Below, piece by piece: positions 1 through 43,202 of a DNA stretch of 43,202 nt. The notes beneath the pieces are model-generated. The model had not been told where the DNA came from. It searched no databases and worked only from the letters and a program-made list of their open reading frames with translations. The position numbers and the translations under genes were made by a program. Source of the stretch: Candidatus Bathyarchaeota archaeon (GTDB lineage: Archaea > Thermoproteota > CALKCG01 > B24 > JAGTQN01); contig JAGTQN010000003.1 of NCBI GenBank assembly GCA_018396395.1, forward strand, positions 1 to 43,202, in the 5' to 3' direction. Numbering within the stretch: position 1 is the first letter of the stretch; each line of letters opens with the position of its first letter.

Positions 1-2211
1 GCCTTCCATCCTAACGCTTACGCTAAGAATCCCAACCATCGGAAACTTCAGGGCTTCCTCCAAGGTCATTACGATGAGGCTTGATGGAGGACAGTCGTAG
101 ACAAACGGAACTTCGGATGCAACATTAAGGAGCTTAGGAAGGATTGTATCGCCGTTGGCATCCAATAAGGACTTGAAGGCATCGTCATCGAAGATGCCCA
201 CGATCCTATACTTGCTTTCGAATATAATGCTATCCCCCACATCGACCTTAAGGAGCTCGGCTAACTTCGAGCTTATCAGAATGCCATCATTCTCATCGTC
301 TTTTATATAGTCGCCCTTAACTATGGTAGCCTTTATGGGCATCAGATCTGCCTGAAGGCTTGGCTTTATTCCGATTATACCATGGATTGGGACCTCGGCG
401 AAATCGCCTGAAGCAGTCCTTGCGTATCCCAAGGCTGAATTGTCTGGATGTATCGGGCTCTCCGCCTTTGGCACAACCCTCGTAACGTTCGGCTGCCCCC
501 CAAGCCATAGGATGAAGTTCTCGGAAAGCTCCCTGTAGGTTACGAACATCTCCCCAGCCTGGACATCCTCAACGATGAGCCATCCCTCCGGAAGGGGCTT
601 GGGAAGTAGGGGCCTGAAGGTATTGAGGACAAGGCCCCTTCCTGCGGCTATGGATGTCGTCGTTATGAAGCCAAAGGCCATGATGGCTACCGTAGCCAGG
701 GTTAGGCCTGTCCTTAGCCTCCTTCGCCTCAGGTTCCTGGCAGCTATGGAGAAGGATGTGATGATGGCGCTTTTTAGGGCCAGGGATCGCCATTGGGTCC
801 CATCCCTTCCCCTTCCCCTTCCCTTACGCTCCTCGAAGAGCCCAGGAAGCCTCATGGCTCCATAGCCAAAGCCCAGGCTTACTAAAGCCATAAGGATGAA
901 ATGGATAGGGGGAACGAGGCGGCATCCTGGAAAGGCTATGAAGAAGGCTGCCAGCATGGCTCCATAAGCCAAGGCCAGGAAGAGGGGTGTAAGGCTGAGG
1001 AAGGTCCGCCTTCGTCCTAGGGCTACCTCTATGCCCAAGGTCCGCTCCACGAGGAGATAGATGAGGGCTATGGATGTGAGGGCGAAGAAGATCGTAAGGA
1101 CGTAGGCAGAGTTCCTGCCTTCCTCGAAGAGGCTCTGGAGCTTCTGGGATGCATCGCTTCCAAGCATCCATGCCCTCCTTAGGCAGGCATAGGCATCATA
1201 GTACCTTCCCTGCTTAAGATAAAGCTGGGCAGAATCCACGAAGCCCAGGGACCTGAGGACATCCTGGCGCTCAGCCACGACCAAAAAGCCCGTATCCTCA
1301 GCCCTTAGGAGGCTTTCCAAAGCCCCATCCAGGATGCGCCTTACAAGGACTGCATTGAAGAGAATCGCCTCCTTGTCCACCTCGACCTCGAGGAAGCTTC
1401 CCTGGGAAAGGCGGTAGTAGCCTGAGCCGTAGCCTGAGCCGTAACCAGAGCCGTAACCAGAGCCATAACCATAACCGTAGCCTGCATCGGCTCCTAAGGT
1501 AAACTCATGGGCTATGGAGCCAGATCTGGCCCAGACTCTGATGCCTACGGGAACATCCGCAGGAACGATGGCATAGCTTCGATTAAGCCCAAGCTCATAG
1601 GCTTCCTGGACCATGCCATAAAGGGCTATGGAAGGGGCAGCCAAGGGCTTCTCGGGGCTTAGGACTGTGAACCTCCAATCGGAGGCAGGGCTTGGGCTTT
1701 CTACGAACCTTATCTCGCCCTTAAGGAAGATCGTGGCCGCCGGGATGAGGTTGAAGGTATAGGAAGCCATGGATCCCCTCTGGATGTAGACATCCCAGCT
1801 GCAGGGAACATAGTCTATGCCGGGGCTTTCTGATAGATCAGCAAGGACGTAGACCCTATGCCATCCCTCATAGCCCGTTTTTAGGAGGAAGGATCCTAGG
1901 GAATCCGTATAGGAGGAGGCTATGAGGCTTCGCCTATAGGATGTCTGGGCATAGAAGAGGAGGATCCTGGCTTTTGGAAGGGGTTTGTGGCTGGAGGAGT
2001 CGAAGACATAGCCCACTATGGTACCGGCTTCTGGAGGCGAAGGGGCTGCCGAGACCTGGGCCCTTGGAATGGCTATAAAGAGGAGGAGGGGTAGGAGAGA
2101 GGTTAAGAGGAGAAAGGCAATAAGGGAGACCCTAAACAATTCTCTCCGAAAGCCTTCCCTCGAAAATCCTAAGAAAATTGGGAGGGTGACGCTATGCTGT
2201 ATCTGTTTCAT
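1..2211 (-). CDS. ABC-type transporter permease (FtsX/MacB-like) with N-terminal signal/TM segment and carboxypeptidase-regulatory-like extracellular domain; runs off the left edge (3' end missing)
   Basis: Frame anchored on ATG at 2211 (minus): MKQIQHSVTLPIFLGFSREGFRRELFRVSLIAFLLLTSLLPLLLF...AGTIVGYVFDSSSHKPLPKARILLFYAQTS. Same frame is open where sampled (2211, ~1441, 1140-601, 420-361, 120-1) and includes RRLRTGLTLATVAIMAFGFITTTSIAAGRGLVLNTF. Absent from the ORF track, probably because it has no stop inside the window. Confidence 0.75.
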   Translation of the reverse strand, partial: MKQIQHSVTLPIFLGFSREGFRRELFRVSLIAFLLLTSLLPLLLFIAIPRAQVSAAPSPPEAGTIVGYVFDSSSHKPLPKARILLFYAQTSYRRSLIASSYTDSLGSFLLKTGYEGWHRVYVLADLSESPGIDYVPCSWDVYIQRGSMASYTFNLIPAATIFLKGEIRFVESPSPASDWRFTVLSPEKPLAAPSIALYGMVQEAYELGLNRSYAIVPADVPVGIRVWARSGSIAHEFTLGADAGYGYGYGSGYGSGYGSGYGSGYYRLSQGSFLEVEVDKEAILFNAVLVRRILDGALESLLRAEDTGFLVVAERQDVLRSLGFVDSAQLYLKQGRYYDAYACLRRAWMLGSDASQKLQSLFEEGRNSAYVLTIFFALTSIALIYLLVERTLGIEVALGRRRTFLSLTPLFLALAYGAMLAAFFIAFPGCRLVPPIHFILMALVSLGFGYGAMRLPGLFEERKGRGRGRDGTQWRSLALKSAIITSFSIAARNLRRRRLRTGLTLATVAIMAFGFITTTSIAAGRGLVLNTFRPLLPKPLPEGWLIVEDVQAGEMFVTYRELSENFILWLGGQPNVTRVVPKAESPIHPDNSALGYARTASGDFAEVPIHGIIGIKPSLQADLMPIKATIVKGDYIKDDENDGILISSKLAELLKVDVGDSIIFESKYRIVGIFDDDAFKSLLDANGDTILPKLLNVASEVPFVYDCPPSSLIVMTLEEALKFPMVGILSVSVRMEG

Positions 2212-2344
2212 TGCTTTATCTTCCCTTTTCCTCCATCGTATAATTTTAACCCCGAACTTCACAGACTTAACTAACCTAGTTTAAGGCTTAAACATATAAT
2301 GACATACATACCTTTTGAAATGGGCTCCCTAAACAGTTGTCTGC

Positions 2345-3115
2345 ATGCTTAAGCCATTCGTTGAGGACATGGAAAAATTGCTTAAAATGCTTAAAGCTTT
2401 CCGTGATGCGTGCAACTACATTTCTAAGGTAGCCTTTGAGCATAGAGTCTTTAATCCCGTTGCTCTTCACCACATGTTTACCGAGAGAAGAGAGAAGTTT
2501 AGTCTTCCAGCAAACCTCGCCACAAGAGCAAGAGATAGGGTTGCTAAAGCCTACAAACAGGGAAAGATAGACTTCTTAAATTCACGAATGTTTCGATGGG
2601 CTTGGATGCAAGGCCCTTCAGACTTATTTACAAGCCAGATGGAATCTACGTCTCTATTTCCACGCTTCAAAGAGGGTTAAACCCTTGCTTGACATAAGCT
2701 ATTACCAGAGAAAGCTTCTTGAAGATGCTAAGCCTACACACCGTCTTGGCTTATAGGAGAAAAGCCTTCTTTCTCCATATAACTATAAGCTATACCAGAG
2801 CCTAAAGGTAACAACCCCGTAAGCATCGATATTGGAATGAAGAACCTTCTCACTGCCTCTAACGGCTTCAAAGTTAAAGGCGGAGAAATCCTCCATAAAA
2901 GGCATCGTTTTAGAGAGCCCTGCTCGTCTCTCCAAAGCAAAGGCAGTTCCTCTTCGAAGAGGAAGCTCAAAGGGCTGAGCGGAAGGGAAAGGAAATATGT
3001 AAATACTGTTCTGCATAGGTAAGCAGGGCTTTTGTAAATCGCTCTTAATCAGGGAGTTTGTTTGTGATGGGGAACCCATCCATGGATCTTAGGAACGCCA
3101 ATAATCCCATGATTA
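2345..3115 (+). pseudogene. Decayed TnpB-like (IS200/IS605 OrfB) gene
   Basis: MLKPFVEDMEKLLKMLKAFRDACNYISKVAF...LPANLATRARDRVAKAYK, then after frame breaks SIDIGMKNLLTASNGFKVKGGEILHKRHRF...KRKLKGLSGRERKYVNTVLHR (RuvC-I-like D); several frames and no intact C-terminus. Confidence 0.75.
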
Positions 3116-3248
3116 TGTGCGACCTTGTATTAAGATTTGGCACAATACGACATGGTCCGGATGGAAAGTTGTCATCAATCCATGAAAAGCGTCGGCTCCT
3201 CTACAGAAGCCTCATGGGAGCCTACTAGAGCCTTCCGGGATGTCAGCT

Positions 3249-3592
3249 GAAGCATGCAAGACCATAAGGTCTCGTATACTCTATCTTCCCGGTTGTCGGA
3301 TCTACCTTTATCCCCAACCCCTCCAAGGCGGTGACTCCAAGCAAGGGTTCAGGGACGTCCATTATGGCAACTGGCAGTACCCTTCCCTCTCGCCTATTTT
3401 TACGTAGGCATAGGATAGCTGGGCTTCCACTTTCCGCCTGTCGGCCAAGAGTAATTCAACCTTCGCCATCGGTTTTATGGCTAGGATTTCCGTTAGCCTT
3501 TGGGGTATTGCCGTGTAGTAGGCACCCGTGTCGACAAGGAAGTCCGTCTCCTCAACCCGTGTCCTTTCAGGGGAACCCAACAGGGCTTTCAC
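3249..3592 (-). pseudogene. Retropepsin-like (clan AA) aspartic protease, frameshifted
   Basis: ETDFLVDTGAYYTAIPQRLTEI (DTG motif) ends at a stop at 3362; the next frame continues VLPVAIMDVPEPLLGVTALEGLGIKVDPTTGKIEYTRPYGLACFS*. Confidence 0.7.
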
Positions 3593-3877
3593 CTTACATA
3601 ACCCATCTGATCACTTTCCATCCACTATTTGGCTCCTTTATCCATAAAAGCGTCTAGTCCCTCTAGCCGGCTTCCTATGCATGGGAAGCTATCCTAAGGA
3701 TTTTCTTCCATCATCTTAAGCTTAAGCTCTGTAAGCCTCTTTATCCGGATCCCCTTAGGCTTCATTCCTCGTAAGCATGTACCATACGATTGTGGGCATT
3801 TCCTGGCTAAGGCTACGATGGCCTTTTGATGGCTTACGGGTGGCTACACGCCTTTAGAGGCTTCCATTACAAGCCCC

Positions 3878-3912
3878 TCATATCATCTCATATCATATCA
3901 TCTCATATCATC
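3878..3912. repeat. Pentanucleotide tandem repeat (TCATM)x7
   Basis: TCATA TCATC TCATA TCATA TCATC TCATA TCATC read directly. Confidence 0.95.
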
Positions 3913-4046
3913 CCGTCGCTTAGGGAAGACCTCTTGCTGCCTGACTGGACGAAGATCCATCTGAACGAAAACGCTTGGAGCTCCGCTTCGTTATTCTTCC
4001 CATAGGCTCTATCTTATCACCGGTCTGGGGGAACGTAGAGAAGGCA

Positions 4047-4459
4047 CTAGGTAGCCCACGAAGCCAGCTTCGAAGGACTTGCGAAGGAAACCTTGAATGT
4101 CACAACCTCAGCAGGTTGAGATCGCCGTATAGTAGTCGATTCTAGGCATCCACGATAAATGAGGAGCTTTACGGCATCCTCCTCCAAGGCTATGGAGGCG
4201 ATAGTCCTGGTTATGCAAAGCCTTATCAATGGTTCCCAGTAGCCTATATGACTGCCTTCTCTTCCTACCCTCAAGGGCTTCTAGAAGCCTCTCGATTCCT
4301 AGGCTGTCGTTCGTTTGAGAAGGGATAGCTCGTCCAGGATCCTGCCCTATCATCCTTAAGGCATGCCTGGAAGCTATGCTTTGCTACCTCGATCCCTACG
4401 TTTATCTTAGCATGGCTTCGCTTCTTAAGGTTGGCCCATGGTTTGGGGTATAATTTCAA
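4047..4459 (-). pseudogene. Decayed IS110-like transposase fragment
   Basis: INVGIEVAKHSFQACLKDD...YPFSNERQ resembles an IS110 N-terminus; continuation spread over overlapping frames (4271..4459, 4108..4353, 4047..4274). Confidence 0.5.
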
Positions 4460-4833
4460 CGCCCCATGCCTTATTAAACATCTTAATTTGTTTGGAAGGG
4501 ATTCAGAGGCCCCAGATTTTTATCCATATTTTTTGGCTGCCTTCCTTCACTCGAATCGAGTCTCTCGGTCCTTAAGCCTTTTTACAGCTTCGAGAGGCTA
4601 TGACGCTTACGAGGTGGCTACATAGATGCTGAACTGCCCTTTTGGATGGATAAAGGGCTACGCAAGCAGCAGAAGTTTAGTTTGATATTTTATTCGCAAA
4701 GCTTCTGTGTGAAAGGAGAATGCCTCTTTTCTTTTCCTAGAAAAGCGAATAAGTTTTTTAGCCTTGCGGACGCCTAGTGCCTTAGCTAACTGAAATAAAG
4801 GCTTTATTCCTATTCCCTTGATGAGGGAGACGA

Positions 4834-5499
4834 ATGGTAAGGCTGACAAGGACTGTGGTGAGGCTTCACTCTGAAGAAAGGCTTGAAAGACCCTTGGCGA
4901 TTTTGGGGTTAACGGGCCATGGAGATGTGGGAAGGCTAGTCGTAAGGCATCTTATAAGGCTGACAGGAGCTAAAGCCCTCGCTGATCTTTACTCCCCCTT
5001 CTTTCCGGATTATGTAACCATCGATGCCTTGGGAATAAGCCATCTACCATGCTATGAGGTCTACGGCTCCAAGGATTCGAGGCCCAACCTCCTCCTGATA
5101 ACTGGTCAATACCATCCAGACCCTGAATCGATCGAATCTTGCTACGAGGTTTCCGATGCGATTCTAAGGTTTGCCATAAGGCTTGGGTGCCGGAGATTCG
5201 TAAGCTTAGATGGACACTTAACCAAGTCTGGGAAAGTCTCCATTCTAGTAGCCGCCACTTCGAGGCGTTTGGCTACCATCTTAGCCGAGAGGGGAGGGGG
5301 ACAAATCTATCGTGGAAAGGTCATATCCGGAGTTCCGGGGTTATTCCTTGGCTTAGCAAGGCTTAGGGGGCTTAGTGGCGCATGCCTTCTTACCACTACC
5401 TCTGGTAAGGCACTAGATGAAGAGGCCGCGAAGGTTACTATAGATTTTCTTAAGAAAGCATTGATTTCGAAACTTGGGGATTCTAGGGCTGAAAAATAA
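4834..5499 (+). CDS. PAC2 family protein (proteasome assembly chaperone-like)
   Basis: 221 aa, LTGHGDVGRLVVRHLIRLTGAKALADLYSPFFPDYVTI...PNLLLITGQYHP...LGCRRFVSLDGHLTKS...SGVPGLFLGLARLRGLSGACLLTTTSG. Confidence 0.8.
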   Translation: MVRLTRTVVRLHSEERLERPLAILGLTGHGDVGRLVVRHLIRLTGAKALADLYSPFFPDYVTIDALGISHLPCYEVYGSKDSRPNLLLITGQYHPDPESIESCYEVSDAILRFAIRLGCRRFVSLDGHLTKSGKVSILVAATSRRLATILAERGGGQIYRGKVISGVPGLFLGLARLRGLSGACLLTTTSGKALDEEAAKVTIDFLKKALISKLGDSRAEK

Positions 5500-5609
5500 G
5501 AAAGGAAAGAAAGGAAAGAAAAAAAGGAAAGAAAAAAAGAAGCTTAAGGAATTCTCTAAATTCCTTCGAAGACCTACTAATGCCATTTTTGAGGAAGGAA
5601 GACGTAATG

Positions 5610-6107
5610 CTACAATCTCTTCAGTACCCACTTCTCCCTTCCATAGCCCGTCTCAGGTGATGGCTGTTCCAGTGTTAGGTCATAGATGTCAGCATGGATG
5701 CCACTCAGCTCCTTCAGAGCCGCGAACATAAGGTTCGTCATGATGTGGCTCGGGCTAGCCCCCTCCTTCAGAAGCCTTATGGAGGACCTTGTAACCGAGA
5801 CTCCAAACATCTCGATAATGACCTCATTCTCCTCCACCTTTGTCAACTTTATCTTCGACATATAGCCCATGCGCTCAAGAAACTCCGCAATCGTCCTTAA
5901 AACATCGTATGGTTCCGAACTTGGGAATTCGACCATTTTCCTAAGCTCTTGAAACCCTATCTCACCGACGCGGTGGAAGAAGGCCTCGGCCGCCTCCTTT
6001 CCATAAAGCTCAGAGTAAGCCTTGCAGATGTTGTAGTTCAAGAAGTCGATGAACTCAGGCCTGACCATCTTCATGGAAATATCCTTAGACAAAGGGATTA
6101 TCGCCAA
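5610..6107 (-). CDS. Hydrocarbon-binding (V4R-like) or related uncharacterised protein
   Basis: 165 aa intact ORF: MVRPEFIDFLNYNICKAYSELYGKEAAEAFFHRVGEIGFQELRKM...FGVSVTRSSIRLLKEGASPSHIMTNLMFAALKEL. Confidence 0.5.
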   Translation of the reverse strand: MAIIPLSKDISMKMVRPEFIDFLNYNICKAYSELYGKEAAEAFFHRVGEIGFQELRKMVEFPSSEPYDVLRTIAEFLERMGYMSKIKLTKVEENEVIIEMFGVSVTRSSIRLLKEGASPSHIMTNLMFAALKELSGIHADIYDLTLEQPSPETGYGREKWVLKRL

Positions 6108-6191
6108 TGAGAATTAATCTGGCGCCTATTTAACGATTCCCTCATCTATTTTTATCCTTCAAATTCACTACTAACATGTTAGGTTAGAGCC

Positions 6192-7175
6192 ATGATGATC
6201 CCCCCAGACATAGAGGAAATCGCTCGCAAAATCAAAACAATGGAAATTAGGGGGGCTGCCCTCATCGCAGAAACGGCCGTCAGCTGCCTAAAATCCATCG
6301 CAGAAAGGAGTAGGGCAAAAGAGACTAACGAGTTTATCAAGGAGCTGGACATCGTTGCGAGAAGGCTTCTGGATACCAGACCCACGGCAGTTTCTCTCCC
6401 GAACGCCATTCGATATGTCATGTATAGGGTCCTCCAAGCTGAGGAAAGGGGGGAGGGCATTGATAGTCTAAGGGAAATAACCGTTAAGGCCTGCGATGAG
6501 TTCATCAAGAACGCCAAGGAGGCCATAGGGAAGATTGCCGAGATAGGGGCCAGGAGAATATCCGATGGAGATGTCATCATGACCCATTGCCATAGCACGG
6601 CCGTCGTGGCGATCCTAAAGGCTGCCAAGGCCATGGGGAAGAGCATATCGGTTTATGCGACGGAGACACGGCCCCTATATCAAGGAAGGCTCACGGCCGA
6701 GCAACTTTTACAGAATGACATACCCGTAACGTTAATCGTTGATAGTGCCAGCAGATACTTTATGAAACGGGTTGATAAGGTCCTTGTGGGAGCTGATGCA
6801 GTGGCAGCCAATGGGGCTGTCGTGAACAAAATCGGGACGAGTATGGTTGCCCTAGCAGCCCATGAGGCGAGGACCCTTTTCTTCGTGGCGGCCGAGACCT
6901 TTAAGTTCAGCCCAGAAACCATCATTGGGGAGCTTATAAAGATCGAGGAGCGCCCAAAGGAGGAGATCCTGCCCCCTGAGATCGCGATGAAAGGATTAAA
7001 GGGGATCGAAGTTCGAAATCCTGCCTTTGATGTGACGCCCCCAGACTACATAGACCTCATCATTACGGAGCGAGGGATCATACCTCCTCAGGCGGCCTTG
7101 ACGGTCATACAACAGGAGCTAGGGCCCATTATCTATGAGAAACTCGGCATGTATAGCACCTACAGGGAGTCATAA
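6192..7175 (+). CDS. Ribose 1,5-bisphosphate isomerase (eIF2B-related)
   Basis: 327 aa, EIRGAALIAETAVSCLKSIAE...DVIMTHCHSTAVVAILKAAKAMGKSISVYATETRPLYQGRLTAEQLLQNDIPVTLIVDSA...VLVGADAVAANGAVVNKIGTSMVALAAHEA. Confidence 0.9.
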   Translation: MMIPPDIEEIARKIKTMEIRGAALIAETAVSCLKSIAERSRAKETNEFIKELDIVARRLLDTRPTAVSLPNAIRYVMYRVLQAEERGEGIDSLREITVKACDEFIKNAKEAIGKIAEIGARRISDGDVIMTHCHSTAVVAILKAAKAMGKSISVYATETRPLYQGRLTAEQLLQNDIPVTLIVDSASRYFMKRVDKVLVGADAVAANGAVVNKIGTSMVALAAHEARTLFFVAAETFKFSPETIIGELIKIEERPKEEILPPEIAMKGLKGIEVRNPAFDVTPPDYIDLIITERGIIPPQAALTVIQQELGPIIYEKLGMYSTYRES

Positions 7176-7241
7176 GATAAGAATCCTCTCTGTTCATCGG
7201 CGCTATGTTATATTACATTTCATTTCACCCTAATTTTTACT

Positions 7242-7402
7242 AAATTCAAGCTTTGTGGCTTAATTATGGTTTATAGGTAATAGAGGGCGTTTTCGGTCTC
7301 CGAGTCATGGAGCTGTTTCCGAAAGTTTCCGTAAATCGCACATCTTACTGGTAGAGACGGAAGGGAAAAACCGGAAAAAATTAAGCCACAAAGCAAAATT
7401 CA
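7242..7402. mobile_element. MITE-like element (7249..7395) with flanking 7-bp duplication AAATTCA
   Basis: Perfect 16-bp inverted repeat GCTTTGTGGCTTAATT (7250..7265) / AATTAAGCCACAAAGC (7379..7394); perfect direct repeats AAATTCA at 7242..7248 and 7396..7402. Confidence 0.75.
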
Positions 7403-7578
7403 TCACTTTTTTTCTTTCTAAGAAACCTTTCTAATCCTTTTGTAGGAAGGATAGAAAAAGATACCAGGTGCTTGAATCTTTAGGCTGGAAAATGGAGACG
7501 GAGTCGAAGACGGAGATGGAGGCGAGGACAAAGATGGAGTTTAAGGTGAAGGTATTGGAAGACGGAGGGATATGATAA

Positions 7579-7998
7579 ATGAAGGGCAGGGAAAGGGATC
7601 CCCTAAACCTTATTCCTGAGAGACGACAGGACCTTCTTTGGGAGACTACGCCCACGGGAGAGGTTTCTGTTACCATAAAGCAGCGAAGCCTATTCCCTAT
7701 TCCCCAAAGGCTTAGGAAAATAGTATTTGATGAAACAGGCTCCTACGTCCTCAGCCTCATCGATGGACGAATGACGGGTTTTGAGATTGCCCGAATTTTA
7801 AGCGAGGCAAAGGGCTTGGGCATCGAACAGGCGGAGGCTTCCTTGAGGGAATTCCTCAAAACCCTTCAGAGCCGAGGCATTATTACCCTTCGAGGGGGCT
7901 TTGGTCATTGTAAGGCATGTGGGGCAGACCTTCCAGAGGGAGCCCTTTACTGTCCCCAGTGCGGTACTAGGCAGGCTTCGGAGGAGAGCCATGGCTAG
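7579..7998 (+). CDS. PqqD-family protein with C-terminal zinc ribbon
   Basis: PQRLRKIVFDETGSYVLSLIDGRMTGFEIARILSEAKGLGIEQAEASLREFLKTLQSRGII plus CKACGADLPEGALYCPQCGT. Confidence 0.75.
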   Translation: MKGRERDPLNLIPERRQDLLWETTPTGEVSVTIKQRSLFPIPQRLRKIVFDETGSYVLSLIDGRMTGFEIARILSEAKGLGIEQAEASLREFLKTLQSRGIITLRGGFGHCKACGADLPEGALYCPQCGTRQASEESHG

Positions 7999-10033
7999 GA
8001 TTAGGCTTCCCGAGGCCCTCCTTAGGCTTGGGAGATGGGCGCCCTTTTCCCCAAGGAACAAAGGTAATCCTTCGGCTTAGTTCCATGGGAAGGTAAGAGG
8101 GCCTGAAGGGCATCCCTTGGCACTTTTCCCGGATCTCTTGGATAAGCTCAGGAAGGCTCATAGCCTGGCGAAATTCCTCTTGGATGCCAGACTTCTCCCT
8201 AACGACGACTGGAAGCTTATCGCTTTCAAGCTCCCTATCGCCTAGGACGATGATGTAGGGAACCCAGCTCGTCTTGGCATCCATAACCCTCTTGGGAACC
8301 GATAGGTTCCTGTCATCTAAGGAAACCCTGATACCCTCGGATTGGAGCCTTTCGGCAATTTCCCTACACTTGGCCAAATGCCTATCAGCGACTGGAATAA
8401 GCCTCACTTGATCTGGGGATAGCCAAAGGGGAAGCATGGGAGCCTTTCCCCTCTCCTCATCCTTGGCGGCATTCTCCAAGAGGATGTAGAGGGTCCTTTC
8501 GAGGCTTCCGAAGGATGAGGCATGGAGGATGATACATGGAAGTTTCCTTCCATCCTCCGCCACATATCGGATTCCAAACCTCTCCCCATTCTTCACATCA
8601 TACTGAACGGTCGATATCTGGACATTCGCCTCATCGGCCCCTATCGCCTGATATTCGTTCTTGATGGCGTAATAATGGGTCATCTCCTTTGTGAGTTTGA
8701 AAAAACTCGGAACGCCCATCTTTACGCAAAGATCCTTTAGCCAAGCTTTATGCTTCTCATAAAACCATTCTACGCCCTCCCATCCTAGGACCCAATTTCC
8801 CTTAGCTATGACTCGATCCATAAGATCCTTGAATATGAGGCATAGCTTCTCGAACTCTTCCTTCGCCTGATCCTCGTTACCGCAGAAGCAGTGCTGATCC
8901 GTCATGGTGAATTGTCTCAGCCTCCTCAGACCCACGAGTTCTCCGCTCAGCTCCCTCCTGAAGCATGGGACCTCCTCATAGACCTTCACGGGAAGATGCC
9001 GATGGCTGAAGATTGCCTTCTGAACGAAGGGAAAGGCTCCGGGATCCGAGGAGAAACGAAGGACGAAGGTCTCACCCTCATATTCCATGGCATAGTCCCT
9101 TTCATGAAACTCCCCCATCAGCTGCCTTATGGCTTCCACGCTCTGCCTATAGATTAGGGGGTTCTGGATCTTCATGGCCCCCCATGGTATGGCAACCTTA
9201 AAGAGGGCATAGTCCTTGATGAGATCGAAGATGAGGGCTCCGTTTGGGTAGAGCTTGAAGTTTCCGAGGTCGCTCTCGGGACAATAATCCATGAGCTCGA
9301 GTTTTCGCATATAATCGATGTGCTTGGGGACTCGCCTCCCAGGGTTTCCCTCCAGCTCATTCCTAACAAAGATCCAAAGGAGCCTGTAGACCTCTTGCCC
9401 GCGCTGAAAAATGGGACATTCCTTCCAGTTATCGGGAGTAACCTCGTACTCGCTTCCATCTGCATCGACAAGAATGAACCTTCCGAACCTTTCGCCCTCC
9501 ATAGCCCTCCCCTCCACCTTCTCTGCCTCCTTCCTTTCCTTAACCGCCTCCTCCCCCCTTCCCATCCTCCTCTTCCCCTGCCTCAAAGCCTCTGCCCCCG
9601 CACCCAAAGGAACTATGGACCTAGAAAGCTCAGAAAGGGGATGGCCCTTGCATTCGATGGTAAAGCCCTTATACCAACCGAAGGGGCTCCTTCCAACCTT
9701 AAATTCTCCTAAAGTCGAAAGGGAGGCCTCTAGGTTTTGAAGGATCTTTATCGCCACCCTTGGCTTGGCGAGTTCTGGGGATAGGTGGGCATAGGGATAG
9801 AGCATCACATTCTTTGCGCCAACTTTTCTAGCCACATCGGCGACTTCTTGGGCCGCCTTCATCACCACGTCTTCTGGACTAACCTCATCGATGGACTCGA
9901 CTGTGCAGAAGGCTACGAGGACATTCTTCATAGCCTGACTTTTCCTATCCTCCGTAAGCTCCTCCCTTTCCGATGTGGCAGGACTTTTTACTTGGTAGGC
10001 GAAGCTATCGGCATGGATTAGGAGTAGCTTCAT
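7967..10033 (-). CDS. thrS: Threonyl-tRNA synthetase, archaeal type with N-terminal editing domain
   Basis: 688 aa; MKLLLIHADSFAYQVKSPA...LYPYAHLS...FGWYKGFTIECKGHPLSELSR...FVLRFSSDPGAFPFVQKAIFSHRHLPVKVYEEVPCFRRELSGELVGLRRLRQFTMTDQHCFC. The 3' end overlaps the convergent PqqD gene by 32 bp. Confidence 0.95.
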   Translation of the reverse strand: MKLLLIHADSFAYQVKSPATSEREELTEDRKSQAMKNVLVAFCTVESIDEVSPEDVVMKAAQEVADVARKVGAKNVMLYPYAHLSPELAKPRVAIKILQNLEASLSTLGEFKVGRSPFGWYKGFTIECKGHPLSELSRSIVPLGAGAEALRQGKRRMGRGEEAVKERKEAEKVEGRAMEGERFGRFILVDADGSEYEVTPDNWKECPIFQRGQEVYRLLWIFVRNELEGNPGRRVPKHIDYMRKLELMDYCPESDLGNFKLYPNGALIFDLIKDYALFKVAIPWGAMKIQNPLIYRQSVEAIRQLMGEFHERDYAMEYEGETFVLRFSSDPGAFPFVQKAIFSHRHLPVKVYEEVPCFRRELSGELVGLRRLRQFTMTDQHCFCGNEDQAKEEFEKLCLIFKDLMDRVIAKGNWVLGWEGVEWFYEKHKAWLKDLCVKMGVPSFFKLTKEMTHYYAIKNEYQAIGADEANVQISTVQYDVKNGERFGIRYVAEDGRKLPCIILHASSFGSLERTLYILLENAAKDEERGKAPMLPLWLSPDQVRLIPVADRHLAKCREIAERLQSEGIRVSLDDRNLSVPKRVMDAKTSWVPYIIVLGDRELESDKLPVVVREKSGIQEEFRQAMSLPELIQEIREKCQGMPFRPSYLPMELSRRITFVPWGKGRPSPKPKEGLGKPNPSHGSPPKPA

Positions 10034-10166
10034 GGAAAACCCTTGGAGGCTTGAAACATAGGAACCCAGGCCTTATGGGCGCTAATGGCGCCTGCCTTTG
10101 GGGGTTTGGCTTTCACTTTGGCTTTGCATCACCTGGCCTCCAATATAGGTTTAAGGTCTTACATTT

Positions 10167-10206
10167 AAAACTTTACTTTTCTTGCGAAAACTTTACTTTT
10201 CTTGCG
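10167..10206. repeat. Perfect 20-bp tandem duplication AAAACTTTACTTTTCTTGCG x2
   Basis: 10167..10186 and 10187..10206 identical; located upstream of thrS. Confidence 0.95.
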
Positions 10207-10664
10207 CCATCTTATATGGCTTTATGGATCCGTCCTTCCTGTTCTTAGAGAACAAATTTTAATATAACCTCGAGGCGGAAAATATCCGAGACGATAATTC
10301 AATTAGGCGCTAGAACTAATCCAAAGGAGTCATCGATGAAATTATGCCGTTGCTTTTTCCCATATCCATAATAGCGCATCTCAAATCAAATCAAATAATC
10401 CTAGCTGTTTGCCAAATTCTTAGCCCTTTAAGTTATTCAAAAAGATATCGGAAATTTAATAGTAGTTTTTAGATTATATTGGAGTTTTCTACGATTTATT
10501 GACTAAAATTCGCTCATATTAAGAAGACGGTAAATGGCTGTCCTTCCTTTATGAGGCCAGTTTCAGTTCTTCAGCTAAGCTAGAAACGTACTTATTTTAC
10601 TTAACCTTAATGGCCAGAGAAGGCGTAGGCCATCAGCTTAATATGAACGCTAAACTTTATCCCT

Positions 10665-11268
10665 TTATTTCCTTTCTTCCTTTTTATATTCGAAGTAAGA
10701 GTAAGCAATCGTATAAAAATAACAGAAATTATAAATAATAGCATTAATAGAATAAAAATCAGAAGAGAAAATAGCAAAGAAAGTGATGATTCCAACAATC
10801 TTAAAAAGTCTTCCTCCTAGCTTATGAGTCTTCTTCCAGACCTTCTCATTGCTTAAGGTCCATGGAGTTCTTATCCTATGAACCAATTCATTTTTGCATT
10901 CTCCACTAGAATTCAAACAAAGTAGAAGAGTAACGCAAAACCTGGAATGATAAATCTCATAATATCCAATCTTATTCCAAAATTCCATAGAATCGTTAGT
11001 ACATATAGATAGAAAAAGAATCCCATCATAATTGTTACAAAAGCATCATAGTATCTTCGAAATTTTTCTATATTTTCTCTCAGTGGATCGATCCTTGGAA
11101 TTGCAACAAACAATAAAAACAGTAGAACAGATATGAAAGGCAATAAAAACATACCCCAGAATTTATGTATAAAGCCATACGCTTCCCCCTGTAAGTTCCA
11201 ATGGGAAGCCATTTTTCAGGCATGCAAGGATAAGCATAAATACCGATGATGAAGGAAAGGAGGATCAT
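10665..11268 (-). pseudogene. SdpI-family (DUF1648-SdpI) membrane protein, multiply frameshifted
   Basis: Fragments in three overlapping frames: IIGIYAYPCMPEKWLPI / HWNLQGEAYGFIHKFWGMFLLPFISVLLFLLFVAIPRIDPLRENIEKFRRYYD / RIRTPWTLSNEKVWKKTHKLGGRLFKIVGIITFF. Confidence 0.75.
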
Positions 11269-11511
11269 TATGGATGTGACGAGTCAAGCCTTTCTCATAA
11301 GGGAATACCCCTTATGCCGAAGAGCTCCTCCTTAAGCCCCATTATCGTTATATTTTTTTGCTTTATGACTCAATCTATTTTCGGATTTTCCCTAAAGTCT
11401 ATTGCTATTCTTCGGGCGAGCACCATCGAAAATCTACGGATTAAAGGCGAATGTCAGATCTTAAAGGAAGGTAAAGCTTAATCGAACCATAAAGCCTCTT
11501 TTCCTTGGAGT

Positions 11512-11996
11512 ATGGGCCATAAAAGAGTTAATGGCATTCTTGGAGATATGGGAAGAAAGAGGTTGAAAGATGCGTCATTCTTAGTCGATACTGAAGCATT
11601 CTACAAAACAATCCTACCAATAGAGGCTAAAGAACTCAAGAGAGGGTGTTCAAGAATTCAACTTATCCATGGATTTAGGTTTTCAGCCTCAACCAAACCC
11701 TTATCCAGCCATGGAGAAATGCATGGTTTAACAAGCAAGCCAGCGAATTCTTGGACACGCCCGAACTCAAGATAAAACCTTTAAAGCCCAAAATAACCTT
11801 CGCCGATAACATCGAAATCGAAAGCCTGCATCTCACTAGTGTATGCAAAAAGTCCTAGATAGGGGATGGAGCATTTCAAGTAGCCATAATGGAGATTCCG
11901 GAATCACTGCTTGATGTAACAACCTGGGAAGGTTTAGGGCTAAAAGTCGACCTGTAAGAGGAAACGGGAATACTTAAGATCATTATGGTGCGGTAA
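11512..11996 (+). pseudogene. Second retropepsin-like aspartic protease copy, decayed
   Basis: MGHKRVNGILGDMGRKRLKDASFLVDTEAFYKTILPIEAKEL, later FQVAIMEIPESLLDVTTWEGLGLKVDL*, collinear with 3249..3592; DTG is DTE here. Confidence 0.65.
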
Positions 11997-12208
11997 TCCA
12001 CAGCTCTACACTTAAATAGAAAAGATTATTTCAGCGAACTTCATAAGCGTGCATAAAAGACTTTACCTAAATGGAAGCATTCATGCTAGCGCGTAGATTA
12101 ATCAAAGCCGTGAGCATGCTCTAAGGCTTATGACTTCAGATATGATATCTTAAGTGGTTGCACCGCTCGATACTAGCCTTAACGATAGCGGGCAGTCGCA
12201 TTTTATTT

Positions 12209-12655
12209 TTATTTTTGCCTTTCCGAAACCCAGTAACTCCTTCCAGAGGATAGAATCTCCTTCTTAAAAATCGTAGCCTCATGCTTATAGCGCTCTACCG
12301 CCTCAGCCAAGGTTTTGAAAAGCTCCTTTCTATGCCTTGCGGCCACGACGACATAGACGAGATCCTCGCCTATTCCAAATTCACCCAGCAAATGATGGAT
12401 CCGAACATCTACGATTCCCTCCCTCTTCATAAGATCAAGGCATATTCTTTCAAGTTCATCATTGGCCCTTTCCTCATAGGCTTCTAATCGGAGACTCTCC
12501 ACTTCTTCCCCCATCGATGTTTCGCCACGAACTACACCGACGAAGATGCCGAGGCATCCAGCCCCTCTGAAGGAAGGATTCCTCCTCACATCTCCGATGA
12601 TCTCTTCTAGGGAGATTTCCCCTTTTCGATGAACGGATCCATGCTTCATCGCCAT
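12209..12655 (-). CDS. moaE: Molybdopterin synthase catalytic subunit MoaE
   Basis: 148 aa; GAGCLGIFVGVVRGETSMGEEVESLRLEAYEERANDELERICLDLMKREGIVDVRIHHLLGEFGIGEDLVYVVVAARHRKELFKTLAEAVERYKHEATIFKKEIL. Confidence 0.9.
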   Translation of the reverse strand: MAMKHGSVHRKGEISLEEIIGDVRRNPSFRGAGCLGIFVGVVRGETSMGEEVESLRLEAYEERANDELERICLDLMKREGIVDVRIHHLLGEFGIGEDLVYVVVAARHRKELFKTLAEAVERYKHEATIFKKEILSSGRSYWVSERQK

Positions 12656-12757
12656 TCCCTTCCCTCACCTCCCCAGATCCTTTGGTTTTGAAATCTACAG
12701 CCCCCTTATTCCTTTGAACCAAAGCTTATATTAGCCCTTTGGGAAAAAAATTACTGC

Positions 12758-12907
12758 GCCGGGGTAGCCTAGAGCATTGAGTGCGGGTAGCCTGGTAGGG
12801 TGCAGGCCTGCTATCCAAGAGATCTGGTATTGTGGGTTGAAAGCCTGTGGCGCATCCGCGCCTCACGGGTTCAAAAACGCAAGGCGTGGAAAATCCCGTC
12901 CCCGGCG
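12758..12907 (+). tRNA. tRNA-Ser(GCU) with three apparent introns (about 12773..12790, 12814..12841, 12876..12893)
   Basis: Acceptor GCCGGGG/CCCCGGC, discriminator G; D-stem GCC/GGT; anticodon stem CAGGC/GCCTG with loop CTGCTA-A; long variable arm GGCGC-ATCC-GCGCC; T-stem ACGGG/CCCGT. Cloverleaf forms only after removing 18+28+18 nt. Intron edges are by eye. Confidence 0.85.
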
Positions 12908-12937
12908 CCTAGCAAAGTGCCAAAAAGCCTGGCTGAA

Positions 12938-13032
12938 GGGCCGGTCGTCTAGTCTGGTTAGGATGCCACCCTTACGAAGCCATAGGACTTTAGGAAAGGT
13001 GGCGGTCGCCGGTTCAAGTCCGGCCCGGCCCA
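12938..13032 (+). tRNA. tRNA-Val(UAC) with anticodon-loop intron (about 12977..12996)
   Basis: Acceptor GGGCCGG/CCGGCCC + A; D-stem GTC/GAT; anticodon stem CCACC/GGTGG with loop CTTACG-A; T-arm GCCGG-TTCAAGT-CCGGC. Confidence 0.88.
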
Positions 13033-13121
13033 CTTAAATTTTTAAGTGAATCCTTAAATCAGAACATGCTTCCTCCCCTAATTGATGGGTATGAAGGCTA
13101 AGTGTGTGTTTGCTTTAGGAT

Positions 13122-13454
13122 GTGGATGTTAGGCGTTGGTTTGACAATTTGGCGGCTAAATCTATCGTGACGGCTACTGTTTATCTTAGGACTTGGGTTT
13201 TTACTGCGAGCTTAACAAAAACTGATGCTAAGGCGATTCCCAAAGTTGCCAAAACCAAGGCTTTCAGGGATGACTTCACAGACTTTATTACGCATATGGA
13301 GCGTGAGGGCAAGCATAGGCCACAAGCTGATACTTATGATCCATATACCTTTTTACCTTGTCAGAGCTCATTTTCTTATATCGACTGGAACATACTCGCC
13401 CTTAACAGTCCTTATTACAAAGTCCACCACGCCCTGAAGCTGAAGGCTTTTTGA
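13122..13454 (+). pseudogene. N-terminal remnant of an archaeal tyrosine integrase/recombinase
   Basis: VRRWFDNLAAKSIVTATVYLRTWVFTASLTKTDAKAIPKVAKTKAFRDDFTDFITHMEREGKH resembles the SAM-like N-terminal domain of archaeal integrases; no catalytic domain follows in frame. Lies just 3' of tRNA-Val. Confidence 0.6.
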
Positions 13455-13717
13455 AACAAGAGGAACAAAAAGAGACTTCTCAGCGCCAACAAATTCAGGC
13501 GAATAATAGACTGCATCTTTTCGCTAAGCTCTTTACGCACATACTCCATACGCAATTCTTGGCTTTCCTCCTGCTGAGAACCAAAAACAAGCTGGGCATG
13601 CAAAACACCATCGAAATACACAGGCCTTGGACAGTAAACATGCTTAACATCAGTAACCGAAACCAGGGATTCAGCAACGTAAGAAATGGGTAACTGCCAT
13701 TTTTCAGCCTTATTCAT
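13415..13717 (-). pseudogene. Truncated Cas4-like N-terminal domain
   Basis: LVSVTDVKHVYCPRPVYFDGVLHAQLVFGSQQEESQELRMEYVRKELSEK matches the Cas4 N-terminal VxDVxxxxYCPRxxYF pattern; nuclease motifs and C-terminal cysteine cluster absent. Confidence 0.6.
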
Positions 13718-14241
13718 TCCTTATTCTTTTCCAACTTTTCTATGCTTTCCATAATTTTCGCGTAAGTTTCAATGCTGCATCTCCATCCAGCGAGAATCAT
13801 GTCTTTTATCGCTTGCCTTATCCCCTCCTTTGTAATAATCCTTTGAGAAAAAGCTTTAACCAAAATGTATGGCGTTCCAGCGTAGGCTATTCCATAGATT
13901 TTTGCTGTTTTCCTCGCAACTTCATCGTCTATTATGGCTATTCCGCCCAGCTCTTTGGCTATGGCCAGAGCTTCAGCGTCAGTCACATGAAGGCCCTTTG
14001 TTTGTAAAATGGTTTCCAAGAAACTTGTGTATTTGGGTTTTACAACTTTGAAAACACCCTTTTGAAATAACTTTTCCAAGGCTATGGCATCTGCAATGCC
14101 CTTACGCTTGCCTTCATCCACAACCTCACATTTCACGTTTGGAGAAGTCAACTTTTCACATTCCAATTCTTCAAAAATTCGGCTTAATCCAATCTTTGTT
14201 ATGTAAATTAACGGAGTTGAATTGAAAACAAGTAGCTTCAT
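13714..14241 (-). CDS. PIN-like (DUF3368) toxin
   Basis: MKLLVFNSTPLIYITKIGLSRIFEEL...VKCEVVDEGKRKGIADAIALEKL...LHVTDAEALAIAKELGGIAIIDDEVARKTAKIYGIAYAGTPYILVKAF. Confidence 0.8.
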   Translation of the reverse strand: MKLLVFNSTPLIYITKIGLSRIFEELECEKLTSPNVKCEVVDEGKRKGIADAIALEKLFQKGVFKVVKPKYTSFLETILQTKGLHVTDAEALAIAKELGGIAIIDDEVARKTAKIYGIAYAGTPYILVKAFSQRIITKEGIRQAIKDMILAGWRCSIETYAKIMESIEKLEKNKE

Positions 14242-14576
14242 TTTTGCTCTGCCGCAGATGCTTCTTTGAACTCTTTTTCAATTTCTTCTGGCGAATACCT
14301 AACCCACTCAACATTGCGTTGCTTCACGAGGTCGGCGAACTCCCAAAGCGAGAGCTTAGCCATCTCCGCAGCCTTGGCAAAGGTGATCTTTCCATCGCGC
14401 AACAGCTCAAGGGCTGTTTGCTTATGCCATTCGCCAATGCCCAACTCAAGAAGAGTCCTAACAACAGTGGCCTTATCCAAACCTTCCCACTCAATTACTT
14501 CTTGAATTTCTTTCTCGATTTCCTCTGGAATTCTTACGGCTAAGGGCTTAAGCCTCAACTTCGCCACCGTAAACAA
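14238..14576 (-). CDS. UPF0175-type antitoxin with N-terminal ribbon-helix-helix-like segment
   Basis: LAVRIPEEIEKEIQEVIEWEGLDKATVVRTLLELGIGEWHKQTALELLRDGKITFAKAAEMAKLSLWEFADLVKQRNVEWVRYSPEEIEKE; overlaps the downstream toxin by 4 bp. Confidence 0.8.
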   Translation of the reverse strand: MFTVAKLRLKPLAVRIPEEIEKEIQEVIEWEGLDKATVVRTLLELGIGEWHKQTALELLRDGKITFAKAAEMAKLSLWEFADLVKQRNVEWVRYSPEEIEKEFKEASAAEQK

Positions 14577-14911
14577 AAGGTATCAAACGCATACTTAAGA
14601 GTTGCGTCGTCAAAAATAAGCCAACGGATGCGGAGCAAAAATCCCAATAAAGGGAATTGAAAGGCCGGAGTAGAGCTTATTTGGAGAAGCTCGCTAAAAA
14701 ACTTGATCCCTACGTGGAAGAGGACAAGATTCGTCCCGACAAATTAATAGGGAGCCTGCTTCCTTTGCAAAGGGTTCCCTTCGTTATGTGTATATTGTGA
14801 TGGCAGGGAAAGAGAGGATGCATGGAAGATTCTCCGCGGTCTTGGTGTTACCAAGCATATATAGAAATATGACCGCCAAACATTTGAGGATTGGCTACCT
14901 GGCGCCGCCTC

Positions 14912-15766
14912 GGTGCTGTAACCTTAAGCCTTCCGCACCGCCTCCTTTACGAGGCTTAGCATGGAAAGGGGCTCCGGTCCTAAGGATCCGCATGGAGCCT
15001 TAAAGCCATATGATACCTTACGTTATAGTAGCCCTTCCAGGCTTTAAGCCATGCATCCGCATGGCCGAAGGGCTTATGGCATCTGCAGGGAACGTAAAGG
15101 TCGAAGATAATAAAAGTCCTTAAGCCTACGCTTTACTTCCTTGCTGAGCCTTTCAGGAGGCTTTAGAAGGCTTCCATCATGGATGAGCCTTAGCCCTAGC
15201 TCCGAGTAAGGCTTTACTTTATGCCATACCATGGAGCCCCATCGGCTACTACGAAACGATAATCCTTATGCCATAATTTTCCTTTCCTTAACTTAAGCTT
15301 CCTTAGGAATAGATATGCTATAACGGAACATAACGTAAGGCTATTCTTCTCCTCATCCAGCTCATGCTAAGCGCAAGGATTCGCCTGGCCTTGATCTGGG
15401 CTCTAAGGCCATCCATTCCATATCCATATCCAGGCTTCCATCGAATGCCCCACAGGCTTACGGTCCTCCCATCTCATCTCGTCCACGAAAGCCTTCTTAG
15501 CCCTTCCGTATAGAAGGCTTCTGAAATGATGAAATGAAGGGCTTCCGAACCTATCGAATGGATCCAACGCCATATGGATTCATGGCCTCTAGGAAGCCAT
15601 AGGCTTATTCTATGGCTTTTGAATCCTTCCTTAAGGATAGACATGAAAGGTATAAGTAAAGCGAATGGCCTACTTCACGATCTGCCTAGGATTCCTATCC
15701 CTCTCGAAGGTTTTCATAGGACATCGAGGGAGAAAGGGCTCCTCTAAGGCTTAAGGTTACAGCACC
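14912..15766 (-). mobile_element. Decayed IS6-like element, copy 1 (855 bp)
   Basis: Terminal inverted repeats GGTGCTGTAACCTTAAGCC...GGCTTAAGGTTACAGCACC; flanking GCCGCCTC (14904..14911) and GCCACCTC (15767..15774), 7/8 match; internal sequence largely collinear with copy 2. Confidence 0.8.
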
Positions 15767-15932
15767 GCCACCTCTATAGAAAGGCTAAAGTAGCAAATGA
15801 TAGGTAAGGTTATGACCAAGGAGTCGGTGTGAGCTAAAAATAAAGGACTCACTTAATTTTTTAATCGCATCCCGCCCAGCCCAAAGACAAAAATTTGTTC
15901 GAACTTTTTGAGAAATCCTTGCCAAGAATCCG

Positions 15933-17075
15933 CTATTTTTCAAGGGATTTTTCCTCAAGGGTTATAATAGGACTATCCCTTTGTTCGTTCAAAATTTGGC
16001 TTTTATTACAAAGATTCCTCATTCCGTTGTCAAGGGCATTCATCGGAGGGGTGCGAACTAAATTAGGATCCAATGGTGACCCTATTAATCGGAGTCCCTT
16101 CTTGAAGGAGTAAACGTAGGGAATGGCTATATCAACTTTTTCGCTTGCCTGTATTTCCTTATAGATTCTCTTCGTAAGCTCGTACATGATCTTGGGTCTT
16201 TCTGTAGAAATGGTCATGAACCTCAGCCTCATGTAGACGCCATACCAGTCGGACATATCGGCCCTGATGTAGGGCTCCTGTCCCGTGGCCTTTATGATGT
16301 CCGCCGTAACCTCCCTTGCGGCATTGAGTAGAATCCTCTCAGCCTCATTCCAATCGGAGTCGTAGCTCATCCTCAAAACGAATTCATCGAGCATGTAAGC
16401 GGGCCCCGTGGAGGGTCTATGGGCTTCAAATTTGATGAGTTTCTCCTGATGCTTAGGCGTGTAGTTGATGAGGAGGGCACTGAAGAGCATGGCATTTGGG
16501 ATTAGGATTGTCCTGTTCGCAGGTTCCTCGCTGCCAACGCTTCCACCTACCTGATTGAGGGTTGTGTAAAGGGGAGATATTCCTACGACATCGCCTACCA
16601 AGCCATAGGAGGGGAGTTGTATTCGATCCCCTACTCGGAAGGGTCTTATGATGGATATGAGGAGCCATGCGGCAAAGCCGCTAACGGGCGCCTGTAAAGA
16701 CCAGCCTAGGATCAACCCTCCGAAGGCTGCAAACATCGATCCAACGGCTCCTAAGGAAAACCAATTGGAAATTATGAGGGCCAGCCCTACGAGTATGAAG
16801 GAAAACTTCACAAGACCATGGAGCATAGTGGCCTCGCCTTCTCCAATCTTCACCTTCGCCGTTGCGAACATTATGATGATGGAGCTAACCTCATAAAGTA
16901 GCGAGAGGCCTACTATGAGGAGTATGAGACGGACGAAGCGATCCGCGTAAGCAAAGGGCAAATAGGTTTCAATTATGTTCGAGATCTCCAAGCCATAGAA
17001 CCAAATGGATAAAGCTGTTGTTGCAAAGATGAGGATCCATAACCTTTTCTTCAACCTGTGCAAGGTTGACACCAT
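15933..17075 (-). CDS. MscS-family small-conductance mechanosensitive channel
   Basis: 380 aa; SMFAAFGGLILGWSLQAPVSGFAAWLLISIIRPFRVGDRIQLPSYGLVGDVVGISPLYTTL...ANRTILIPNAMLFSALLINYT. Confidence 0.9.
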   Translation of the reverse strand: MVSTLHRLKKRLWILIFATTALSIWFYGLEISNIIETYLPFAYADRFVRLILLIVGLSLLYEVSSIIIMFATAKVKIGEGEATMLHGLVKFSFILVGLALIISNWFSLGAVGSMFAAFGGLILGWSLQAPVSGFAAWLLISIIRPFRVGDRIQLPSYGLVGDVVGISPLYTTLNQVGGSVGSEEPANRTILIPNAMLFSALLINYTPKHQEKLIKFEAHRPSTGPAYMLDEFVLRMSYDSDWNEAERILLNAAREVTADIIKATGQEPYIRADMSDWYGVYMRLRFMTISTERPKIMYELTKRIYKEIQASEKVDIAIPYVYSFKKGLRLIGSPLDPNLVRTPPMNALDNGMRNLCNKSQILNEQRDSPIITLEEKSLEK

Positions 17076-17435
17076 TAAATGCTAATATCCTAAGTAATGC
17101 TTTACCCTACGCTTCCGCCTCTGCTTTCTTAGCAGAAGGGAAACGCTGTCCTTAAAAGCCTTATTACGACCCAGGCATATCCTTCGAAATACGGTTCGAT
17201 ATAGGGCGATATCCCCTAGCATCGATTTGGACTAAAAATCCAAAGCTTGGAATCGTTCCTGGAACTCAAGACTCAAAGCCTACTTAAATCCTTGGGGATT
17301 GCATCCCTTCCTTCGAGGCCGAAAGTATTTAAGGGGGATAGCTCCTTGATCCAAGGAAAAACATAGGGCTTAGTTAAAAGAGGAAAGAGGAAAAAGAAGG
17401 GGGTAGGGGTTACGCCCATAGATCCCAAGAACATC

Positions 17436-18077
17436 ATGGAAGCAGTCGAGGCCCTTAAGAAGCTAGGAGAATCTAGGAACGCACGCTTCAACGAGTCTGT
17501 GGAACTCATCGTAAACCTGAAGGACATAGACACGAAGAGACCTGAGAGGAGGATAACCGATGTGGCCGAGCTTCCCCATGAAATTGGGAAGAAGGTTCGA
17601 ATATGCTTCTTCGCCTCTGGGGACATGGCCCTAAGGGCCCAAAGGGCGGGTGCAGACCTTGTCATCGATCGTCAGGAAATCGAGCGAATCGCTGGAGATA
17701 AGAGGGAAGCCAAGAAGCTGGCTAATGCCTATGACTTCTTCTTCGCTGAGGCACCCCTCATGCCCCTCATTGGTAGAACCCTCGGTCGATTCCTCGGAAC
17801 TAGGGGAAAGATGCCTGTTCCTGTCCCGCCAGGGGCCTCCGTCGAGGATGTGATAGCCAGGGGCCGCCGAAGCGTGCGATTGAGGATGAGGGATCAGCCG
17901 GTCCTCAAGTGCAGGGTTGGAACGATGGATATGGATGCCAAGAAGATCTCTGAGAACGTTCAAGCCGTGCTGAATAGAATAGAAGGGCGTTTGGAGAAGG
18001 GCTTGAGAAACATTAAAAGCGTGATCCTAAAGACGACGATGTCGCCGAAGGTTCAGGTGAGCCTAGGAAGGTCTTAG
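17436..18077 (+). CDS. rpl1: Ribosomal protein L1
   Basis: FNESVELIVNLKDIDTKRPERRITDVAELPHEIGKK...AEAPLMPLIGRTLGRFLGTRGKMPVPVPPGA...KCRVGTMDMDAKKISENVQAVLNRIE. Confidence 0.95.
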   Translation: MEAVEALKKLGESRNARFNESVELIVNLKDIDTKRPERRITDVAELPHEIGKKVRICFFASGDMALRAQRAGADLVIDRQEIERIAGDKREAKKLANAYDFFFAEAPLMPLIGRTLGRFLGTRGKMPVPVPPGASVEDVIARGRRSVRLRMRDQPVLKCRVGTMDMDAKKISENVQAVLNRIEGRLEKGLRNIKSVILKTTMSPKVQVSLGRS

Positions 18078-18079
18078 CC

Positions 18080-18925
18080 ATGGGGGCCAAGGGCTATAAA
18101 GAAGAGGTTGTTGGAAGGCTTCAGAAGCTCGTAGCCCAATATCCAACTATAGCCATAGGAAGCCTTGAAAAGGTCAAGGCTGCCCAGCTCCAAGAGTTGA
18201 GGAAGCGTTTTAGAGGAAAGGTAGAGATCCATGTAGCCAAGAATACCCTAATGCGTAAGGTTTTAGAGACCCTCGGTGAAGGTCGGGAGAAGCTCATTCC
18301 ATACCTTAGTGGGCAGAACATCTTCATCTTCACTAAGGACTCCCCCTTCGACCTTGAGCTTTTGCTCGAAGAGAGCAAAGTCATGGTCCAAGCGAAGGCT
18401 GGAGATGTAGCCCCGAAGGATATAGTCATCCCTGCTGGGAACACAGGCCTTCCAGCGGGTCCTGTGATAAGTGAGCTGAACGCCGTGGGACTGAGGACGA
18501 AGATCGAAGCTGGAAGCGTCTGGATTACCAGCGATGCCGTGGTTGCCAAAAAGGGAGAGAAGATCTCCCCAAATCTGGCTAGTGTCCTAGCAAAGCTTGG
18601 AATAAAACCTATTGAAACAAGGCTTATGCTGAAGGTTGCCTACTCGGACAACCTGATCTTAACGGCTGAACAGCTATCCCTAGACATACCAGCCATAGAG
18701 AAAAGCCTCAAAGAAGTCTACAGTCAAGCCCTAAACTTTGGGCTAGCGATCGAATATCCAACGCTAGAAACACTTCCAGCCCTTCTCATAAAGGCTTATA
18801 GCCAAGCTAGGCTCCTAGGTATCGAGGCCTCCTATGAATCGCCGGACCTCATTACCGATATCCTCATCAAAGCCGAGGCCTTAGCCACTATAATAGCTTC
18901 GAAGGTCTATGGAAGCCCCTCCTAG
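18080..18925 (+). CDS. rpl10: Ribosomal protein L10 (P0 stalk base), apparently lacking the C-terminal acidic tail
   Basis: 281 aa; KRFRGKVEIHVAKNTLMRKVLE...VAPKDIVIPAGNTGLPAGPVISELNAVGLRTKIEAGSVWI...KLGIKPIETRLMLKVAY; ends ASKVYGSPS*. Confidence 0.93.
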   Translation: MGAKGYKEEVVGRLQKLVAQYPTIAIGSLEKVKAAQLQELRKRFRGKVEIHVAKNTLMRKVLETLGEGREKLIPYLSGQNIFIFTKDSPFDLELLLEESKVMVQAKAGDVAPKDIVIPAGNTGLPAGPVISELNAVGLRTKIEAGSVWITSDAVVAKKGEKISPNLASVLAKLGIKPIETRLMLKVAYSDNLILTAEQLSLDIPAIEKSLKEVYSQALNFGLAIEYPTLETLPALLIKAYSQARLLGIEASYESPDLITDILIKAEALATIIASKVYGSPS

Positions 18926-19131
18926 GCGCTTTTTCTTCTCTTCCTCTTTCCCTTCCTCTTCCCCTACCTCCTTCTCGCTCCAGCTCCCGCTCCTTCTCCC
19001 TCTATCCCTGTCTATCACCCTATCGTGGCCATTAGACCTAAAAGGACTGAAGGCCAAAAGGTCGAGTATGAAGCGAAAGTTAAAATAGGAAAACCTAAAG
19101 GAGGTATGTAGCTAGATCATCTAACTAGACG

Positions 19132-19494
19132 ATGGTATGGGAGGATGTAGGATTGGAGTACATCTACGCAGCCCTTCTCCTTCACCGCTCAGGACAGGAA
19201 ATCACAGAGGAAGGAATAAAAAGGATTCTTCAGGCTGCAAACCTTGTCCCAGATGAGGCCAGGGTCAAATCCCTCATTGCAGCCCTTTCGAGGATCAACA
19301 TCGATGAAACCCTCAAGGGAGTTGGAGCCATGCCCTTCATAGGGGCTCCGATGGCAGCAGGTCAAGGTGCCCCAGCCTCTGTCACCCCTGAGTCTGAGAA
19401 GAAGGGTAAGGTAGAGGAAAAGGAGAAGGAGGCCGAGGAAAAGGAGAAGAAGGAAGAGGAGGCCCTCGAGGGTCTAGGCGCCCTCTTTGGTTGA
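19132..19494 (+). CDS. rpl12: Ribosomal protein L12/P1
   Basis: LEYIYAALLLHRSGQEITEEGIKRILQAANLVPDEARVKSLIAALSRINIDETL...EEALEGLGALFG. Confidence 0.95.
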   Translation: MVWEDVGLEYIYAALLLHRSGQEITEEGIKRILQAANLVPDEARVKSLIAALSRINIDETLKGVGAMPFIGAPMAAGQGAPASVTPESEKKGKVEEKEKEAEEKEKKEEEALEGLGALFG

Positions 19495-19827
19495 GGGCTT
19501 TTCTTTTCTTTTCGCCCTCAGAGGTATGCGGGTTATTCTGCCGCATGTAAGGCAGGTAATGACTACATGGGGCTCTCCCTTGGACCTAAGCCTTATGCGA
19601 CAGTTTTGGCCAGGAAGCATTAATCCCTTGCATCCTCGGCACAGAAGCCTTCGGCATGTTTTGGGAAGACGGACTTTGTAACGCATACCTATTCTTCTTG
19701 CAATCTCAACGTAACGCTGGGCCAAGGATCGATTCTTAGGAAAAACCTTTACAGCGAGTTCGAAAAGGGCCTCAATGCGTTCCCTTGCGATACGTTTCAC
19801 CATGGAGGTTTTTGGCAACTTCAACAC
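19474..19827 (-). CDS. rnp4: RNase P protein component 4 (Rpp21/Rpr2 family)
   Basis: RIARERIEALFELAVKVFPKNRSLAQRYVEIARRIGMRYKVRLPKTCRRLLCRGCKGLMLPGQNCRIRL...VVITCLTCGRITRIPL. Confidence 0.9.
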   Translation of the reverse strand: MLKLPKTSMVKRIARERIEALFELAVKVFPKNRSLAQRYVEIARRIGMRYKVRLPKTCRRLLCRGCKGLMLPGQNCRIRLRSKGEPHVVITCLTCGRITRIPLRAKRKEKPSTKEGA

Positions 19828-20013
19828 TCGCCTTTGATTTTGCTAAATATCCATTGACAGATCGATGCATTAAACTTGTTCGATTCAGATTCAGAGGGCA
19901 TCGTCGATGAGATTTCTGAAAAAATCCTGTCGCGCATAAATCAAAAAAGAAGGTCAAAAGTTAAAGAAGGAAAATGGAAAAAAGTAAAGAATGAGGGCTT
20001 GTCAAGCCAAGGG

Positions 20014-21345
20014 CTAGCCCATCGATCCTGTTTGCTCATCCATCATCCTCTTAGCCACTATAAGGGTTCGCCTGGCAAGGTTGCTTATGCGACTTCCCTC
20101 AAAGCCCGCCATTTCGCTATGGACGACATCCCTTAAGGGCATCGTCCATTTGCTAGGAAGTCCCTTGGCTCCCAACATAATGCCAAGGATGCTCCCAGCC
20201 GTAGCTCCGTTGCAGTCCGTGTCGAGGCCTCCCATGACACTTATTGTTATGGTCTTCTCGAAGTCTCCCTTTCCGTAGAGTAGGCCCATTAGGACTAGGG
20301 CAGCATTATTAATCACATGAACTGGGTGGTAATGCCCATACTTTTGCATGATAAGAGTCCATGTATCGCGCCAATCCCTATACCTTCGACTCCACTCCAC
20401 CACATCCTTAACAGCCTCAGCCAACCGGCACCGGGCAGGTATCATGGAAAGCCCTATGGATACGATCTCCTCCACATCCTTAGTCGTGAAGGCGGCCGAG
20501 ATCATAGAGCTTACGAACATTTCCCCATAGACGCCATTCTTGACATGGGAAAGGATTGCATCCTTGTATGCAAGCTCGGCAGCCAGCTCCGGAAAGCCGG
20601 GGGTTACATAGCCCCATATATCAGCCCTGATCTGGGCTCCAATCCATTCCCTGTAAGGATTCCTGTAAAGGGCTGTTTTAGGAGGCTTTAGCCCATTTAT
20701 AAGGTTCCTGTAAGCCACCCTTTCGGCGGTGTAAACCTTCTTGTAGGGAAGGTTAGAAAGCCATGCCTCCCCTACATCCTCCGTCCTGAAGGAGGCACCA
20801 TAAGTTTCGAGGATGTGCAAGCCTATCATCGTATAATCGATGTCATCATCCCTAGGCATGGAGTCGATATTGCCAAGAAGGCATGGGCTATCGGCCATTC
20901 TGGGAGGATAGCCAACAGGCACGGGCTTTATGGCTGGAAAGTAGTTCGAAAGGGGATAGGCGTCCGCAAGCCTTAGGTACCTTTCGATCTTCTCTCGACT
21001 CCAGCCCTCCACAGGCTTTCCAAGGAGGCATCCGGCGCATCGTCCTAGCCAACCCCCGTAAAGCCTATCGTAAAGTTCCTCTTCGCTTAACCTTGGAGGA
21101 GCTTGAATGACCTTCAAGCCTATGGGTCTCATAGCCTTTATAGCCTCAAGCTCTAGGGGCTCTGTGTAAGGAAAGTCGGGGCTGGGCTGGAGGGAAGCAA
21201 GGTCTTCAAGAAGATCTTCCAAGGCTTCAGGCGTTCTATTTTTAAGCATTGAAAACTTTTCTTCGATGTCTCCTACATCACACCCTTCCTGCCTTCTTTG
21301 GTCAATCTCCGCCCTGAGGAGGGGCTCCAAATCCTCAGTCCCCAT
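20014..21345 (-). CDS. ADP-ribosylglycohydrolase (DraG-like) family protein
   Basis: 443 aa; LYDRLYGGWLGRCAGCLLGKPVEGW...SMPRDDDIDYTMIGLHILETYG...VMGGLDTDCNGATAGSILGIMLGAKGLPSKW. Confidence 0.88.
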   Translation of the reverse strand: MGTEDLEPLLRAEIDQRRQEGCDVGDIEEKFSMLKNRTPEALEDLLEDLASLQPSPDFPYTEPLELEAIKAMRPIGLKVIQAPPRLSEEELYDRLYGGWLGRCAGCLLGKPVEGWSREKIERYLRLADAYPLSNYFPAIKPVPVGYPPRMADSPCLLGNIDSMPRDDDIDYTMIGLHILETYGASFRTEDVGEAWLSNLPYKKVYTAERVAYRNLINGLKPPKTALYRNPYREWIGAQIRADIWGYVTPGFPELAAELAYKDAILSHVKNGVYGEMFVSSMISAAFTTKDVEEIVSIGLSMIPARCRLAEAVKDVVEWSRRYRDWRDTWTLIMQKYGHYHPVHVINNAALVLMGLLYGKGDFEKTITISVMGGLDTDCNGATAGSILGIMLGAKGLPSKWTMPLRDVVHSEMAGFEGSRISNLARRTLIVAKRMMDEQTGSMG

Positions 21346-21484
21346 TTCTACATCACCTAAATTTCTCTAGGACTAATTCCTTGGAAAATAATCCTTATCT
21401 ATTACTGTATTAGCGTAGCGGGGATCGATACTCTGAGGCTAAAAGAAAAATTGATCGATTTTATTTTTAGGCAGAAGTCTAAAA

Positions 21485-22237
21485 TTGATGGAAGAAGGAA
21501 AAACAAAGGAAGGGAAGGAAGCTGTCGTGCTTACGTTGATCATTGCTGAGGCTTCCCTCGAAACCATTCCAAAGGAGCTCCTGAGGAACCGCGATGTTCT
21601 AAGGCATGCAAGGCTTCGGGGCATAAGTCCTAGGTTCATGCTCCTTGATAGATCTTATCATCATCATGCGATGCTCAAGCTTCAGGATGGCGAGCGTAGG
21701 GGTAGGCCCGATATCGTCCACTTCGCATTGCTGGAAACCCTAGGGACTCCCTTAAATCTCGAAGGTCTTCTGAAAATTCGGGTCCATACCCTCCAAAACT
21801 TCGTCATAGAGGTGAGCCCTGAGGTAAGGCTTCCTAAGAACTATCTGAGGTTTAAGGGTTTGATAGAACAGCTCTTCCGATATGGGAAGGTGCCTCCAGA
21901 ACCCGGAGGAAAGCCCCTTATGATTCTAAAGAGACAGAGCCTGAGGGAGCTTATGGAAGAAATGAAGCCAAGCCTCACTGTTGGGCTGACGACTGAGGGA
22001 GCCCCTATAACATTGACGGAGCTTGCATGTAGGCTAAAGGAGGAGAAAGAACCGGCTGTCTTGGTTGGGGGCTTCCCAAGGGGCCATTTTTCCGATGGGA
22101 CCAAAGGAATGCTTCAGGCCCTTTACCGGATCGATCCGGCCTCTTTGGAAACTTCGGTTGTAGTTTCTCGCTTAATCTATGCCTTTGAGAAGGCTATAGG
22201 CATTGAGGACAAACGTTTTAAGGCAATGCTTTCATAA
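21485..22237 (+). CDS. nep1: Ribosome biogenesis methyltransferase Nep1/Emg1
   Basis: LIIAEASLETIPKEL...MLLDRSYHHHAMLKLQDGERRGRPDIVHFALLETLGTPLNLEGLLKIRVHTLQNFVIEVSPEVRLPKNYLRFKGLIEQLF...VLVGGFPRGHFSD. Confidence 0.95.
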   Translation: MMEEGKTKEGKEAVVLTLIIAEASLETIPKELLRNRDVLRHARLRGISPRFMLLDRSYHHHAMLKLQDGERRGRPDIVHFALLETLGTPLNLEGLLKIRVHTLQNFVIEVSPEVRLPKNYLRFKGLIEQLFRYGKVPPEPGGKPLMILKRQSLRELMEEMKPSLTVGLTTEGAPITLTELACRLKEEKEPAVLVGGFPRGHFSDGTKGMLQALYRIDPASLETSVVVSRLIYAFEKAIGIEDKRFKAMLS

Positions 22238-22539
22238 GACTAAGAGCCTATTCCTTAGAAAGAATTCTTTCGAACAAAACCAAGTAAGAGCAAAGCCTTA
22301 AAAAATAAAGGTTAAAGGCAAAAGAAAGGTGACCCTTTAGACCATCTCCTTAAGATAAAGGGATTGATGCCCTTCCCTTCCCTTCGCTTTGCTTTGCTTT
22401 CCTTCGCTTCTCTCCACCTTACCTTGCTTTGTCTTTCATCACAGAACTTTATGGATAAAAAGCTAAAGGGAACAAAAGAAGAAAGAAGGGGAAGCTCCTC
22501 CATTATCTTCTTTCTTTACTTTCATTTCATCTTCTTTAC

Positions 22540-23378
22540 TTATGATTCAAACCCCGTGCCCCGCATGCTATGCCCTACTCCCAGCCCTGTACCATTCAAC
22601 TTTGGCGCCTTTCCAAGGCATACATGGAACCTAGGAGGAAGACGGCTCCATAAAAATATGGTTATGGGAAGGCCGCCGAAGGGATTAAGGACTTCATACC
22701 TACCGAAGATGGCATATCGCAATCCATCGACGAGATAGTAAGGGGGAGGAGATAGCCACAAGTTGGGCTGGAAGAGGCATGGAAGTTATGGATAAGAAGA
22801 CTCCGCTTAAGAAGATCATGGGAAATCGGAATAGGTTGGCAAGGGTCTGGGCTTCAAAGACCTCCTTTATAACTACCGAAACGAAGCAACCAAGGGTTGA
22901 AAAGGTTGGGGCGACGACAAGGATGGTAAGGATTAGAAGCCAAGGATTTATCATCGGGGGCTCCGAGAAAGACGATGCCCAGGAAGACCATCACCAGGGA
23001 TATGGTCAAACCGAAGAAGGAGCCTCCAAGGATCTTACCTAGAATGAGGACAAGGAGGGATATAGGCGCCAAGAGAAGCCTTTCCAAGGGGCCTATCCTC
23101 CTCTCAAAGGTGATCATGACGGCCGCCATGGAAGTTGTTCCGAATAAGGTTGCCATTCCAATGAGGCCTGGAACAAGATCCGCCATACCATCACTAGGCT
23201 TCAGGAGGCATGAAAGTATCGTATGGCCCTGGTCTTCCTAGCATCACTGGGACCTAGAAGTCCAAAGACCTCACCAAGCTCTACTCTAAAGCTGATGCGA
23301 TCGATGTCAAAGTTCGATCTGTAAAGCTTGGTTATTCCCGAAACTTCGATGGCGCTTTCCATCGCCTTTGGCAACCCT
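22540..23378 (-). pseudogene. Decayed ABC-2 type export system: ATPase truncated near Walker A followed by frameshifted permease
   Basis: AIEVSGITKLYRSNFDIDRISFRVELGEVFGLLGPSDARKTRAIRYFHAS (degenerate Walker A, rest missing), then MADLVPGLIGMATLFGTTSMAAVMITFERRIGPLERLLLAPISLLVLILGKILGG and in other frames PTFSTLGCFVSVVIKEVFEAQTLANLFRFPMIFLSGVFL / PPYYLVDGLRYAIFGRYE. Confidence 0.75.
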
Positions 23379-23592
23379 CCTTCAGGTTTTCTTGATTTCG
23401 CCCTCCTCTCCCCTAATTCCTTGCCTTATCTCTTCAAAGCATCTTTCGTAACGAGATGGTAAAAAATCCTTAGACTCGTATGGCTAATATTTTAGGGGCA
23501 TGCCTCGAGTCCCGCAATGGCAGTTTAGAACCCTGAAGGGCAAGGGTTTGACAATGATTAGGGAGGAAAGGAGCCCCTCGTATCCTCCTATC

Positions 23593-23976
23593 TTATTCTT
23601 CTAAAAGCGTTTTAATGATATCGGCATCCCGCCTGAGCCTTTCCAAGGAATCTCTTAAGTATTCGAGCCCATCCTCAGTTATTCTGTAGATCCTCCTCGC
23701 AGGCCCACTTTCCTGCATTTCCCAACTGGAAACTATAAAGCCAATTGCCTCCATTCTTCTAAGAAGCGTATAGATCAGAGGTCTGGGGGCCTCTATTTTG
23801 AACTTTTCCTTGAGGCCCTGATGGATATCGCCCCCATGGGTCGGTTTGACCTTTATGAGGTGCAGGATAGTCAGGTGGAGTAAGCCCCTCAATGGTGGAG
23901 GATGAGGCCCTTGCATGGGTCCCAAGGAAGGCATTCTATGTCTATGCCAATGATTTCCACAAACCATCTTAGTCAC
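23593..23976 (-). CDS. PadR-family transcriptional regulator
   Basis: LRGLLHLTILHLIKVKPTHGGDIHQGLKEKFKIEAPRPLIYTLLRRMEAIGFIVSSWEMQESGPARRIYRITEDGLEYLRDSLERL. Confidence 0.85.
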   Translation of the reverse strand: MTKMVCGNHWHRHRMPSLGPMQGPHPPPLRGLLHLTILHLIKVKPTHGGDIHQGLKEKFKIEAPRPLIYTLLRRMEAIGFIVSSWEMQESGPARRIYRITEDGLEYLRDSLERLRRDADIIKTLLEE

Positions 23977-24109
23977 CTCATATTCCTAAGAATATTAGTT
24001 ACTAAGATAAATATATTTCTATCGCTCTGTAGGAGCCGTGTGAAGGTTTTTGTCTTCAAGCCGTAGCCGAAACCACATAACCAGAAGCCCTGGAAGCCTC
24101 AGCCATCTT

Positions 24110-25560
24110 CTCCATCGGAACGCGATCCACAAGCCCCTACCTCAACCTAGGCAACTTCTTGAGGCCCTCCTCCACATAATCCTCCCCAGTCACCAGGAGA
24201 TGATGAATTATGCAGAGAATCTTCCTAGCTAAAACGACAAAGGCTTTCTTCTAGCCCCGCCCAGCAGCAACCATGGGTAGAAGAGATTGAGCCTAAAGTC
24301 TTGGCGCGGGGAGCCGCATGGGCAAACTGGGCCACCATTCGTCTGAGACTTTTAGAGCCTCTTGAATCTTCGCCATCAAGTTCTTGTAAGCGTTTGGCAT
24401 ATCGATGGACAAAAGCCAGTCTAAGAGGCTAAATCCATCCTAAGCCTGGTCAGCGTAGGGAGCCTTGGCGGCGCGGAGGAGAACCAAATACACACCAGTT
24501 GACTCCATTACCAAAGCTTGCACCTGCTCTCCCTAAGCCAGGCCTGAAGTCCTCTATGCCCTTTTGATCCTTCTCAAAATTCCTGGTCCCACAGCCCTTT
24601 CTAGCGAGCATGGTGGCACAAAGCCGTCTTTTGCACGTCTAGATGCTGTAACCTTAAGCCTTCCACACCGCCTCCTCTACGAGGCTTAGCATGGAAAGGG
24701 GCTAGGATGCGAAGGATCCGCATGGAGCCTTTCCTAAAGCCATATGATACCTTACGTTATAGTAGCCCTTCCAGGCTTCAAGCCATGCGAATAAATGGCT
24801 GAAGGGATTTTCGCATCTGCATGGGAAGTAAAGGAAAGGTCGAAGATAAGAGAAGTCCTTAAGCCTACGCTTTACTTCCTTGCTTAGCCTTTCAGGAGGC
24901 TTTAGGAGGCTTCTGTCATGGATGAGCCTAAGCCCTAGCTCCGAGTAAGGCTTTACTTTATGCCATACCATGGAGCCCCATCGGCTACGATACGATAATC
25001 CTTACGCCATAATTTTCCTTTCCTTAACTTAAGCTTCCTTAGGAATAGGGCTGCTTCTCGTCCAGCTCAGTTCTAAGGCAAGGAGCCTCCGGGATCTGGG
25101 CTCTAAGGCCATCCATTCCATATCCAGGCTTCCATCGAATGCTCCCCAGGTTTATGGTCCTCTCGTTACGACGGCCATCCTAGCCTTACCCTTATAGAAG
25201 GCTTCTGAAAGGCTTCCGAATCTATCGAATGGACCCAACGCCATATGGATTCATGGCTTCTAGGAAGCCATAGGCTTATGGCCCTTGAATCCTTCCTTAA
25301 GGATAGACATGAAAGGTATAAGTATAGGATAGGGCATAGGCTACTTCACGATCTGCCTAGGAGCTATTCCTCTCGAAGGTTTTTATAAGGCATTGAGGGA
25401 GATAGGGCTCCTCTAAGGCTTAAGGTTACAGCACCCACATCTAAACTACAAGCTTTATGAAGCATCCACCACCTCGGTACATGTGGTGACTTTTGGGAGG
25501 GCCTCCGCGTCATCGAACTGGTCACGTTGCCATTCAGGCTCGAAGCCAATCTCCTAATGG
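24110..25560 (-). pseudogene. Decayed IS110-family transposase gene interrupted by an IS6-like element; outer limits approximate
   Basis: Right part ends ...ACSLDV (about 25436..25453); reading resumes left of the insertion DVQKTALCHHAR*KGCGTRNFEKDQKGIEDFRP...QALVMESTGVYLVLLRAAKAPYADQA...AFVVLARKILCIIHHLLVTGEDYVEEGLKKL. Confidence 0.7.
24642..25435 (-). mobile_element. Decayed IS6-like element, copy 2 (794 bp), nested in IS110
   Basis: Same terminal inverted repeats (GATGCTGTAACCTTAAGCC...GGCTTAAGGTTACAGCACC); flanks CACGTCTA (24634..24641) and CACATCTA (25436..25443), 7/8 match; transposase remnants MALEPRSRRLLALELSWTRSS and RLSKEVKRRLKDFSYLRPFLYFPCRCENPFSHLFAWLEAWKGYYNVRYHMALGKAP. Confidence 0.82.
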
Positions 25561-25713
25561 GATTGGAGGCCCAGACCTTGCTCCGAAACGAGGTCGAACC
25601 CCAGACAAATGACAGTCAACTACCAATGCCGCCACAAGGAATTGGAAGCGTGGGACAAAAAACCTTCACATTCCGTCTCTAATGGCGAAGCCTCAGTCCG
25701 TTCAGAAAGTTAG

Positions 25714-25792
25714 ATAGACTAAAATAGATTTTGTTCCATCTATCATCCTAGTCAATTCATCTTAGTAAGCCAAGAGAAGAATTTTAGTCTAT
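25714..25792. repeat. 12-bp inverted repeat ATAGACTAAAAT ... ATTTTAGTCTAT
   Basis: Arms 25714..25725 and 25781..25792, AT-rich spacer of 55 bp. Confidence 0.8.
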
Positions 25793-26043
25793 TTTTGTCT
25801 AATATCTTTGGAATTACTGTCAATCTGTTTTATGGCATCGCTCATATAACCATATGAAGTTCCTTCTGGTCGTTACGTCTACTTTAGTCGGTCTACTTAG
25901 GCGACTTTTTCTTAAACCTTTCTTAAAGGCTGATCCTTTAAGCTTATATTGTATCGAGGCATACGAATCACGAAGGTGTCATATATCTGGGCTTTCAGAA
26001 AGCCATCCGCGACAAAATCGCAAAAAGCCCAGAAGGCATCAAA

Positions 26044-26640
26044 ATGAGGGGAAACTCCTCGAAAACCCATGGATTCAAGGAAGGAATGGCTGAAATAATC
26101 CCAGCTAGGGAAAAGGTTCTATCTCCAGAACTTATGCCCAAGTTCAAGGAGCCCTTCGGCCTTTTGATCCCTGGTCCTCCTGAGGCTACCATCCCCACCC
26201 TCAGGAAGCTTCTATCCAAGGAAAAGGCTTCCAAGATCATTGCCGTTGGCGATGTTGTGTCCAAGTCCCTAAGGGATTCAGGGATCAAAGGAAATCTATA
26301 CGTTACTGATGATAAGGTTATGAGGGAAAGAATAAGGCCCTTAGACTTTAAAGGCTTAGGATCCATGGAAGTCCTGAGGATTTTTAATCCCCCAGGTCGG
26401 TTGATGGCCGAAGCCTTTCAAGCAATCGATAATGCCCTTCGAAGTCCCAATCCCGTTAGGATAGTGGTCGAAGGCGAGGAGGATCTGTTAGTCCTTCCAG
26501 CCGTCATCCTAGCCCCTACTGATAGCCTCGTTCTCTATGGACAACCAGGAAAGGGCTTAGTAGTCGTTAGAGTGACCTGTGAGAAGAAAAGGGAAGCCCT
26601 TGAGCTCTATCGGGCTATGCCTGAGTCCCATGGGACTTAA
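26044..26640 (+). CDS. DUF359 family, GTP-dependent dephospho-CoA kinase
   Basis: FGLLIPGPPEATIPTLRKLLSKEKASKIIAVGDVVSKSLRDSGIKGNLYVTDDKVMRE...VRIVVEGEEDLLVLPAVILAPTDSLVLYGQPGKGLVVVRVTCEKK. Confidence 0.88.
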   Translation: MRGNSSKTHGFKEGMAEIIPAREKVLSPELMPKFKEPFGLLIPGPPEATIPTLRKLLSKEKASKIIAVGDVVSKSLRDSGIKGNLYVTDDKVMRERIRPLDFKGLGSMEVLRIFNPPGRLMAEAFQAIDNALRSPNPVRIVVEGEEDLLVLPAVILAPTDSLVLYGQPGKGLVVVRVTCEKKREALELYRAMPESHGT

Positions 26641-26946
26641 GCTTTCATAATCTTGGGCTCATCCGTCCTCTTATAGCGGCTGGGTTAAGAAAAGAAAAAG
26701 AAGAAGGGTACGATGCAAGCCCGGTACAAGAGCTATCATCGAAATCGAAATCGAAATGCCTTGAGATTCTCCGTCTATTCCAACCTTCCGTTATCCATGG
26801 TAAGAATAACCTTCATCGAAGGTTTGGAGGAAGTTTTTGTTTAGAAAATAAGGAAAGGGAAAAGAATGAAGGATGGATTGGAGGAGGAAGGTAGGGATGG
26901 AAGATATGGAAAGGACGGGAATCCCGAAGCCTCAACGCCTAGCCTT

Positions 26947-27789
26947 TTAGGGGCGTCTAACCAATGGATCCTTCAAACTACCAAATTCCCCTAAGGCAAA
27001 GGTTCTCAGGGCAAATTCTTCGGCTTCAAGCCTAGCCCTAGGAGTGCCTACATCCCTCCAAAAAACTTCCCTTGGAATCCTAAAGCCATACACCCCAAGC
27101 CCATCCTCTACCATTAGCCTTATGGTTTCCGTTATCCAGTATTCTCCCTTGGGCGAAGGACCAGTCTTTTCAATGTATTCAAAGACCTTGGATGTAAAGA
27201 TGAGGGGGCCTGAGTTGGCTAAGTACTCTCCATCGATTCTTAGGCCCTCAGCTACCTCAAGGGTTGGACCCTCTATCACATCCATGATCTTGTCCCCAGG
27301 GCCCATCCTCACTATGCCGAAGCCGAGGGGGCTTTTCACCCTGTAGACGCCCATAGTCACTTGGGAGCCCAGCCTTCCATGAAATTGGAGCATCTCCCTC
27401 AGGAAATCCCCTGGATAGAAGAAAGAATCTCCATAGAAGACTACGAAGGATCCATGGATCCATGGCTTTGCTGTTTCAACAGCCTTGGCCGTTCCCATAC
27501 CAGCCTTCAGATCTTGGAAGAGATAGGCCACATGGATGCCCAGACGCCTTCCGTCCTTTAGATATTCTACGATCTGCTCCTTTCCTTCTCCAAGGACTAC
27601 ATATACCCTCTTGATTCCAGCCTCGCACATATAGCGAATACTATATTCAATGACTGGTCGCTCCCCTATAGGAAGGAGTTCCTTCGCGACTGCATCGGAG
27701 TAGGGTGCCATCCTAGTCCCCCTTCCGGCGGCTAAGATCAAACCCGTATCGATCAAATCAGTGCCCTCCTTTGGATAGCCGTCCCTCAT
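26947..27789 (-). CDS. Sugar-1-phosphate nucleotidyltransferase (GalU/RmlA-like)
   Basis: GLILAAGRGTRMAPYSDAVAKELLPIGERPVIEYSIRYMCEAGIKRVYVVLGEGKEQIVEYLKDG...FVVFYGDSFF...EYWITETIRLMVEDG. Confidence 0.88.
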   Translation of the reverse strand: MRDGYPKEGTDLIDTGLILAAGRGTRMAPYSDAVAKELLPIGERPVIEYSIRYMCEAGIKRVYVVLGEGKEQIVEYLKDGRRLGIHVAYLFQDLKAGMGTAKAVETAKPWIHGSFVVFYGDSFFYPGDFLREMLQFHGRLGSQVTMGVYRVKSPLGFGIVRMGPGDKIMDVIEGPTLEVAEGLRIDGEYLANSGPLIFTSKVFEYIEKTGPSPKGEYWITETIRLMVEDGLGVYGFRIPREVFWRDVGTPRARLEAEEFALRTFALGEFGSLKDPLVRRP

Positions 27790-27906
27790 AAAGGCTAATC
27801 TAACATAAAGAAAGCTTTAAAGGGCTTCCTTAGGCTTAATCTTCGGAGCATAAAATCTCAGGATCCGCAAATCTTGGAAGCCTTTTTTAAGGAAAGGAAC
27901 CTTTGC

Positions 27907-28236
27907 CTAGGATCCCTCAGCCTTCCCAAGCATTCGCTGTAGGGCTTCAAGACCAGATATTCCCTCCATGACGCCTAGGGCTCTAGCCTTCGTTGTAAAA
28001 GAGTCAACCTTGGCGCACAACATGTCTTCAAACTCCCTGAGGGGACGCTCCTCCGTACCCCTGACCCTTGCCATGAGAAAGCCAAAGTGATCTAAGACCT
28101 CAGCATCGAAGGCTCCACAGGTTAAAATTGCGTCCTTGGCTACGGCAAACATGAAGGAGCCAAAGGGTCCTTGCACCTTGACCCAAATTCCTTCTACATC
28201 ACCAATCTTTACTGGCTGAAGCTTCAACTCCAACAT
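27907..28236 (-). CDS. DUF1805 family protein
   Basis: GIWVKVQGPFGSFMFAVAKDAILTCGAFDAEVLDHFGFLMARVRGTEERPLREFEDMLCAKV. Confidence 0.75.
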   Translation of the reverse strand: MLELKLQPVKIGDVEGIWVKVQGPFGSFMFAVAKDAILTCGAFDAEVLDHFGFLMARVRGTEERPLREFEDMLCAKVDSFTTKARALGVMEGISGLEALQRMLGKAEGS

Positions 28237-28404
28237 GGCCCTTCGCCATGGATATAACCTGGGCTAAGGCAAAATAAGTGTATTTTTGACGAGAGTAGGA
28301 ATAGCTTCTGGGCTTTTCTTTGAGGAAGCGGTGACGATTTTTTATTTTCTTTTATTTTATTTTATTTTATTTTCCCCTTCCCTTCACCTTTTACTTTCTC
28401 TCTT

Positions 28405-28941
28405 TTAGCCCTCTTCCATATTTTTTATTCTTCTAACGGCCATCCTTTCTATGAATCCTTCCTCAAAGAGACCAGGAAATCTGTCCCTCAGAATTCTTTT
28501 ATACATTGCAACCTCCTCATCCGTGAGGTACTGAAACATATAATCGCCCGTATAGGGGGAGGGGTTCCCGACTCGGCTTAAGAATTCGATGTGCATGAAG
28601 GGCTCCCCCTTCTTGATTGTAATAGGTTGGCGCTCATTATTGAGATTTACTACCTCTAGAGCAAGCCTTCCCACAAAACCACTGTGAACCTTCGCAGCGT
28701 TCAGGAATGAGAGACCCATACGACCAAAGCGGCTCTTTGCCGTCAAGTGGGCTACATAGTCGGGGGGAGTGAAGACGATCTCATGGCTTATGATGTTCCG
28801 ATGCTCAAGATAGTGGAGCGTAGTCTCCCTTTGGACTGTGAGGACATATCCATCCCCGTCCAGAAGCCCTTGATCGTAGGGATGTATGCACGCATAATCT
28901 TCTATGAGCTTTATAAGCCTATCCTTACCGATCACACACAT
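28405..28941 (-). CDS. dcd: dCTP deaminase / dUTPase-family protein
   Basis: LLDGDGYVLTVQRETTLHYLEHRNIISHEIVFTPPDYVAHLTAKSRFGRMGLSFLNAAKVHSGFVGRLALEVVNLNNERQPITIKKGEPFMHIEFL. Confidence 0.85.
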   Translation of the reverse strand: MCVIGKDRLIKLIEDYACIHPYDQGLLDGDGYVLTVQRETTLHYLEHRNIISHEIVFTPPDYVAHLTAKSRFGRMGLSFLNAAKVHSGFVGRLALEVVNLNNERQPITIKKGEPFMHIEFLSRVGNPSPYTGDYMFQYLTDEEVAMYKRILRDRFPGLFEEGFIERMAVRRIKNMEEG

Positions 28942-29104
28942 TTCCTTTTCGACCCTTCCCTTTCCGATTTTCGTCTTAGGCTTCCGCTTTCATAATTCCT
29001 TCCTATAGGATCTTCTTAAGGATTCTCCGCTTCAAAGCTTCCAAGATTTTGCTCTCGCAAATTTATTTATCCAAGGACCCTACATAGCTCATAGGCTTGA
29101 AGCC

Positions 29105-29467
29105 TTGCCTTTCGGTGCAGGATCCATGGGTATCGAGATGACTAAGGAAGAATTCAGGAAGAAGTTTCCCCATTTGGCTGCGGAGATGGAAGCCAAGGTC
29201 ATGGCTAAAGCCATTGGGGGAGTCAGATGGGAGGGGGCAGAGGCTTATGATGAGCTGAGGAATCCTGATGCCATCGCCTTCTTAAGAAGATGCGATACTG
29301 ATGCCCAAGCTTTGGAAATCATCGCTTATCTCGAGGCTAAAGGAGAGGTTTCTAAGGATTATGCAGAAAGGCTGAGGAGACAGCTGAAAGAAAAGGGGCT
29401 ATCAAGCTTCGGGGATAAGAAGGAGCCAGGCTATTATTTCCATAAGTATTACAATAAGGCTAAATAG
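29105..29467 (+). CDS. DUF2095-like uncharacterised protein (true start may be ATG at 29126)
   Basis: MTKEEFRKKFPHLAAEMEAKVMAKAIGGVRWE...YDELRNPDAIAFLRRCDTDAQALEIIAYLEAKGEVSKDYAERLRRQLKEKGLSSFGDKKEPGYYFHKYY. Confidence 0.65.
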   Translation: MPFGAGSMGIEMTKEEFRKKFPHLAAEMEAKVMAKAIGGVRWEGAEAYDELRNPDAIAFLRRCDTDAQALEIIAYLEAKGEVSKDYAERLRRQLKEKGLSSFGDKKEPGYYFHKYYNKAK

Positions 29468-29634
29468 CCTCGGCTATTGAGGGGGAAGAGGAAGCCTAAA
29501 TTTGGCATCTTGCCTTCGTCCATCCATAACATCGCATAAATCCCCAAATAGCTTTCCTATGAGCCCTTTCCTAGCCTTAAAGGTCTTGAAAACAGTAAAA
29601 GGGTTAAAATAAAAATAAAAAATGATGTGATGTT

Positions 29635-30702
29635 GTGTACGGTCCTATAGGGGCTAAAGGCCAAAGGGATCTTGTCTTGGCCTTTGCAGAGCAAGAGATC
29701 CTTTGTCTTGGAATCGAGGGGACAGCCCATACCCTAGGGATAGGTATCGTAAGCTCCAGAGGAAGGATCCTTGCAGACATGAAGGATTCCCTCATCCCAC
29801 CTCCTGGGAAGGGCATCCATCCTAGGGAGGCTTCCCAGCATCATAGCCTCGTAGCCGGAAGGGTCCTGAGGAGGACCTTGGATGAGGCAGGAATAAAGCC
29901 CAAGGATTTGAGCTTAATCGCCTTTAGCCAGGGACCCGGTCTAGGACCCTGCCTCAGGACAGTTGCGACGGCCGCAAGGGCTTTGGCTACCTTCCTTAAG
30001 GTTCCCCTCATCGGCGTCAACCATATCGTAGCCCATATTGAGATGGGGAAGCTTGGCACGGGAGCCAAGGATCCCCTCATCCTCATGCTCAGCGGAGGAA
30101 CAACCCAGATCCTTGCCTTGGCCGAGGGGCGCTACAGGGTCTTTGGAGAAACCCTCGATATAACGATAGCCAATTGCTTCGATGTCTTCGCTAGGGAGGT
30201 AGGACTCTACGATCCAAAGACTCCATGGCCCGGGCCCGTCTTTGATGAAGTTGCCTCGAAGGGAAAGAACTACATCCCTCTTCCATACACGGTAAAGGGA
30301 ATGGATCTCCAGTTCTCGGGGCTTCTGACGGCTACGTTGAGGAAGTATAGGGAAGGCAGGCATCGACTCGAGGATCTCTGCTACAGCCTTCAGGAAACTG
30401 CCTTGGCTATGGTAACGGAGGTCGCTGAGAGGGCCCTAGCCCATACGGGAAAGCAGGAAATCCTTCTAACGGGGGGCTTCGCAAGGAATAAGCGTCTTCA
30501 ATCCATGTTGGCATCTATGGCGTCGGAGCATGGGGCTAGGCTCCATGTTGTTCAAGGAGACTTTGCCACTGATAATGGAGCTATGATCGCCTGGACCGGC
30601 CTGCTAGCCTATGGTTCTGGAATCCGTACAGAAATCGAGGAAAGCCTTGTAAAGCCTCGATGGCGGGTTGATCAGGTCCCCGTGACTTGGGCCGAGACCT
30701 GA
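29635..30702 (+). CDS. kae1: KEOPS catalytic subunit Kae1 (tRNA threonylcarbamoyladenosine synthase)
   Basis: LGIEGTAHTLGIGIVSSRGRILADMKDS...PLIGVNHIVAHIEMG...LSGGTTQILAL...RYRVFGETLDITIANCFDVFAREVGL...LLTGGFARNKRLQSML. True start may be slightly downstream. Confidence 0.95.
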   Translation: MYGPIGAKGQRDLVLAFAEQEILCLGIEGTAHTLGIGIVSSRGRILADMKDSLIPPPGKGIHPREASQHHSLVAGRVLRRTLDEAGIKPKDLSLIAFSQGPGLGPCLRTVATAARALATFLKVPLIGVNHIVAHIEMGKLGTGAKDPLILMLSGGTTQILALAEGRYRVFGETLDITIANCFDVFAREVGLYDPKTPWPGPVFDEVASKGKNYIPLPYTVKGMDLQFSGLLTATLRKYREGRHRLEDLCYSLQETALAMVTEVAERALAHTGKQEILLTGGFARNKRLQSMLASMASEHGARLHVVQGDFATDNGAMIAWTGLLAYGSGIRTEIEESLVKPRWRVDQVPVTWAET

Positions 30703-31589
30703 GACGAGGGTTGAGGGGCCCTCGATCCTCTCCTTAGGCGCCTGTAGGCATAGTAGGTAGGGATTCCAAGAATGAGGAATGGAATCGCCCACATGCCTAG
30801 GATGATGGCCCCCTTAGCCATATACAGCCAGCCTAAGATGCCGATTTCAATGGCGTCCTCCCAATATATTGTTGGTATCTTTAATGCGGGTGGCTCCGTA
30901 AGGTAGACCTGTATAAGGGACATTTCAACGCTTTGTCTCAGGTAATTCAACTGTCCCGTAAGTCTCTCGATCTCGCCCCGAACCCTTTCCAATTCTCTCT
31001 CGACCTCTAGAACCTCCGAAACGGTTTTTGCCATGACTAGGATTTCGAGAAGCCTCCCCTCCTGCCTCTCAAGGTTCCTTAGCCTCGAATCAAGGTCCAC
31101 GTACTGCTCCGTAACATCTTGGTTCTGTATCCTCCTTTCTTTGATGGAACCGTAGGCTTTCAGGGCCTCTAGGGTTTCGAGGAAGTGGGTTGCGGGAACC
31201 CTGAAGCTCACATATCCCCATCTAGTTCCACTCTGGTTTCCCAGGTTTGACTGGACAACATAGCCCTCAAAGGATGCTGCCAGAGCTTCGATCTGGCGTG
31301 TAGCCGAAACGACATCAGGAGTCTCTAATGAAACGGAAGCCGTCTTGACAACCATTCTGTCTATGGATTCATTTGATGATGTATCATACGATGATGTAAC
31401 ATCCCTGATCTTACCGATGATTGATGAAGGAAGGCGTGTGAAGGCTCCTCCGAGATTGATTTGGTATAGAACAAAACCCAATAGGAAGGATGCGATGGAG
31501 AACAAGGCTACGATGGCGATAAGCAGGATGATAATCTTGAGCCTTGGCTTCTTCAAGACCATGAGCCCCGTGAAACGGATATTTTTCAA
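30672..31589 (-). CDS. DUF4349 domain membrane protein
   Basis: RMVVKTASVSLETPDVVSATRQIEALAASFEGYVVQSN...GYVSFRVPATHFLETLEALKAYGSIKERRIQNQDVTEQYVDLDSRLRNLERQEGRLLEIL plus terminal TM segments. Confidence 0.85.
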   Translation of the reverse strand: MKNIRFTGLMVLKKPRLKIIILLIAIVALFSIASFLLGFVLYQINLGGAFTRLPSSIIGKIRDVTSSYDTSSNESIDRMVVKTASVSLETPDVVSATRQIEALAASFEGYVVQSNLGNQSGTRWGYVSFRVPATHFLETLEALKAYGSIKERRIQNQDVTEQYVDLDSRLRNLERQEGRLLEILVMAKTVSEVLEVERELERVRGEIERLTGQLNYLRQSVEMSLIQVYLTEPPALKIPTIYWEDAIEIGILGWLYMAKGAIILGMWAIPFLILGIPTYYAYRRLRRGSRAPQPSSQVSAQVTGT

Positions 31590-31769
31590 GCTATTTAAGC
31601 CTATATTTTAGAACGAGGTTCGAACTAGATTCCAACTCCAGAGATGAATGCCAGCTTTTCCCATAGGGAAATCAAATCGGATAAAGGGTCTTAAGGAGGA
31701 AATACTTGGAAATCGCTGAAAGGAAGGGGCTTTAGGAAACGCTTTCCCTTCCTTTCCTTTCATTTCCAT

Positions 31770-31958
31770 TCATTTCCTTATGTATTCAGTAAATTTGCAA
31801 TTTCCGCAAGTCCAACGGGGTCTAGGTTCCTTATGGAATCCCATAATCTTAGAGCATCGGGGGCACTTCCTATTCTTAAGCTTGACGATGCGCTTTGCAT
31901 AGTCCACATCATAGAGATGCCAAATGCCCCTTTCCTTCTTCATCTCTGTCTCACCCAT
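31770..31958 (-). CDS. rps27ae: Ribosomal protein S27ae
   Basis: KRKCPRCSKIM-like: VKLKNRKCPRCSKIMGFHKEPRPRWTCGNCKFTEY. Confidence 0.9.
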   Translation of the reverse strand: MGETEMKKERGIWHLYDVDYAKRIVKLKNRKCPRCSKIMGFHKEPRPRWTCGNCKFTEYIRK

Positions 31959-32005
31959 AAGAACACCTCGCTGTTCGTTAGGAATTCATCACAAAGCATC
32001 ATTCC

Positions 32006-32416
32006 TTAGGGGCTCCCAACCTTTTGGCTCTGGGGACTCCCCTTCCCTTTCCCCTTCTCTTTCTCTTTCTCTTTCTCTTTCCCTTTCTCTTTCCCTTTCT
32101 CCCCTTCCTCTTTCGCCTTCAGGGCTTCCCTTTCCTCTGGTGGAAGGTTCTTATAAAAAACGTGTTTCGGTAGTAAAAGCCTTGCCAGTTCCTTATTCTC
32201 ATAAATATGGCAAATTCCCTCGGAAATCTGGGTGCCTGTCTTAGTTTCATAGCGAATTATGTATATCTCCTCGGGCTTTCTTCCAAACTTTGATGCTAGA
32301 GTCTCCTTAACCTCGAATCTTTTTGGCGTGCCAGCCCCTGGATGAAGAAGGTTGAAGCGCACCTCCATCCTTCCCAGGAGCCTGTTGAAGGATTCCTTGA
32401 CAATCTTCAACTCCAT
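32006..32416 (-). CDS. rps24e: Ribosomal protein S24e with K/E-rich C-terminal extension
   Basis: MELKIVKESFNRLLGRMEVRFNLLHPGAGTPKRFEVKETLASKFGRKPEEIYIIRYETKTGTQISEGICHIYE...; start taken downstream of the ORF-track start at 32515. Confidence 0.9.
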   Translation of the reverse strand: MELKIVKESFNRLLGRMEVRFNLLHPGAGTPKRFEVKETLASKFGRKPEEIYIIRYETKTGTQISEGICHIYENKELARLLLPKHVFYKNLPPEEREALKAKEEGEKGKEKGKEKEKEKEKGKGKGSPQSQKVGSP

Positions 32417-32637
32417 GAAACCTCCCAAATGTTGTTGAGAACCTAGATTTAAACATCTCGAAAAAAGATGGGAGCTAAGGGAATCAAAAAAAGGTAGCTG
32501 CGACTGATAAATCATCTTCCCTGCCTTCGGCGTACTAGGTCCTAGGATTCAAAGGTCCTTGCATCCATAGGAAAGTCCTTTATAGGACTTCTACGAAGAA
32601 TTTAGGAACTCGAGAAGAAATTCGTACTTTAGGTGAT

Positions 32638-32958
32638 ATGGATATGGATCTAGATCCTCAAAAGCTTACCGAGAAGGAGAAGGAGGTCTACGAAAGGCTT
32701 AAGGAAGTTAGAGATCCAGAGTTCGGTTTCAGTATAACGGAAGCTGGAATGATAGATGAGGTTAAGGTCGAAGGGAAGGTTGCTAGGATCGCCTATCACC
32801 TGACGGCCCCCTTCTGTCCACCAATCTTCGCACTGCACATAGGACGACAGATCAAAAGAATGGCTAAGGAAGTCCAAGGTATAGAAGAAGTTCATGTGAC
32901 CGTAAGGAATCACTTCCAATCAGAGGAGATCAACGAGGCCCTCAGTAAAATGCCCTAA
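32638..32958 (+). CDS. MIP18/DUF59-family Fe-S assembly protein
   Basis: VYERLKEVRDPEFGFSITEAGMIDEVKVEGKVARIAYHLTAPFCPPIFALHIGRQIKRMAKEVQGIEEVHVTV. Confidence 0.8.
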   Translation: MDMDLDPQKLTEKEKEVYERLKEVRDPEFGFSITEAGMIDEVKVEGKVARIAYHLTAPFCPPIFALHIGRQIKRMAKEVQGIEEVHVTVRNHFQSEEINEALSKMP

Positions 32959-33205
32959 GGAATCATGGTTCTAGAAGTTCCTGGCAACTTCAGCCTTAAA
33001 GACGCAAGGATCAGGGCGAGGATAAAAGCTAGCGTCTAAGAGGAAGGCTATAGGCGAAGCTTACGAGCCTAGCATGCCAAACAGAAAGGTAATGGTTGCA
33101 ATAATGGATGAAAAAGCCGCGATACATACCATACAGTTCAGGGAGACTAAATTTAACTGGAAAATGGGGAAACTTTATATATTCTTTTGAATCTCGAATT
33201 TTTGT

Positions 33206-34045
33206 ATGAATGATTTTAAAAAGTTTGCAATAGTAATACTTAGTGTCCTTCTCTTTCTTAGCTTCTTGCTTAATACTTATCTTTACACCAAAGTTGTAGA
33301 GTACGATGGATATTTGAAAAATCTACAGACAAAAGTTAACACTTTAAGCTCGGAGAATGCCATGTTGAAGGAAAGTCTAGAAGTTCTTAAGAGAAGCCTT
33401 CCCTATCACCCGACAAATGTTTCACTTTCAGGAGAATGGATATACATTGCAGGCGTTATAATGACGAATGGAGGCTACAGAGGAGAAATCCTTAGAGTTT
33501 ATGCCCGCTTCGTTGAAGGTTCAGGGAAAGTATTCATAGGAACGACGCCAAAGATAGGCATAGATCTTCAGATCGCTGCCGAAACGGCCTTTCAAGTGGC
33601 TCAAAGGTTTACTGGCGTCAATGCCAGCTTACTAGACTGTATACTGACCGTGTCGGCTAATAGAACCATCGATGTGGTCGATGGACCCTCAGCGGGAGCA
33701 GCGATAACTGCCCTCCTTTCCTCAATACTCCGAGGGAAAGGTATTCGGAGGGATGCTGTCATCACAGGAGCCATTCAAGGCGATGGAAGCATCGTTAGTG
33801 TGGGGGGAATCATCGAAAAAGCCACGGCGGCTGCAAAGATAGGGGCTAAGATCTTCCTCGTCCCCAAGGGACAGTCGAAGGTTGTTGTTTGGAAGGAAAA
33901 GGTTACACAGATGGGCTCTTTCAGAATCATAGAGTACGTTCCTGAGGTTGTGGAGGTGCAGGATTACTTGAGGAATAAGGGTTTCGAGATAAAGGTCATC
34001 GAAGTTACTAATATCCTGGAGGCACTTCATTATCTTGAGGTTTGA
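33206..34045 (+). CDS. Membrane-anchored Lon-like (S16) serine protease without AAA+ domain
   Basis: N-terminal TM helix; DGPSAGAAITALLSSILRGKGIRRDAVITGAIQGDGSIVSVGGIIEKATAAAKIGAKIFLVPKGQ (Ser-Lys dyad context). Confidence 0.85.
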   Translation: MNDFKKFAIVILSVLLFLSFLLNTYLYTKVVEYDGYLKNLQTKVNTLSSENAMLKESLEVLKRSLPYHPTNVSLSGEWIYIAGVIMTNGGYRGEILRVYARFVEGSGKVFIGTTPKIGIDLQIAAETAFQVAQRFTGVNASLLDCILTVSANRTIDVVDGPSAGAAITALLSSILRGKGIRRDAVITGAIQGDGSIVSVGGIIEKATAAAKIGAKIFLVPKGQSKVVVWKEKVTQMGSFRIIEYVPEVVEVQDYLRNKGFEIKVIEVTNILEALHYLEV

Positions 34046-34307
34046 AGGTAAAGTAAAGTAAAGTGAAGAAAAAGATACGAATCGATGCATTCCGTCTTAA
34101 TCTGCAAAAGCCTTTGGTCTTGCATTGGCTATACTCTACGGATGGCATCGAAGGTATGGTATCGATATGTATGGTATGGATTGGCTTCTTCGTTCGGATT
34201 GATCAATTGCCTGAAGGAGCTGTTCGGATTACTCTTTCACACGAAGAATGCTACGAGCAAAAGGCTTTAGGAAAGTAAGGCATTTCAAGATATGCGGTGG
34301 AGCAAGG

Positions 34308-36074
34308 ATGCTCTTCAAGGTCCTCGCCGATGTCTTCGAAAAGATTGAGGCAACTACCAAGCGCCTCGAGATGACAGACTATCTAGTGGAGCTCATAAAG
34401 GCTACGCCCAAGGAATCTATTGGAAAAGTTGCCTATCTCACGACAGGTACCCTTTATCCTCCCTTCATGGGAATAGAACTCGGGGTTGCTGATAAATTAT
34501 GCCAGAAAGCCATATCCATCGCCACAGGCTTTCGGGAGGAAATCGTCGAGGAAGACTATAAAAAGAGCGGGGACCTTGGGAAAACGGCCGAGGACTTACT
34601 GGCTAAGAAGGCGATAAGAACCCTTTTTCATAGACCCCTCACCCTCGATAGGGTCTATGGAACCCTTGAGAAGATTAGCCAGGCCTATGGTTCTGGGGCT
34701 CAGGAAGCCAAGATTTCCCATCTGGCAGGGCTCCTATCGGATGCAGATCCAAAGGAAGCCCGTTACATCGTTCGGATGGCCCTCTCGAAGCTCAGGCTGG
34801 GGGTTGCTGATATGACATTCCTCGATGCCCTCGCCATAGCCTTCGGAGGAGGAAAGGAGTATAGGGAGGCGATAGAGAGGGCATACAACCTCACATCGGA
34901 TATAGGCTATGTGGCAGAAACCATCGCCAAGGGAGGAATCGATGCCATTAGGCAGGTGAAGGTAACCTTCGGTCGCCCCATAAAGCCCCAGCTAGCGGAG
35001 CGCCTCTCCAGCCTCGAGGAAATCCTAGAAAAGCTTGGAGGGAAGTGCAGCGCCGAGTACAAGTACGATGGGCTAAGGATCCAGGCCCATATTCAGGGAA
35101 GCTCCGTCATCCTTTTCTCAAGGCGACAGGAAAACATTACTTCCCAGTTTCCAGATCTCGTGGATGCCTTACAAAACGCCATAAGGGCTAAGGAGGCCAT
35201 AGTGGATGGGGAGTGCGTCCCTGTGGATCCGAATACAGGAGACCTCCTTCCTTTCCAAGTCGTTTCTCAGAGAAGGGGGCGCAAGTACGATATCGAGAAG
35301 ATGATCGGGGAGATTCCTGTCGTCCTCTTCCTCTTCGATGCCCTTTACGTAAATGGCGAGGACCTTACCCTGAAGCCCTATCTAGAGCGGAGGAAAGCCC
35401 TAGAAGCCATCCTTCAGGAAACTGAATGCATAAGGATTGCGGAGAAGATCGTAAGCGACGATTCCAAGGAGATCGAAGCCTTCTTCCATAAGGCTGTCCA
35501 AGAAGGAACGGAGGGTCTCGTCTGTAAAGCCATTGGACCGAACAGCCTCTATGAGGCTGGGAAGAGGGGATGGCTATGGATAAAATGGAAACGCTCCTAC
35601 AGATCCGAGATGGTCGATACGGTCGATCTGGTTGCTGTGGGGGCCTTCGCAGGTCGAGGAAGAAGGGCTGGGAGCTATGGAGCCCTCCTCATGGCCGCCT
35701 ATAATCCAAAGGATGATGTCTTCGATACGGTTTGCAAGCTTGGGAGTGGCTTTACGGATGAGGACTTAGCTAGGCTTCCTGAGCTTTTCAAGCCCTTCAT
35801 CATTGACCATAAACCCCCAAGGGTGAATGCCCTCATAAAACCAGACTTTTGGCTCCAGCCAGTCAAGGTCCTCGAAGTCATAGGAGATGAGATTACGTTA
35901 AGTCCATTGCATACCTGCGGTTTCAACGCCATTCGTCAGGGTAGCGGCCTGGCGATTCGGTTTCCCAGGCTCGTGAAATTCAGGGAGGAGAGGGTTCCTG
36001 AGGATGCCACCACCGTTGAGGAAATAGTTGACATGTATAGAAGACAATTGAAGCGCGTGGAATCTGAAACTTAG
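34308..36074 (+). CDS. lig: ATP-dependent DNA ligase
   Basis: AEYKYDGLRIQAHIQGSSVILFSRRQENITSQFPDL...VDGECVPVDPNTGDLLPFQVVSQRRGRKYD...EGLVCKAIGPNSLYEAGKRGWLWIKWKRSY. ORF track starts at 34248; MLFKVLADVFEKIEATTKRLEM (34308) is the likelier N-terminus. Confidence 0.93.
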   Translation: MLFKVLADVFEKIEATTKRLEMTDYLVELIKATPKESIGKVAYLTTGTLYPPFMGIELGVADKLCQKAISIATGFREEIVEEDYKKSGDLGKTAEDLLAKKAIRTLFHRPLTLDRVYGTLEKISQAYGSGAQEAKISHLAGLLSDADPKEARYIVRMALSKLRLGVADMTFLDALAIAFGGGKEYREAIERAYNLTSDIGYVAETIAKGGIDAIRQVKVTFGRPIKPQLAERLSSLEEILEKLGGKCSAEYKYDGLRIQAHIQGSSVILFSRRQENITSQFPDLVDALQNAIRAKEAIVDGECVPVDPNTGDLLPFQVVSQRRGRKYDIEKMIGEIPVVLFLFDALYVNGEDLTLKPYLERRKALEAILQETECIRIAEKIVSDDSKEIEAFFHKAVQEGTEGLVCKAIGPNSLYEAGKRGWLWIKWKRSYRSEMVDTVDLVAVGAFAGRGRRAGSYGALLMAAYNPKDDVFDTVCKLGSGFTDEDLARLPELFKPFIIDHKPPRVNALIKPDFWLQPVKVLEVIGDEITLSPLHTCGFNAIRQGSGLAIRFPRLVKFREERVPEDATTVEEIVDMYRRQLKRVESET

Positions 36075-36650
36075 GGAAGTTTTAAGAAGAATTAGGAATG
36101 TTTTCGCTACACAATTTTAGACCTAAGCCATACCTTCAGGAAGGATTTTTATACCCTTTTCATCTTTCAAGCCTAACTACGGATTTTGAGAAAAGACTTA
36201 AGGAAGGCTTTGGTATGGAGCCTTTTGCGTATATCATAGGTTATGGAAGGCTAATACTTCTATCAACCTTCATAGATTGTTGATCGATTCATCCATAACG
36301 CTTCTCCCCAACCTTGATCGGCTCATCCATAGCTGGACTCGAGGCCTAGCCTTCTTCTGAAGAGGAATCGCCTCGATGATCGGGCAGAGGCTAAGGTTCA
36401 GAAAGGGGGACCTGAAGAACTCTCTTTTTTTGGGAGTAGTCAGACCTCTCGGCCATATTGAAGGCATCACTCACGGCATCCTTTACGCCTTAGAGATACT
36501 ACAAAGGGACTTGGCCAAGGAGACGCCACAACTTCCATGCACCTTTGGACTAAACTAAGAGGAAAATTAGAAACCCTGATTCCCTATGGCCTGATTCAGT
36601 CCAATTATGGAGGAAGGAAAAGAAAAGGAAACGAAATGATTAAACAGAGC

Positions 36651-37499
36651 TTAAGTTTCCTTAAGCATTAAGGCATTAAGGTTCCTTGCATAATGCTTTG
36701 CAACATCCTTAGGGCTTGGGGCGTATATGATGCTCCGTCCCACATTTACAATGAGAAGCCCTCCCCTTCCAGCCCTTACAATCTTCTCCGGATCGCCTGC
36801 TTGGGCTCCAATACCTGGGAAGAGAATTGCCCTATCGGTCCCCAGGATTCTCCTCACAGCCTTTATATCCTCTTCAGAAACCCAGCCTGTGGCTCCGACT
36901 ATGCAACCATCAGCCCCTAAGGCCTTCACTTCTTCAGCGATCGCTAGGAAAAGGGGCTTGCCTTGGCTAACGTAAGATTCCTTCATGTACCGTCGGGCCT
37001 CGGGATTCGAAGTAAGGGTCAAGACAAGGATGCCAAGCTCCGGAGATTCTTGCCGACTCACTCGAAGAACTGCCTCAAGATTTCCAAGGAATGGATTGAA
37101 AGTAATGGAGTCGTACCCCCAGCGCCTGAAATGGAAGATTGCCGCTTGAATAGTTTCACTTATGTCGTTCAGCTTACAGTCCAGTATGGAAACGCATCCC
37201 GAGTCCTTTATAGCCTTCGTTAGGGCTTGGTGATCCTCTGTTCTGAAGCCGGATAAATAATGAAGGTTAGCCTTGAAGGCACAGGCATAGTCCTTCGTTT
37301 CTTTAATGATGTAGGTGCAAAACTTCAGCCTCGCTTCATTCTCGTCTTTGAGGGTGGCATAGGATTGAGGGATGACATCCCTAGAGCGCTGGGATGGGAG
37401 AGCTGGGTCTAGGCCAACACATAGCACTGAATTCTTCTCGGCCTGTGCCTTCTGAAGCTCAAGGAGGAACCTATGCACAGTCATGATTTTTAGCTCCAT
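36651..37499 (-). CDS. pyrF: Orotidine 5'-phosphate decarboxylase (type 2)
   Basis: NSVLCVGLDPALPSQRSRDVI...CAFKANLHYL...CVSILDCKLNDISETIQAAIFHFRRWGYDSITFNPFLG...CIVGATG...LFPGIGAQAGDPEKIVRAGRGGLLIVNVGRSIIYA. Confidence 0.93.
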   Translation of the reverse strand: MELKIMTVHRFLLELQKAQAEKNSVLCVGLDPALPSQRSRDVIPQSYATLKDENEARLKFCTYIIKETKDYACAFKANLHYLSGFRTEDHQALTKAIKDSGCVSILDCKLNDISETIQAAIFHFRRWGYDSITFNPFLGNLEAVLRVSRQESPELGILVLTLTSNPEARRYMKESYVSQGKPLFLAIAEEVKALGADGCIVGATGWVSEEDIKAVRRILGTDRAILFPGIGAQAGDPEKIVRAGRGGLLIVNVGRSIIYAPSPKDVAKHYARNLNALMLKET

Positions 37500-37694
37500 C
37501 TTAGGATAAGCTTTACCTTACCTTCGATAGCATTATTTAATAACTTTAAGTTAAAAGATCCGAAGCCGTATGCGTTCAAATTCCTTAGCATCCATCCTAT
37601 TCTGAGCTTGGCATCCTCGATCCTTCAAAAACAACTTTAAATAAGGCTTCCTAACCCATTACATAAAAACAACCTGAAAGAGGAGAGGCGCCCA

Positions 37695-38144
37695 TTGGTT
37701 AAGAGAAGGGCCCATGCCCATGGAAAGGCCCATTCTGTTAGGCCGATTTCTAGAAAGGCGCCTCCATGGTGTCGCTTTGAACCCGAGGAGGTTGAGGCCC
37801 TCGTCATTAAACTGGGAAAGGACATGGTTCCTCCAAGCCTTATAGGAATGATTCTCCGAGATCAATATGGTATACCCCTTGTCAAGCAGATTACAGGCAA
37901 GTCTGTAACCCAGATCCTTAGGGAGAATAACCTAGCCCCCTCTATACCCAGCGACCTATCAAGCCTCGTGGCCAAGGCCGTTAAACTCGCAAGGCACCTA
38001 GACCGCCACAAGGCAGATTCAAAAAACAAGCACTCCCTTCAGCTCTTAGAAGCAAAGATACACAACCTTTCCCGCTATTATAAGAGAACTGGACAATTGC
38101 CAGAAAATTGGGAGTATAAGGCCATCGTGCTTTCTGCCAAATAG
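37695..38144 (+). CDS. rps15: Ribosomal protein S15
   Basis: RRAHAHGKAHSVRPISRKAPPWCRFEPEEVEALVIKLGKDMVPPSLIGMILRDQYGIPLVKQITGKSVTQILRENNLAPSIPSDLSSLVAKAVKLARHL. Confidence 0.95.
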   Translation: MVKRRAHAHGKAHSVRPISRKAPPWCRFEPEEVEALVIKLGKDMVPPSLIGMILRDQYGIPLVKQITGKSVTQILRENNLAPSIPSDLSSLVAKAVKLARHLDRHKADSKNKHSLQLLEAKIHNLSRYYKRTGQLPENWEYKAIVLSAK

Positions 38145-38178
38145 ATCCTAAAGAACCCAGATATCTGGCGAAAGATAA

Positions 38179-39654
38179 TTGACTGGCGAGTCAAAACGCC
38201 TCAACGAATTCTTTCAAAGGATTTCTGAGGCTGCCGTATTCCTCTCCAGAAATGCTTTAGCCAAGAATCCTGTGAGGATCGTTTCCCACTTGGATGCCGA
38301 TGGCCTTGCAGCCGCTAGCATTGTGGCAAGGGCCCTCGCGAGGCTCGGAGTCGGATTCCATGTGAGGATTCTCCAACAATTAGATGAGGAAAGTATTCCC
38401 GAAGCCTTTTCTGGAAAGCCTGGTTTCATCGTCTTTACAGATCTTGGGAGCGGTAACTTGGATTTGGTTCATAGTGCCCTCCAGGAGAACGGAGGGACGT
38501 GTCTCATTCTCGACCATCACCAGCCTCTAGAATTGGCTATCCAAGAAAGGGAGAATCTCTTGGAAGTCAATCCTTGTCACTTCGGCCTCGATGGTGGTGA
38601 GGAATTGAGCGCCTCGGGTCTCGCTTATCTTGTGGCAAAGGCTATGGATGATGTGAACATAAGCCTCGCATACCTTGGTCTCATAGGAGCCCTTGGAGAC
38701 CTCCAAGATCGCTCTGAAGATAGGGGCTTCAAGGGCTTGAATCTTCGGATCCTCGATGATGCTCTACAGAAGGGACAAGTGGAGGTCAATCATGACCTCC
38801 TTCTCTTTGGAAGGGAGACAAGACCGCTCCATAAGGCCCTAGCAACCACTATGAGTCCCCTTTTTCCTGGCTTGAGTGGGGAGGAAGACCAATGCCTTGG
38901 CTTTTTTAATAGCCTTGGCATTCCTGTCAAAGATGGAGATAGATTGAGGGTTCCCGCGGACCTAGATCAAGAAGAGAAGAAACGCCTCTACAGTGGCCTC
39001 GTCGAATATTTGGTTACGAGGGGCCTTCAAGCCTCTGAAGCCAAGCGCCTCATTGGAAAGGTTTACATTATTTTGAAGGAGGGGCGATTTACACCCCTCC
39101 GGGATGCGAGGGAATTCGCCTCTCTCCTCAACGCCTGTGGAAGGGTGGGGAAGGCAGGTCTTGCTCTAGCCTTGGGCTTGGGTGATCGTAGAGAGAAGGT
39201 CCTTCAGGAGGCCGATGAAACATTAGCCCTCTACAGGCGTAAGCTAACGCAGCAATTGGAAGCCCTAGAGAAGAGTCAGGGTACGATCGTGGAGCTTCAG
39301 AACCTTTATGTTGTGAGAAGCGAGGAAATCGTCGATGAAAGGATGCTGAGCCCTATCCTTGGGCTTCTCCATTTCCTAGGGAGGTTTCCAAAGCCTAAGC
39401 CAGTTTTGGCCATGAGCTATAGTGGTGAAGGAAAGGAAAGGCTCAAGGTCTCTATAAGGGCTGCGGATGCCTTAGTAAATGCGGGTTTAAACCTAGGTAT
39501 CATCATGGAAGGGTCTGCGAGGGAGGTCGGAGGAAGGGGAGGGGGCCATGCCATAGCTGCTGGGGCTACCATCCCTTCGGAAAAGCGGGATGCATTCCTA
39601 GCCACGATAGATAGAAGGATAGGTCTACAAATTGGAGGAAAACTTCTTGGATAG
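38179..39654 (+). CDS. Archaeal RecJ-like DHH/DHHA1 phosphoesterase
   Basis: VRIVSHLDADGLAAASIVARALARLGVGFHVRILQQLDEE...VFTDLGSG...LILDHHQP...LGALGDLQDRSEDRGF...GRGGGHAIAAGATIP. Confidence 0.92.
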   Translation: MTGESKRLNEFFQRISEAAVFLSRNALAKNPVRIVSHLDADGLAAASIVARALARLGVGFHVRILQQLDEESIPEAFSGKPGFIVFTDLGSGNLDLVHSALQENGGTCLILDHHQPLELAIQERENLLEVNPCHFGLDGGEELSASGLAYLVAKAMDDVNISLAYLGLIGALGDLQDRSEDRGFKGLNLRILDDALQKGQVEVNHDLLLFGRETRPLHKALATTMSPLFPGLSGEEDQCLGFFNSLGIPVKDGDRLRVPADLDQEEKKRLYSGLVEYLVTRGLQASEAKRLIGKVYIILKEGRFTPLRDAREFASLLNACGRVGKAGLALALGLGDRREKVLQEADETLALYRRKLTQQLEALEKSQGTIVELQNLYVVRSEEIVDERMLSPILGLLHFLGRFPKPKPVLAMSYSGEGKERLKVSIRAADALVNAGLNLGIIMEGSAREVGGRGGGHAIAAGATIPSEKRDAFLATIDRRIGLQIGGKLLG

Positions 39655-39889
39655 GGCCTTCATAAGGATCGACTATGATGCCCCTGAAAAGGCTAGGGCT
39701 ATAGCTTTGGCCTTGAGCCCCGATAACGCCACATGCCCTAGAGGCCTAAGTATCAACACGAGGAATGAAGGGCCAAGCCTCGAGATAACCTTAGAGTCGA
39801 TTTTAAGACTTGAAACCTTTTTAGCCACCTTAGATGACCTAATGAGGTGCCTTCAAGTGGCGGAAAGGGTATTAGAAACTCTAGGCTAG
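39632..39889 (+). CDS. pcc1: KEOPS complex subunit Pcc1
   Basis: FIRIDYDAPEKARAIALALSPDN...INTRNEGPSLEITLESILRLETFLATLDDLMRCLQVAERVL; placed between RecJ-like and S3Ae as in many archaea. Confidence 0.88.
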   Translation: MEENFLDRAFIRIDYDAPEKARAIALALSPDNATCPRGLSINTRNEGPSLEITLESILRLETFLATLDDLMRCLQVAERVLETLG

Positions 39890-39963
39890 GTGAAGCTAAG
39901 CAAGGTAAAGTAAGATAAAGTAAGGCGCAGTCGGATCAGGTTAAGCCAACGGGATTGGAAAAA

Positions 39964-40630
39964 ATGGGAGGTATGGGATCTGTCTTCCAAGGGAAGAAGG
40001 GTAAGGGATAAGTGGCGAGCCAAGGCTTGGTTCTCTGTCTATTCGCCACCATATTTCGGAGAAGTAGAACTAGGAGATATTCCTGCAAACGAAGGAAAGG
40101 CTCTCCTTGGCAGGAGTGTTCAGACTTCCCTCTACGATGTGACTAAGGATCCATCCCATATGAACATTGTGATAACCTTTCAGATAACGGATGTCCAAGG
40201 TAACAAAGCCAGAACCATATTCAAGGGCCACGAATATGCTAGGGACTATCTTAGGACCCTCATAAGGCGGGGGAGCAAAAGGGTTGATGGAATCTTTAAC
40301 GTGAAGACAAAGGATGGCTATGGCCTTCGCCTCTCGGTTCTCGCATGTACTTTACGTCGAATTAACTCGGCCCAAGGTAGCGCCATAAGGAGAATCATGG
40401 GGAAAATTCTTGAGGAGAGGTCCCAGGTCCTGAATTTCGAACAGCTCGTTCAAGAGGCAGTCGTCGGAAAACTGGCTTCCGATATATACAACGAAGCGAA
40501 AAAGATTGCACCTTTGAGGCATGTAGGGATTAGCAAATCGAAGCTCCTTTTCACACCAGCCCTTGAAGCGAAGGTTGAAGAGACCCCAAAGGAGCAAGTT
40601 CCCCCGAAGGGTAATCCCCTAATTCCTTAA
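39964..40630 (+). CDS. rps3ae: Ribosomal protein S3Ae with apparent +1 frameshift near 40005..40009
   Basis: ATG frame reads MGGMGSVFQGKKGKG* (stop 40009..40011); +1 frame reads DKWRAKAWFSVYSPPYFGEVELGDIPANEGKALLGRSVQTSLYDVTKDPSHMNIVITFQITDVQGNKARTIFKGHEYARDYLRTLIRRGSKRVDGIFNVKTKDGYGLRL... Confidence 0.85.
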
Positions 40631-40672
40631 GAAGAAATAAATCGAAGGATAAACAGCTATAAATCGAATTGC

Positions 40673-42055
40673 ATGAATCCTGGAGGCCCCATCCCTCCTC
40701 CGAAGAAATCAAGGGTTCTAGACCCTTCTACCTTCGGTTTCGAATTGGCTAAGATTGTAGAAGAGCCAGCCGTCTTATCGGACCTGGCGATAAGGGAGGG
40801 CTTTTTAAGGTTTCAGGCAGGAGAAGGGGCTTCCCGTTGTGTCGCCTGTAAGGGGGCTCGGATGCTCTGTGGAAAGACTCGATGCCCTATTATACTTAGG
40901 GTTTCCTCATTTTTCCAAGTAGTCCCAAAAATCAGCTCCGATACTTTGGCTGGTTCCACGCCACCGGGCGTATTCGTAGGCCGTATAGGCTATCCCCATG
41001 TTTATGTGGGCCCCCTTACGCCTCCAATCTTAGGCGATACGACCCTCCTAGACCTTCCAGAGCTTTGGATAGGTAGAAAAATAGAGGAGATCGTAGCCTT
41101 CAGGTCCATGCTAGTAAGGGGGAAGACAAGGGCTAAGGTTTCAGATGTGGGAATCGGAGGGAGACTCCTCGAAGCCATCACTGAACTTGCCTTGGCATCG
41201 AAGCCCGTCGATCTGGAACTGACCTTCGACAGGCCACCAAGGGGATCCATGCTCCTAGACGATGAAGTCCAGCCCTTTGGCCCCTCAGCCATCGTCAAGA
41301 AGATGAAGGTGGGAAATGCCCATTGGGATAGGAGCGTACAGAAAGTCTATGCGGACACGGACCTTAAGGCCTCGGAGGCTGTCTTGACGCTTTATAAGGA
41401 GGGCGTTCTCGTAACCAAGATCCAGAGAGCATTCAGCATAGGAGCCTTTGGGTTAAAGCCCCAAAGAAGGCTTGTCCCTACGAGGTGGAGTATCACAGCC
41501 GTCGATAGCATCATCAGCAATGCCCTCATGGCGAAGGTAAGGGAGCTTCCCATCATCAATGAATATAGGCTCTACGAGTACGATCATCTGGACAACCGCT
41601 TCGAGATACTGATGATCCCCTCTAGCTGGAGTTATGAGAGCATCGAAGCCTGGTATCCAAAGACGATTTGGAATCCTGGGGGAAAGGAAATCGTTTACTT
41701 TGGGGACTATGAGGATTATGGAGGCAGGAGCAGCTATGCCAGTATGGGAGGCTGCTACTACGCAGCAAGGCTTGCCGTAACGGAGCACCTCGTAGGAGAA
41801 GGGAGGCAGGCAAGCGTCTTAATCCTGAGGGAGATCCATCCTGGCTATATTCTCCCAGTAGGGGTTTGGAATGTGAGGGAGAGTGTTCGAAGTGCCCTTA
41901 GGAATCAACCCTTAAAGTTCAACAGCCTCGAAGAAGCCTTAGGGCGTATAGCCGAGAGACTTGAAATTAGGCTTGAAACCTGGAAAAGGGTGAGTCGTAT
42001 GCTAAGGCTATTCCTCCATCAAAGAAGGATGGGGGATTTCTTGGAAAAAATCTAG
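40673..42055 (+). CDS. nreA: NreA-family archaeal DNA repair protein
   Basis: CVACKGARMLCGKTRCPIILR...GSTPPGVFVGRIGYPHVYVGPLTPP...DTTLLDLPELWIGRKIEEIVAFRSMLVRGK...YFGDYEDYGGRSSYASMGGCYYAARLAVTEHL; C-terminal QRRMGDFLEKI. Confidence 0.9.
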   Translation: MNPGGPIPPPKKSRVLDPSTFGFELAKIVEEPAVLSDLAIREGFLRFQAGEGASRCVACKGARMLCGKTRCPIILRVSSFFQVVPKISSDTLAGSTPPGVFVGRIGYPHVYVGPLTPPILGDTTLLDLPELWIGRKIEEIVAFRSMLVRGKTRAKVSDVGIGGRLLEAITELALASKPVDLELTFDRPPRGSMLLDDEVQPFGPSAIVKKMKVGNAHWDRSVQKVYADTDLKASEAVLTLYKEGVLVTKIQRAFSIGAFGLKPQRRLVPTRWSITAVDSIISNALMAKVRELPIINEYRLYEYDHLDNRFEILMIPSSWSYESIEAWYPKTIWNPGGKEIVYFGDYEDYGGRSSYASMGGCYYAARLAVTEHLVGEGRQASVLILREIHPGYILPVGVWNVRESVRSALRNQPLKFNSLEEALGRIAERLEIRLETWKRVSRMLRLFLHQRRMGDFLEKI

Positions 42056-42267
42056 GCAGAAGATTCCAGAGAGCTTCTTTTTGGAGCCAGATTCTTTTGT
42101 AGCGGGTAATGGATATTATTTAGTTAGGTTATCCTTAGCGCTGAAAGGACGATTTAATCATTTAAGCCTGGGACCATCGATCTGTACATGATCGGTTATA
42201 GTAGTTCGGTCGAATTTCAAACTGAATGGCGGAAAGTCTAAATTAGTAGAAGGGAAGAATCCATGGT

Positions 42268-42747
42268 ATGCGGAAGTGTCCAAGCTGTGGCAGCGATGTA
42301 AATCCTGAGGATCGATTTTGCTGGATGTGCGGTACAAAAATATTGGAAGAGCCATCTGGAGCCCTCCTGGCCCAGGAAGATGTCAAACAAGTCCTTTTCC
42401 GAAGGCTTGATGCCCTTGCAAAAAAGGATGAGAAAGCCCTTCTGGATTCCTTCGACCGTAAGTTGTATACAAGGTTCGATGACTGGCCTCCTCCAAATCG
42501 CCAGGAATCGGAGGAAGCTTTGAAGAATGAGGTGGGAGGCATGAGGGCGCTCGGTAACTATGCCTATGAAGTCAAGGATCTAAAGGTTCAGGTCCTTGGC
42601 GATGTTGCCTTGGCCACATTCCATCTTCACTATCGGGGAAGGATGAGGGAGAGATCTTTCGATATACAGAGCCGAGTTACCACAATACTTAGGAGGGAGG
42701 GTTCAACGTGGAAGATCATCCATGAGCACTATTCCCGTTTTTCCTAA
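42268..42747 (+). CDS. Zinc-ribbon protein with SnoaL/DUF4440-like domain
   Basis: CPSCGSDVNPEDRFCWMCGT then LFRRLDALAKKDEKALLDSFDRKLYTRFDDWPP...VLGDVALATFHLHYRGRMRERSFDIQSRVTTILRREGSTWKIIHEHYS. Confidence 0.7.
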   Translation: MRKCPSCGSDVNPEDRFCWMCGTKILEEPSGALLAQEDVKQVLFRRLDALAKKDEKALLDSFDRKLYTRFDDWPPPNRQESEEALKNEVGGMRALGNYAYEVKDLKVQVLGDVALATFHLHYRGRMRERSFDIQSRVTTILRREGSTWKIIHEHYSRFS

Positions 42748-42772
42748 ATAGTCAAGACATGTAGATACTGTA

Positions 42773-43096
42773 TTGAGGCTACTAATAACAAAGCAGGTGA
42801 GACCTACGGACCAGAGGGCTGTGGATCCCTTTGAGCCTGAGGCCTTTCTTAGAAGCATGAGGAATGTAAGACCAGGTCTAAGAACAAGGAGTAAAATCGT
42901 TAAGATTCTAAGGATCGGAAACTACACGGCTATGCAGATCGCCTCCTTAGGTGGAATGAGTTACCGTTCTGCCCTAAACCATCTCAAAGCTTTAGAGAAG
43001 GAGAAGATCGCTATGAAAACTGGATCGAGACCTTCCAAGTGGTCCCTTACCGGAGCTGGGCAGCAGAGTGTTACAAAATTCTTGGGTAAGGATTGA
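42773..43096 (+). CDS. Winged-helix DNA-binding protein
   Basis: RTRSKIVKILRIGNYTAMQIASLGGMSYRSALNHLKALEKEKIAMKTGSRPSKWSLTGAGQQSV. Confidence 0.7.
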   Translation: MRLLITKQVRPTDQRAVDPFEPEAFLRSMRNVRPGLRTRSKIVKILRIGNYTAMQIASLGGMSYRSALNHLKALEKEKIAMKTGSRPSKWSLTGAGQQSVTKFLGKD

Positions 43097-43125
43097 ATAT
43101 GAAACCCTTTCTGAATAGTTGAAAA

Positions 43126-43202
43126 ATGAAAAGCGCCGTTTGCCAGGCGACGGGGAGAGACTGCACCTCCCATTTCCAAGCTCCCTTACGGGAACCCGGA
43201 TT
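43126..43202 (+). CDS. Possible 5' end of a CDS running off the right edge
   Basis: ATG followed by 25 open codons MKSAVCQATGRDCTSHFQAPLREPG; too short to identify. Confidence 0.25.
   Translation, partial: MKSAVCQATGRDCTSHFQAPLREPG

Follow-up and report, generated by a model that had tools for sequence, protein, structure and literature searches.

The question raised by positions 12758–12907 (plus strand) of the window, the whole stretch of 43,202 nucleotides analysed here, is whether these 150 nt, which have the look of a type II tRNA-Ser(GCU) gene interrupted by three inserts, can give a working tRNA. The first-pass annotation had read this locus as tRNA-Ser(GCU) with introns in the D, anticodon, and T loops. 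Three insertions, their boundaries against intronless orthologues, BHB (bulge-helix-bulge)-compatible pairing, and both endonuclease genes are present. Judged by these features, the locus is almost certainly a functional tRNA-Ser(GCU) gene, the sole copy detected, whose transcript would carry three short archaeal BHB introns at positions 15/16, 37/38, and 59/60, to be cut by a two-subunit endonuclease before ligation of the exons. The features of the locus are listed in Table 1. The neighbouring tRNA-Val(UAC) gene is possibly co-transcribed with tRNA-Ser(GCU).

Table 1. Features of the tRNA-Ser(GCU) locus and its surroundings (positions are those of the window).
Feature	Position	Strand	Basis
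Candidate archaeal box A (TATA) promoter, A/T-rich, CTTATATTAG	12725..12734	+	Sequence reading; 24–33 nt upstream of the tRNA 5' end
Exon 1: acceptor 5' strand, 8–9, D-stem 5' strand, A14 G15	12758..12772	+	
Intron 1, 18 nt, D loop 15/16, AGCATTGAGTGCGGGTAG	12773..12790	+	
Exon 2: remaining D arm, anticodon stem 5' strand, anticodon GCU, A37	12791..12813	+	
Intron 2, 28 nt, canonical 37/38, TCCAAGAGATCTGGTATTGTGGGTTGAA	12814..12841	+	
Exon 3: position 38, anticodon stem 3' strand, long variable arm, T stem 5' strand, TTCAAA	12842..12875	+	
Intron 3, 18 nt, T loop 59/60, AACGCAAGGCGTGGAAAA	12876..12893	+	
Exon 4: U60, T stem 3' strand, acceptor 3' strand, discriminator G73; CCA not encoded	12894..12907	+	
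Neighbour tRNA-Val(UAC), one 20-nt anticodon-loop intron	12938..13032	+	Rfam RF00005, 50.6 bits; spliced alignment to G002 tRNA-Val

With the three inserts taken out, the locus yields an 86-nt tRNA-Ser product (85-nt body plus G73). The spliced 85-nt body was aligned by BLAST, end to end and gapless, with the intronless tRNA-Ser(GCU) genes of genomes G004 (94% identical, E=2.2e-32) and G002 (92% identical, E=1.1e-29). The gapless match to intronless orthologues bears out the coordinates and product length proposed in the first-pass annotation. A covariance model trained on 17 tRNA-Ser genes without introns, all from relatives and with the sequence under study left out, matched positions 12758–12906 with 58.3 bits (E=4.4e-11), and its alignment placed exactly 18, 28, and 18 extra nucleotides in the D, anticodon, and T loops. 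By these sequence comparisons, a tRNA-Ser(GCU) locus with three inserts is not a chance occurrence. Standard tools did not report it: the window yielded no tRNA with ARAGORN (bacterial mode), and Rfam, run at the gathering threshold, missed tRNA-Ser(GCU) and reported only the neighbour tRNA at 12938–13032.

The intron boundaries were examined with an archaeal scoring rule that looks for a central helix of 4 bp between bulges of 3 nt, each cut behind its second base, with an inner stem in the intron and an outer one in the exons. Short repeats at the insert ends allow 4, 2, and 4 placements for introns 1, 2, and 3, respectively. Every allowed placement was scored, and for all three introns the best one coincided with the boundaries originally proposed, where the covariance model also puts the 18/28/18-nt insertions. 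Of the tools suggested initially as a check, the BHB search therefore agreed with the first reading and ARAGORN did not.

Intron 1 (15/16) has a central helix GCCU:GGGU with all 4 pairs, an intron stem of 3–4 bp, and bulges AG^A and AG^C. The exon-side helix is absent (0 pairs), so that a strict full BHB is not formed; by its predicted pairing, this is a relaxed HBh'-type motif, a known variant, and not a full BHB. Intron 2 (37/38) has a central helix CUGC:GUUG with 3 of 4 pairs and a U-U mismatch, bulges UA^U and AA^A, an intron stem of 3 bp, and an exon helix formed by the anticodon stem (7 pairs). In intron 3 (59/60), the central helix UUCA:GGAA has 3 of 4 pairs and an A-G mismatch; the bulges are AA^A and AA^U, the stem ACGC-AAG-GCGU is of 4 bp, and the T stem (5 bp) serves as exon helix. 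Both bulges and both outer helices are thus present in introns 2 and 3, with one central mismatch each. Shuffled inserts fitted the BHB rule equally well with P=0.0012 (intron 1), 0.031 (intron 2), and 0.00014 (intron 3). The hairpins described in the first reading for the D- and T-loop inserts are both there. The claim that both inserts are splicing-substrate motifs stands for the T-loop insert, with its one central mismatch, and only in relaxed form for the D-loop insert. The three motifs involve non-overlapping segments of the precursor, and all of them could exist together. Minimum-energy folding of the whole precursor did not recover the BHB fold: the BHB-competent cloverleaf has a predicted −45.6 kcal/mol versus −63.3 kcal/mol for the minimum-energy fold (37 °C).

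The genome contains two genes of the PF01974 (tRNA_int_endo) family, with E=1.6e-30 and 2.2e-24. The product of the alpha gene (contig C83) has its best match in the Aeropyrum pernix endonuclease, namely in the catalytic subunit (3p1z chain B, E=2.1e-46). It retains Tyr/His/Lys and has the extra loop, the lysine of which aligns with A. pernix K44. This loop lysine was reported to be necessary for broad specificity (PMC6379350). The beta subunit (contig C43), aligned to 3p1z chain B and to class relatives, lacks the catalytic His and has KEPAKF where others have the IDHAPF stretch. This gene pair is the set expected for an (alpha-beta)2 enzyme accepting relaxed motifs, the heterotetramer and its activity being predictions from sequence. 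A two-subunit endonuclease of the broad-specificity type, for which the first reading had advised a search, is thus encoded.

The following route to the mature tRNA would apply. We infer that the gene is transcribed and that its precursor is processed by this endonuclease, whose genes lie elsewhere in the genome and whose predicted form is a heterotetramer, (alpha-beta)2, of broad specificity. The enzyme would cut each bulge after the second nucleotide. A tRNA ligase would then join the exons into the mature 85-nt body plus G73, and the resulting tRNA-Ser(GCU) would decode AGC and AGU codons. These codons are common in nine genes of the window (96 of 3834 codons).

The locus is not the only one in this genome with introns. 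Its tRNA loci (L012–L023, L101–L107, L180, L181, L183, L184, and L218) were aligned, introns allowed, to spliced tRNAs of G002 (reference tRNA L161, anticodon TTG, being Gln), with some boundaries approximate. At least 41 introns were counted in 36 tRNA genes; about 25 of the 36 genes contain introns and 11 do not. The census of G002 gave 5 introns in 42 tRNA genes, with an intronless tRNA-Ser(GCU) in addition to these. The genome studied here is unusually rich in tRNA introns. For comparison, Thermoproteales average 0.84 introns per gene, and Pyrobaculum calidifontis has 71 introns in 46 genes (PMC8450103). Introns at 15/16 were found in eight tRNAs (Ser-GCU, Ser-GGA, Arg-CCU, Arg-UCG, Arg-UCU, Glu-CUC, Gln-UUG, and His) and introns at 8/9 in five (both Lys tRNAs, Glu-UUC, Leu-GAG, and Asn). 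The T-loop intron site of tRNA-Ser(GCU) is shared by Leu(UAA). A tRNA gene with a CAU anticodon (L106, G000:C86:8998-9140) is the second three-intron gene, the boundary of its D-loop intron being approximate. Besides two other introns, tRNA-Glu(CUC) (L101, contig C58, minus strand) has a candidate insert with a weak motif in the 3' acceptor strand, and Ser(GGA) on contig C70 has candidate variable-arm inserts, also with weak motifs. Two near-identical intronless tRNA-Cys genes lie on separate contigs (L009, C134; L010, C51).

A different reading of the locus is a decayed tRNA-Ser pseudogene with random insertions, the working copy of which is missing from an incomplete assembly. The assembly is a MAG, 82.6% complete and in 143 contigs, so a second copy may have been missed, and the failure of ARAGORN and Rfam to report the gene also fits this reading. 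The exons, however, are undecayed: stems are intact, loops are conserved, and the match to orthologues is gapless. All three inserts fit the BHB rule, and similar inserts occur in many other tRNA genes of the genome. A second intact tRNA-Ser(GCU) gene, which the first-pass annotation had named as the sign of a pseudogene, was looked for and none was found in this incomplete assembly. We regard decay as very improbable. The least credible reading is that the inserts stay in an unspliced tRNA whose D and T loops are structurally expanded: these two inserts are hairpins and the precursor has a predicted minimum-energy fold other than the BHB one, but the insert boundaries match the BHB cut rules, a matching endonuclease is encoded in the genome, and inserts of 28 nt in the anticodon loop and 18 nt in the T loop are expected to abolish decoding and elbow formation.

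The preferred reading, a spliced three-intron tRNA-Ser(GCU), was then placed in its lineage. The class of the host is represented by 7 genomes in one order and 3 families. One of them, G003, is 100% identical over 4914 bases to 'Candidatus Bathyarchaeota archaeon QZM_A2_bin_24' in NCBI. The sediment labelled QZM_A2 was taken from a Tibetan hot spring (PMC8407382). The host is a hot-spring archaeon of a poorly known class and, because G003 corresponds to this NCBI 'Bathyarchaeota' bin, it is not a member of the Thermoproteales. Three introns had been regarded in the first-pass annotation as informative about lineage; they occur here outside the order in which multi-intron tRNAs are established.

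All six class relatives have a full-length, intronless tRNA-Ser(GCU). The simplest history is therefore a gain of the three introns on the branch leading to this genome, which the distribution among these sequences makes most likely. No tRNA was seen near the threonyl-tRNA synthetase (ThrRS) gene in the named relatives when synteny was checked. The genome encodes a separate ThrRS-type editing domain (L077, G000:C11:129-551) besides the full ThrRS at window positions 7967–10033. The ThrRS matches in G002 and G004 (L073/L075 and L074/L076) are each split into an editing domain and a catalytic part, which overlap by a few bases where they join.

The class relatives G001 and G003 possess the same loop-bearing catalytic subunit, yet their tRNA-Ser(GCU) genes are intronless. 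Accordingly, intron load is not diagnostic of enzyme type. A multi-intron tRNA had been expected to tell the type of the splicing enzyme; the predicted enzyme is indeed encoded here, but the converse does not hold in these two relatives. This suggests that a broad-specificity enzyme permits intron gain and is not by itself its cause.

The same gene is interrupted elsewhere in the phylum. The tRNA-Ser(GCU) of G023, a 98% complete genome from another family (G023:C4:95351-95527, minus strand; L240/L252), contains four introns: 28 nt at 15/16; 20 nt at 30/31; 13 nt at 37/38; and 30 nt at 59/60. Their removal leaves a clean cloverleaf. Within the family of G023, the tRNA-Ser(GCU) of G406 (L246) has three introns, at 15/16, 30/31, and 37/38, and that of G404 (L247) has one, at 15/16. 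These three genomes form a graded series, with differing intron sequences at the same sites. The maximum given in PMC8450103 and PMC4033280 is three introns per archaeal tRNA gene, and a literature search for an archaeal tRNA gene with four introns found none.

Pattern searches in 400 genomes of the phylum detected D-loop introns of the 15/16 type in Arg tRNAs of 7 genomes and in Ser tRNAs of 3. One match to the Ser D-loop pattern (G050, L243) was not a tRNA and was rejected. Among 17 introns at 15/16, taken from 10 genomes, pairing of the inner stem persists despite differing sequences: 86 stem pairs were counted versus 20 expected with halves swapped (p<1e-5), with a slight lean towards the motif, since the register of the Arg-CCU (G003, G006) and Ser-GGA (G199) introns was motif-chosen. 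The stem conservation supports the view that these are real, structured introns. The tRNA-Arg(UCU) genes of G003 and G006 (L189, L235) have a 15/16 intron with a stem of 10–14 pairs, in which A-U and G-C pairs are exchanged between the genomes, a compensatory change.

D-loop introns as such are already known, for example from Methanopyrus (PMC3695527). The intron positions given in PMC4090602 are 20/21, 22/23, 25/26, 29/30, 30/31, 45/46, 53/54, 56/57, 59/60 'etc.'; 15/16 is absent from this open-ended list, and we therefore do not claim that the site is new. We consider it probable that tRNA-Ser(GCU) was invaded repeatedly and independently in the phylum at 15/16, 37/38, and 59/60, that G023 arrived at four introns, one more than the published maximum, and that 15/16, right after the conserved A14-G15, is a little-documented hot spot common to Ser, Arg, His, Glu, and Gln tRNAs.

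The 'shattered tRNA' extreme, best known from Thermoproteales, is extended by this genome to a little-known class. Introns are few in those close class relatives whose catalytic endonuclease subunit is similar, so that tRNA intron gain becomes directly comparable within one small class. Genes of this kind are missed by ARAGORN and Rfam, and the tRNA sets of such MAGs may thus be under-counted.

Three-intron archaeal tRNAs are already known; the present one occurs in a lineage where it was unexpected. In the Thermoproteales, for example, tRNA-Pro(UGG) of Pyrobaculum islandicum has introns at 25/26, 37/38, and 56/57 (PMC4090602). The three-intron genes of Thermoproteales likewise combine three short introns of the BHB type, of which one is canonical and the others are not, with introns abundant genome-wide and a two-subunit endonuclease with the broad-specificity loop. 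Our host differs in belonging to another class of the phylum and in using the 15/16 site in the D loop, not named in PMC4090602. Caldiarchaeum subterraneum, an archaeon that also lies outside the Thermoproteales, has tRNA introns in the D, V, and T arms, but only 13 of its 45 tRNA genes have introns, 3 of them several (PMC3293823), as compared to about 25 of 36 here. The tRNA-Glu of Methanopyrus kandleri has a second intron in the D loop, which is a predicted splicing-endonuclease substrate with precursor reads in RNA-seq (PMC3695527). It contains two introns only (PMC3695527), and the enzyme of M. kandleri lacks the specific loop (PMC6379350). A further counterpart is tRNA-Ser(GCU) of G023, the same tRNA with introns at the same 15/16, 37/38, and 59/60 positions, which differs in intron sequences and in its fourth intron at 30/31.
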